Assembly: GCF_964204645.1 (NCBI RefSeq)
Contig: NC_134025.1
Coordinates: 29,356,001 to 29,420,000 of the forward strand
Direction: 5' to 3'
From: Tubulanus polymorphus
Taxonomy: Eukaryota > Nemertea > Palaeonemertea > Tubulaniformes > Tubulanidae
Length of the DNA stretch: 64,000 nucleotides
The notes beneath the pieces are model-generated. The model did not search any database. It was given only the letters and a program-made list of their open reading frames with translations, and was not told the origin of the DNA. Positions 1 to 64,000 of the stretch are shown here, one piece after another. The position numbers and the translations under genes were made by a program. Every line of letters begins with the position of its first letter. The stretch's first letter is position 1.

Positions 1-101
1 GAAATGCATGAAAAAACTAAGAAATAAATGTATAAATAGCCTATTATTGATAAAGCCAACGCATTATCCATATGTATCAATTCTATTAACATTCAAATTA
101 T

Positions 102-107
102 TTTATT
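102..107 (-). terminator. Polyadenylation signal AATAAA of the small membrane-protein gene
   Basis: A canonical AATAAA reads on the minus strand about 100 nt beyond the TAA stop at 205-207, a normal distance for a short 3' UTR. A run of ten T on the plus strand (about 174-185) lies inside that UTR. Confidence 0.5.
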
Positions 108-204
108 AAAGAAAGCACAACAACAGTTACACTATTCACACGCCGTATAAAGCCACAAAGCGTCAACACCGGTTTTTTTTTTTTGTTAAGATACGGAGAA
201 AGTT

Positions 205-1845
205 TTAGACGCTTGAAACGATAGTAAAAATCTCTCCACCCGGTACACTTATATACAAATCCTCGTTATTAGACCGGTTACTGTCTTGTCTCTTGAATAA
301 AGGCGATTCTTGTTCAGTGGATAAAAGCGCCATCTGAGATTCCGGTGCCGCTAAACGACCGTTTGTTTCCGGAACTGTTAATGAATTACCGCGATCATCA
401 GCGCATTCTGTAAAATCGTTTTGATCTGATAGCGCTACGATATCATCGTAAGAATGACTCGGACTCAAATTGACGCTTCGTCTATTGATTATATGTTCGA
501 CACTAAAACGCCGTAAGAAGTTGGCGATGCTTTGCCGGGGTGAATTGTTAGGTACAGGTGGTATGATCAGCGAACCTTTTCGAGATAGCGGTTGCACTGG
601 ATAGTCCTTCAGTATCGCTTTACAAATTAGGCAGCAAACACCGACGATACATCCGGCAAAAACGACAATCCCTAACACCGACAGTGACGCGATGATCGCC
701 GCTGGGGGCACATCGGTGGCTAAACATTCTCCTAGAGTAACAGAGAACAAAAATGATAATTAGATCAATACTGTCTTTGTTTATGGGTAATGAGAACTAC
801 TTAAAACAGTTCAAGGTAAAAGAGAGACATGTGACAATCTTAAGGGAATCGGATCTGGCGTCTCCGAGACCGTGATGAAAGAGTCTTAATATCAATGCGC
901 CTTGGGATAAACAGTTCCCTATTTCAATATGTTCATGATTTAATTAGTGACAGACTTACAGACACTTCGCTCAGGGACAATATTAACTAACACGCAATGA
1001 CTGAGCTAAAACCATTCGCTTTTTTTTAAATGTATATCAGTTGGCAATTCACTCGTGTTGGTAATTTGCATGTAAAACATTGAAATAGACGCCGTATCAA
1101 TTATGATGAAAACATCCGGCACCGATATAACGATTAGCAAGTGACAGTGAAATTACGTGCACTCACCGGGGTTCGAACCCGGCTGCCATAGAGACCAGTT
1201 AAAACCAATAATAGAACTAACTATCTATTAGATTTGATTCATATTAGTCATGTTAAGCGTATTGGTCCACTCTTGGAGTAACCATTTGAGTCAAATGATT
1301 ACTCCAAGGTCCACTTGACCAGTGGTTATACGGCTAGATGTCTGCGTTACACCGGTTGAATAGTTTAGGGAAAATTAAAACCCTAGAGACGTACACCACA
1401 TGGAATTGGATACCTCCGACTACCAGCTAGGTATCGTACGGAATTTTTCGTTATATCCAGCGTTGCATATTTTGTCATAAAGACACGATACATGAACGAC
1501 TTAAAGACACTTGCATAGAATTAACTCTTATCATCCGCGTGGATAATTGACTCGTTAACTTTTGAATAGTACTTGACTATTTGAAACGTCGAACAAATCT
1601 GGCACACGTAATCATCGGTTAAAAACATCGACGAAAACCTTTGAATAATTTTAAACAACGATGAAAACCAACTGAATAATTATCGAATCATAGCTCAATT
1701 CATCGAATATTTTCATTCGTCACAAAAACAGTTTGTGTTCAAATGCATACAGTTTGTCACATACGCAGTTTTGTCGGTAAACGCGTGTCAGGTGCTTACC
1801 TGTTAGCTCACTTAAGATAATGAACATGCATGCTGTGAGCCACAT
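205..1845 (-). CDS. Small single-pass type I membrane protein, two predicted exons (1845..1800 and 731..205)
   Basis: The reading frame at 731..205 follows a good acceptor (pyrimidine-rich tract ending CTCTAG) and is entered in phase 1. An upstream ATG exon at 1845..1800 encodes a short hydrophobic leader (MWLTACMFIILSELT) and leaves in phase 1 at a GTAAGC donor, so the two join in frame to about 190 residues. After the leader only about a dozen residues precede a long hydrophobic helix (about residues 28-52) rich in Cys (CIVGVCCLIC). The tail of about 138 residues is Ser/Asn-rich, has two YxxPhi motifs (YDDI near 110, YISV near 175) and ends in SSV, a class I PDZ-ligand pattern. I do not recognise the family. 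Function is inferred only as membrane display with tail-mediated sorting or scaffolding. The terminal exon is firm. The first exon is a prediction, and ectodomain exons could have been missed in the 1068-bp intron. Confidence 0.68.
732..1799 (-). other. Predicted intron of the small membrane-protein gene
   Basis: This is the GT-AG interval between the leader exon and the terminal exon. It contains one other strong donor-like site on the minus strand (GTGAGT, 1166-1161) that follows a tRNA B-box-like stretch. Neither acceptor upstream of that site gives an exon that would keep the phase 1 to phase 1 join, so I do not include it. Nothing else recognisable is in the interval. Confidence 0.5.
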
Positions 1846-2804
1846 TTTATATCATCTTGCAGCGGATATCCACGATTTTACGACCGTAACATGATCTGCA
1901 GACAATAGTTATACATTCCACCTAACTTACAACGACGTATCCAGGCAATTTTCCGAAACGAGACGAACTTTACCATTTTTTTATTGAAATTCCTAGAATA
2001 TGTTCATTTCTCAGCCGGTATATTCACAATAATCGAGCCGTTTTAATAGAAACACCGCTATACACATGCCACCATTACGAACTCGCGTACTTTTTACGCT
2101 AATGTTTCTATATAACTGGTATTATCTTTTCATAAACGAACAAATGGGGACTACAGTAAAGAACTGATGGTCGTCTATCCACTGAAGGTTGTTTCTTTAT
2201 ACCTAACCTACAAATAATCGCACAAATGATTCAAAGACGGATTACAATCAGTATTTGCCGAAGGCTCTGATTTTAACTTAAATGAATAGATCTAGATCGA
2301 GGTATTGCACATTGCGCCTGATTGCGATTATAATCCTTTACAGTTGAGTTATTTTTATGTTAATTCTATATTTAAATGGAAGTCATGTACGAAGACATAT
2401 GACGGATTATTTGACAGCTTTTTCTAAGATTCGTAACATATACTTTTTTCTAAGACGGCCACGCACCTGTCAAAACCGAGACCCGGGGTGTTGTACCGCA
2501 AATCGATGCACGTCGTGTGCACCAGATGGATTTAACATCCTCACCAGATAATATAAAACCTTTCATTACGAGCGAGACTGACGTATTTCTCATAACACCA
2601 GTTGCGGAGTAGAATCATCACCACTGGTCGAAAACCGCGTAACGCCACTGATCGTGAAAGAAATACGACACGTAACTCGGCCTATGATGAATCATTAAAA
2701 AACTGATTCGCTTCGCTTTTTTATATCCTGCTATTTTATTGACGGTGAAAGAGTATCCACACATAGGAAAAATATCCTGCACAGTACAGAGAAGAATAAT
2801 GAGT
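1846..2804. other. Intergenic; no gene seen
   Basis: This AT-rich stretch lies between two minus-strand genes. It should contain the promoter of the small membrane-protein gene just above 1845, but I see no clear TATA box or other element. The short open frames here show no splice sites or family features. Confidence 0.5.
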
Positions 2805-3552
2805 TTGTGAGCTTTCCTTGAGCCGTAGTTTTTATTTTCAACGTTTCTACGATAGTCATATTCAAGAATACTCACAAAAGTCATCTCCAAGAATACTCAC
2901 AAAACTCATCTTCAGGAATACTCACAATAGTCATCTTCAGGAATACTCACAATAGTCATCTTCATGAATACTCACAATAGTCATCTGCAAGAATACTCAC
3001 AAAAGTCATCTTTAGGAATACTCACAATAGTCATCTGCAAGAATACTCACAAAAGTCATATTCAAGAATACTCACAATAGTCATCTCCAAGAATACTCTC
3101 AAAAGTCATCTTCAGGAATACTCACAATAGTCATCTCCAAGAATACTCACAAAAGTCATCTTCAGGAATACTCACAATAGTCATATTCAAGAATACTCAC
3201 AAAAGTCATCTCCAAGAATACTCACAAAAGTCATCTTCAGGAATACTCACAATAGTCATATTCAGGAATACTCACAAAAGTCATCTTCAGGAATACTCAC
3301 AATAGTCATCTCCAAGAATACTCACAAAAGTCATCTTCAGGAATACTCACAAAAGTCATCTTCAGGAATACTCACAATAGTCATATTCAGGAATACTCAC
3401 AAAAGTCATCTTCAGGAAAACTCACAATAGTCATCTTCGGGAATACTCACAATAGTCATATTCATGAATACCCACAATAGTACTGAAGATGACTTGATTA
3501 GTATAAAGTCGAAACGTTGAGAAAATAACTATAGCTAAAAGAAACTTTCGGG
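2805..3552. mobile_element. Inverted-arm element carrying a minisatellite
   Basis: The sequence left of the minisatellite (about 2805-2850) is an imperfect inverted copy of the sequence right of it (about 3509-3552). The best-matching part reads GAAACGTTGA(G)AAAATAA on one side and as its reverse complement on the other. The 625-bp array and a short reversed unit fragment (3481-3495) lie between the arms. This resembles a MITE-type element whose interior has expanded as tandem repeats. No target-site duplication was identified. Confidence 0.5.
2856..3480. repeat. Minisatellite, 25 units of 25 bp
   Basis: The unit is TCATCTTCAGGAATACTCACAATAG in 20+5 base pieces: TCATCTTCAGGAATACTCAC then AATAG. 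I count exactly 25 units with no length change. Variants are linked: nine of ten units with CAAGAA end in AAAA(G/C), and most units with CAGGAA end in AATAG, which suggests expansion by two-unit blocks. On the minus strand nearly every unit carries GTGAGTAT, a close match to a 5' splice site. The array lies between two minus-strand genes, downstream of the GPCR stop. Confidence 0.95.
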
Positions 3553-3813
3553 AAGATTTGTTTCATCTCTGTATTTTGGGTTTTCTCACCGTATATTATA
3601 GTTTCAACAAGGTCACAGTGTTTCATCGATATTAGTATCTATACATGATAGTCTGTGTTATCTTCACGTTAAGATGATCACAATCCATCGATGAAAAACA
3701 TTACTTTTCAAAAATTTTTTTCATATCATTCGAAATTGTTTAAAACAGAGCGGTTTTGATCACCTCGTTACTTGCCGTTTTTCACGTTTTTTCAGCATGT
3801 TTACGAGAAAGCG

Positions 3814-3819
3814 TTTATT
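3814..3819 (-). terminator. Polyadenylation signal AATAAA of the GPCR gene
   Basis: Minus-strand AATAAA begins 15 nt after the GPCR stop codon, so the predicted 3' UTR is very short. The signal lies on the array side, so the minisatellite at 2856-3480 would be outside the mature transcript if this site is used. Confidence 0.55.
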
Positions 3820-3834
3820 ACGTGTTTGTTGGCG

Positions 3835-5115
3835 TCATACGGAGTTGTGCGGAGATTTAGCCGGCTGGTAGTGTGTCATCAGGGATGAACGGGTATGACT
3901 CGTCATCGGTAACCAGTCGCTTTTCAGTGTCTTGGGGCAAACTATTTTCAGCACCAGTTTCCTGAAACGTTTCCCGACAAGGCAATAAATATAGAAATTC
4001 ACGCATGAATTTATCGCGGAAAGGATGTAAGTAGCGCGCATTGCGTACACAAGATTCAGGTTATGTTTTAGTGAGCTCGACGGAGACAGATACGAAGAAT
4101 AAAATACAATAGTGTTTAATATAACGGCAGGTGATTCTAATATAATAAAAGTAGTTACTACGGCGATTACGCGTTCGGTAACGTTATCACGTGACTCGCG
4201 TCCTTGTGACGTCAGACGCGACTGAATGCGGCGCGCTTTGCGAACGGCTCTAACGAGAAATATATTGAGAATCACGAGTAAAGTCAACGGCACGAAAAAC
4301 ATTATCAACAAGTATAGAATATTCACGTAGATCAAAGTAAAGTATTTGTTGTTCATGAGCATTGTATTATTAACGTACGGTTTCGTTAGATTTGTACACG
4401 GGTCGAGTTTATAGGCGGTTTTGACGTACCATATTTTTGGTATATTGTAGGCTACCGAAAATGCGCATACGAACGCTATTCCGAGCATGGCGTTACGTTT
4501 TGTACAAAATGACGTCGCGCGTAACGGTTTACAAACGGCAACGTAACGATCGATGGTGAGCAAAACGACCGTATAAACGCTGAAAGTTTTACTAACCCAC
4601 AACGCGAACCAGATGTATCGTTTAGCGTACATGAACCATTCGTAATATTCCACAAAACGGCGCGTAAACACAAATATATGCGGGAACGTGTAGAATAATA
4701 CGTACGTCACTAATACGAAGTTATCGGCGACGGAAAGAACTCGCAGAATTAAATCCGGGGTTCGACCCCCTCGAGCTCCTTCGCGGCGTAATACGATGTA
4801 TGATAGAGTGTTGGTGATTAATCCACAGAACGCGATTACCGATAAAACCGGTACGAATAACACGAAAATAAATATCTCGTAGTTCGGATTTTTCACGATA
4901 TTGCCGTCGTCGTAGATACATTTTAAACGGGCGATCGAAGGGACGCTTGTGTTGATGATTGTAACGCTGGGGCCGGTTACAGGCCGTTCATAGTCGTAAG
5001 GCGCGATGCCGCCATCATAAATTCCAGGGTTAGACGTAGGTTCAGGTGGCTGTGTATGCGATGGTAAGGCCATACTGACACCGGACCACACGATTACAGT
5101 ATTGATGTCAACCAT
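3835..5115 (-). CDS. Rhodopsin-like (class A) peptide GPCR, FMRFamide-receptor-like, coding sequence in a single exon
   Basis: The protein is 426 residues from the ATG at 5115, with an A at -3; this ATG lies 17 nt inside an exon that follows a strong acceptor (ATATCATTTCAG, exon edge 5131). Seven membrane helices are clear: about 80-108, 121-147, 166-191, 207-227, 258-289, 312-338 and 355-382. Class A marks are N102 in TM1, D131 in TM2, DRYVAVCKPL at 189-198, P276 in TM5, P329 in TM6 and NSCVNFYIYC at 369-378 in place of NPxxY. The last motif and the overall pattern resemble invertebrate FMRFamide-type peptide receptors; the ligand is unknown. The usual Cys at the top of TM3 and the TM6 CWxP Trp are not seen (TM6 reads LESP). 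N-glycosylation sequons are N55, N242 and N249. The frame stays open 78 codons further upstream, but that part runs through intron and a hairpin repeat, so I reject the longer start. A second Met (residue 15) is also possible. Confidence 0.93.
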   Translation of the reverse strand: MVDINTVIVWSGVSMALPSHTQPPEPTSNPGIYDGGIAPYDYERPVTGPSVTIINTSVPSIARLKCIYDDGNIVKNPNYEIFIFVLFVPVLSVIAFCGLITNTLSYIVLRREGARGGRTPDLILRVLSVADNFVLVTYVLFYTFPHIFVFTRRFVEYYEWFMYAKRYIWFALWVSKTFSVYTVVLLTIDRYVAVCKPLRATSFCTKRNAMLGIAFVCAFSVAYNIPKIWYVKTAYKLDPCTNLTKPYVNNTMLMNNKYFTLIYVNILYLLIMFFVPLTLLVILNIFLVRAVRKARRIQSRLTSQGRESRDNVTERVIAVVTTFIILESPAVILNTIVFYSSYLSPSSSLKHNLNLVYAMRATYILSAINSCVNFYIYCLVGKRFRKLVLKIVCPKTLKSDWLPMTSHTRSSLMTHYQPAKSPHNSV

Positions 5116-5219
5116 GTTAATACCACGGTGTCTGAAATGATATAAATAGGCATATATATTATATGTACACATATATATACACCCGATAGAATTGTGGTCA
5201 TCAATAGTAGGAACCATAC
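5116..5219 (-). other. 5' leader and 3' splice site of the GPCR coding exon
   Basis: Reading on the minus strand, TTTATATCATTTCAG ends at 5132, and 5131-5116 is then a short 5' UTR directly before the ATG. At least one non-coding upstream exon is therefore expected at a higher coordinate. A strong 40-nt exon candidate at 10217-10178 is one possibility, unproven. Confidence 0.55.
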
Positions 5220-5424
5220 ATGAAGAAATCCCACACTTCGAATTTAGAATTATACGATTAAATTTATTCTTACGAAACCACAGCGTTTCGGCTGTTGACT
5301 TACAGCCATCATTAGGTGGCTGTTCCACCTGATGATGGCTGTTAGTCAACAGCCGAAACGATGTGGTTTCGTAAGAATAAATTTAATCGTATAATTCTAA
5401 ATTCGAAGTGTGGGATTTCTTCAT
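5220..5424. mobile_element. 205-bp near-perfect hairpin (MITE-like) in the GPCR leader intron
   Basis: The arms are about 100 bp each and almost perfectly complementary. The left arm starts ATGAAGAAATCCCACACTTC, the right arm ends with its complement, and the centre loop near 5318-5324 is only a few bases. The 13-mer TAGTAGGAACCAT occurs on both sides (about 5205 and 5465), possibly an old flanking duplication. No coding capacity is supported. If transcribed, it would fold into a long double-stranded RNA. Confidence 0.85.
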
Positions 5425-5860
5425 TTATCTACAGTATACACGGATTATAGTGTTTATTCGACAACTAGTAGGAACCATCTATGATGGTTTCCGACCATTG
5501 GTGCATTATTTAATACTTGGGGAACAAATGTGGTTTTTGTGAGTAAATAGTTTTTGTGGAAATTGTGTGGATTTTACCACTATGAAAGGCGGGCGTACCG
5601 GTCGACGCGATCGGTTGCAACTGGTCGCAAATAGTCACAAACTGCGACGTGATTGTCAGCGACGTTACGCGGCCAGTCTTTTTTGATAGCACTCCCCCCC
5701 GTCGTAGAGATAATTAAAAACATGTGTGGCAAGTTGCGACTGGCGTCATTGATCGAAGGTACGTATAGGTCGATGAGTCATTGTGATGGCGCAATTGTCG
5801 CTGGTGGTCGTAGAGAATCGCATCGCAACGAATCGTCGTATTGCAACAACGAGGGAGGTT
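5425..5860. other. No confident gene; GC-richer repeat-like patch
   Basis: The stretch from about 5580 to 5860 is rich in short variants of TTGCAAC, GTCGCAA and CGCAACGAATCG on both strands. This looks like a decayed hairpin or dispersed element, not coding DNA. The 152-codon frame that begins here starts in the patch and is not supported. Confidence 0.35.
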
Positions 5861-6120
5861 ATGGGACGTTATATACTCTTGTTACAACGGATCGTTCCGT
5901 TACGTCAGATATTATGCTTGGGTTTAATGATTATTATGATGTGTTTAAGAACTGCACGTATTTCGCTTATATTTGCTTTGCTGTTTTCATTTTGCGGCGA
6001 TACGGTATTTTTTACACTAAATACCATGCTGCCAGTTCTGTACAATACCAATCCCTCGGTATCAAATTCCCCCATTCTAAACATCAGATTAAACAACATC
6101 GTTCATCATGATATCAATTC
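5861..6120 (+). CDS. Candidate first coding exon of an unidentified membrane or secreted protein
   Basis: From ATG 5861 the frame runs 86 codons to a consensus donor (C|GTAAGTAAA at 6121), leaving in phase 2. It encodes two hydrophobic stretches (about residues 17-28 and 35-55), followed by a polar segment with NTNPSVSNSPILN, like a signal-anchored protein. No domain is recognised and no partner exon was found with certainty. Two frames are open here, so the coding call is weak; the donor is the best evidence. Confidence 0.25.
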
Positions 6121-6735
6121 GTAAGTAAAGGTTAGTGGTCGCTCAGATAATCAGTTACTCAGCAAGAGTGTGGCAAGCCATGATTCATTCATCAAAAAGC
6201 TCACGACGTAACCTTTCATAAAGAACGGGCTACTACCAAACGAAAATAGCATCATTAGATGAATGTTCACAGCAGTTCTTTAAAGATCGAGCGTTGGTTT
6301 CACTGTTCAATGACTCCCCTGCCATTTCCATCCCTTTTCCTTCAAAGAGGAAATAAGTTACGCGAGCAACTCGAGAACTCGGTGGTGAATAGCTCATCTT
6401 ATATCGCATAGGGCGTGATTTGAAGTCATCTTCTTGATAGTAGCGATACCATCAATGATCCAAAACGTTTGCATTTCAACTTCTTTTATACGTAACCATC
6501 AAACTTACACAGGCGGAATTCCAACAAGCAAAAGTTAACAACGACGCCGTAAAAACCCTTACAATAAATAAAGTTTTTATACAAGTTTTATATTTATGTA
6601 CATTGATACATAATATACAATGTACGTTATTTAAGGGGTTCTGTGTGAGTCGACTCTGTTGATCTTTGATATTATACATTGTATGATATTATTCATTATC
6701 AACAACGTTAAGCAATATATGTGTTATTCTTCGAG
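6121..6735. other. No gene seen
   Basis: AT-rich non-coding sequence follows the candidate donor at 6121. The short frames here have no splice context. Confidence 0.4.
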
Positions 6736-6770
6736 GCGTCAATAAGCTTTCAAGTTAGTTCCTTGTTAAT
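6736..6770 (+). repeat. Dispersed terminal-repeat copy related to the 62.3-kb and 63.7-kb copies
   Basis: The segment CGTCAATAAG...TTTCAAGTTAGTTCCTTGTTAA matches 62296-62336 on the same strand and 63721-63754 on the opposite strand. It abuts a different MITE-like element at 6782 and so marks an insertion hotspot or a nested arrangement. Confidence 0.65.
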
Positions 6771-6781
6771 CTATCTTTATC

Positions 6782-6980
6782 GATGATAAGATAAAAACCC
6801 ACTATCTACAGATTAAAAGAATTTGAATAAACAAGAATTTATTTATTCAATCTAAAATATATAGAATACACGACGTTTCGATCTCACCCTAGAGATCATC
6901 ATCAGGTGTGTGTGCGAATAAATAAATTCTTGTTTTTAAATTCTTTTTATCTGTAGATAGTGGGTATTTATCTTATTATC
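6782..6980. mobile_element. MITE-like element with about 65-bp inverted arms (family shared with 11.2 and 34.0 kb)
   Basis: The left arm contains CCCACTATCTACAGATTAAA and the right arm contains its complement, TTTATCTGTAGATAGTGGG. The centre carries CGACGTTTCGATCTCACC and CATCATCAGG. The 14-mer CTATCTTTATCGATG flanks the element at about 6771 and 7013, a possible direct duplication. No ORF is present. Confidence 0.85.
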
Positions 6981-9900
6981 CGTTCACCACGTTTGAGTGT
7001 GGTTATCGTTCTATCTTTATCGATGTTCACGAAAGTAAAACCGATGAAGTTCCGTTTATTCAAAAAGAAGGATTAGGATAAATCAACAAGGTACAGTAAT
7101 GGGAAAATATGGCTTTTTTAAAAGAGTTTATGTAGTTGATTTATAGTTGAACAGGTGTGTATCGATACGGTTATAACTCACGTTTACGTTGCTTATCTAT
7201 ATATTGAGGTTCTTAATGCACTTTTGAAAATACCTGTGAGGTACCACAAAAAAATATTGGCATTCGTTCAACGAAAGAAGAAAATTTTTCCAATAATTTA
7301 CTTAAGTGTTTCGAGCTTTAGTGCAAGTAGGTCCATTACGTATTATTGATAAAAAGAAATGCGATGCCATCACGTAGAAAACGTATAAATCCCACCAGCG
7401 CAGATGTATTTGAACTAAACACATTTTCACAGCGCCTTAAGAGTCATTGCATTACGTTCGGCCATTTTCTCTCTTTCAAGAGCACGTGAGGTCAATTTCC
7501 CCGGCGTTGCAGAAGCTCTTATATCGAAACGTGATGTGTAATTTGTATATCACGTTGAGACAAACACTTAAAAAGTTTCTATTTACCGAATAGCCAACCC
7601 AAACATTAGCACCCAGAAGATATCCATACCTGCTTATTCTTCAAACAAAGAAATGCTATGAATATATATGACCTTTTAGCGGATTGATTCTTACACGATA
7701 TTATATTGGTATGTCTTTAATCATATCACACTTTAGACCTTGGTAGTTAACCGTTTTTTTTTCAAGCAGTTATCAGATCTATGACATGACATAAACCTAC
7801 GATTTCAGGGACGCTCGTTATCTAAAATCGGAGTTTTCACGAAAGGTTTCCAGCTAGCTGGTGCAAGAAACCGCTCGAAAAATGTTCCGCTGAAAACGCC
7901 GAAAAATAATGATCTCGAGCTTGAAAATGCGTCAACAGGATAAAGTTATTGCAACTTTGTCGGCTGGAAACTGAACTGTCCGAATTATTTTTGTCTCGGT
8001 GTTCAAGATCGTCTGGAACGAAGAAACTAATTGATAATTTCTACAATAACTACTCTTATACGACACAGTATCATATACTAACGATTTCGACTGTGGTATT
8101 TTGTAATCATCAAACTTTACATAACGATGATCAATTAATTATGAAAGTGACTCGAGCTGTCGCATAGAACGAGTCGCTAATGTAAAACAATGAAGATTTA
8201 TTTCATATTTTACAGTATGATATTCACGCAGAAATCACACTGTCAATTTCACATCCATAACTTCATTTCACGAAATGTTTTTAATTTCGCGCTTGGTCAA
8301 TTTGACAACTATTTATAACAAGTCGAAACGACTTCGCAGACGATCGATTCTAGGTTATTATGCAAGCAGTGTATATGTTTCGTTTATCCAGGCGGCACCA
8401 ACCTGATTTCTAGATGCAACAAGCCGAAATGACGACATTGTAAATTATTCATAAAAAAATATCGAACGACTTAGTGCCATGCGTCAAGCCAATTTTCCTA
8501 TCTCGACGGACACTTCCGTATACGGAATTTGATTCGCAAATATCATTGCAGTTGAAAGCATTTGTCCGGACGTACAAAAGCAGTAATCAGAATAACCAGA
8601 GAACGATATCAGATTGCGAGCTTAGATAAATCTATCGTGGTATATTATTTTGGGTATGAAATTGTTAGGAGATTAAATCGTAAAAAACGTCTAATGATAA
8701 ATATCATTTCTAGGTTTCAATGGCTGAAAGTAGTAAGCAACGATTATCGATACACATTATTTACTTATTTTATTGATGGATCGAAACCTTTCTTCTTACG
8801 AACATTCCATTAGATAAAACAGACATACTGTGAGTGAATTCAACGATTTTGTCAGCTGTAGCAAAATACGAACGTATTGTGTGCATTTCGGCGAAAATAA
8901 AGAAGATTCATTCGTACATTCTAAAGATGGATAGTATCGCACTCAGTGGCAAGCGTGGATAAACTTATAGCTCTTGGAAATCTTCTGAGAAACAATGATG
9001 ATTCTTTTTTTTATAACATCTGCCAATCTTTTACAACTGATCGTGTTATTCATTTACTCGTCACTTGCCCCCCACTTGTCGCTATTTTCATAGAGTAAAA
9101 AAGTAGACCACAAAAACAAGTCGTTTTTGCGAAAACCCATCTATTTCTATAAATATTTGATACGCTTTCCGTTTTATTTTCCCGTATATTTCCATTCAAT
9201 TTTGGCCAGTGACGTTTTGAATTACTCATTCACTGATGACATTTGTAAGATTCGATTCAACAGTTGACAGCTGGATATCTTTGAATAACGAAGGTTTTAA
9301 TTTTGGGACAGAATTATTGATATAACTTTTTTAGCAGCCGGACTAAATCGAGAACAACTTCGGTTATTACGACAAGAGTGCGCTTAACCAAAAAGCAAAC
9401 TCAGAACTGAGAAAATATAGGCAGCGCGCCACTCAACAATTCTAAATCAATCGTCCTCGCTTGGTTGATCAATAAGTTGAAGTGAATACTAAAGGACTGG
9501 AGTTGCATATAATCTTTTTAGAAATATTATATTTTGAAAATGCAATTTTTGAAGATATATTCTGACATTTCCTTAATTAACTGTCGTCTTAAAATATCTT
9601 CGTCGCTATCGAATTCGTGACAGTCTAAACTTACTGCTGGGATATTAGTTTCACGTATTAATCGGCAATTTTCAACCGTCAGATCGAGATGTGTCACTAT
9701 CTACATTATAGCGGGGCTAATCCTCTTTTACGGGTGAAGGCCGCTCAAGCCTTAGCGGCCGCCAGTGGCTAAGTTCATGCAACTCCGATTCTTGGAAGAC
9801 CTTCGAAGCTTTGCCTAATGGTATTGATAACGTTTTGACCAACGAAAGAAATCTCAAGCGCTGAATTCATCGTCACGAGAAAAAAAAACGCAACTCGCGT

Positions 9901-10177
9901 TTAAGAAATACCCGTCGGAGCCAGTATGACAAAAGCGTTTGGCTCAAAAAATAATCCTTCCGTGAATAAACAAGCTTTCACTAACAGTGAGTAAACAGTT
10001 GAAACACATGTATTCTGCAGTGACACAGAATCGAAAGGACCATGTGGAAAATTTCCGCTCGATTGAAGCATTGAATTTTTTTCTGTTGATACCATGTATC
10101 CTTCCCCTGTTTTGCACAAACAAAAATAATATCATGGGATGCTGGAGAAGAGGATATAGAAAGATGCAGTTACTTAC
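6981..10177. other. Long stretch without a supported gene
   Basis: Several 60-80 codon frames occur at about the chance rate for this composition and lack good splice sites or family features. A small GC hairpin (GGCCGCTCAAGCCTTAGCGG, about 9749) is the only compact structure seen. Confidence 0.45.
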
Positions 10178-10217
10178 TGTCGTTGCGTTCGGATTGTCGG
10201 TAAGAATACCTGCCGTT
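10178..10217 (-). other. Candidate 40-nt internal or 5' UTR exon on the minus strand
   Basis: Reading on the minus strand, a strong acceptor (GGATTTTTCATCTCAG) is followed by 40 nt and a perfect GTAAGT donor. The length is not a multiple of three. It could be a non-coding leader exon of the GPCR gene, whose coding exon needs an upstream partner, or a microexon of an unseen gene. On the plus strand the same bases hold ATG at 10164 plus 11 hydrophobic codons and a GTAAGA donor at 10200, so an opposite-strand leader exon is the competing reading. Confidence 0.3.
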
Positions 10218-10491
10218 CTGAGATGAAAAATCCAGGAAATGAAACTAGAACGCGACGTATGTTCTCGATCTTATTCCGCATCGTTTGCGAAAATTGAGGT
10301 TTGAAATCGATTAAAAACGAGAAAAAGTTTCCGCCGTACGAGGAAAAGTCATTTAGATAATAGAAAATATTGTTTTATCGACAGACCTATATTGGTTTTG
10401 TGTTCCGTTTCGAAATACAATGAGCTCCACATTAAACCAATATATTATCGAGTTCACATTATCACGCACAGATCTCATATCTTTGTATTTC

Positions 10492-10757
10492 AGTATATAG
10501 GGTTTAGTTGTTTCAAGCCAAAGGTCGAACGGTCGAGTGAGTAAAAAATGAAAAATATGAAAATAATAATAATTTCTTGAATTAGGAGTGAAACTCATAA
10601 AAAATGAAAAATAAATTCGAGCGTGCGAGAATTATTTTTCATTTTTTATGAGTTTCGCGAGTAATTCAAGTAGAAATTGTTGTTATTTTCATATTTTTCA
10701 TTTTTTATGAGCTCGACCGTTCGACCTTTGGCTTGAAACAACTAAACCCTATATACT
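10492..10757. mobile_element. 266-bp long-hairpin MITE-like element
   Basis: Arms of about 125 bp are nearly complementary. The left arm begins AGTATATAGGGTTTAGTTG and runs through CAAGCCAAAGGTCGAACGG; the right arm ends CCGTTCGACCTTTGGCTTG and CAACTAAACCCTATATACT. The inner arms are A/T-rich and repeat CATAAAAAATGAAAAAT. It has no coding potential, and the 81-codon minus-strand frame across its left part is a by-product. Confidence 0.88.
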
Positions 10758-11234
10758 TATTTCCACGCCGATGACTTTTTTAACATTGCTGAGCTAAATA
10801 ATTCACATTCGTATTAACGAAGACTTCGCGAAAACTTGTTTTAGCTCGGTGCTTCGTTGATGACTTACATCATTGGGCGGCAGTTCAGCCTTCCGTGAAT
10901 AAACGGAATTCTCGTAGAATAATCTATTGACCGCTATCCTAATGGAGAAACCCTTTTACTATTTCTTACTTACATTATTTCGATAGGTGAATATATTTAC
11001 GAATTCCGCCTTGATCCAGCTACATCACAGTTTACATCAAACAAATCCTCAGCTCAATTCATCCGTTGTCGCTGTGTAAAAAAAATTGTACTCACACTTC
11101 AGAGGATTGGATCAGCACTGCGTTAAGCGTTTTAACCGGTGATACTACGAGTGAAATATCGACCGTATAGCTAACATTCAAATCCTTCGCGATATCATCA
11201 AAGATCATATACTCTAATTATTGTAAGAAGTTTT

Positions 11235-11475
11235 TAAAAGAACCCACTATATACAGAATTCAAAAGATTAAAAACGAATTTTACTTATCAAGAATTAGAA
11301 TCAAAACACACGATACTCACTCAGCAGTTCACCTAAATAACCTGTATATGAATGAAGCCCTCTTTTCCCTCACACCTGACGCTGATCACTAATGAGAGTT
11401 CGAAACGTCGTGTATTTTGATTCTAATTCTTCATAGATAAGATTCTGTATATACGTAATGGGCTTTTTTATCTTA
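11235..11475. mobile_element. MITE-like element, same family as 6.8 kb
   Basis: The left arm has CCCACTATATACAGAATTC and the right arm has GAATCTTATC/GATTCTGTATATACG before a GGGC; the inner arm pairs AAGAATTAGAATCAAAACAC with GTGTATTTTGATTCTAATTC. The centre again has the CGAAACGTCGTG core found, inverted, in the 6.8-kb copy. The arms have diverged more than in that copy, which suggests an older insertion. Confidence 0.75.
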
Positions 11476-14400
11476 AAATAAGGATTGACCCTGTTATTCA
11501 TTTGGTCGGTAAATTTCGTTTGAATTTTTTTGAATGAGTGTCCCTTACAAACCCACCACTTCTGCCGGGAGCGAAACAGGGGGTTTGATATTGAAATCGG
11601 AAATTGAAGTACAGATATAGTTGTGTGATCGGCGGTCAGATCTACAAGAATTTTTTGTTTAAATCGAATAACATTATTGGGAAATTCGGTTCCCGTTCGG
11701 ATTTTAAACTTATCTGTTCTCCACGTCAGAGTTTGGCTAATCTACCATCTAATTATTGAAATATCAGATTCTTCATATCTAAAATTGGCATTATTGTGAC
11801 GTGAGTTTTATGATGATTTGTGGTCTGTGATATTGGGCTTTTTATTCATTAATTATAAACTACTGTTTACTAAGTAAAGAACGAGTCTTGTCTATCTCAT
11901 CTAATCTCAGCTTATTAACACAATAAAACATTTCCAATTTATTCATCGTTCATGTTTTCAAACGACAACTTGAATACATCGTTCGCTTCCGATATTATTT
12001 TTTATGTTATTTTTTTATGCGTTAGAAATAAGAACCAACGCGTATAAAACCATCCCGTGCAGGGATTATAATTCGTTCCTGATTCGTCGATTAGTCAAAA
12101 CGGGTTCAAAACCCCGTAGGGGGTTGAATCGGATTATCAGCCCTAATCTGACAAAATATGTCAAGGCATACCTTCTTTCGGAGATTATATACTTGTTGAA
12201 TCGCTATCTTTGTGATGCCAGGGGCGCGTGCATCTATCATTTGCATTTCAACTTTTAATTATCATCTTCATATTTGAACAGTTGAATAGGAAATGCAATC
12301 AAAACTCGGAATGAGATTCCTGATTAAAGGAATAACATAAGTTTGAATAAGCTAATAACATGTTTTATTTGACGTATGAAAGACGGTTTCGTCAGGATGC
12401 CAGTGTAAACATCTTATTGATATTAATGTCGCGCAATATTACATCGATGTAACGTTATCCGTTTTATATCGAATGCTTACGCTAACGCTGTAATACAAGC
12501 TGTTTACCGATTCGATCCGATGAAACGTGAACTATCCGATATTTTTGGGGAGAGGTTGATATTTTCTGTCTGCTGTTTGGTTTTAAGTATAAACTACCTT
12601 TGAATAATTAACAACGGATAAATCATTATGGCTGATTAGATAGACTGTCTCTACGTGGAGCCCCATTATTTTGATCCATTTTTCTTCCTGAAAATGAGTA
12701 ATGAGTTCCAATAATGTAACGTTTTAGTGAAATAGTCGATTCTATTCTTTATCAGTGTCATAATGTATTCACATTATAGAACTCTTTCTAAACACTCTAT
12801 GGCATCATCACATTGTCTGCTTGTGATTGAATGCTTGGGATCATCTAACCAATCATTTGTGATTTCAAATGATTTCATTGGGAGATTTGCAAGACGACTA
12901 TCATTTTATAGGTAGGTCCTATACTGAGGTACGTAAGATAATTGATTATCCGTGAACTTTCTTTTTGAAAATGTTAAACTTTACGCCTGAGTTCCGGAAC
13001 TGAAAAGGACGTGTTTACTTCGCGTTGATTGGCTGGTTGGCTAATAGCACGAGGGCGGCGCCACCGGCTGGTGCTATGTTGCCCGCCGGGAGAAGGACTT
13101 CATTTTCTGTCGCAAAAATGCTGATGAGCAACTGGTCATTCGCACATCTTTTGTTTTTCGCGTAGAACGAACTTCCGAAGAGATGATTTTTCGAATGTCA
13201 ACTTTCTCACCAGATAGATGTTAATCGTACAGCGAGAATAATCATGAAGATTCTTTTCTTGCTCGTAAAACTTTTTTTTTTTCTGCAGAATCATAGATCA
13301 TGATCTGAATGAAAGGAAGAAATGCAATTTCTACAGATGAAGCGTGGCACTCGTGACAGAAAGTGATTTCGCTGTGTATCTTGTTGATCATGTATTATTA
13401 GTTTATTAGATTATATCTATATCTAATTCGTAGCTACATGAGACTAGAAGATTAATGAGCCTCGGTGTCAGCAGATATAGATATATGCGGATTATTCATA
13501 CGTTAAACTGACGAGAATTTATCTCCGATTAACGTTATTATAACTGAAGTAGAATTCATCTCTGAATTATTTCATATGTATTCAAAGTTTATAAGAATAA
13601 TTGCAATATAAATCTCATTTTCTAATCACATAGTTTGTTAACACGGCAGTTCTCAGAATCATATCTCCTCACTTGGTGATATCCATAACCATAACAATAA
13701 AATGAATGAAACTATAGTATGAACAGTAAGGAGCTATTAAACTAAGTGATTTAACTGTGTATATAAACTATCGTTTAAAGTCATTATTTCTAATTAAACT
13801 GATATCTACGTATGCTAGTTCTTTACATAATCGAATCATTTTAAAATCACTGTTTGATTTCATTTCAAGTATTTGATTTCATTTTCAGTATGTCTTGTCT
13901 TGATATAATTGTTAAGAGAATTCATGGATATTTTGCTCAAGTCCTGGCGACCGCTCAACGATGTTCATAATCGTCGCATTTAATTGATTGATAGACGAAG
14001 GTAATTCTTTGAGCGTCTCCGAATTGTAATCCGTAACATTTGTTACAAGCAGTAATCCATTGTTTGCATTCACAAGCTGATTACACCGACCGGTGTATCA
14101 ATGAATTCATTGCATCCATTCATTTCCGGCAACTAAAAGCAACACGTGGAATTACATGGAAAATCGCACCATAACATCAACTTATACAAGTGTGTCTTCT
14201 TCGTAAACGCAGCACGAAAGATCAGAAATGAAATGATTATGTAAGAAAACTACGTTGCTATGTTATAGCAGGATCGTTATAGCAATTCGCTAGGTTTGCA
14301 CGTTTGTAGAAAGAATATTCGTTTAGTCTTTTTCTCGTATATCCAGATCGTTGCTCGAATAGCTTTCTCGCTTTCTGTCGCCTGTATTCTTAATAATGCC

Positions 14401-14708
14401 TGAGGTAAAAAGACGATGTTTGAACTCAGCAGTTGTTTCGCTCGGAAGACGGTTTCACATTTAATAAAGATATTTTCGCTGTCACGACTGTTACGATGCT
14501 GTTGATACGATTTATTGCCTAGCTACTGCTTGACAAGCGAAATTCGAGTTATCATATTTAACAGACTATTTAGGTAAGTAAACGACCCGCTAAAAAGAAA
14601 GTTTTCACAAAGTTTTGATCAGAAAGTAAATTTTTCTTTTTCATTTATCCATGCAAATGTTGTATGTTTCATTTCGGTGAATGTGAGAGATTGACTTCCC
14701 TAAGCAGA
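11476..14708. other. Long stretch without a supported gene
   Basis: A strong acceptor-like tract (T-rich, TTCTGCAG at about 13288) opens a 16-codon frame ending in a stop, and TTCATTTTCAG at about 13889 opens a 26-codon frame. Neither can be tied to a gene. The rest looks non-coding. Confidence 0.4.
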
Positions 14709-15008
14709 TCATCTAAAAATAAATGAATTGGATTGAAAATGATGATAAATTACACCCAATTGATAGAAAATCTTTGATACAACTTGCGCCAAGTGTTTTC
14801 GATGTACATGTATATACGTCTCCAGTTCGCATTGCTGGAATACCGATTTTTTGATACTTTTTCGGCCTGTCTTCAGAGGGATTGATGGATTAGGCATCGC
14901 CACATGATAAATAACAATCACTTTATCAGTACGCTCGATTTCTTCCGTCATAAATACCCAGTAGCTTATAGCAGATTCTCGCAGATTGTGTCCTGTATTA
15001 ATGAACAT
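14709..15008 (-). CDS. Weak candidate exon or pseudogene fragment, possibly universal-stress-protein-like
   Basis: The frame runs 99 codons and holds an internal acceptor-like site (AATACAG before HNLRESAIS). The stretch ESAISYWVFMTEEIERTDKV, then IVIYHV, resembles the first helix and second strand of universal stress proteins (SxxAxxW...DxVxxxHV). The first strand with the conserved Asp is not found upstream, the rest does not resemble the fold, and no second motif (GxRG) follows. It may be a decayed copy or chance. Confidence 0.15.
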   Translation of the reverse strand: MFINTGHNLRESAISYWVFMTEEIERTDKVIVIYHVAMPNPSIPLKTGRKSIKKSVFQQCELETYIHVHRKHLAQVVSKIFYQLGVIYHHFQSNSFIFR

Positions 15009-17120
15009 CGTTCCACGCTGTGTTACTGTCGTTCTGATAAAGTTTGTCTCTCGAGAATCTTCGGGGCAATCATTAAAACTATCACACTTAAGAAGTGAAA
15101 AGACCCGAGGAGCCGGTATTCAGTAACCGGATATTATGCGGTTGGTTTCGGGTGTTTTAGCGATGTTTTTGTAATTTGCGCTGACGTCTTACGCCGGGCC
15201 TCGGGAAATGATTTTACCGGGTGGCGAATTTCTTCAGATCCTGAGGGGTTTTCGTAATAATTCGAACATTAAGATCATCCCATCGATTTTGTGAGTTATT
15301 TTTTTTTCCAAATATAACACAATCAATATCGCTTTCAACGCCGGGACCCATGCACCGTAAAGTATGACATGTTTGTTCGCTAAAGAACATCGTCTTAACG
15401 TTGTAACAAAAAATGATTGATTAGACCAATTCGGCTTGAACATCTTATCATCTAGACAGGCATTTTCATCGCAACAGCTTGGTCAAGAGGCTTATGCAGT
15501 GGTTTAATTAATTTGGTCTAATCGCACTGGCGCCGATTATCATTAGGGACACGAAAGGAAATCTGCATTTAGCTTTATAAGATCACGCCACAGTATTCAC
15601 ATGCCGAGGGATTAACGTGGTCAGAATTACAGTCATTGTTTCGGTATAAATGTTTTCTTTGCATCCCTGAATTATTCATGAACTTCGTAGTAACAACAAA
15701 CAGACGAAATGTGTCCTTCAAATGTACGTGATCGACTCTATTAGGTAGATTCATTCGGTCGCCCATACAACAGCTAAAGTAAAACCCGTATCAAGATTGG
15801 GCAGGTGTTTCACGGACCACGAAATAGCGTTTATATCAGCTTTTATTACGCTAGACATTTCTCGAATATAATACGTCTACGATCAGACAGACCCTCTGCA
15901 TATTCTAAAGCATTAATATCGATAAAGAACTTCACATATAATCCCCGACTTACGGTTTGAATTCGATTGAAGCGGTATCCAATTTTGTTCATAAAAGGCA
16001 TAATGATGAAAATGTGGAAATTCACCATGCGCTGTTGCAATGGTCGCAGGGGGTGTATCTGTATCATTAGTGTTGCGGGTTAGTTTGGTTACCTTGCAAC
16101 GAGGCAATATCTAACAGTAAATCGTGCCACATAGCCGTCATCGAGAGACGTTTAAACCCGATTAAAACGCAATGATTTATTTCACGTTCAGCTTCTACCT
16201 CGTAATTAGCCATGAACCCCGCTGATTTACAGTTGTCACGAATAGCTCTTTCAAAATGGATGTATGAAAACTTGCAGACTCCAAACATTGTTACTCTGGG
16301 ACCCGTTTCTTGAATAAATAACGAACATCATTGACCTACGTATTTCAAGTAAATGCATTTTAACCACATGAGCAAAACAGATGAAAGAAGAATTTGATGG
16401 TCTAATATAAATGTCATTCTCTCAATCTACTGGACAAGTAACGGTTGATAGCATTTCAGCAGACTTCAACATATCAGCTTTAGATAAGATCATGTGAGAA
16501 GATGCTGCAAGTAGCCGATATTCAATTTATAACAGCATTCGTTTGGGAAAACAAATTTCACGCGGGGGGCCATACCAACCTCAAGCGGGATAATGCAATT
16601 TCTACTTGCTCGTTCGTGTAAAGCTTAGATAAACTAATTTATAACCAATAAAACGGCTCGTTCTCGGAAGACATTTCGGTAAGAAATAGTTTTTACTTCA
16701 GGAATCAGACTTTACAGTCTATATATAACTTGACAGTTACTACAGAGGAAATGCATGACGTCACAAATATCGTTCATTCCACGTGGCATATCAGACGCAT
16801 TTTCTCAATAGTACAACTTTTGGTGTTAATTAGTGTTAATTCCCGTTAATTACTGATCTGTGATACGCATGAGCGAGGGGTGCTGATCTTCACGTAATTT
16901 TCAAGGCAATTTCAAAAAAATTTATTTTCAAAATCAAAGCCCAGCGTTAGAGAATTGCCAAGTGCAATGCACTTCCGGCTCTTAACTAACCTTATAAGCC
17001 TTGGCTTAACCCCGACCCTCGGGGCCCGATACTCTAACCATTTACATCCGTAATCTAGTCCAGCACCCAGCAGACGGCGCTAGTAGTAAATCGCGGTCAA
17101 ATTGGAATTGACACCAGCCC
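15009..17120. other. No confident gene; consecutive minus-strand open stretches
   Basis: Minus-strand frames at 16288-16067, 15766-15575 and 15443-15234 follow one another, but each is within chance length. The first could end at a GTAACC donor after codon 64. No domain is recognised. The upstream part is AT-rich and unremarkable. Confidence 0.3.
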
Positions 17121-17360
17121 ATCCTCGCTTGCCAGGGTTCCCCTTAGCGCCAACCAGTCTAGGCATTAAGCAAATCAGATGCGAAATATTCGCTCTACCA
17201 CCCTAATTGGCTAGATGTATAGACTGGTGAGCGGTGAGCGGGAACCTGTCCGCCCAAGAAATCATGAGCAGTGTAATAGACGAATGTAGGGTTTGCGGCT
17301 AGGGTTTGTTTTTCGCGTGAGCTTCAGCGGAGGCAATCAAACCCTGGCAGGCGAGGATGA
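17121..17360. repeat. Inverted repeat pair with CCTCGC-TGCCAGGG ends
   Basis: ATCCTCGCTTGCCAGGGTT at about 17122 is matched by AACCCTGGCAGGCGAGGAT at about 17338, some 200 bp apart. A smaller inner pair (CCAGTCTA/TAGACTGG) lies between. The same motif recurs singly near 40690 (AATCCTCGCTTGCCAGAG), so this is probably a dispersed non-autonomous element. Confidence 0.55.
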
Positions 17361-20300
17361 CAATAGCCGTTATTTTGTAACAAACGTCCGCGGCATCAGA
17401 AATGGAGCTACTCTGAGCTGAACACCTGTATCAAGGGTGAGTGGATCGCAACGTGTCTTTTACTCGCGGGTCTAAGCTGATCAAAACAATGATAAAAATG
17501 CGATGGGATTCCTGAGAGACTGAATGGTATTTAAACCCAGTGGTTCATACTTTCGATCGACTGGCGCAATTATGGATGTGATCCATGCACTGATATTTCT
17601 ACAAAACACCCACACACGAAGTATGCCTATCCGATGTTTATCCTATCGAAATGCAATATTTGACCAAACAATCAAGACTTTTTCTGGCCATCGCAATTAC
17701 GATAACATATGTACCATGTTTATGTCAACTTTTATTTGTCCGAGATCAGAGTTCCGAGTTTTATTTGCACGAACAACCGGCGAAATATTCTTTCGAATAA
17801 AGCAAACGCCGAATCCATGAGTGACTCGAGTATAAATGGACAACGCAGAATTCATTGCACGCAACCTGATATAATGATCTATGCTGGAGGTTTCAGAGAA
17901 TGATTATGCTCGGTCCTGAATCATTAGCGAGAAAAAACGAGATCAGGTAAAATAAATCTCAAGTTGAAGGACCGCCATAAATATCGTACACATGATGCCA
18001 TGATTGCCAATCAGTATTGGAGACTTGCCACACAGCGCGCAGTGACACCTATTGAGTTCGGCCGTCAATGTGGCATCATCGCGACAAACGGCTGCATAAC
18101 CTCTATAAAAATTACGAACGTCCCTGATAATCCTGTAACAATGTTGAATATTCTAAATAAGTCGATGATGTATTCAGGTGACAGTACGGCATTAATATGT
18201 CTGATGAAGTCGTGTGATGTGAAAGGAAACGTTGATTCGCGTCGTCCAATCATAACATCATTTAATGACGTAAATAACTCAATAATCCACATAGCTTCAT
18301 AAAGAATATCTACAAATTACCATATTATAACAGCATGAATAAGTTACTCATGAAAGGATGATTACAGTCTCCTCGTTTGTGCTTTCGAGGTATTCCCTAG
18401 ATATGAACCGGTATTATTGCTAGAATGGTACATGTAGTGCTTTTTCGCTTTGTACAAAAAGGGCATATTTTGTGATAAAACATTTTCGATGGTTGGTTTC
18501 CATAGACAAGTATAGCTATTTCAATTGGTGAATAATCCACATTTAAATTTTTCGAATTCAGTCGAAACGACACCCTTCTTAGATATTTTTTGTGTGAAAT
18601 TGTGGACATGTTTTCTTTATAGATGTGATACTTTATAAGATGATCTAATTAGCCCAGTTCCAGCCGTCGGTAATTGTTGATAGAACAGGTCAGTGACACA
18701 CGTTGTGCGCAGTTAAATTGATGGATTATGCGCTGAAACAAAGTTACTGTCACTTCACTAACACTGGATGCGTTTTCACGTCGAATGACTGCTCAAATCT
18801 AACACTGTGTAAAACTGTCTCGATTCATTTTCGCGAAGCACTTGTCGTCAACACAACAAACATGAGTCAGATAATTTTCACAAACATCGTCCTTCATCGA
18901 TATATAGCATTGTTTATAACCAAAAACACCGTATCGTACGGCGTTACTGAATTAATATGGACCGATTTTGATAAAATCATTCACGTATTGATGTCTTTGT
19001 TTAACGAGTACAAACTGACAAACGACTGGGAAAATGAAGTGGGTATTTGACGTAGATGACCCCGAAAGCGCTCTCCAGCCCTGGACACTAGCGGAATACA
19101 TTCATCATTTTCTGATGTCACATCGATCACTGATCTTTCGATACTCCTTAAAGCGTCCAGTCGAACTAATGTACACTACACGATGATGAATAAAATCCCC
19201 GTGACAGCCAATTAATGAGAGAACGGAATATAGGCCGCGTACGTGGTCTTTCAGGAAACAAAATTGCACAAACGCACACAAAAATTGAGTCGACGTTTTG
19301 TTATCCCGGCGTCTCACGAACATTTCGCAAATTACATTCCTTTAGGACGTACAGCCAATAGTTCTCAAGGATACGTCGCACTCATTATAACAGTTAAAAG
19401 AGAAGTTAATCTCAACAAGTTCAATATTGTATTTATCCGTAAGCATGGTCTTTGTTGGCAGAAGAAATCAATGTAGAAGCCTTGTGCTCTTTCCTCACCA
19501 GTTTTCCAATATCTTGCACATATTATCATATATTCACCAGCAGAAAAATGAAATTCGATCTCTTTAGTACAACGTCACGAGTCTGTCAATGTAATTTCAG
19601 CTGCATATATACCAGAGACAACAATTCCTCTGAGCCCCTGTTTTTATTCCCTGCCATTTATGGTAAATCAAAGTTCTACACAAAAGAGGCTACTAATACA
19701 TTTGAATCATGATAAAGTAATGACTTATTGTTTGGCGTGGATCATCCTTATTCCAGTGAGATTGAGATATAGAGGTTGATCACGATTTGACGCGTCATAT
19801 TGACCATCAAAATGGTACCGCAATTTTTCATTTCAAAAAGTCGCTCGGCGACCGAGCTCTGTGGGTGATTAAACTCATGGAGCGGAATGAAATGAGGAAG
19901 GCTATATTGATTGTTCATAGATAACGTTTTTTGTCCCTGGTGCCTCGTCTTTTCCCGCTCAAGGGCTTGAAATGTATGTCTTTTCTCGGCACCTTTGAAT
20001 GACTAATCTAAATATATTGTGTCTTATTATACGTCGATACTCATAATGTATGGCTAACCGTATCGCACTTTCTTTTCGCTTATTCATCAATGATTCTAGT
20101 TTTCCGGAACCGAACCGGAATCAGCCACAGGCAACACATTCTCCATTTACGTTCACTTAGCGTCAAACGCAGAACGAGCGACGTTCCAGAAAATGTCTGA
20201 ACCAATTAATAACTGAAGTTTCTGTATCTTATCGAGCCACGTGTATCGAAACACCGGCCTACCTACAATCTCTTAAAGAGCTTACGTGTATTTTACATTT

Positions 20301-22161
20301 AGCTGAAATGAAGATGCGAGAGTTTTAGAAATGAATTGAGACAAAGCTATTTTCGAATAATCTTCAATTTGCCAATGAGTTTGAATTCCGACTAAAAATG
20401 TTTCTCGCGATGAGGATTTAAATATTGAGCCGGTATCTTCAAAAGAATCGTTGTGAAAATCAGCATTTCAAACGCGTACATTATTTGCATGCAATATGGA
20501 GACTGGAGACTGTAGGTTGTATATTGTATGTTAGATTCATCTATTATTGAGTTTATTGGCGTTCCGATAAACGAAGTACTAAGCGCAAAAATACGGGCGG
20601 TATTAACAGTGCTTGCCATGAATATTTCAAACAACAGATGAAGTGAAAATGCGCATTTTGGGGTTTTTTGAAGAAAGCAATCGACAAGAGATTATATGAC
20701 GTTTATTTGATCATATTTATCAAAGGTGTCACACTATAAGCTAATGGCCTGGTGTTAAAATCGCGTGTTTCCGATTCGCGTGTGTATAACTTACTTATTG
20801 GTAAATGATAAACTACTACAAACTAAAATTGACGGAGACACATTTATTTATATACTTCAGTTATAAACCGTTTACGAACAAGAAACAGACGATTTCATTA
20901 AAAAACGATGAATGATCGTGAAGTGATTGTAAACTAAACAAATAGAATACAGGATTTCATACGTGGTGAATAACTTTCCACAAGCAAGACGGCACACCAT
21001 ATACCATTCTACCACTTGAACAAGAATGTGGCAAAGCATTTTTTCATGAATATGTTTGTACCAGTGACAGGCATCAAAAAGGTAGCGACCAAAAGTGTAT
21101 AAAGACAATAATTGCCCTGCGGCGATGGCAGGCATAAGAAAATGAGTGTGTAAGAAATGTGCCGGTACAAATTAGCGTTTAACAAGCCCCCTTCTACCGT
21201 CTACTTGGAAGAGTACAAAAAGTGACGTGAGTCTCGAACTAAGTAGGGGATAGACTACAGCATGGGGTCTGATTATGTCTACTGTAATAATGATGCATCT
21301 CAGCTTCCTGACTTTCGAATGGTTGAAACATTTATAGGATATCTCAAGAGATGACATTAGAGGCGGCTGATTGTTGTCTCTCCAATACGTGCATTGGGAA
21401 AAAAAACAAGTATGATTTGGCGCCGTCGATGCCAGAATATCCTATTTGTGAAATACGTGAAAAATGTTATATATCGAAAACTATCTATTATTATCTATTG
21501 AGGTGTAATGCCGAGGTTTTGTGTAGCCTAATGTACTTCGATGAAATTACAATGACCGACCGATATATCACCTACTGTTAATTTCATTTATTATTTAGAG
21601 GGCAACACCTTACTGTCTGCGAAGATCCGGTGAGTTAATTGGAAAAAATGCGATACGTTCGGAGCGACCGTTTACGCCGGAAATGATGGTTTGCTATACG
21701 TTCGGAGCGACCCGTGTTCTCGGCAGGGAGGGGTTAACACGACGTTATGGACACCTTCGTCGAGGGGACCAGAAAGTAATTTCTATTTCAAGAATTCACG
21801 TAATTTCCGCGTCTAATGGCGTGTTAATTGTACTATAACTCAATCTAGCACGTACTGATCTGAGAACGCCTCGCTGTCGGAGAGCTCAACTGCCTCCCTT
21901 TACCAAACGAGCAATGACTACCGGGCACAAATGTTATCATTGTTTCTCGTTCTTACTGGAGGCGTTAGTGAGATTAATACGGCTTTATGGAACACGTCAG
22001 GTGCAGTTTCTCTGAAGCGCTAGACAATTTTCAACAGTTATAATCCCCGATTATAAATGATCAATCAAAATTGCATTACAGTTCGTCATTTAGGTTTAGG
22101 TGGACCAGGACAGCTGCCAAAATCGTGTCTGGTTCGTACTTGCGATTTTTATCAAAATTAC
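17361..22161. other. Long stretch without a supported gene
   Basis: Several 70-115 codon frames on both strands (for example 17964-18302 plus and 18703-19050 plus) lack splice support or motifs and overlap open frames on the other strand. A 17-mer ATACGTTCGGAGCGACC is repeated at about 21653 and 21699. Confidence 0.4.
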
Positions 22162-22303
22162 CTTCGGAAATCAGAGATGAAAAATGCGATGATTTATCAT
22201 CGGCAATAATCATTATAACCGTCAGACACACGGATATCAAAACTATAACAGGAACTTTCGCGTCGCACAAAATTAACTTTTCCGTGAAATATACCGCTTT
22301 CAT
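22162..22303 (-). CDS. Weak candidate first exon with a signal-anchor, minus strand
   Basis: ATG at 22303 opens 47 codons with one strongly hydrophobic segment (VPVIVLISVCLTVIMIIA, about residues 17-34). It leaves in phase 1 at G|GTAATT. The opposite strand is also open for 117 codons here, so coding potential is ambiguous. No family is recognised. Confidence 0.2.
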
Positions 22304-23514
22304 TGCAGCTCTGTGCACAGAATGTAAATATCAGGGTGAATTCGATGGGAAGATTAGGATCTATTGGATTAGGTCAACATGCCAAAAGCGGAAAGATAAA
22401 TATAAATTTGTGTATCCAGCATAATTTTGAATACTTTATCGGTCGATGTTTAACTCAAATCATCACGAAAACATGTTTGGACGAGACGAGCTGATCGTTA
22501 TATAGCCGACATGCTGGTGTTTATTAAAACCAGGAAGGATTTCCTATAATCTGCTCGGGAAACTGCAAACTAAGCCTCCCCTCAGGTTCTAACAAATTGG
22601 CGAGTGGTCAAATGCAAGTTTCGGCGTTCATAATGCACCGAGACGAAAATAATTATAAGATCGCACGACACGAAATGATATTGCGCTCCTTATGGTGTTT
22701 ACATCGTTATTATTACTATGTCGTGTTACGTGCACGAATGAGGAAGTCTTGGGTCATTAGATTTGCTCGGCTGTACCGTATGACTCGTAGAGCCGGGTAT
22801 AATTAAGATCTATATCCTGGGGACATCATTGAGAGAAAAATGAAATTCATGATTCCTAAATAATGTTCCACGTATGCGTACTGTCTGTGACATTGTACAC
22901 CGTGATTGAATATAGATGCGTAAGAAATGTCTTTACGTAAGATGATATAAATCTGACCAGACCAAAACATCGGATCAGGCCTGTGCCATATTTTAGCATG
23001 GGTCAAATAACTACGCACTGACGCTAACTGGTTCTGGAAATATATCCCCTCACTTTGATAGCGTAAGGTATGAGCGAGAGATTTACATCAGAACGCACTT
23101 TTTAATTGCGTAAGAACCGAATTTGACTCGGGTCCGAGCCGGTTTTACTCGGGCCAAATCGTCTCAGTGAGATCTCGGCTATCACTAGAATCACATTGCA
23201 TGCGTAGATCAGATTTTCCGGAAAATGCATTACCTCCGAGTCTAACGTAGAACTGTTTAAATGCATGCAACAATGCGGCAATTAAAACATCGTCGAAATA
23301 GTTGAACAGCGATGGATGAACCACACGCAATACGCGTAGGCGTTTTTAATCGATGCATGAGTAACTCACTCATTTCGAGTCCCCAACCGCCCTTTAAACA
23401 CTTAAAAAGCGACGGATTATTACTTATAATTGAGTTAAAAGCTTTCAACTTTTGGCATGATTAATTGCTTCCTGGTTCGAGGAAATGTTATCGATGTTAG
23501 AGTTTGTTTTTCAG
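22304..23514. other. No gene seen
   Basis: The short frames on both strands have no splice context or recognised motif. No repeat structure was noticed. Confidence 0.4.
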
Positions 23515-23716
23515 CGTCCAATTATTTGTTTCATCAAATAAACAATTCCCATTCGGTGACTTTGTTCACGGATTGAGCGTCGCGCGTCAAGTGACAAAAT
23601 CTGGTGACGTTTCTAAAATGTTGCCTATTTTCAAATTTAAATTATCCAACTTTATTTGGATTATATTTGGATTATATACACAGGTGAAACAAGAACAAGC
23701 CCAGACGAACGAGTAA
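23515..23716 (+). CDS. Candidate terminal exon of an unidentified plus-strand gene
   Basis: A strong acceptor (GAGTTTGTTTTTCAG) is followed by 66 open codons entered in phase 2 and ending TAA, with AATAAA 31 nt later (23747-23752). The peptide includes FPFGDFVHGLSVARQVTKSG and a hydrophobic LSNFIWIIFGLYT near the end. No domain is recognised and upstream exons were not identified. The acceptor, frame and polyadenylation signal together make it better than chance, but it is unproven. Confidence 0.3.
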
Positions 23717-26700
23717 GAGTATTCCACTACGTTAATCTCGACTAGAAATAAATCAGAAGAGTCTTAATTAATGGATAGTTAGATCGACTATTCGTGAAGA
23801 AGTGAGCAGACCGTTCGATCCATTACACCAGTCATACATCATCACAGAACGGCGTCGAGAAGTCAACATACGTTTAATTGACTGCAAGAAGAAGTTATTG
23901 ATGATTCGGATATAGTGATTCCAGCGCCGGTCCATTCACTCTCGCTCTTAACATTTTGTCATATTTTGTTATGCGCTGTTTTACTTTTTAAGCCTCGTGA
24001 TAGATTCGTTTAAGATTGTAGGAACAATGTTATTCTAGCAAGGAAATACTGCAGCGATAAAGCGGAGGATAATGTGACGCTGGTATATCCGCCAGCATTG
24101 CAGCTAATGCGCCCGGACTGTTTGACTAAGCTTAGCGACAATCCATAAAATAACTATTTAACAAATAACCGAAGCGAATATCTGTCTCGCTTGAACACGT
24201 TAAATGTTCTATAACGATGTGAAAATAATCTCGAATAAATTCATTCGCTAATCTCGCCATTACGCGATAAGAGTTTAATCGCGTTTACTTCGATGTATTT
24301 CACGCTGAATCGATCCAGCTTCGAACGGAAGTTTTACCAAATGATGTGAATACGCATTGGCGCCGGGCGTTTAAAAGAATTGATCACCATTCTCAATCAA
24401 ATTTATGATCCTTCGGAAAGGGAACGTCATTCTCCGCTTGTGGTGACGCAAGATTAATCGCCAGTAACGTTAAACTAGGCGTTATTTCATAACAGCATGT
24501 ATAGTAATACGATATCCTCTTGTCGGAAGCTGACTGCTGCCGTGAGTTATGCCGATTTAAGGTCTTTTCGATTTCGTATGTAATTCCCTGAGATTAGGTT
24601 GGCAATAGATTTTTGAAAAACGGATTATACAACTAATGAAAACTAGCTTTATCGCGCAAAAACGGTCATTATCAGTAACCAATCTGCGATAAGTTATCCC
24701 CAAGAGTCTATCAGTCAGTGTATGAAAAATGAAAAAAATTAGTGGGAGGGTACGAGCCGTACTTAACCGAAATCTTCAGTCTTCAGAGGAAAATGAAGAA
24801 AAGACATAGGAATTAAATCTATACTTCCATCTAATTGAAAACATTCATTAGATCTTTTACCAAACGTGATTATAACTTAAATTCAACACTAAAAACACTC
24901 ATGGTAACTATACTTACATCTTACACCAAACATCTTCATTAATTATTCGTAATTCCTTAATTAGATATGCAAATGATGTCACCTAATTAACTCTCGGTTG
25001 TAACGCGCGTATCCTAGAAAAGCACCCAAACGCAAATCAGTTTTATCGTCGACGCATCCAAGACGCGGAATCAAATTCTTAAATTGATTTGAATATCTTG
25101 GTCAGATTGCGGACAGAAAACTCACAGCGACATTTTCACGACAAAACTTGCGAGCAGTGACAGACGGCGTGCTACATTCCGGTTAGACGCGACATCACCA
25201 AAACAAACTTCAATATATTCCCGCTGCTCGTAACTTACGTGCTCAAAAAACCGTTTGTCACGCAATCAACATTCTCTTACGAAGAGATTTCGTTTGAAGA
25301 TTGAAATGATATCATTTAGAAGTGATCGACGCAGTGAATGCATGTGCCCAGGCGAACACGGAACTGATTACACGGCTTCAGGGCCGGTAAGATGATAATG
25401 ATTTATAGCGAGGGCTATCACCACCGCTTCAGCGGCTAGAAATGAAAGCAAACATACAACGGTATAATATCATATTGTCGCAGAAGTGTTACAAGTTATA
25501 GCATTTTTGTTTGTCTTTTCTGTAACGCATGAATGTACCATTTGGAGGATTCAGTCCTCCGAGTGATGTCGGATGCGTATAGGGGTTGCTCCGATATTTA
25601 CACACACTGTCGAATCCGGTGGCGCGCAGCAGCTCCAAGCAATAACACAGTTACTAATCAAGACTGATTAAAAATTCTATATTATGGCTGTGACACCTGT
25701 GCAATTAGTAAATGTTTAATTTCCATTAGGAAATTGACGGGTTGAGTATGGAAACATTGGCGAGTATATCGACGTCGTGGACGAACAATCCTCTGAAATT
25801 CATCTGAAAATCAGTTATAAATTTTGATTGATAATAGTTGATGTAAATCATTGATTTTACGGTCGATCGTGAGAAATGAGTCTGCATCTGTTTAATTACA
25901 CGAGTTGTTGCTGAACGGAGATTACCGAGAACCAACGAATTTCGATTTTCAGCAGCGGAAACGATAAATCTTTGAGACGGCAGGTATTCGACTGCAACCG
26001 AGAGAAAAGTCTCCCCCGTTCGAATAGAATCAAATAAATACGATATTATCAATAGGAAGGATGACATTTTGTCTTATCTTATCTTTGAATCTGATAGAGA
26101 AGCATTTTGTCCTAATCTTTACAGCATCGAAAAAATATTCACAACTGTTTTTGTTATTTTGAAACGCCAATATTGATGACGTATTAGCACGCATCGACTA
26201 ACACTCTACCCCCAGACAACGCAGTTTACAATGTATAAGAATACTTTTGTTCTTTACGACGTCGAAAAAAAATCTTAGCCAAGATTTTCGCGTTTTTTTT
26301 ACATCACACGACGAGTCGATAATTTCCGATATCTTCTTGGTAAATCTTTCAGTAATCATTTGCTTTGCCTATACACAATCATTAGCCCGCAGATATGGAA
26401 ATGGCTAATTAAGTTAGTTACGTAGCTTTCATTGCGTCCGATTGTGTAACTACTCGTAGGATTGGTATTTAATTCGATTTTCCCACGAATCGCCGCCCGT
26501 GTTTACCTAGCATATAACTACGTTTGAATTTGAATTCAGTTTTTACAAAGAAACTGATGTTGTCTCTAGGTAAAGCACTGTCTACAGCCTCGAGTTACAA
26601 TATACTCTTCACGCAGTTCGATAGATTCCTTTTCAAAAATCAGAAATCCGTGCTCGTTAAATCCTCAAAATTCACAAGACTTCATCCGCACCGAAACTTT

Positions 26701-26748
26701 TCTTTCATCTTCTTTCGTTCAACGAAATTTCCTGAAGCTATATTTCAG
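23717..26748. other. No confident gene
   Basis: A 60-codon frame ends at a GTAAGA donor near 25389 (peptide includes SECMCPGEHGTDYTASGP) but has no good acceptor or start. The 113-codon minus-strand frame at 26067-25726 has no splice or domain support. Confidence 0.35.
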
Positions 26749-27285
26749 ATCGTATACCTGAGTTTGAATTTGCCACCGGAGCGAATTTATTGCCCGATTT
26801 GAACATAAAATTTCAGCTGGAATGTGAAAAATGTAGTAACGCTACAAATCACACACGGAGCATCGAATGGGATATCGAAATTGAACTTTTATTGAGAAAA
26901 TCTGCCCCGGTTTACGAGGAAGAGCTTGACCTTGATTTTCACAATAATCAGCAATCGACTCTCAAGGCCACAGCGCGACCTTCACTTCCATTAAATCCTA
27001 GCTGGCGTCGTATAATCTCGTATTTCGGCGTTGTCTTAAACTATCGGATGAATGCAGGCGTTCTAATTAAAGTCTCGCTTTTGTCGTGTTGCATTTCCTA
27101 AACCCATGTTTTAACCTAGAATTGGTGACTGTTTTTGATGCGAAAATCCGCATTAGACTCAATCAGATCGAGTTGAACGAGCTGGAAAATTGGGTACGTT
27201 CACGAATCGTTCGTCCTCGTTCTAAACGATACACCGGCGTCAAATACGGCAAATTAGCACACGTTACTATTTATCATTTTAAACA
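26749..27285 (+). CDS. Uncertain coding block: two candidate exons (26749..about 27011, 27120..27285)
   Basis: Two TTTCAG acceptors (ending 26748 and 26816) lead into one frame that stays open for 116 codons. It includes FQLECEKCSNATNHTRSIEW, a C-x2-C then W pattern loosely like REJ/polycystin-type extracellular modules. A second frame starts after CCTAG at 27119 and runs to a strong donor, A|GTAAGAT, at 27286. A phase-compatible donor between them would be the weak GTATAA near 27012. Codon use looks coding-like, but no domain is established, and frameshifts in a pseudogene are an equal possibility. Confidence 0.25.
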
Positions 27286-28704
27286 GTAAGATGAATTTTT
27301 GTATTCAGACGGAAATTCTGAAAACGAAGTAGATTCTGAGAAATGCATGATCAATTCAAATGATAAATGAAGATGATTGGTGTCTCTATCTCCGCGGCAT
27401 CTTCCGTGCGCTTTATTACCGCTTCATCAAAAGCGAAATTATTTAGTTCCGTTTCCGTCGCTGTTTTTCAAAGCAGAACTCCCGGGATGGAAGAGTCATT
27501 AGAAATGAAATGTTTTGAAATTAGTTGCATTAGTTTATACGGCTTGAATTATACCCATCATACATATTTCACTTTTCGTATTCCAAATATTGGCAAAAGG
27601 CATTAAGTCTGCCAAACGGTTTTTCCTTCACTGTATAAACATCTTTGTCAGCAAATTTCACGTCATGCTTAACAAATCGCACGATTATTTTTGCAAAGAT
27701 TAACCCCCAGGCTCGGCTTTTCTATAAATAATTCGGGCAAAAAATGTTTGATGTTGCTGTGGAGTGATTTAGATAGACCGGGATGTCTGTGACGGTTCTG
27801 CTAGAAGAAAATGATTTCCGTTGTTTTCACCTATTCACACCCGAGTCACGTCTTCTGATAATGCACCTTTTTGGAATGCGTGCTCGCAGCCATTTTGCTT
27901 GTGCTCATTTGAAGCATCTTTAATGATCTTATCTGTAAATTAACTTCAGATTGATAAACATTCAGATAGCGTTGTATTTTTCTAAATTGTTTCTTCGTTT
28001 GTCATCGAAAACTGCGCTTATTACGAATTACGAATTGTGTTACTTTTACAGATAAGTCTAAGCGGAATGTGGTTGCATGAATTAATAGCTCGTCTAGCTA
28101 TTTTGCGCATGAGAAATACAAAACAAAGCCAACACGACCTTTCCAACCTATAAAGAATAGATGAGTCTGCCTATAAAACTTGCACAGAATGAACAGATGA
28201 ATTCATAGACGCTTTTGTTAGGTTCTCAAATTAGTGAAAACAAGATTTAACAACGAGTGATAAATCAGAACAGATTATATCCGAGCAACGTGATTTATTA
28301 TGCTGAATTCTAGATGAAAATCGATGATTTCATGGTTACTTGAGGCTTCAATCATTTATTCTCCTCGAGACACACACGCAGAAATTCAATTTTTTTTTGC
28401 AAGACAGACCTAGAACGCGAGCACCGGCAATACGAAATGTGTTAATGCATGTTGTTTTCATCATACTCAATCCCTCAAAAAGGTTGAGCATCAAGATAAC
28501 CGAGAAGAAAATAAATAGCTCCATAGTTCTTGTTAATTAACTTTAGTTAAAAGTGGCGCAGGTCTAGCTTAGCACTTCACTGCTGTTAGTCTTTATATCA
28601 AGCAAATGATTTTTAATGTACATTACAACTTTGTCATCCCATAAATAATAGATTTGAGATGTTTCAGAATTTCATCAAATTCCTATGAATCTTTCATTTT
28701 TCAG

Positions 28705-28898
28705 ACGCCTGTTTTTCGTCGATGTTCGGCATCGGGGAAGTTGTAGTGATAATATTATTCATCTTTCTGCGTCATTATTACGACGTTCTGCTACAGAGTT
28801 ATGCCCATTTCCCTGTAAATAGCCATTTGCTCTATGGGTTTCGAATAACTCTGACCAGGAAGGGCAAGTTAATCATCAGAGTTCAGAGGCTGTTCTAA
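28705..28898 (+). CDS. Candidate terminal exon with a transmembrane helix
   Basis: A strong acceptor (ATCTTTCATTTTTCAG, exon start 28705) opens 63 codons entered in phase 1 and ending TAA. The peptide begins ACFSSMFGIGEVVVIILFIF, a likely membrane helix, then a basic tail (RITLTRKGKLIIRVQRLF). It has the layout of a last exon of a type I or multi-pass membrane protein. No partner exon or family is recognised. Confidence 0.28.
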
Positions 28899-31800
28899 AG
28901 CTACTGAGAAACACGTTTCACCAATAATCATCACACCATCACGTCAATGTCGAGGAAATAATACGTAAATATCTGATACATGGAAAGTGGCCGCCAGCGT
29001 CATCGACTGATATCACCGTGGTAAAAAGAGGAATTCGCCAGTCGCCCCGGCGTGTTTTCTTTTGTTCAAACAAGTCCATGGTATCAATTAACGCCCGTGA
29101 ATCGCGTGTTACCCGCAAGATCGGATCACCGACGGAATGAATAATGATTTCACCCCGAATGCCGTAGTAAGTGGTACCCGCTTTCATCCCGGTCTATTCC
29201 CAGTACGTCAGCGTGTATGTGTGAGCTAAAAACGATCCTTTTAGATAAAATTAGTTGTATATACATCATAGAAAGGCATAAGTGAAAGCTTTCAAATACG
29301 TATATGTCTTTAAAGATGCATATATACGCCTGAATGGCTACTTGAAAAATCCACATGGGTCTTACATGTATTCAATATTAGTATCAAGGGCAAGAGAATC
29401 AAGGTCTAATGGATATCGCTTTCTTTTTATAGAAAACCGTCGATAGAATTATCCGCGGAAGGCTTTCTGTACAGCTGCTATGCTCATCGTTTTTCCACCG
29501 AGGAAACGAAATATTCATTTAGTAATCTTTCAAACTCCTAAAAAGCTTATCTTAAAGTTTGCATGTAAATCTATACGTGATTTGAAAAGTAAACACCGTT
29601 TGATGAGGTGAAGTTGTGGAATCGCATCGTCGTCGGTTTTCATTTAGACATGATTTCGAGGGGTGTAAATCGTGCCTCATTTCATCTCAGTCACGTATTT
29701 AATAATTTTAACTTTTTTCCTGAGAGTTTACAAAAGAATTCAATCTCATATTTCAAGAAGCGGCCTCAGTTCACCACGGGTGAGTCCTGATATCGAATGT
29801 AGGTGTAGGTTAGTTTTCTTGTCAAGGAATTGGATACATTGGTCATTCTATCATCTTGAATGCAATTACGTAAAGACAATAGTAAATAATTAAACAGCTG
29901 TGAGTATGAGTGACACGCGGCATACTAAAGAGTCTTGATTCGATCTGTTATGTATTGAGCGAGGGATCTTCTCTTATCTGATTGAAAAAGGTCACTCCAC
30001 ACTCAACTCTTCCATCTTCTTATTTGGCGCTATCGGAATAATACAGCCGCCTACGATCGCTTTAGGATGTAGAGGAATCTTGCAGAATAAGGATAATGAC
30101 AATCGCATCTCACGAAAACACCGAGTATGTTGTTCCGAGTCATTTGCCCGTAACATTGTGAATACTTGTGAGAGAAAATAAGGCATATGAACCCTGCACT
30201 TTTGGTCTTAGTTTTCCTATAAAAAGATCTAAGAGGAGTAGAAGTGACACACCGATCACGCCAGTGCGTGATATATACTGGTTTCCGGTATTTGTCACGC
30301 TAACCGATATTTTTCATCTGCATTATTGCCTGTCCAAGTACGTAATAAGTGTATATAGCTAGCTGGAACAAGTCGGTAATGAATCATATAAATAGAGATT
30401 GTCAGTTCAGCGAAAAGAATATGATTGAAAGAAGGAGATGGAGCTGATTGCGATACTACACGGCGCGTCACTCATTGATCTATATTTGTTGTATCGTGGT
30501 CAATAGCAGAATATGTATGCACAAAACTGTTGTGGTTCTGACGAAGCCGAAAGCAAAAAAACATCACGGTGAATATTTGCGTTTATTGCGGCAAAATCAT
30601 TGGGAATAATCGATGGGCTTCCGGTAATGCTTCCACTTGTGGCAAGTGAGGATCCACCAGGTGCGCTAGTGTTTGCGGTTCTGTTGATTCTGCATTTCGA
30701 ATAAAATCGATAGAATTTGAACGTTTTTATTTGGTCACCGATTCAATCAATTCCAACTGTGAGAACAGTACACACTGAATTCAGGAATCTGACGTTGACC
30801 AACACTTTCACCATCCGGTTGACAAATGATGAAAATAAGGCGTTCTATTTGAAGAGAAGTCTAGTCGCACCGACTGCGTTTGATTCCGTCGATATCTGAT
30901 TCTAATGATAAATGATCAGCAATCTCAGCGGATTTGCGCATGTCTAGCCGCCGTTCGATCGTACAGCAAATTTTTCCACCGGAAAAGAATACATTGCGCA
31001 AATCATGAAATATCCATTTGTAGCGATATCACTGCCAGATTAAACACCGCCACATTTCAAATTCAATGATATCTTTTATCGAACATTTTTTAATTGAAAA
31101 TGATCGTTGATTTTCTTATCAGTGGTTGATGTGGGTGATTAGCTATGGCTACACGACGGATAGTTAGCGTTCCCGAAACTTACCACGTACGTGTCTCAAG
31201 TAAAATACTAGAAGGCGGAAACGGATGAGAGTCATCTATCATACCTGACATGGATATTTTCTACATAACTGAATGAAAAGACTTTACAAAAAGCTACGTT
31301 TATTGGTGTTAGCAGCCTGGTGATTCGTTCAGCCAGACCTGATCTTATCTCTGCTTAAATTGTCCGATTTCACGACTGAGTACCGTCACTTGGCTGTTAC
31401 TCTCTGCTTCCGAATGGTGCACGTTCACGGGGATAAACACCTCTGAAGCGTGAGTGGTGATTGAAAAGATCGGGAGATGTCTCAACAATATACGACCAGT
31501 CAAAAATCGCTGCAAGAATAAGCCGTATACTGTTTCATACCGTTGTCTTATATACGACAAATGTCGATATCTTTACAACGATTGCACGAAACATCAAAGC
31601 TGATGTCAGCTCGGAGTTGATATCTAAAAGATACTTTTTTTTCAGTTGAGCTAAAGATACGAACTTCTTTCTTCGTTGAAATGAAGTCAAGTGAGTTCTC
31701 GGAGATGAAAAAAAAAGGTTGCGCTGCAATTACACACGACCGAAAATAAACATCAGATCTCGGTGTAGTTTAAACAAATAAGACTCCAGCATTTTTGTTT

Positions 31801-32248
31801 GACGGCAAATAAGGTTCCGTTCAGCGAAGAATTGATTAGAGGTTTTCTTTTGAAATACAAGAAGCCTGAGTGTTGCTTAGACTAATTACGTTCTTCTGTC
31901 ATTACGAATTGCGGCACGCTGCAGTTATCTTTCGTTCCTGTCTCCTCTCGTTCTCTTTATTTTTCTCTCTCTCTTTCATTTGGTGGCTGCGCTAGAGGCC
32001 TATAAGGCTTTGCAAGGCCCACATGGAAAAGCACGCTATAATTTTGTAAATTTATATATTTTTTCTCTCTCTTTTTTGGAATATTTAACTCGTAATGATG
32101 TTACGCTTTTCTGTGAAATGAATTGAAATTGAAATCGTCCCATCGTGCAACATGTGTTTGTGAGACCGAATGAATAAACTCATTGTGTCGATGTCTTCTT
32201 TTAGATTTGTGACTCAGTATTTCTTATCGAAACCACAGCGCAATAATC
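28899..32248. other. Long stretch without a supported gene
   Basis: One T-rich acceptor near 31645 opens only 36 codons. Pyrimidine tracts and small simple repeats (CT-rich at about 31935-31980) are the only notable features. Confidence 0.4.
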
Positions 32249-32713
32249 TAAAGCCAAGCGCACATCGACAAAGCGACTGGAGACAACTAGTTGCTAGTGA
32301 GCGAGTACCCCGCGCACATCGAAAATTTAGTAAAAACCAGCAACTGCGTGGCTCATGCCGGTCGCTAGGTCCATAGCGCACACATCGACAGCAACTGAGA
32401 TGTGGTTCAGCAAATATTCTTGAGGGCATCACAAGTGACAAATAGCTTTGTTTAAGTCAGTTACAACCATGTGTTGTTGATTATGGAGCGCTCACATCGA
32501 CGGATATGAGAGCAACTGAGTACAACTAGTTGCTCAAAAGTAGAACATGAGCAACTGGGTGGAACTGGAGATAGATGGACGCTAACCAGTCGTAAGCTCG
32601 CTCACATCGACAAATTCGAGCAACTGATTGTATCCAGCCAGTTGCTCTCATGCGCCGAAAACTACCTGGCAACTAGTTGTCTCCAATCGCAGTGTCGATG
32701 TGCGCTAGGCTTA
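32249..32713. mobile_element. 465-bp MITE-like element with 46-bp inverted ends and internal repeats
   Basis: The left end TAAAGCCAAGCGCACATCGA and the right end TCGATGTGCGCTAGGCTTA are complementary, and similarity continues into GGAGACAACTAGTTGC on both sides. GC(G/T)CACATCGACA recurs inside (about 32315, 32388, 32489, 32601), so the interior is built of sub-repeats. Open frames across it are artefacts. Confidence 0.85.
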
Positions 32714-32857
32714 ACATCAGGTGGATCGGTTAGTTTGAATTCGAAATACGGTTTGAATTTGAATTTGAATCCGGTTTCAATGAGTTCTATGAGTAGATTT
32801 CTAGATATTGATCCTGGGAATTCTCTAATCGAGGGCAGGTTTTGATTTGTAGATATC

Positions 32858-32930
32858 GATTCCGGAATTCTATTCTGGCGCATTCGTTTCGACCAAATTA
32901 CGCTCCAGTCAATCCGGAATAGCGTGACCT
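32858..32930. repeat. Degenerate copy related to the 37.4-kb Harbinger-like MITE
   Basis: The segment from TTCCGGAATTCTATTCTGGC through CGTTTCGACCAAATTACGCT to CCGGAATAGCGTGACC aligns with the interior of 37436-37592 (ACCGGAATTTTTCTTCGGCG ... ATTCCGAATAG). The terminal inverted repeats are not preserved. Confidence 0.5.
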
Positions 32931-33290
32931 TAACCTTTTGTAATTTGGAATGGCTATAACTATTAATTAGACTTGATTTTGGACGCTGGGCCTATAGACG
33001 AGATTATAAAACACAAAAACAAAATCTAGTATTTCTAGAACAGATTTATACTAAGTTTGTCAGGCTGTAGGCATGGCTGCCCCGAATAAGATCTCTTTAC
33101 TTCTTTCTTCTTCTATCCGATGTTTAATGATTTATTTTTTTTTCCTGTCGAGTATTAATCTTTCAATATAGACAATAACCTGTCTGTCGTTTAGTTTCCC
33201 TATCGGATATTTTCACAAACCACGTAAGTTATGAAGCTTCACCAACGATTAGGTAACTAACGACTTTCAATAGCGGTTAGGCTTCAATCA

Positions 33291-33469
33291 TAAAGCCCAA
33301 CGCACACGGCAAAACATGTGTTTCGCCGAAACAGAAAACACGTTTTTCATAAAACATTTTTTGCTCTTGAAAACATTCAGTTCGGCGTTTTTTGTTTTGC
33401 TCCCCCGCACACGGCATGAAAAAAAAACATCGAAAACGTTTTTTTCGGTGCCGTGTGCGTTGGGCTTTA
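33291..33469. mobile_element. 179-bp MITE with 20-bp perfect inverted ends and TA flanks
   Basis: Ends TAAAGCCCAACGCACACGGC and GCCGTGTGCGTTGGGCTTTA are exact complements, with TA at both outer edges. The terminal motif resembles the left end of the 32249 element (TAAAGCCNA-CGCACA), so the two may belong to one superfamily. The interior has a run of A/T and a secondary inner inverted pair (GAAAACACG/CGTTTTCG). Confidence 0.88.
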
Positions 33470-34774
33470 CCGCGCGTTCCCGAACGACCTTGTCCCCGTT
33501 CTAAAAGCAAGAGAAATCCCCATTAGAGGGAGAAAAAGATCTTTAAAACCGATGAAACTGCAATCGACGTGAATTGTCAGGTAAGACGTATAATCTTGGA
33601 GCGATGATTGTCGGTAATCTGCGCCATTTGACGAATGAATTAAACGTTGAATTCCCGTACTGTAGATCAGATTACTATCTAACTGTTCCACCTACTGGTT
33701 TTCACACCATCATTGATTCGAGTCAGGTTTTTGCACTTATTTTTTGTACTTTCGACATTCACGTTTGACACGAATCTTCTTTTTTTAAACGCAGATGCGG
33801 AAACGAATTTTTTTGTTCAGATATTCACATCGCGTTTTCACTGAATTAAGTCGACGAAACGAGACACGAGATTTGTAGATATATAATGTCATTCTCAAAC
33901 CAGAAATGTTAATGAATCTTGTCATCGATCGAACGCGCGTTTAGCAGAATGTCTGACAGTCGTTTCTAATGTGATTTAGTCACATACGGTAGAATAGCCG
34001 CACTCTGATGTGGAGAACAGACACGTCATCAGTTTAACACCCACTATATACAGAATCTTAAAGATTAGAAACTAATTTCATTTATCAAGAATTAAAGAAA
34101 AAAGATACCGGACGTTTGGAAGTCTCACAGAGATTATCGTCACACCTGACGGCAATAGTTTTTAACCTTTTAAATTCTGTAAACAATGGCTGTTAAACTT
34201 ATTAAGTCATATATATCTAAATTTAGCTGAATATTAATGAACATCAGCTTTATCTTTAAACATAGTGATATCTATTCACTAACTATGATTGAAACATTTT
34301 TATCTTGGAGGGGGGGGGGTGAGTTTGGTAGACATGGATGTTTGCTCGATTATGTATTACTGGCTTAGAATCAAAGGGGTTTATTGTTGAAGTTTCTTTA
34401 TACACACATTTAGACGAAAAATGTACGTTAGTTCAGAACTAAACGCATCCTTCAAAATTCCAGCCATTTAATTGCCGTTATACTGATTACATTTGGGACA
34501 TGCATTAAACACGTATCAGCGCGTTCAATGATGCATTTTTCTCGATGACATTTTGAAGCGCTATTTGCGTTAATTCTTGCGGAAAACAGCAAATGAGCGT
34601 TTAGTTCGTTTCAGATTCCCAGTTGTCTGACGGGAAAGTCACAGCAGTTTTATAATCGATATGAAATCCGTTGCTATGACGGCAAACAGGGATCAGTAGC
34701 GTCTGAGAGAGGCAGACAGCGCGGATCAGACTGAAGAGAGCCACTGATTGCCGGCGCTGGTTTCCGCTGTAGTA
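33470..34774. other. Upstream region of the MAM/LDLa gene
   Basis: No supported gene. It contains a half-copy of the 6.8-kb MITE family and a G9 run near 34311. The promoter of the downstream gene should lie in the last few hundred bases, but no TATA box or other core motif is convincing. Confidence 0.4.
34041..34150. mobile_element. Half-copy of the 6.8/11.2-kb MITE family
   Basis: CCCACTATATACAGAATCTT, then TTTATCAAGAATTA, then GGACGTTTGGAAGTCTCAC and CACACCTGACGG follow the left-arm-to-centre order of the 11.2-kb copy. The right arm is absent. Confidence 0.6.
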
Positions 34775-34807
34775 ATGGACGCCGATAGTCACCGTGAATA
34801 TGCGTGA
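34775..34807 (+). promoter_or_regulatory. Short upstream ORF (10 codons) before the MAM/LDLa start
   Basis: ATG at 34775 opens MDADSHREYA then TGA, ending 14 nt before the main ATG. A second upstream ATG at 34800, in another frame, overlaps the main start and stays open past the first splice donor. If the transcript begins upstream of 34775, both could lower translation of the main frame. Confidence 0.4.
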
Positions 34808-34821
34808 GGTGTTTGACTCTA

Positions 34822-37800
34822 ATGACTGGAACATCTTTGTTATTTGGTCTGAATGGACTTTTTTTATTTGCAATACTGTACGATTTAACAGTAGCTATAG
34901 GAGTTATCGGTGAGTAGAAATATCGCATGCCTTGGTGCTGGTTAAGGACCTGCTGTTACAACAGAATCGAATCGAGCTATTAATACTACACTTCAACTCG
35001 GGGCTCGATTGCACATGCTCTATGTGGTTGTATACAACTAAACTCATTCTAAAATGTCTCTATCGCTAGCAACAATATTCTCTTTACATCAAATACTGCG
35101 AAATCATTTCACATGAACATTTATCCTTTCACATTAAAACGATTGAACGATTGAAGTTCTGGAGTCTGTTATTTATAGTAGAATGTCTCATATTCGTTAT
35201 ATGCCACGTAAAAAGAATATTAGATTGTAAGTCCGTTGTCCATTGCTATGAGTTACAGCATTCTGAAGTTCCACAGTTCCACAGTTCGACCACTTCTGGA
35301 ACTGCATCCAGGACCAAGTTCAACCATGTTCTCGTTTTTGAGCCAATGGTTCAACGGATTACTATAAAACTTGGTCCTGCAGCCGGTTCCACAGTGTTTA
35401 ATGTTCATTTCCATCGCACCTTTTAGCCTAATAAATACGCGCTCAACTGACAAATGGATTCAGTTTATCGGAAATATGAGAAACTGCTTCGGAATGCCAC
35501 GAATTTATGACGCAATTTGATAATGGTTACCATGGAAACGGTTATAGTTGAGTAACGATATGATCGCATCCTCATCAGGACATGCGATATCAATTTAACA
35601 GCAGGATAAAAACTGATCCCGACCGAACAGAAAAATTAATTACAGCAATCGCATGATACAACGAGTCGGCAAACTACTTACTCACCGAGGAGTCGACAAA
35701 ATGCATTAGACACTTGCAAAAAACATATCACCAAAACACATGGATTCGAAAACAGCTATGTTATTTCCAATACCGCGCTCCACTTCGTTTCAAGGGAGTT
35801 TATATACTTTAACTATCAATACGTTACGTAATAGAATTGAATAAAACATTAGCAGAAATGCTCATTAGAAAAGTTAAGTCCTAAGAATTTGTCACAGCTT
35901 TCAACAATATCGCAGTTTCTACTAAAAGAAGGTGATCTGTTCCTTACTTGTTTCTTACTTTTATGATACATGCACAAAAATACAAACATTCCGTTTACCA
36001 TTAAAGTAAGAGTTACATCTAGAACATACAATCGCGATATTCAAGCCTGGTGGCCAAATTTTAAAAAGTAGTTGAAATCTAGTTTTATTTTCAGACGACA
36101 AAATTTGTAATTTCGAGTCGGCGTCATGCGCGTGGAATATTCCGGACGCCTGGAGACGAGTCAGCACAAGAGAACATTTTCCTCGGGTTGATCAAACATA
36201 TGGTAAGGAAATTACCACTGAAAATACTTTACATATAAACATGTCGTCTCTATGTATATGAATTCATGAATCTTTCATGAAATAGAAAATGAACAGTTTT
36301 TTTTTGTGATATGCATATATTTCCCAATAGGAGTTTATTACAATAAAGAAGGACACTTCCTGACATTAACCTTTAACGGTGCGCCTCCGATAAAGATGAC
36401 AACATCGACGTATATGACGTCGAATCCGGGAATGAAATGTATTCATTACTGGTACAACAAGAACCTCGAACACAAGGAAAGTGGTCAAAGAGAACGCGTT
36501 TTATACTTCGCGATTTATTTGGAAGAGAACGGTCTGAGAACGATAGTACCACCGCCTTTAAGATTCACGGGACGTCAAACGACGTATAACGCCGCTACCT
36601 GGAATCAAGTGGTTTTAAATTTCAATGTCACCGCGCACAGTTTTAAGGTAATAAATAGTCATGATCATAACGCTCGCAATTTGACATTTTGCTTTTCTAA
36701 AACAATGAAGTCTTTTGCTTACAGTTTATTATGGACGTAATCTGGCAGAATATCCCACCCGACGATCAGTTAAACTCATTTAGTTTAGATGATTTTGGAT
36801 ACTATGACGCTTCGTGCAAAGACGTTGGTAAGAAAATCGTCGATATTCCCGCCTTACAGACGAGAATTTCTAACGAAAAAAATGCAGTCAATCATAGCTA
36901 CGCGGTATAGATTAATTAACGTCATTCATTCATGAGCAACGCATGGATTCAATCACGATCCATGCACTTCAGAGATAATTCATAATCTCATCGAGCTTAC
37001 GACTGTCTGAAGTTAATCTCTCCTAATCCCGGTTACGTCATCGCTTCCTTTTGCCAGAATTCGACAAAATTCGTTGCTGATTTTCTTTGCTGATTTATTT
37101 TCAGAGGCTGAAATGCGTTTTTCGTGCAGTCCGTGGGCTAGATCGTTCCACTGTTTGAACGGCAGATGCATTAATGAGATGGATAGATGCAATGATGTGG
37201 ACGACTGCGGTGACAATTCTGACGAGTTGCCCGTGCATGCGCACTGTAATGCAGGGCTGTCTGCCAGTGAGTTGTTGAAACTTTATTACGTTAAAATATA
37301 ACTAGATTTCAATATTCAACATTACCAAGTCTAGCAAAAACTTTAAGAGCATCCAAATTGACAGGGCACTTGTCAATATATATCAGTGCAAGACTTTATT
37401 GCGCTTCATATTTATCATTCTCCTTAACAATCTAAGGCTGGTTTCGCTTGGTCCGATACCGGAATTTTTCTTCGGCGCGTTCGTTACAACCAGAATACGC
37501 TCTATCTATTCCGAATAGTATATGATCTGCAAACCTGATAGAAGCGACCGGTAACTATTCCTAAATCGGAATACGTTCAATCGAAACCAGCCTAAGTTTG
37601 GAATCCGTGTATTGCCAATTAAAAGGATCTAAATGTATTAGTTTTACAGATGGTAATCGGATTGACCTCAGTAGTTCTGATACTGATGTTGATGACGGGA
37701 ATATTTCGCTCCTGGCAGAAAGGACGATGTCGCCGCTGGATCAAACACAGACGCAACTCAACCACCATGACACCGGACGAGCCTCGAGAAATCCTCGATC

Positions 37801-38219
37801 CGGACACACGAGTTATACTCAGGGATAAATCAAAGCGTAAATTAGAACCCGAAGATGTCGTTGAATTGATACCGAGTCATTATCCCGTTCCTAAAAAACA
37901 GTCATCAGCGCCACCTATGAGAGATAGTTTAGTACAGACGGACGAATCGTTCCCGGTGAATGTGAGTTTTATCGAGACGCACAACGCGCCGTCTGCCGAG
38001 ACGCCGCCAACAACCGATCAAAACAACCATCACCGCGGTAAACATCCATTCGTTCGAGTGAACAGTAGAGGTGTACAAGTCGAAGAGGAATTCACGTTAG
38101 CCGGACTCGATGAAAATCTAATCAAGAAAGTATCCCGTGCTCGAAAATGTCAATCGTTCCATGACGACAGCAACCACGAGTTGACTGCTTCCAAAACATC
38201 GCGAAACTCGATTTCTTAG
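34822..38219 (+). CDS. Type I membrane protein: signal peptide, MAM domain, LDLa repeat, TM helix, cytoplasmic tail (six exons)
   Basis: Predicted exons are 34822-34909, 36095-36202, 36331-36647, 36725-36827, 37105-37266 and 37642-38219. All junctions are GT-AG and agree in phase, giving 451 residues. Residues 1-26 are a signal peptide. The MAM domain runs from about 31 to 204 with its four cysteines at 34, 41, 102 and 202 (CNFESASCAW, CIHYWYN, SLDDFGYYDASC). The LDLa repeat at 213-253 has six cysteines and DDCGDNSDE for calcium. A TM helix follows at about 264-282 (VIGLTSVVLILMLMTGIF), then a basic stop-transfer segment and about 165 tail residues. MAM domains mediate adhesion or dimer contacts and LDLa repeats bind ligands with calcium, so a surface receptor or adhesion role is likely; the ligand is unknown. 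The acceptor of the last exon is the least certain junction: the conventional-looking site 8 nt downstream changes the frame. Confidence 0.88.
34910..36094 (+). other. Intron 1 of the MAM/LDLa gene
   Basis: It runs from donor GTGAGT (34910) to acceptor TAGTTTTATTTTCAG (36094). It holds a hairpin element at 35297-35390. On the opposite strand an ATG at 36031 opens a short hydrophobic leader-like frame (MVNGMFVFLCMYHK) up to two GTAAG donors near 35960; I do not call it a gene. Confidence 0.7.
35297..35390. mobile_element. Hairpin element in intron 1 of the MAM/LDLa gene
   Basis: TGGAACTGCATCCAGGACCA is matched by TGGTCCTGCAGCCGGTTCCA in inverted orientation. An inner pair, GTTCAACCATG-TTCTC and GAGCCAATGGTTCAAC, continues the stem. 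The stem is imperfect, so the insertion is not recent. Left of it, GTTCCACAGTTC is locally duplicated. Confidence 0.6.
37267..37641 (+). other. Last intron of the MAM/LDLa gene with tandem 3' splice sites
   Basis: The donor is GTGAGT at 37267. Two acceptors follow: TATTAG (ends 37641) and TTTTACAG (ends 37649). The exon before ends in phase 1. Only the 37641 site keeps the transmembrane frame (reads ILQ then MVIGLTS). The 37649 site gives N followed by 58 more open codons to a stop at 37826-37828. A MITE occupies 37436-37592, leaving about 50 nt for the branch point before the acceptors. Confidence 0.65.
37436..37592. mobile_element. 157-bp PIF/Harbinger-like MITE with TAA duplications
   Basis: The ends GGCTGGTTTCG and CGAAACCAGCC are exact 11-bp complements flanked on both sides by TAA, a 3-bp duplication typical of PIF/Harbinger elements. 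The interior has ATTCCGAATAG-type motifs shared with 32858-32930. It sits in the last intron of the MAM/LDLa gene, 57 bp before the final 3' splice sites. Confidence 0.85.
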
Positions 38220-38493
38220 TCTGGGAATTTGACAACGTTTCTAAAGCACGATATCTATGTTCATGTTTGAAGGATTCGATGTGTCATATACAGTATATAT
38301 ATATAGAACTAAATGGAATTCAAAATCATAGAACTTAAAATAATGGCTATTTATGTTATTTGCGTTATTTAGTTAAGTTTGCCTGCTTTGCTCATTTGAC
38401 TTTGTCGAGAACGGAATGTTTATCTTGAGTTTCTTTTTGCAAATTTTTTACCAAACTATTTGACAACAGTATTTTATATATGGATTATAATTG

Positions 38494-38499
38494 AATAAA
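38494..38499 (+). terminator. Polyadenylation signal AATAAA of the MAM/LDLa gene
   Basis: Canonical AATAAA lies 275 nt after the TAG stop at 38217-38219, giving an AT-rich 3' UTR of normal length. It is the first AATAAA after the stop that I see. Confidence 0.65.
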
Positions 38500-41285
38500 G
38501 CTTATATGATAAGTTCTTGAGAAATCCAGTTGTCCAGGAGCGTCATGGAACGATAGTATCGAGGGGGACTCGACGTCGACTAGTGTTAGGTGTTAGGGCA
38601 TATTATCCGATAGGTGTTGCCCCGGTTTCCTGCTCCGGCAACCGTTGGACAATTTCCAGATTCCGTTTCTCGATCAAATTGAATCAATTCACTGCAATTA
38701 TTAGATTGTGTCAATAATGTTCTCCATTTCGTTAAAGCCCGTATCTCGTAATATTCCCGGAATCAGAGCCTGGACTGTGGCTCATGTCGCGGTGGTGCGC
38801 ATGTAATTATTCCTTCGCTATATTATTTTCTCGTTCTAGCAAATATTTACACTCAGTAACGGGAGCAGGTGATTTATCATCTTATTTCTAGAGTAAAATG
38901 TACCGAACTGGTGGATAGATTGTGCGTGAGTGTCCAGTATTGGAACTGATTCATCCTTTCAGACATCTGACGCCACGTTCTCGCAGTTTTTCAGATATTA
39001 CTCGCTCGATTTCGATGATTATGCAAATAGTTCTAAATCATTATTATGACGTGTACGCTGGGAATTATTCCATGTATTTCTGAATTTCATTTCTCTTCGT
39101 GGAAAGACTTAAACAATCACGTAATGAAACAATGAAAACTCGCGTAGGTGCTGAGGATGTTTGCCATTAGTCATTTATCCAATTATTGCTACGTTCACTG
39201 GACCCGATTTGTAATTGGTAACGTTCAAATAATGCGTAGGACCACGCTGATAAAAACCTGTATCTATAATCAATGTCATTTCCCCCTTAAAGTCGCATCT
39301 ACTCGAGCGAGACGGGGGCAGATTCCATGGTTGCGTCTCGTCAGCAGTGAAAAATGCAAGATGGCGCCGTTTCAGCGGCTTCAGATCGAATGAATATGAT
39401 ACCGGAAAAGGGAAATGGCATTAGATTTCTTTTGAATGTGGGAGAGACAGGGTCCATCTATCGAAGTCGCTTCTTTCTCGCGATATGAAATACAGCGGGA
39501 AATGTCTATATACCAGTTAATTATGAAGGACGTCAGATGTCGAGCTTTACGGATAGACGACTGTCTCACACGAGACAAAAACAACAAATCAGATCGAGTT
39601 TCGGTTTCTAGTCCCCACACCTGGTTTTTATCGGCTGAGAATGTTTCTGGTGGAGTCGTGTTTCTGTGTTCTCTATTGCGGGAGCCACGAGAACCGGTCG
39701 ACCTCGAAAATCTGTCGCTACGGGTATTCGAACCCCGTGAACCTTGAGACGGTGGAATCCGACAGACGAGCGCGGAAAGATTGTTCATCTCCGCTTACAA
39801 TATCAACACAATCTCGTGTCTACTTCACACTATTGTATGATATCTATAAAGATGCGACCAAACAGGTGGACATCGCTCGGTGAACACATTAATACAAATG
39901 GCTGCCCACTTCGCCGCAAATATGTCCCGATCCTGATTAACACTCTCCAGACCTGCGCGAACATCCATCCAGTCGATAAAGCCGCTTAGTTTGACGCAGA
40001 TAAGCCCATTAGATCGAGAATGGTTTAATGGTCTTTCTTACTTGCATTCGTATTTTGACATTTCCTCCGCGTTATATAAGTTGAATCCTTGAAGCGCTTC
40101 TTCTATATCTAAACAATTGACGTCGTCAGTATCAGATAGATAACCCGGTTACTCGAATGTCTAACTTCAACGATTAAGTATGAGATTTCAGAAATGGTAA
40201 GGTGATATATTTCTAGGTTATGACCCTATATTCGAGATAATAGCCACGCCATTTCTTTGAAAAGTTTTCAGAAAAAAATTGCCACTGAACTGGTGGGTAT
40301 TTATGAGTAGGATTTTCCGGGGGAAGAATGACATTGGTTGATCATTAGCCATGCACGTAGGCATTCTTTACACGACTTCTTCATGTGAATTCTACCACTT
40401 TTAGAAAGAATATCGTTCAATCCTAATGATTTATTTCACTATCTCTAGTTAGAAGACGGATTCGCTTTCTCACTCAGTGTATGGTATATGAAGATTTTTC
40501 ATTTAAAAATTGATTTACTCATGAGAAAATTTGACTCGAATTTAATTGATTACGTAAATTGATTTATTTACGATTTTATTTACACTCTAACCATTTCCAT
40601 GGTATATGCAGGAAAACTATTATTCATGTATATACAAATATTAACAAAACTGTGACCCAGTGTCACTAGCGAACCTGGCGGATCGATGCAGAATCCTCGC
40701 TTGCCAGAGTGGCGTTGCTGGTTTCTCATTAACACTCACCAGTTACTGAAACTATAACGACTGATAGTCGTAGACGTTGTCGCAGGTGACAATTTCGATG
40801 GGGTCGTATGCGTAGGAGACGTTGCTCAATCATTCATTCGCGTCATTTTATCCAGCAATGTTTCCTGCTAAGCACGACTCGAATACATTTGGTCTACCAC
40901 TGGTCATTAGAGCAACATGGATTTGACCAGATGACGCGTTTAGATAGATAAACGGCTAACAGTCAGACGTGGTAGTTTACAGGTGATGAATTATCATAAT
41001 ACGCAGTCGAAAACCCGGGTAAAACAATGCGCCAAGACGTTATGTGAATAAAGTCTTGAAATTCACCATCGTCGATGCATTGAATAAATTAATGACATAG
41101 CTAAAAAATCAGCTTCAAAATCTAATGAATCCAAATCCAGTTTCGTCGTTTTTGAAGTCATTTTCATATCATGTTTAAAACATCCAATATGGCGTAGTAA
41201 ACAGACGATGACCTCGCGTGTATCACTACGCACGTTTTGATAAAGTTCCGATGTTTGTTACGCCTTTTTTCCACTTGGTTTCCAG
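38500..41285. other. No confident gene
   Basis: The 135-codon minus-strand frame at 39788-39381 is Arg/Ser-rich (GSRGS repeats) and overlaps a 103-codon plus-strand frame, so neither is supported. The CCTCGCTTGCCAG motif of the 17.1-kb repeat recurs near 40690. Confidence 0.4.
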
Positions 41286-41545
41286 GTTTAGTCAAGGGTG
41301 TTCCGACTCACGTTACAAGATTCTATGAAAATGTCACATTATTTATTTTTGCTTTTTATTACATCTGTGCTCGGATTCAACCCATTTACGTAGACAATAA
41401 GTCGCAAGAAAAAGCGATTCTAGGGAAGTTATTGCCAGGCGAGAAAGGAATAATGTTAGTTTCTAATGAACTGAATTCATTTACGGCTTTGAGACTAAAT
41501 GTACATCCGTTTATAAGCCGTTCCTATACGTACCAGCTGCTCTGA
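41286..41545 (+). CDS. Weak candidate terminal exon
   Basis: A pyrimidine-rich acceptor (CCTTTTTTCCACTTGGTTTCCAG) precedes 85 open codons entered in phase 1 and ending TGA. The peptide includes THVTRFYENVTLFIFAFYYI and KLLPGEKGIMLVSNELNSF. No domain is recognised. The length alone is within chance for this base composition; the acceptor is the only added support. Confidence 0.22.
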
Positions 41546-42164
41546 TTCCCGCACGCAATCAAGCATGTCTAAAGCGGGACGAAAATTGAACGGAATTGAA
41601 TAATAGCACATTTACTGTGATGGGATCTTCGGAAAAGTGGAACCATCGCACGCGATGTGAAAGTGGTTACTAGCGAAATTAGAAATGCATCGCAGAAAAA
41701 GAGTGTCAGTAAAAGGATGAAATATCCACCAGACAATGAAGTAGCAGTATGACTTTATCCTACTAAATGTCGTGACAGCTTTATTCAAAGTAGATTTTGA
41801 TCTTTACTTGAAGAAAAATTTCGCCTAACCGATAAAAATCGAATGCGACAGATTCCCATATCTACTTATAACTGCAAAATATCATACAACATAATCTTGA
41901 TGAAACTCTCTGAGAGTTATATCTTAAAGCATGTAATGAACAGTAGAGTCGCATGACAGGTTTTTAACGCCAGATATTATTCTATTTCGAACAGGTACAG
42001 ACAGATACGCGTTGAAATCCCTCCTATAAAACACGCTTCAGCCTATTACGAAAGCTGATTGAATGTGAGGATGAAAGCGAGCTCTGAAACAGTCTCGTCG
42101 TCTACGTAAGTCAATATTTCTGTGTTCGAATAGGAAATTAATAGCAAATTTCCGTCGCCGAGTT

Positions 42165-42346
42165 ATGCGCTGCTTATTCAAAATTGAGGTAGGAATTTCA
42201 ACGATACTTTTATTGGATTTTGTAATTGTCCGCTTAGAATACGACATAACACCAGGCGAGTTACAACACTTGCTTATCATTAATATGAATAACTCGATTT
42301 CAAAACGCATCAATTTTGAAAGGTCTTTTCCATCGGCGAATTTGAG
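42165..42346 (+). CDS. Weak candidate first exon with signal peptide
   Basis: ATG at 42165 opens 60 codons that leave in phase 2 at AG|GTAAAC. The first 26 residues look like a signal peptide (basic start, then VGISTILLLDFVIV). A single dibasic KR follows (NNSISKR then INFERSFPSANL), which would suit a secreted peptide precursor. No partner exon or family is recognised. A 91-codon frame is open on the opposite strand over the same bases. Confidence 0.2.
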
Positions 42347-45300
42347 GTAAACCGCTGCTAATTGAAGCCAGCTCCTGTGCTATTCCTATTCCTATAATTA
42401 GTTTGGCGCGAAATTTGTTTGAACGTTATACTATAGTTTCGCTCTCCCTGCGCAGTCCTCGGGGGCTCGCGCCTGTAATAATCCTGATTTTACGACAAAT
42501 TTTATGTGAAACGTCCTCATAAAACAATTCCCTGACTGTTTAATTTTAGCGCTATATTCTCTATGTAAGTCGCAGATGCCGTGAACATCAGGTGCAGCGA
42601 TCACAACATCAGATGTGTTCGCATTAGTTGCAGTTTCTTTGATTTTTTTAAACTTGATGTATAGTTAATAATGATGTCTTTAATCCCGTGAGATTCGGTT
42701 CTAGACACACGAACATAAATCAAAAGATTCTCTACCTAGTTTTTCTGAAATTGTCATCTTCGTCTTTTTGAATGGTTTGTTTTAAATGATTAGCGCGTAT
42801 ATTGCTTTGTGTGAAATGCGTGATGTTACCCAATGAACGGCAAGATGCCTCATTAGACTCAATTTTCTTTTCTCTGCTGCTGAAATTAGTCAATTATTTA
42901 CGGTTTGTTTCGTTCTACAATCCCTAATTAGTGACGTCACTTGAAAGAGACTTCATTCGCAAGACAGATTTTTTACTTTTGAATTCAATTGGTTTGTATA
43001 ACCCCTATATATAAGGTATATTTCAAATGCTGATGGTGAATTGTGGCGTTATAAGTAGAATTCCCCTGCAATTCAACAATAAAATTTCCCACCGTAAATC
43101 AAACTTAAGATGTCTGTAACGTGTCAACTGTCTGGAGCGAAAACATTAAGTTGATTTCAGCGAGCAATATATTATGGTTAGATTGGTTGCGTTATGTCCT
43201 TCACTCCTAATCCTTAACACACAAAGGGAGTCTGCAAATTGTTGCCTTCGAGCACACTACAGATTAGAACATGTCTGTGATAAAAGCGCCCCGCGTTATC
43301 AATAGCGTTTTGCTCTTATGACAAATTTTCTAGATTTCTAGTTACACAGTTTATTAATCTGCTAATATTGCATACGAGGAGTGGCTTTTCTAGTCACATT
43401 GCACTTACTTTTTTATGTGCACGTTCGTATATCAGTCAGAATCTAGATCGGGAAACTGTCCAAATGATGTATTTCGAAACTCAACCGTACGAATATGAAT
43501 TAATGATTTACGCGGTAATTAATTTGAATTGAAATATGACTGGATATTGTATTGAAATACGACTACGCGAACTCGATGATAAACTGTGAAATATTTACCG
43601 TTTTCGAAATCGTCTTTATTAGAAAAAAACCCAAACAATACGTCACCGAATATGTGAATTCATTGTCGTAAAACTGGATTTTAATTTTTGTTGCAATGTT
43701 TGCAAAGTATTTCAAACTTCGAATCAAAGCATCATTTATTGGCTAGGAACGTCAACGATCAAATAACGCTCGTGCATGGACTTAACACGAAAGCTGCAGC
43801 GCTTTTGGATCCGTAGAAACTACAGAAAACAATTTATCTAATGGATCATTCAATCTATCTAATTGGTCATCGATATGATTTTGGATCATTCCCAATATAT
43901 TTAAAGATTCGCGTAGGACGGAGAGCCGTATCAGTTTACCTGTCATGTGTCCTTGGCTGCACCGATCATTTAACATCGTGCGCGTAAAAATAACGGAAAT
44001 GGTGCAAATGCAATTTTTGCATAAGCTGATTGAAAATTAGCACATATTGCTGTAATACTATTTATACGGCAGACATAGACCTAAGGTCTATAGAACTACG
44101 TGTAGTTGCTGTCGTGAAATATGAATAATGAAGACTCATTTAAATTGATACATGTCACTGCGGTAGAAAAGATGATAACAATTTCAGATATGTCAACGTG
44201 TCGTATACCGATGTGTCTAATAAATACATGATTTTCCAACTGGATGCAACCATTCCGCTACATTGACCGCTATCAGACGGAATATGCCGCCGTGTTGAAG
44301 TTCTAATACTATGCTCGATCAATTCTGACGCTTGTTTTTACATCAGTTATGACAAACATTAGAGACAAGCCCTCAAAAACGCAGAGACGCGGCTTTAAGT
44401 GCAGTTTTGTCAAAGATGCGCCATGTTAGGGTTTTGATCATTTCATATCGCTTCTCTCTGGGGAACGGGTGTGGTTGTTATACCACGATTATACATAGTT
44501 TTTGTAATCTTTTTTCATGTAATCAGCATTGAACATTTTAGTCAGGTACATTTTATGTTAATTTCACGGTAGTGCTTTTTTGCTATTGCTAGTAATTTGC
44601 CAAACGGTTCTGTGTGTTTAAGGCAGAGATGCATCGTCATTCAAAGCAGTTTGGCTGAGAGACGCAATTACTGAAACAATCGATCACCACGAAACTGATG
44701 GATTTTTTCTGTCGAAAACCAAATTGAAATCCACCACAAACCCTCAGGCCGCAGACTGATATAACAATCTCGAATCATTACAACAATTTTGGAGGGAAAT
44801 TTGCAAAAACTAACATCAATGAATACATCATTGGTTCATGTTTACCGTATCAAATTTGTGAATTATGATTGAATCTTTGATTCGAACGCAAATAGATAAT
44901 CGTTACGTTATTGAGTTGTTTATCTACCGCCTACTTCAAGTTCGTAAAGGTGACATTGGCGAAATTGACGCGCGCCGAGAATATGCGAGGGTTGTAAATG
45001 GCAAAATAAGTGGCTTTTCTCGGGTTCTATCAACTTACAAATAAATCTGAGATGGTGATTTAGTGTGTATGTTTTACGGCCAACGGGTGTCATCGAGTCG
45101 AATAATACTGCTATTATATGATACAGTAGTCGCTAGTTTGTCGTAATGCTTACAAGACAAATAAGCTTTCAGTAATCTTACGTAGTTAGTGCCGGGATTA
45201 TTCATAATGATGATTCAGTCCACGATTTTCAGTAATATATTACGATTTTCTGCAGTTCGTGTCAAGACTTCTGATAAGTAGAATGTCAGTAGCACATCGC

Positions 45301-48060
45301 GCGAGCCTCGCGATGCCTGCGGCGGAAACAGCAGAACACAATAACTTTGTTTACAGATCCGTAATAACACAACTTCCTGGAATATGAGAATACTAAAAAA
45401 TTACGAGTAATTGTAGGGATCGGTGCAACATTATACGCAATCACGTTTCGGTATAATCCATGCGAGGGTACGTCAAGTTGTCCCATGTTTTCTGACTTAG
45501 AGCAGGCTAGTAACATTAATATTCAAAATAATAACGTGAGTTATCAACATTATCCATTTAATGCTATATTATTTGTCACAAGTCAAATTGCTAATTTAAG
45601 TCAACCTCTAATTGCTAAGAATTTACTTTTTTTCATGAAAGTTTCAGGTTTGGCTGTGTTTAAGTTTAAGAATAAACAAAAAAAACTACTGACAAATTTC
45701 AAATTTTTTAAAATTTCTCTATTCTTGATAAATGACTGTGTGGCTCGTAGTGTTGGTCCGACCCCTTAAATTATAATAGTCATCAATGTAGCTCTTTTAA
45801 GAAAAACATATTCTTCTTTTTTCTTATTTTGGTTTCGACAACAATTGCCAATTTTAATGGAAATCTCGAGATAAGGAAAAAAACAACGATAAATCTGATA
45901 AGAGAGATTTATGTATGTAAGCGTACAATCCCCGAGTTACCGCTCGGAAATGGTCCATTGATTGAGTTTGTCGCTTATTTTCGCCAAATATCCTCGAGAG
46001 ATGGGACCAATTTTTTACTAGTTTGTCTCTACTTAGCGTCGGATAATGAAGTAATGTTTCAGTCGAAGCAGCGACAACGACACGATTAGTTTATTTATAT
46101 TCGACGGTCATTAAGCGTTCAGTATCAGTAACACGTGGAAAGTATCCGCGAAATTTCTTTAATTCAGATGATGAATGACAAAAGCGCCTAAAAACGGGAG
46201 TTTGCCACAAATAAATTTGCTCTGTAAATTTCCCAAATGAACGCTTCGTATGATAGGAATTCCCGAGCGATGCCGGTTATTATTTCGCACACGAACGACT
46301 TTAAAAGGAGCCTTCAAGGTTTTGTTTTATACGGCGGACAATACATTTGAGAATTGAGAACTCAATGAGCATCAATAACAAACGTGAATTAGTTCAATCA
46401 AACTAAAATATGTTCAATCTCAATACAATTTAAAATCGAACTATAAATCTAGTAGTTTTAATCGGCTAAGTGAATGACATGGTGTAAAATGTGGTTGTAA
46501 TAGGCTTCCCGGTGCCAGGTTCGTTATAAGTAGTTACTCGGGGACCGTTCCATCGACGACGTTAAGCTTACAACGTTAAGTAATTATACGTTATCGTGAC
46601 CAATAAAGCTGTTAAGCTGTTTCGTGAGGCCCTGACCAATTCGCAATCCTTTCAATAGAAACAAAATCTAATCAAATTTTCTTTCGAATGAAAACCGTAC
46701 GATATACCGAATATACATAAACCGCAAACCCAGGAAACTAGTTTTTTTACTAACGTCAAATCGCCAAGTCATTTGCAGGCAAAGCTAGACTTACGGCAAG
46801 CGCATTAGTAAAACAGAGACGGTCGATCCTGATGAAAAGATGCGTGGGTTGTCCGTCAGTATCGATCAACACAACAGACAGACCAATAATTCATCAGTTG
46901 ACACCTGGTCACTGAAATAAATCAACCGTAATTTCAATCGACTCTGATTCGAGCTGCCATACGACAGTCGTCGCAAGTAATAAGATTATTGAGCGATTAG
47001 CTACCGACGAGAACGTGTAAGAAATAATAGCTGTCTGTACACGTAGTAGGCGTATAGACAACACGGAATACTTTTCCCCAGAAAGTGGAACATGGGTTCT
47101 TCGTTTTGGAGGAATGATCAGATTTGCACAAATACATAATACATCTAATCTTCTTTAGATCTATTTTTCAGTCTAAGGTTTCAAGATACTTTTAAGAAAG
47201 AAGATTTTTGATATTTTATTCATACGGCTACTTAAGCCGTGCAGACGAATTTCACTCTCATTTTTATGCGTGTCTGTGGCTTGGTTTCGAACGGCAAATC
47301 GCTTTGTGGCCACCGCGGAGAGTCCCGGTGTTCATTGCCGCATTGGACGTAAACCATCGGTAAAACCATTATTGGCCGTAAAACGATAGAATTCTTACTA
47401 ATCCAACAAGGTCAGGGCTTAATTGTATTTACTCAATTAATCGAGCTTGTTTTCGAATGATTTCAGGTTCACGCGAGGGTCACTTCTTATATTAGTTCGA
47501 GAAATAAAACCTAGCAGTTCTCGATTAGTGTAGAATGGAGGCCGTGGGGACTGTTTTCGCCGTTGTATCGCCTAAACGCGAAATGAAAAGTCTTGACACA
47601 AAAAGTGCGCAGGATTAAACGCGCATCGGGGTGTAATAATGAATTGATTTAATGTCTTCGGGGAACGGCTTTCATAAATCGGGTAAGATTCATACTTTGA
47701 AGGGGTGAAATTATCCCAACTAGCGAAACCGCGACGCACAGTTACAGAGCACGAATCTTTGAAATCATCACGTGGATTATGTGATGGATTAGATGTTTCG
47801 AGTTGTTCAGAAAACCGCATTCACCGCATCCACCGCATTTACAACCGCCGCCAGATATTCAATAATTATATCACTTTCATCGACTCAAGCGAAAAAAAGT
47901 TTTAATGAATTTCGATATTGGTATTTCACGCATCCCTTTTTTCAGTCACGTCATTTTTAAGTATTATTCGCTTTTATAGAAATCTGTGAACAGAACAAAT
48001 AAAACCTTCGCTAAACAAACCTGGCGTTAATTATTCAACGGAATTGTTTTCAATTTACAG
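42347..48060. other. Long stretch without a supported gene
   Basis: Isolated 60-94 codon frames (for example 45485-45769 and 45829-46089) lack splice sites and motifs. No tandem or inverted repeats stand out. Confidence 0.4.
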
Positions 48061-48193
48061 TTCGCCGCAAATTACAGATGATGCGAGTTGGTTGACGGTA
48101 AATCAATACCGCCGTTTCTTTGGTCAGTTTCGTTTTACCGAAATCAACCAGAATCGGTTGAATACTATGTGTCGGTATATCGTAAAGATTTAG
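48061..48193 (+). CDS. Weak candidate terminal exon
   Basis: The acceptor TTGTTTTCAATTTACAG precedes 43 codons entered in phase 2 and ending TAG. The peptide has a protein-like mix (DDASWLTVNQYRRFFGQFRF, then TEINQNRLN). No family is recognised. A 98-codon minus-strand frame overlaps its last few codons and extends beyond. Confidence 0.17.
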
Positions 48194-50694
48194 ATAAATC
48201 GTTTATGCATATATTGCATTCGCTGCTATACGTTTGAGATAAGAAGGAAATGAACGAGCGAGTTTTTGGCGCCGGACCACACACCGGTTTCACTAATCCA
48301 AGCTCGTGTATTTCCCGTTCTGTCATCGGTAACACGGCACGGCATGCGATAATATGCTGTAGTCTGTTCAGATTGCGTTGAGTTGTTGTCGGGTTTGTAT
48401 AATGAATTAGCGGATGTACAGAGCGAAACATAATTCCGGAGTTGTACTTAACGTTTACCAATTTATATGCGTGTATATGCCTCGCATACGCAATACATAT
48501 TCCGTAATGCTCAATATATAGATATTATATACTTTATCGCGAGAATCACATATCATCAGTTCATCCATTAATTAATTCAGTGAAAGTCCAGCTTAATTCA
48601 GACAGTAGCGAATGTACGAGAATGTATTTGTAAAGCGGTCTAATGGATTCCTGGAATTCCAAGCGTTTCCGGTATAAATCCGCGTCTTCTGTAATAAAAA
48701 CACAAAAATGGATTTTACAAAGACGTACATAAGCCACCAGAACTAATCATAATCAAAACCATGGGTCAATTTTTAAAGATTCAATAACTATTTTTATTTC
48801 TTTCGCTTTTCGATGGGAAAAAGATGTGGGATTATTATAATTTTCTAGATTTTATCTACTTCGGTTATTAGAAAGTTTTTTCATCATTGGACGCTCCTCC
48901 TGTTGTAGAGCCTTATGGCTCGAGGTGTCTCCTTTACATTCAATTTATATTAAATGTAATTTAACGTATTGTAATTGTCATTGAGGTGAAAATGAATACA
49001 TCGATCCATTCATTATAAGATATTGAAAAAACGGATGTGATACATTTATGTTTGTCTATTTGAAAACGAGTTTGTGGAATTTTCAAATCGTTTTTCTTTG
49101 TTTCTTGCAGTCTTTGTCTATTTTCATTCCTTCCGTTCGATGGGAAATTAGATTTATACAATAATGAAAAGATCGTGATCAGTTTCTCCTTCTAAAAATA
49201 AGTTTGGTGGGATTTTCAACTTTTTATTGTTTGTATTCTATACGCGTCAATCTTTTCGTCCTTTCGCTCGACGATAAGTTGATAATGAAACGTGTATATA
49301 TGATATGCTATTGAACAGAATACAGATAAATGATTTCGGGGTTTCTGTAGGAAACGAACGTTGTTCGAATGCGAACTCCAATGACAACGGTAAATTCCGC
49401 GGCAAATCCATAAATACAATTACCGAACAGATAAAACTGTCCGATCAGTTTGTCGGCCAGTTTGATTTATCCGCAGCCGAATGTTTCGTATACCGATTAC
49501 CGACACACCTAAACAAATAACCTTTTCATATAAAACTTCGATAGAAACACATTTGACTCCAAAACATTAACATCGGTTTGATTAGATAAGATAAATAAGA
49601 TAAACAAATGAACTTTTATGTATTTATTTCAGTTTGTAAAATACACCTCAAAATGTGGATTTTATCGCCACTGAAGTGAATCAACGCTATATAACTAAAC
49701 AAAGCCGAACATGTTCATTTAGTTAATGATTCTCGTTGATTCTCGTTTATTCTCGTGGGATTTTCTCGTAAAGCGGAAAGTTGATGACTGGGAGAAAACA
49801 TGTGCAGTTCTTTCGAAAAGACACGTTTTATAAACAGATAGACACCAGCCTGGGATACAATTCGGCCTTAAAACGCGAAGATGTTTATTCTTTGTGATTT
49901 TTCCGTCAGACAGAGGCACAAACCACTGCACAGAAAACCAGCTCTTAAATAAATGCGATGAATTCTACGAATTTTTATTAGGTGCTGTCAAAGCTCGTGT
50001 TTGCATGAATAAAAAATTCCAATTTGTCCAAGTTCTAATGTTTCTACTTTCACTTGATTTACGACGGTTGAAATTCGAGATCATTTTCGTGGCAAAAATA
50101 AACTCTGGAAATAAATTGCCTACACGAAAAAATTGTGTTCAACACGAAATTCCAATGATATCGAAAAAGTAACTATCGCGTCGAGTTAGTTTTAAGCACT
50201 GATGCGGAAGAAGGGTTTTATTCGAGGAGATATCGAGTGGTTTTTCTAGCTGGTGCTCATTAGATACAGAATCACCTCCCATCTCACCTCACGTGACGTT
50301 ACATAACAAATACAGACGAACACATGTTGAAAAATAACGTCTATTAGAAGATGATTAATATGGTTATGGTGTTGACGTGTTTTCACGGGGGTCCCATCGT
50401 ACCGTTTCGTGGACGCAGATTTGTCGATGATTCATATGGAGCTGATGGTGAGTATTTTCCACCTAGTTGGGCACGGTGAGCACCGATTTGTCTTCCACAT
50501 TCAAGAGAATAATCGACTACTCGTAAAACTCGCTTAAATGGAGCGCGATGATTCGATTCGCATTACAAATAATCCGTCAAATCCTTCTACTTTATTTTGT
50601 ACAGAGAATTATTCATAATCCGTATTTTCCGTGTTCATTATATAATGAATATTTACATTCGCAAAGCTGAAAAAAAATTACGCTGTAACGACCG

Positions 50695-50921
50695 ACGACG
50701 ACGATGATGAGGATGATGATGATGATAGTGATGATGATGATGGCGATTGGAATTGTAGAGAAGCTGGGTTAACCAGGTATCTAAACCAACCACATGTAAT
50801 AAATACTCTGTATTGTATTTTGAATTACGAGCTTGTGCTACTATTGTATAATGGCTTCAGCCGGTATATGAATGAGTAGATGATGATGAAAATGATGATG
50901 GTGATGATGATGATGATTTTT
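50695..50921. repeat. Two GAT/ATG trinucleotide repeat tracts
   Basis: Imperfect (GAT)n runs lie at about 50695-50745 and 50877-50921, interrupted by GAC, GAG and GTG variants and separated by ordinary sequence. Confidence 0.85.
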
Positions 50922-53040
50922 TTCACCGTGTGACAGTAATTACGTGTAAAGGATAACGTATTGAGTGTAAGCGTCTATTAAGAGTCAGTAATATTGATAC
51001 ATTTCCTATCTGTATTAAGCAAGGAGAGAATTTGGAGTGATTTTTTATCGAACTTTTCATCGTCGTGACTTAGTTTAATAAGTCTCTACCCTGTCAAGTC
51101 AATGCTACTCGAGATTTTCAGTTGCTCATCCGTTCCACGTCACACTGAGTGGACTCCGCCATACTTCACATTGTTCCGCGCATTTATACGCATCTTACCC
51201 ATCATCCCGCGCGCGAAGCGTTTGCCAACGAATTTGTTTCCGGTTCTTTTTTCGAGAATCTGATGCAATTTGAAGCTTTAACAGTTGCTGCCGTCCAGTT
51301 TAAGAGTAGTTCTTTCCAAGAGAGTTTAGAGAATAAATACTCGACTCAGGAAAAGTTCGCCTACGTGGTTTCGGTATTCGATAGGTTACAATGACTCGAT
51401 CAACTCGCCTTATGTCAGTTCTCTGAATCGCATAGATTTACATGAGTTTAAAATTGCCGATACAACTGGATTTTCTTACGCAAAAATAATTATACTTATA
51501 ACTTAATTTACCAATATATGAATTTGTTACGGTTTTACAATTTACCTGTACGTAATTCCGCCCGATGACATTTATCTGGTCTCAATTTACTTCAATTTCT
51601 TATGGTTTTAGTCTTCGAGGACGGGATGAATCTCTATCAGTTTTTGTCCGCGGATGTTTCAATAACGCGTTGCCTTACATAATTGAAAGGCCGAAGGTCT
51701 GCACCAAAAATGGCGGATACCCTTGAAAAGCTGGGGAAACATGTCGATGAAAATCATAGCACAGAACCAAAGAACATCGATGATGAGTGGTGATAAATAC
51801 ATATATACATGTATTTATTCACTCAGAGCAAACGGACGGTATTTGTTGTCAGCATTTATCATTTATAAAACAATCCACTCCACCTCCACGCAGCAAAGAA
51901 ACCTTAGAAATTTATTATTTATGCGATAAACACGAGACTGAACCCCATTAAACGGCTGATAGACTGGTAATAGGTGATTATATAGCCCGGGGTTTACTTT
52001 GATCGCATTTACTCATAAATGCCATCATGATTCACGTCTATCAGCAGAAATCAATCAGACAGATCCGTCATCCTCTCAATCGATAAACAAACCTGATCAT
52101 CTCACCGAGATAAACCGAATTTCATCTTCGGTATTTCGGTATTTCAATTGCGCTATCGTTAGTGAATATCCGAGTAGAGGCTCCCTGTGTATAAAAGGGT
52201 TTAGATTAGGGAAATTAAGCTAGATATTCTATGCCTATCTAAGGAGACAAATCCATCGAAAATGACACTGCCCTCGGCAATGTTCTACTCAGAAAAATTG
52301 CGGAATCTTACAAACTTTATTTTTGTTCGTTTCGGGAGGAATTCGCTGTTTTCGTTTTTGTGATCGGTCCTCCGAATGAAGGCAAAGTATATATACGGTA
52401 ATAATGATATATATGCTCTATAAAGTGACCTCGTAATCTTAGCACGTTATTAATCACGAAACTGTGTATAACTGCTTCACCGCGACTCGAAATATCGCTC
52501 TCAAGACTTTTAGACGTCATTCTCGATAATAAGCCTTCAGCCTCCTTCTGGCCACCAATTTACCGTAAATTGCTCGACAAGCAAAGGTCGTGCCACTACG
52601 CCCGAGTCAGGTTGACTATTAGCGGAGACGAAGTGTCTCGCTACCCGCAGGAGTATGGCGCATTGGCGCGGTTAGATTAACCGGTCCTAATGACAACTCT
52701 AGATTGACTAAGATGAATGTAGTGAGCAATGCGTAGATCAATGTTCGTTTGCTAAATTGACTGATGAAACTCGCATACAATGAACACGTGGAATGAAACA
52801 CAACGAAAAGAAGGGATCATTATCGACCAGACCAAATTGCTTCATCTCAACCGTTACAGACTTCTTCCAGCCCAAAAACCGGTGATTAGATGCCCGGTAA
52901 GAATAGAGTGAATGGGGAAGAAAGATGAATACTGAATTGGCTCATGTCCTATATGCATTGAGAATTGCAAAGTTCTAGAAAAGACGTCAAATTGTCCATT
53001 TCACATTACATTTTAGAATGCAGGGCCCAGTTCTGCCTGT

Positions 53041-53104
53041 CCCACTTCAACCCGGGGGCTCACAATTAAAAATGAATTGAATTAGACCCCGGGTTCAAGT
53101 TGAT
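53041..53104. repeat. Short hairpin with CCCGGG arms
   Basis: ACTTCAACCCGGGG (53044) and CCCCGGGTTCAAGT (53087) are complementary apart from one base, with about 29 bp between. GGGCCCAGTTCTGCC lies just to the left, and the whole probably belongs to a decayed MITE. Confidence 0.6.
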
Positions 53105-54938
53105 ACCAGTCTATAAAACCAGTCCACGATTATCATCGACGTTCAGAGGCGAAATTGAATTTTCGCACTATCAGTATAACCCTAAATATACATCTTTCAA
53201 TCAGACAATATCATTCGCACGTGAGGCGCTTTTTGCTCTGTTTGCGGTGCGTTTAGTCATTGCCGGTGAAACTGAATCCTATAGAAAGAGTTTGTTCGTC
53301 ACAACATCGAGCAAATCTCTGAGGTAATCTCTGTATACGTATACATAAACAAAAAATATTCCCTCATTGATATCGTCTCATACTTCATCTACTTTTGCGA
53401 AAGGCGGCTCGTGGTATCCGCGTATAAAATCCGAGGTTTCCGAAACAATAGCCAATATAACCTGGGAATGGAAATAAAAAGAGACGCATCCCTCGTGGTT
53501 AAATGTCAACGGAGTCGTAGTTTATACCTTGACTACGAACTGCGTTTTACATAATTCATTTTCTGTCCTAATACGACATTGAATCTACCAGAATCTTTCT
53601 GTCGATCGCGTGTATTATTTTGAAAGAGCTCTGATTCCTAGAAAAAATATATAGTTCGAAAAGTGCCGTTCACTGAAGAATACAAGATTTAAGGTCACCG
53701 ATTTCTCGAATTAAGAATAAAAGTCAAAGTGTGCCTCGGGAATGACGTTAGTTCCAGGCCAGTCACTGGTCGATCAATTTCAGGCACTCATCTTAAAAAT
53801 CATGTCCTCTTAACCTACATTCTGTGTAAGATAATATCTAACACGGGTGCGGGTAAAGTTAGCGAACTGCTGCCGCTTCTTGTGTCGTCACATAGACATC
53901 AATAATAGATACACCTCACCCTATAATACAAATCTATATTGTTCCAAATTTGAAAATGACATAATAATACATTTCGCGGAAAATATTTTCCTCTTTGCCC
54001 CAAAGTTGTTGTTCTAAAACGTATATATAAATCCATATTTTTGCATTACTCGAATTACTAGAATTACTCACGTTTCTATTCGCCAACTATGATGCAGATT
54101 ACAGCCATCTTTAACATGAAGTACCCACCCTGGAGATACAATGCACTTATCGACAAGGCCATTTTAGAGGCGGGTTATTTTCTACTGAATTTTTGCCTTG
54201 ATTATATCGATATCGGTGTCAAAAACACAGAAAATCGTTCTGCTCCTCCGTTGACCCAAGGCACTTCCTATTCACGTAGGTTTTTATATACGTCGTTTAT
54301 ATAAAAATTCGAAAATATTTATCTTGAATTGAAGATCACTATCAGCCTCGAGCTTTTTACGTTCGAACGATTTTCATACGCGTTTCCATTTTCTAGATGA
54401 GCGGAAATGGATATGAAATATGACTGATTCAGTCTTGGCGTTTAAGTTTTTTTCTCCTGAAATTGTATTGAATATACGCAATATGAATTCAAATACCCAA
54501 TACTCAGTGGGAGTAAAGGTAACAAAAGGTATAATCACTTTATTGATATTTTACGCTCTGTTGGAAAAATCTGTTCATACGTACAACTGTGACACTTATT
54601 TCTCCAAACAAATATGTTTGAACTGTAGATCTGTTTACGTGCTTTTTATTTAAGCAGTGAATATGAACGTATAACAAACATTATTTGTTATATCATGAGT
54701 GAGTGTAGTATAAGTGCGCGATCAGATCACACGTGATTGGAGTTTTATTTGCATCTGTGATATCGCTTGTTGTCGTGGGTGACACGTCAAAAACTCTTGT
54801 TGCTAATGAGTAACACGAATATATCGACGATGACAGAAAACCTTTTGTTCTAAAGTCACTTAACGTCTGCGAGACGAGACAATAAACTGTATTACGCGTT
54901 GCCGATCATATGTCTGGCTGATTAGTAATGTTTTACAG

Positions 54939-55136
54939 CCTGATCGAGTCTAGCACACCTGATCGAGTCTAGCGCACCTGATCGAGTCTAGCTCACCTGA
55001 TCGAGCCTAGCGCACTTGATCGAGTCTAGCGCACCTGATTGAGCCTATCGGATCTGATCGAGTACAGCGCACCTGATCGAGTATAGCACACCTCATCGAG
55101 CCTAGCGCACCTGATCGAGTATAGCGCACCTGATCG
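54939..55136. repeat. Minisatellite, about 10.4 units of 19 bp
   Basis: The unit is CCTGATCGAGTCTAGCGCA with point variants (GAGCC, GAGTA, TCGGA). The register is kept at 19 bp throughout. The unit contains GATC and CTAG. There is no open frame and no inverted flanks are seen. Confidence 0.93.
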
Positions 55137-56179
55137 GAACCAAGCAAACGTTTTGGCAGAGATTTATGATATCGAGCTTTCTGAAATCAGTAACAAAAAC
55201 ATGATACACTTCAAAACATGATACACTGGATATGCTTCAGGGCACTTTATATGTGTACATATATTTGTCAATATACATACATGTCATTCGACTTATTCCG
55301 GCTGAAATTCTGCATTCGGTTAAATTTTGCAATCTATACTCTCTGTCCGGGAAACCAAAACGTCGAGACTCTCAGCATAGCGTTCTTCACTCAGTCAATC
55401 ACGAGTGGTCCAATCGTTGAACCATCGAGTTTCTTTTTCTAAGCCAATATAACCTATTTGTCTGAAGTGGACGTCACATAAGAGCACTGATTGCGGTACG
55501 GGCATCCGTAGCATTATATTGCTCTGATGAGAGAACTGAATGAAGGGTAACAACATCAACCAGCGGGGTATCCGGAATCAACTCTGTCTCCATCATCATC
55601 ATCAAAACTCTGTATGAAACCCGGAACTTAAGCATCTCGTTCACTTCATCCGGCTTCATCTACTTTCAGTCTACGGCACTCGAAATCAGTGCCTACCTAT
55701 TGAAATATATAACGCCATTATGGAAAATTTAACGGCTCTAAATATCAACAGCGATTTTTCACAAATCACGGTCGGAAATTAGAACACATTTTTCAAAATT
55801 GATTTTGTAACGTGTTGCTCGTCGGTATAAAATCGTGAATAGAATGCTAGAATGCGAGGCACCACGCCTTTTCAAATGCCAGCATTTTTGATCCAATGCA
55901 TGAAATAACTGTACGAACAGCCAAATATTAATGTTCTACTTGTTTAGTATGATTTTCACTGATAAGAAACAAGTTTTTTTTTACTTTCATTGAAACGTAG
56001 ATGACCGACTAGCCTAAAGGAACCTGGCAGATCCTCACTTTCCACAAAAAGCAAACCATGATTTCTACAGTGCGGAAACTCCATTTACTCCACCCGGCTA
56101 TGATATCAGCTATGGTGTACATGTTACCTCTGTAGAGGTATCAGAGGTTTTATATACAACATATTCAACAATCATCTTC

Positions 56180-56262
56180 CATCACCAGGGATTCAAACCT
56201 GATTGCATCGCGAGACTCTGTCACGGCACAAACACCGTGATACCACCAGGTTCGAATCGCTA
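56180..56262 (-). repeat. tRNA-derived SINE-like fragment
   Basis: On the minus strand, CCTGGTGGTATCACGG (A-box-like) is followed about 45 nt later by GGTTTGAATCC (B-box-like), with an internal stem CACGGTGTTTGTGCCGTG. The cloverleaf does not fold properly, so this is a decayed SINE head or chance, not a tRNA gene. Confidence 0.3.
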
Positions 56263-57867
56263 TCTGGAAGTTGATCCAACAAGCTTTGTGCATCTGTTAA
56301 TCTCTGGCGCTGGTGTCAACGTTGACGCTTCATAAGTCTGTGGTGACAGGTTTGCTATAGATATGGGCAACCCTTGAACAGTACCAGTTACTAGTTCAAA
56401 CAGTAACACTTATGAACATATAATCGTTGTTTGTCGGTGAATTTCGACCATTGTCATAGAAAGCCGTAGCAGAACAAGGAAACCTAACAGCAGATAATTG
56501 TTTCTTGAGAAGTTCCATTAGTGAAAACACCATTCTCTTTGTTCGCGCTTCAACAAATCACCGAAACCCATTCGAATCCCCCACATCTCAGGTTCTTTCT
56601 TTTGTTTCAAAGTGAAAGAAACCGAAAGTTTCTCGTGCGTGGACGGATGCATGAAAGACCATGTCATTAGTCATTAGTTAATTACTGATAACAAAAACAT
56701 CGCGTATAGAATGATAAACCTGTTTGTTCCTCATCGGTCGTGCGAAACGAGTCATCATCCACCCGATGCAGCTTTCAAATATCGACTTCACTTTTAACCC
56801 ATCGAAATAATCATCGCTATTCTTTTAAACGGAAGCATTGGTTTTAGTCGCGTTACAGACTCCGTCGGCAGCATGGTGGCTTCAGACATTTTCTAAATTC
56901 ATGATAAAAGACTTTCCGTGAAGTGATAAGACGAATACATATAAATTCATATGCATTAGATTATAAGGGGAGATCTTATGATATTTTGATCAATCGAGGA
57001 AGTTTGAAATCTGTAAACTTTGATCATTTCTTAGTTGATGAATCTTTCCATTTCAAAATCTTCTTTTGTATAGAACGAGTTCAATTGCAAATCTCTGCGG
57101 AAACCAATCGAACTTGGCGGAGGGTGAAGTGACTTCCCGAACATTAGCGTCTGTTTTTTTGTGCTTTGATTCCAATACGACTGTTGCAACCTGTTGAGAA
57201 TACTCCCGCAGGTGTTGTGGCACGCGTCTTCAACGTAATTACCTGTGGAATGTTTTTTAAAACGTAGTGAGTAAAAGATAATTATTAATTACAAGCCGAG
57301 CAATTACGATTAAAGAGACCGGTGCGTTCATTATCTAATTACAGCGGATAACGCAACGTGATAGTATAGCAGCCTGCGGCGGCAGGATACATCACCGTCA
57401 TAGACTCACTTCACGACATTCTGTCGCGGCTGTGATTCGGACGTTGTTTTAACCAGTGAACACGCGGCCGCCGCGATATACGTACTCTGACTAAACTTCA
57501 TCGCACGCGTTGGTGTTGCACGACTATATAAATCGCTAGTATTTACAAATACCCCCTCATTATACACAGACACACCAGCACAAACGAAAATCAAAATCAA
57601 TCGTCAAAGCTTCCTACCGATGATTTTTTGCCGCCGGCTTTTTTGAAACAATAAGAAAATAAAGCATCGCTCGGGTTTTTACGCACACGTTTTCAACAGC
57701 AGAACTTGCCGATATTTTGACTTGATATGCGGGAGACGCTTGATCGTTTGAAAGGATAAATAACGCAAAGATTAGTGGGATAAGACGCAGTGGATTATCG
57801 CCAGAACGGGGCAAGTTACATAGCGGAAATATTTAGAAAATTAAATCCCGGTAAGTTATAGAACATT

Positions 57868-57886
57868 TATATATATATATATATAT
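57868..57886. repeat. (TA)n run
   Basis: A perfect dinucleotide TA tract. Confidence 0.9.
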
Positions 57887-58633
57887 CACATCTTGAATGA
57901 TACGATTATATCTTCTTTAATCGGGTTATAATGATCCAGCGATAATTATTGATTCTTGATTTCAGTTTGCAACAAAATTTCATTTTGTATTTCACTCGTG
58001 TAGAGTGAAGAGTTGACTGAAGAGTTGTATTGAAGTAGACGCCACATGTATATACCTACGTATCAACTATCAAATAGTCGTCGAAGAACAATATCAATAA
58101 ACAATTCGATCCAATATTATATATACATTGCAAAAAGAAATGTACATGTTCTCTCGAAACTGTTTAACGAGCTATTAATTGTGTATTGGGAATTAGAAAC
58201 TCAAGATCAAACATTTCACGTCTATTACAACATGAAACGACTGCGGGCTAAAATCACACCGTATTGAATACCAGTCTTTTCATCTACGCATCACCGCTGT
58301 TAGGGCGTTACATTTAATATATACTTTTTAAAACCTAAACAGGGCTGGGCTACAACTTTTGATGCAACATTTGCTTAAGATTATGGTGTCAGTCGACTAC
58401 AGGGAAATATCAAATTTTTCTCAGAGTTAGAATTGAATCCGGTTAATTTAGAATCGCTACAACAGTAATTACTCATTATCACGTTAATAGATTAACACTG
58501 TTACACTGTTCACTCGACTAGTGCTCTTATTACATGTATTATACCTTTAAAGACGTCTAATCTCGCTGTAATGAAAGCTTCATGAAACAATTTGATAAAA
58601 TAGTTAAAATGTTTGATTAATGTTTTTTAAAAG

Positions 58634-58936
58634 ATGTACGGAAAGCCTGGCGATGTAATGCGCACCTTTTCCGAGAAAATGATGATTGATGGTGGACGTA
58701 GCTTCACCTTGTATCTGAAATTTCACACGCAAAAGAATCGTTGTCTGCAATCAGGAGATATTCATTTTCACCTGGATCCGGTGACAAAAATGCGCGTGAA
58801 AAAAAAAAATGTTTTGAAACTCATTTCCATCGAAAACATGCAACAAAATGATAGCAACGTTTCGGAAGTGTGGACAAAACCGCAGTTGAATTCGCTGCAA
58901 TTTGTGGCACAAGATTCATTTATTTTCCGTAAATAG
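58634..58936 (+). CDS. Weak candidate coding exon, 100 codons
   Basis: The frame starts at an ATG directly after TTTTTTAAAAG and runs 100 codons to TAG. The peptide is polar and protein-like (GDVMRTFSEKMMIDGGRSFT, then SGDIHFHLDPVTKMRVKKKN), with no hydrophobic segment and no recognised domain. Length is at the edge of chance; the preceding acceptor is weak. Confidence 0.2.
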   Translation: MYGKPGDVMRTFSEKMMIDGGRSFTLYLKFHTQKNRCLQSGDIHFHLDPVTKMRVKKKNVLKLISIENMQQNDSNVSEVWTKPQLNSLQFVAQDSFIFRK

Positions 58937-61900
58937 AAAATTCAAATCCGATTAATATATCGTTTAGGCGACTTCTTGGATATTCTGGAAACGGCTTAAT
59001 TTTAGATAAATCATCATAAATTCCTTCGTCGGGTATTTAAAATCATAAGCGTAAACCCGCATGTTTAACTGTCATTTTCTAACACGGAATTTTAAGATTT
59101 ATTGATGTTAAAAGGTTTCGTAAAATTAAGCTGATAGGCAACAAAACGCACCGAGCAAACAAAATGGACTAACACTGTTAAAAAAGTGACCAATACCCGA
59201 GTTGGCGATGCTTTTGATAATGAACGCATATTTTATTAGACACAACAGCAATAAACATCCCTAATCTAAAGATTAAATTGTAAATAATTCATGGAAAATA
59301 AAGGTATATTGAAACTAAAATAATGAACTTGATGGACGATAAAAACCCCCAAACCTACAGGGACTCATCCATCCGATATTGATAACTTTCCCAACTATCC
59401 GGCGTTCGTAGAAAACTATTTGTTTTAAGGTTTGTGTAAAGCTGATCATTCCGTGCTAACTATTTACGAGGGACTGCAGTAATCGTGGGCAATATTTCGA
59501 AAAAGCGTTTAGACTAGGGATAATAAGCAATAGACGAGTCTCATTTGTCATGCACTTTTAAATTACTATCTTCGCTATTCTTGTCACATCTCTACAATAA
59601 ACCAAATCAAATAGCTGTGTCAATTTGCCTCGCTGTCATCGGAATCTGTCGCCGTCCAATTCAATCTTTCCATAAATTATCTTTATGGTCGTTAGATTAC
59701 ATTTTTTTGCTAAAAACATTTGCAGTTACGTAACATTCACCACACTTGTTTCATCGAAAAAGGACAGCAAAAGGTTTTTATGAGCAATGAAACTGCGCTG
59801 ACAATATGAGCCGGTGGTCGTCTGGGTATAAGTAGAGATTATTCACGTGACGTCACGGTGTGGCAAATTGGCCGTCAAACGTAAGGAACGTACGTTAGGA
59901 ACTTACGTAGTCACGCGACTATAACCGTAGCTTCGATAGATATAGTTTATACAGAATGATGAATATCGAACTGAAGTAGTTTGAAATGTGTCAAAGGTTA
60001 AAGAATGAACATCAAAAAATGCATGCGAGTGAAAAAGATCATTTAATAAACACATCATCAACAAACATATCCATCAGAAAGATTCTGTACTTAGTAAAGT
60101 ATTTTATTAAGTTATCACGTTTTATTACACAGATTTGAATAAGAATACAGCGATAGATACTTTTAAAAAAGGAGAGACCAATAACCAGTTTATATATAAC
60201 ATGAATCAGTAGTGTTTTGTATTGAATTACTGCAGCCGAAAGCTGAGGGAATTTTTCCGCTAAAATTGTTGGTAGTTTCTAAATTATGAAGGTATAATGC
60301 GATACTCAAATCGTGCATTAAACCCGAAACCGACGAAATTTCGACTTTTCCGAGCAAAGAAATATGAGACACGTACATGATAGATCTAGTTTTATGGTAT
60401 GCACGTATAAATAATGTGTTTCTTTCATAGCTAAGAAGAAATGACATAATTTAATCAAGCACGAAGCGAATATGATCGTCTTTTTTAATAGGGAAAAGTT
60501 GCCTCGGAAAAAATAGAAATCGGCTATCACATTTCTGAGAGTCTTTAACCCATTGAGCGCCGGGTGCATTATTAGTGGGTTCGAAGTTTTCTATTACACT
60601 GTGGCAGAAAGGCTAGTAAGAAGAAACTCTGCTGCCATCAGGATTCGTTGACCGACACTGATGACGCCTCTCAAGAATTCGATTGACGCAGCAACTTCAA
60701 ACGTGACTTCGACAGCAATGGACACTGCGGCCTGATCGCCCATTTTTCAAGCTTTAGTATGATACCGAATTATAAACGAACGAACCAAATTCATTTCAAT
60801 CCCATCTATGAATAAAAAAATCAAATGAATAACTTTCGGCCCAAACGAAAACGAAATTCGTGTTAGGCATAAACGGACGTCATTTTGATCCCTTGTGATC
60901 TTCCTACTGTCGAGATATTTTTAATATAATATCTGCGCACATTTATCCGTTTGCGATTGACGACAAAACGAACAACACCACACACACACACACACACGCG
61001 GTCTACTCGACACAAACAGCTTTCAGGTTCATATCGGTTTTCCCACGATTAAAGTCCCTCCGCAGATACTTTTATCCAACTCACTCGTCTCCGTTCGGCT
61101 TTTACCCGATGCTACAACGAATCAATATTGATAAAACTACTTAATAACTTCACTTTTCGGTGGCGTGATATTTCCTCTCTAAAGATTGACGCCGCGCTAA
61201 AAGCCGTTTGCGTAATTGCAAAATTAGGCGTCGATTAGAGAAGATGAGATATATACAAAAATCGCTGACAAAATATCGAGCCATTTATAATATCTCTAAA
61301 TCACTGATAGAATGAGAACATCTGATTAATAGAGCGCGGGAATAATTCAATCAACATATCAGAAATCATTCCCAAAATAAATAAGGTGCAGCACTCTTAA
61401 TAATGGTTATTACGCTTGTTCACCTTCGCGTCTCCTCCACCCGCTTTTAGTTCAGAAATGCTTAATAACCACGAGGTAGATTGATTCATAATTGTCTTTC
61501 GAATACCTCTCGCTAAGATGACAATAACCACCAATTTGAACCATCGACCAGTTGTAGAGAAGGCTAAAACAATTTACAAATTGATATAGGTCGGCGACGT
61601 GACATTGGAGAATAAGGCCACTGTCGTGAACAATCAATCAAACATGGCTTATGAAATTGAACGATCTAAGACCGATTTGGTGCCTTGGATCTAAAAAAGT
61701 TTTAGAGGACGTGGTCTACAAATAGTGACGCAGACTATTGGTCCAAAACTCTGAATGACCATGGACAAAACACGCGTAAAAATAGTCATGAAAACCGAGA
61801 AACACGAAAAAAAAACTGATGGAAATCGCGTTGAGTTACAATCAATAAGCTACTGATATCGTTATATTCACGGTTTTATAAAACCTAGAATTATCTCGAT

Positions 61901-62295
61901 GGTTCAGACAACGCCTGCAATTTCCAAAAACGTTTCAAAATGAACGCGCTCGATTCGATTAGACCATCCAAAAAGACTGTTGTTGTACGAATTTCCTATT
62001 CGCAAAAGTATCAGTTTTTCGTCTGTGACAACCACCCAAGAACGGTAATAATAGTATTTGACATCGGCTCATATTTCTGTTTCGATGCAAGCAATAAATC
62101 GACTTTTCAACTATACTGCTGCCAACACTGAACCGACCGTTCACACTTGCCAATGAGTTTTCTAATATAACTTCTATTTCGATGTATAGGAAGAAACGGG
62201 TGACTTATATTTCATTTCAAATTGAAACCGTCGACTTCGTATTATTCGAAGTATGAGATATGAATGAAGGGTAGTCTAGAGTAGTGGTTTTTTCA
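58937..62295. other. Long stretch without a supported gene
   Basis: It holds a CA microsatellite near 60.98 kb. Frames on both strands are short and unsupported. Confidence 0.4.
60978..60998. repeat. (CA)n microsatellite
   Basis: About ten CA units ending in CGCGG. Confidence 0.9.
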
Positions 62296-63754
62296 CGTCA
62301 ATAAACATTCAAGTTTCAAGTTAGTTTTCTTGTTAATGAATGACAACGGTTCAATGTCCAGTCAATAAACGATGACGTCATCTAGCGTTTAACGGAGAAA
62401 GGGCAATGCGATTGAGGCGGAGTCATCCCAGAACTGGTTTAAAGGTTCCGTGCGGCGCGAATAATTGAATTCACATTTGATTCATTTTCGGTGAAATATC
62501 TGACGAATTTGATCGCAAATTGAAGGCGAATCACACGAATTCCGATCGTGCACGCTCGTGTATTTCCGTCGTTCAGGATTAATAGCGCACCATCGTAAAC
62601 ATTATTCATTCATTCTTATTCATTATATTTAATACATACTAAAATGCGGGTCATCAACTCGGGATCCGCAATATAGCCGCCATAACCGTAAATGACACGC
62701 AATCCTTTATGAGATGGATATTCCGTCGGTTTGTAAATATTAGATGAAGGACCAGTCAACTTGATAGCATTTTAATCGAAATTCACTTACTTGTCATATA
62801 AAGTTGTGTCACAGCAGGATTCAAGTTACAGAGCAGGTGAATTGGTTTTGTTGATGGATCCCAGTTTGCTACTTTAGAACTACTCTGATTTTTCTTTTTA
62901 AAGTAACAACCAATGTAATCCATCATTATACGCGCTTGGATTGCGTGAGGTGAGAGCGAAGTTTATTTATTCTGTACATCGCCTTTTAAAGGACCTCAAG
63001 AAAATGATGTTTGCTCAGAGAGACGAATTGCAAGCAAGCTGTTTCCATATCATTAGCGTTCCGAAGATTCCCTTTTCGTTCTGAAATTTCTCGGATGCAT
63101 TTTGGACGTCGTGACCTAATTTCAAGCGAAGTTTATAAACTTGTTTACCGGCCAAAAAAATAATTTATTTCTGAGGACACACCCTTTGTAATTTAAGATC
63201 GATTTATTCTAATCGATAGCAGTCAATATTAGGATGTGGAAAAAATATTGCCGGCTGAACATGTATCAATAGAGTTTAAAAACCTCAGGCATTTCATATA
63301 TTTCGACGTAAGTTTTAACCACACGTTATTCGATTATATTTGATTTGAATACTGCATTTCTGATTGATGGATTTTGGCAATGATTTCGAAAAACAAACTA
63401 TCACCAGGGTTTGAAACGTGTATCGCCTAAAATTCGATCTATTTGGAAACTGCAACAACTTGATCAATCGATGATTTAATCACGTGTAGTGTTATTGCTT
63501 ATGGCTTTATGCACCTTGCCGAATGAAGTCAGTGATATGCAATATTTCGGCGTGCTTTCAATCTCAAAAAGGAAATGAACATTTTATGTTGTTTGCCATT
63601 TTTAATGCTTTTTCTACGGTCGGAGAATATCAAAATTGATGGAAACGTCGCACGCCAGCCAGGACACTTTCCGATATGACAGCGTTACAATAGAACCAGC
63701 GCTTTCTCGATGCGACAAGTTTAACAAGAAAACTAACTTGAAACTATATTGACG
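62296..63754. mobile_element. Possible 1.46-kb non-autonomous element bounded by inverted repeats
   Basis: The left end CGTCAATA...TTTCAAGTTAGTTTTCTTGTTAA (62296-62336) and the right end (63721-63754), which reads as the same motif in inverted orientation, are complementary over about 33 bp. A third copy lies at 6736-6770. The interior has no transposase-like frame. The two ends could instead be two separate insertions in opposite orientation. Confidence 0.5.
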
Positions 63755-64000
63755 CCTTGAAGAAAAAAGACAGTGTTTAATATTGTCGACGATGTGAATG
63801 ATATGATATTAAGGATTAGTAGACTTATCTAAATTTGAATATATTGAAAATTGAATTGAATTGACCAGCAACCAATGTAGCCCCAATATTGATGACGTAG
63901 TGCACATCCAATCACGCGCAACACCCTAATTGCCACCAGAATTCATTATCAAAACGACATGAAAACTGATTAAATGGCAAATCATAAAATTAAGAGTCAT

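Follow-up and report, generated by a model that had tools for sequence, protein, structure and literature searches.

Tandem acceptors and soluble receptors made by frame-shifting splicing are both already known kinds of event. In intron 2 of Sxl and in beta-globin beta-110, as summarized in PMC2374985, the downstream AG of a pair is essential and the upstream AG may be a second-step choice; the same summary has SPF45 binding the upstream AG. In human tissues, frame-disrupting minor acceptor sites are held down by decay, according to the summary of a catalogue of tandem sites (PMC8055015). TassDB2 collects tandem sites whose acceptors lie 2 to 12 nt apart, as outlined in its description (PMC2878309), and the pair analyzed here resembles them, with 8 nt between its acceptors, a distance that shifts the reading frame. 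Among the titles and abstract openings surveyed, none described this gene or a tandem acceptor of 8-nt spacing with a membrane and a soluble outcome.

The pair ends the last intron of a gene of Tubulanus polymorphus. The window is the whole stretch of 64,000 nucleotides that was analyzed, and all positions count from its first letter unless another contig is named.

A putative MAM-LDLa receptor gene and the end of its last intron

The gene spans 34822-38219 of the forward strand in 6 exons separated by GT-AG introns (Table 1). It encodes a MAM domain (residues 34-196, 39 bits) followed by an LDLa domain (residues 217-253, 32.4 bits), both above the Pfam cut-off. Joining of exon 5 to the acceptor at 37641 gives a protein of 451 amino acids with a transmembrane (TM) segment, which stops at 38217-38219. 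Joining at 37649 gives 318 amino acids without a TM segment; this predicted form retains the ectodomain and stops ahead of the TM segment, and its 59-residue tail had no Pfam match. The TM segment and tail lie within a stop-to-stop frame of 198 codons (37623-38219), the first few of which are intronic, upstream of 37642. This frame is joined to that of the ectodomain via 37641 only, or via the rival gene models considered below. The gene is read as that of a MAM-LDLa single-pass receptor, and the 3' end of its last intron is intrinsically ambiguous. A sequence-only reading of the window had given the coordinates of the two AGs and their 8-nt spacing correctly; it had also deduced that exon 5 ends in phase 1, so that 37641 keeps the TM frame, and that the shifted frame adds 59 residues before the stop at 37826-37828, all of which we recovered.

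Table 1. Features of the MAM-LDLa gene and of its last intron (window coordinates)
Feature	Position	Strand	Description
Exon 1	34822..34909	+	Start codon, predicted signal peptide (by eye); donor TCG/gtgagt, 6.6 bits
Exon 2	36095..36202	+	MAM domain start; acceptor 12.8 bits
Exon 3	36331..36647	+	MAM domain; acceptor 1.5 bits
Exon 4	36725..36827	+	MAM domain end; acceptor 4.2 bits
Exon 5	37105..37266	+	LDLa domain; acceptor 12.7 bits
Weak alternative donor	37233..37234	+	CCC/gtgcat, phase 0, 1.64 bits
Exon 5 donor	37267	+	CCA/gtgagt, 5.3 bits; exon ends in phase 1
Miniature inverted-repeat element	37436..37592	+	157 bp, ends GGCTGGTTTC and GAAACCAGCC, TAA on each side
Branch-point-like A	37622	+	TTAAA, 19 nt before 37641; one base off YTNAY
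Branch-point-like A	37632	+	CTAAA, 9 nt before 37641 and 17 nt before 37649; one base off YTNAY
Upstream AG	37640..37641	+	tgtattag/TTT (TTAG), weak, TM frame kept
Last exon, membrane form	37642..38219	+	TM segment (by eye) and long hydrophilic cytoplasmic tail
Downstream AG	37648..37649	+	ttttacag/ATG (TTTTACAG), strong, frame shifted
Last exon from downstream AG	37650..37828	+	59-residue hydrophilic tail, stop TAA at 37826-37828

We scored the two acceptors with a genome-specific model derived from 8 myosin genes of this genome by spliced alignment to solved myosin sequences. Since the aligner knows only GT and AG, it cannot favor good contexts. Out of 72 aligned introns, 21 with a weak flanking match were dropped, and the 51 with a strong protein match on both sides were kept as controls. 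The acceptor at 37641 scored -2.8 bits, a value undercut by a single one of the 51 control acceptors, whereas 37649 scored +10.0 bits, with 39 of the 51 below it. The sequence-only reading had taken 37649 for the better-looking site, and the genome-derived matrix bears this out by a gap of 12.8 bits; the same gap could mean that 37641 is hardly used, which we counted against mixed use of the two sites. The weaker site has no pyrimidine tract, and a TTTT run lies between the AGs, just ahead of 37649. Judging by the scores of its other acceptors (Table 1), the gene tolerates weak sites, none of them as weak as 37641.

Compared with the 51 control introns, this tandem layout stands out as unusual. 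In none of the controls did an AG 3 to 12 nt downstream outscore the used acceptor, and the nearest AG upstream of a used acceptor was at least 17 nt away (12 nt, in one case, when all 72 aligned introns were included). The corresponding distances are 16 nt for 37641, 8 nt for 37649, and 12, 34, 14, and 47 nt in the other 4 introns of the gene. Judged by position, the branch-point-like A at 37622 would favor 37641, and that at 37632 would favor 37649; a scan of the 51 control introns for the branch-point motif gave no clear position.

A missed exon between 37300 and 37629, a possibility that the sequence-only reading had itself raised, is unlikely. This interval contained two open GT-AG exons able to lead from phase 1 to phase 0, and neither is plausible: one (summed scores of +4.5 bits) is 14 nt long and lies within the inserted repeat, and the other sums to -4.9 bits. 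The candidate pair 37386/37551 has a fitting length and a closed frame (by eye; it is absent among the open candidates). The repeat, which ends 49 nt before 37641, had at least 55 match rows in the genome with 40 of 130 candidates scored, a count that includes its own copy and some rows that are pieces of one copy.

A homologue search of the own genome (267.8 Mb, 77 contigs), whose genes are spliced and of animal type, listed nine matches, six of which were the gene itself. Among the other three, L004 (C2:22813500-22822000) is a paralogue, with 46% identity over 52 residues of the LDLa exon, an LDLa domain recognized by Pfam (33.7 bits), a matching MAM end, and an exon encoding a TM segment and a tail. 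L005 is, by eye, part of a lectin/LDLa/GPCR gene, and the match to L006 fell in LDLa repeats. By eye, phase 1 marks both the end of the LDLa-side exon of L004 and the start of its TM exon, as in the window gene; this phase-1 LDLa-TM junction supports the membrane frame as the probable ancestral one. The TM acceptor of L004 consists of TAG followed by TTTCAG (3.0 and 9.6 bits), and the 6 nt between these AGs mean that the TM frame is kept with either one. Thus, the double AG is common to both genes, whereas the membrane/soluble outcome is predicted for the window gene only. Two genes are too few to tell an inherited double AG from chance. No relative was confirmed when the tail exon was scanned for in a viral collection (1 stretch matched a pattern) or the MAM exon in a bacterial/archaeal collection (32 stretches matched a pattern); given the collections scanned, these results are no evidence of absence in animals.

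Use of the two acceptors

Our best estimate, to which we give somewhat less than an even chance, is that both 37641 and 37649 are used. Mixed use would be expected since the strength rule speaks against 37641, the first-AG rule speaks against 37649, and the branch-point-like A's are split between them. Owing to the TTTT run between the AGs, 37649 is likely the recognition site of the first step, where it would recruit early splicing factors. Exon joining could then yield either the membrane form, at the first AG, or the ectodomain with the 59-residue tail, at the strong AG, and the choice may be set by the branch point used, 37622 or 37632. If 37649 is used, the soluble product would follow. 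Classical decay should be avoided by transcripts whose stop codon lies in the last exon, and the soluble form should escape it since the shifted stop sits there. We propose that the membrane form would be the selected product, accompanied by the soluble form, most likely a leaky by-product that is spared from decay. Should both junctions be in use, a single 8-nt ambiguity would supply a membrane receptor together with a secreted ectodomain, both from a common promoter and common exons, and the locus would be a compact case for a second-step choice between the first AG and a strong AG.

Alternatively, 37649 may serve as an early recognition site while the first AG past the branch point is always taken, so that only 37641 is joined and the gene makes a single membrane receptor. 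This would agree with the control introns, 51 of 51 of which have no AG within 16 nt upstream of the used acceptor, and with the TTAAA at 37622, 19 nt ahead of 37641. Human upstream minor acceptors also tend to stronger expression than downstream ones, as summarized in PMC8055015. However, the same summary states that minor sites are used in correlation with their relative strength and that, in coding regions, the downstream position is the more frequent one for a minor acceptor, and 37641 falls below 50 of the 51 control acceptors and is devoid of a pyrimidine tract. We regard exclusive joining at 37641 as unlikely.

The LDLa domain points to another reading. DE-x2-C is a common spacing at the end of LDLa domains and is not strictly defining. 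In the window gene, the domain ends in DE-x6-C and still passes the Pfam cut-off. We surveyed 61 distinct LDLa domains from 22 LDLa loci plus L004-L006 and found a gap between DE and the last cysteine of x2 in 50, x3 in 5, x4 in 5, x7 in 1, and x6 in none, in a sample of top-scoring domains that includes many from one expanded family and under-samples odd spacings. The x6 spacing (0/61) hints that the frame of exon 5 may be off by one base, and we counted it against mixed use. A one-base difference in length around 37230-37266, either an assembly error or a frameshift allele, would make exon 5 end in phase 0, so that 37649 would fall in the TM frame and be the sole acceptor. Reading the shifted frame after DE restores the x2 gap seen in 50 of 61 domains; such a shift puts a chance cysteine at that place in 0 of the 61 domains, and the strong acceptor at 37649 would become productive. 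Several results argue against this reading. Pfam barely prefers the shifted version (36.9 versus 36.5 bits), and codon usage is equal, at -69.6 bits in both readings, and a true frame usually shows more than this difference of 0 (quartiles of the controls, 2.9 to 8.2). Moreover, the LDLa exon would end in phase 0, whereas that of the paralogue L004 ends in phase 1 (by eye), the error or allele would have to fall in a short segment, the rest of the gene being intact, and the spacing survey has the sampling bias just described. On balance, we consider a one-base difference a serious rival, though an unlikely one; if the length of exon 5 is wrong, the locus would be an example of one base imitating a splicing switch.

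The shifted frame and the remaining alternatives

Returning to mixed use of the two acceptors, we asked whether the second frame bears marks of selection. The shifted frame is open for 58 codons past the junction codon. Synonymous redraws that keep the TM-frame protein left it open in 3.9% of cases with the codon usage of the gene, 6.7% with permuted codons, and 2.1% with the codon usage of the genome, the corresponding P values (0.039, 0.067, and 0.021) being post hoc figures. Control coding windows were open in 1 of 111 cases in the same relative frame and in 12 of 111 in the other shifted frame. The open shifted frame is thus only modestly unusual (2-7%).

The sequence-only reading had described the tail as hydrophilic and rich in Asp, Ser, and Thr. 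The composition stood out, with an Asp/Ser/Thr share of 0.38 versus 0.27 in redraws (P 0.01), a post hoc comparison since the measure was chosen because that reading had named it. The hydropathy did not: at -1.18, it matches the redraw mean of -1.14 (P 0.44). We thus rejected the hydrophilic tail as an argument for function, as redraws give equal hydropathy; a hydrophilic tail is expected because NTN codons read one frame back give NNT codons.

With a codon fit of -0.07, the shifted frame did not surpass redraws keeping the membrane protein (P 0.77), and its value exceeded those of 11 of 12 open control windows in the other shifted frame and that of the one open window in its own. The membrane frame fits less well within the overlap (-0.156), and both frames fall below the 5th percentile of control true frames (0.056), a comparison to be read with the caveat that the residues of a hydrophobic segment are unusual anyway. 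Exons 1 to 5 (0.031) also lie below this percentile, and the distal tail (0.097) lies above it. We counted against mixed use that the shifted frame fits no better than redraws and that the membrane frame fits poorly over the overlap. Synonymous choice in the membrane frame is ordinary over the overlap (z -1.03; control 5-95% range, -2.09 to 1.96) and in the distal TM-tail frame (z 0.67). In the first five exons, it is unusual (z -2.75). Together, the second frame reads as showing no clear sign of shaping by selection.

These results bear on a regulated switch, in which tissue or stage would determine whether 37641 or 37649 is joined, yielding a membrane or a decoy receptor. The anatomy of the locus (frames, phases, and acceptor scores) would suit such a switch, as would the high Asp/Ser/Thr share relative to redraws, post hoc as it is, and a codon fit that tops 11 of 12 plus 1 of 1 open control frames. 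In contrast, the open frame has a P of only 0.02-0.07, hydropathy is as expected, codon fit does not surpass that of redraws, and the tandem acceptor of the paralogue is in frame. We consider regulation of this kind improbable. A switch as the purpose of the two acceptors, as the sequence-only reading had suggested, is possible, if quite doubtful, and has no support beyond the anatomy. We give slightly less credence to a scenario in which a two-AG acceptor of the TM exon would be old in the MAM-LDLa family, harmless in L004 with its 6 nt, and would, by a change to 8 nt in the window gene, have become a choice between membrane and soluble forms that the second splicing step controls.

It is very unlikely that the main site today is 37649 and the product mostly secreted, with the TM-tail frame a relic, perhaps after insertion of the repeat in the intron: the acceptor scores favor 37649 and the repeat at 37436-37592 ends close to 37641, but the TM-tail frame is open throughout 37623-38219 and its distal synonymous codon choice is ordinary. 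Least probable of all is a membrane form joining the weak donor at 37233 to 37649, which would keep the TM frame at phase 0 with a summed score of ~11.6 bits, versus ~2.5 bits for 37267 plus 37641, but would drop the end of the LDLa domain with its last (sixth) cysteine and use a donor (1.64 bits) under the control 5th percentile of 3.3.

Comparison with known systems

The arrangement is like that of beta-globin beta-110 and of intron 2 in the Drosophila gene Sxl in that the downstream AG has a good context (+10.0) and the upstream AG a weaker one (-2.8). Those two cases are a precedent for a required downstream AG combined with joining at an upstream one, roles that 37649 and 37641 may play here. 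The human tandem catalogue, going by its summary, rests on RNA-seq (PMC8055015), whereas the tandem acceptor described here is a prediction, with its shifted stop in the last exon. A likeness in the protein outcome is offered by human RNase kappa-02, as a subtle frame-shifting splice event there leads to a distinct protein; it differs by a loss of four bases and the use of a different start codon, and its abstract mentions no choice between membrane and soluble forms (PMC4010519). Another likeness in outcome to the predicted 318-amino-acid form is found in a soluble variant of the TGF-beta type II receptor, in which, as summarized in PMC8461249, a splicing frameshift removes the TM segment and adds a short new C terminus. 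That variant loses 149 nt, whereas here the two forms would differ at their junction by 8 nt.

Codon choice, a possible alternative acceptor and an intronic element in the receptor gene

Synonymous codon choice in exons 1-5 (34822-37266) of the six-exon MAM-LDLa receptor gene was unusual relative to homology-anchored myosin genes of the same genome (z = -2.75), for which 59-codon windows gave a 5-95% range of z from -2.09 to 1.96. By contrast, the distal tail of the membrane form had a z of 0.67. At the acceptor of exon 2, a second AG lies 12 nt upstream; by eye, both AGs are in frame, and the resulting proteins would differ by four residues. A genome search with the element inside the last intron listed 55 match rows, with 71-89% identity except for its own copy.

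Features located in the window
Feature	Position	Strand	Details
Inserted inverted-repeat element	37436-37592		TAA on both flanks
Exon 2 acceptor, two AGs	36082-36094		ctag, then ttttattttcag
515-aa open frame, rhodopsin-family GPCR match	3838-5382	-	Pfam 7tm_1, 71.2 bits
184-aa open frame	208-759	-	

The 184-aa frame had no match in a Pfam search; by eye, its product has a polar tail after a hydrophobic segment.

Candidate LDLa receptor genes elsewhere in the genome

Dozens of LDLa matches were found in long open frames of the T. polymorphus genome, on contigs C6, C12 and others, most of these frames being listed at ∼1,030-1,570 aa. Domain layout was read by eye in two 3.1-kb cut-outs, loci L020 and L026, where C-type-lectin-like, LDLa and leucine-rich parts share one unbroken frame with a rhodopsin-like membrane region that follows them. 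Together, this layout and the dozens of matches suggest a large receptor expansion.

A myosin locus

In a muscle-type myosin gene (locus L008, C4:4125126-4126944), four adjacent matches to one part of the myosin head all fall within profile positions 112-152 and look like mutually exclusive exons.
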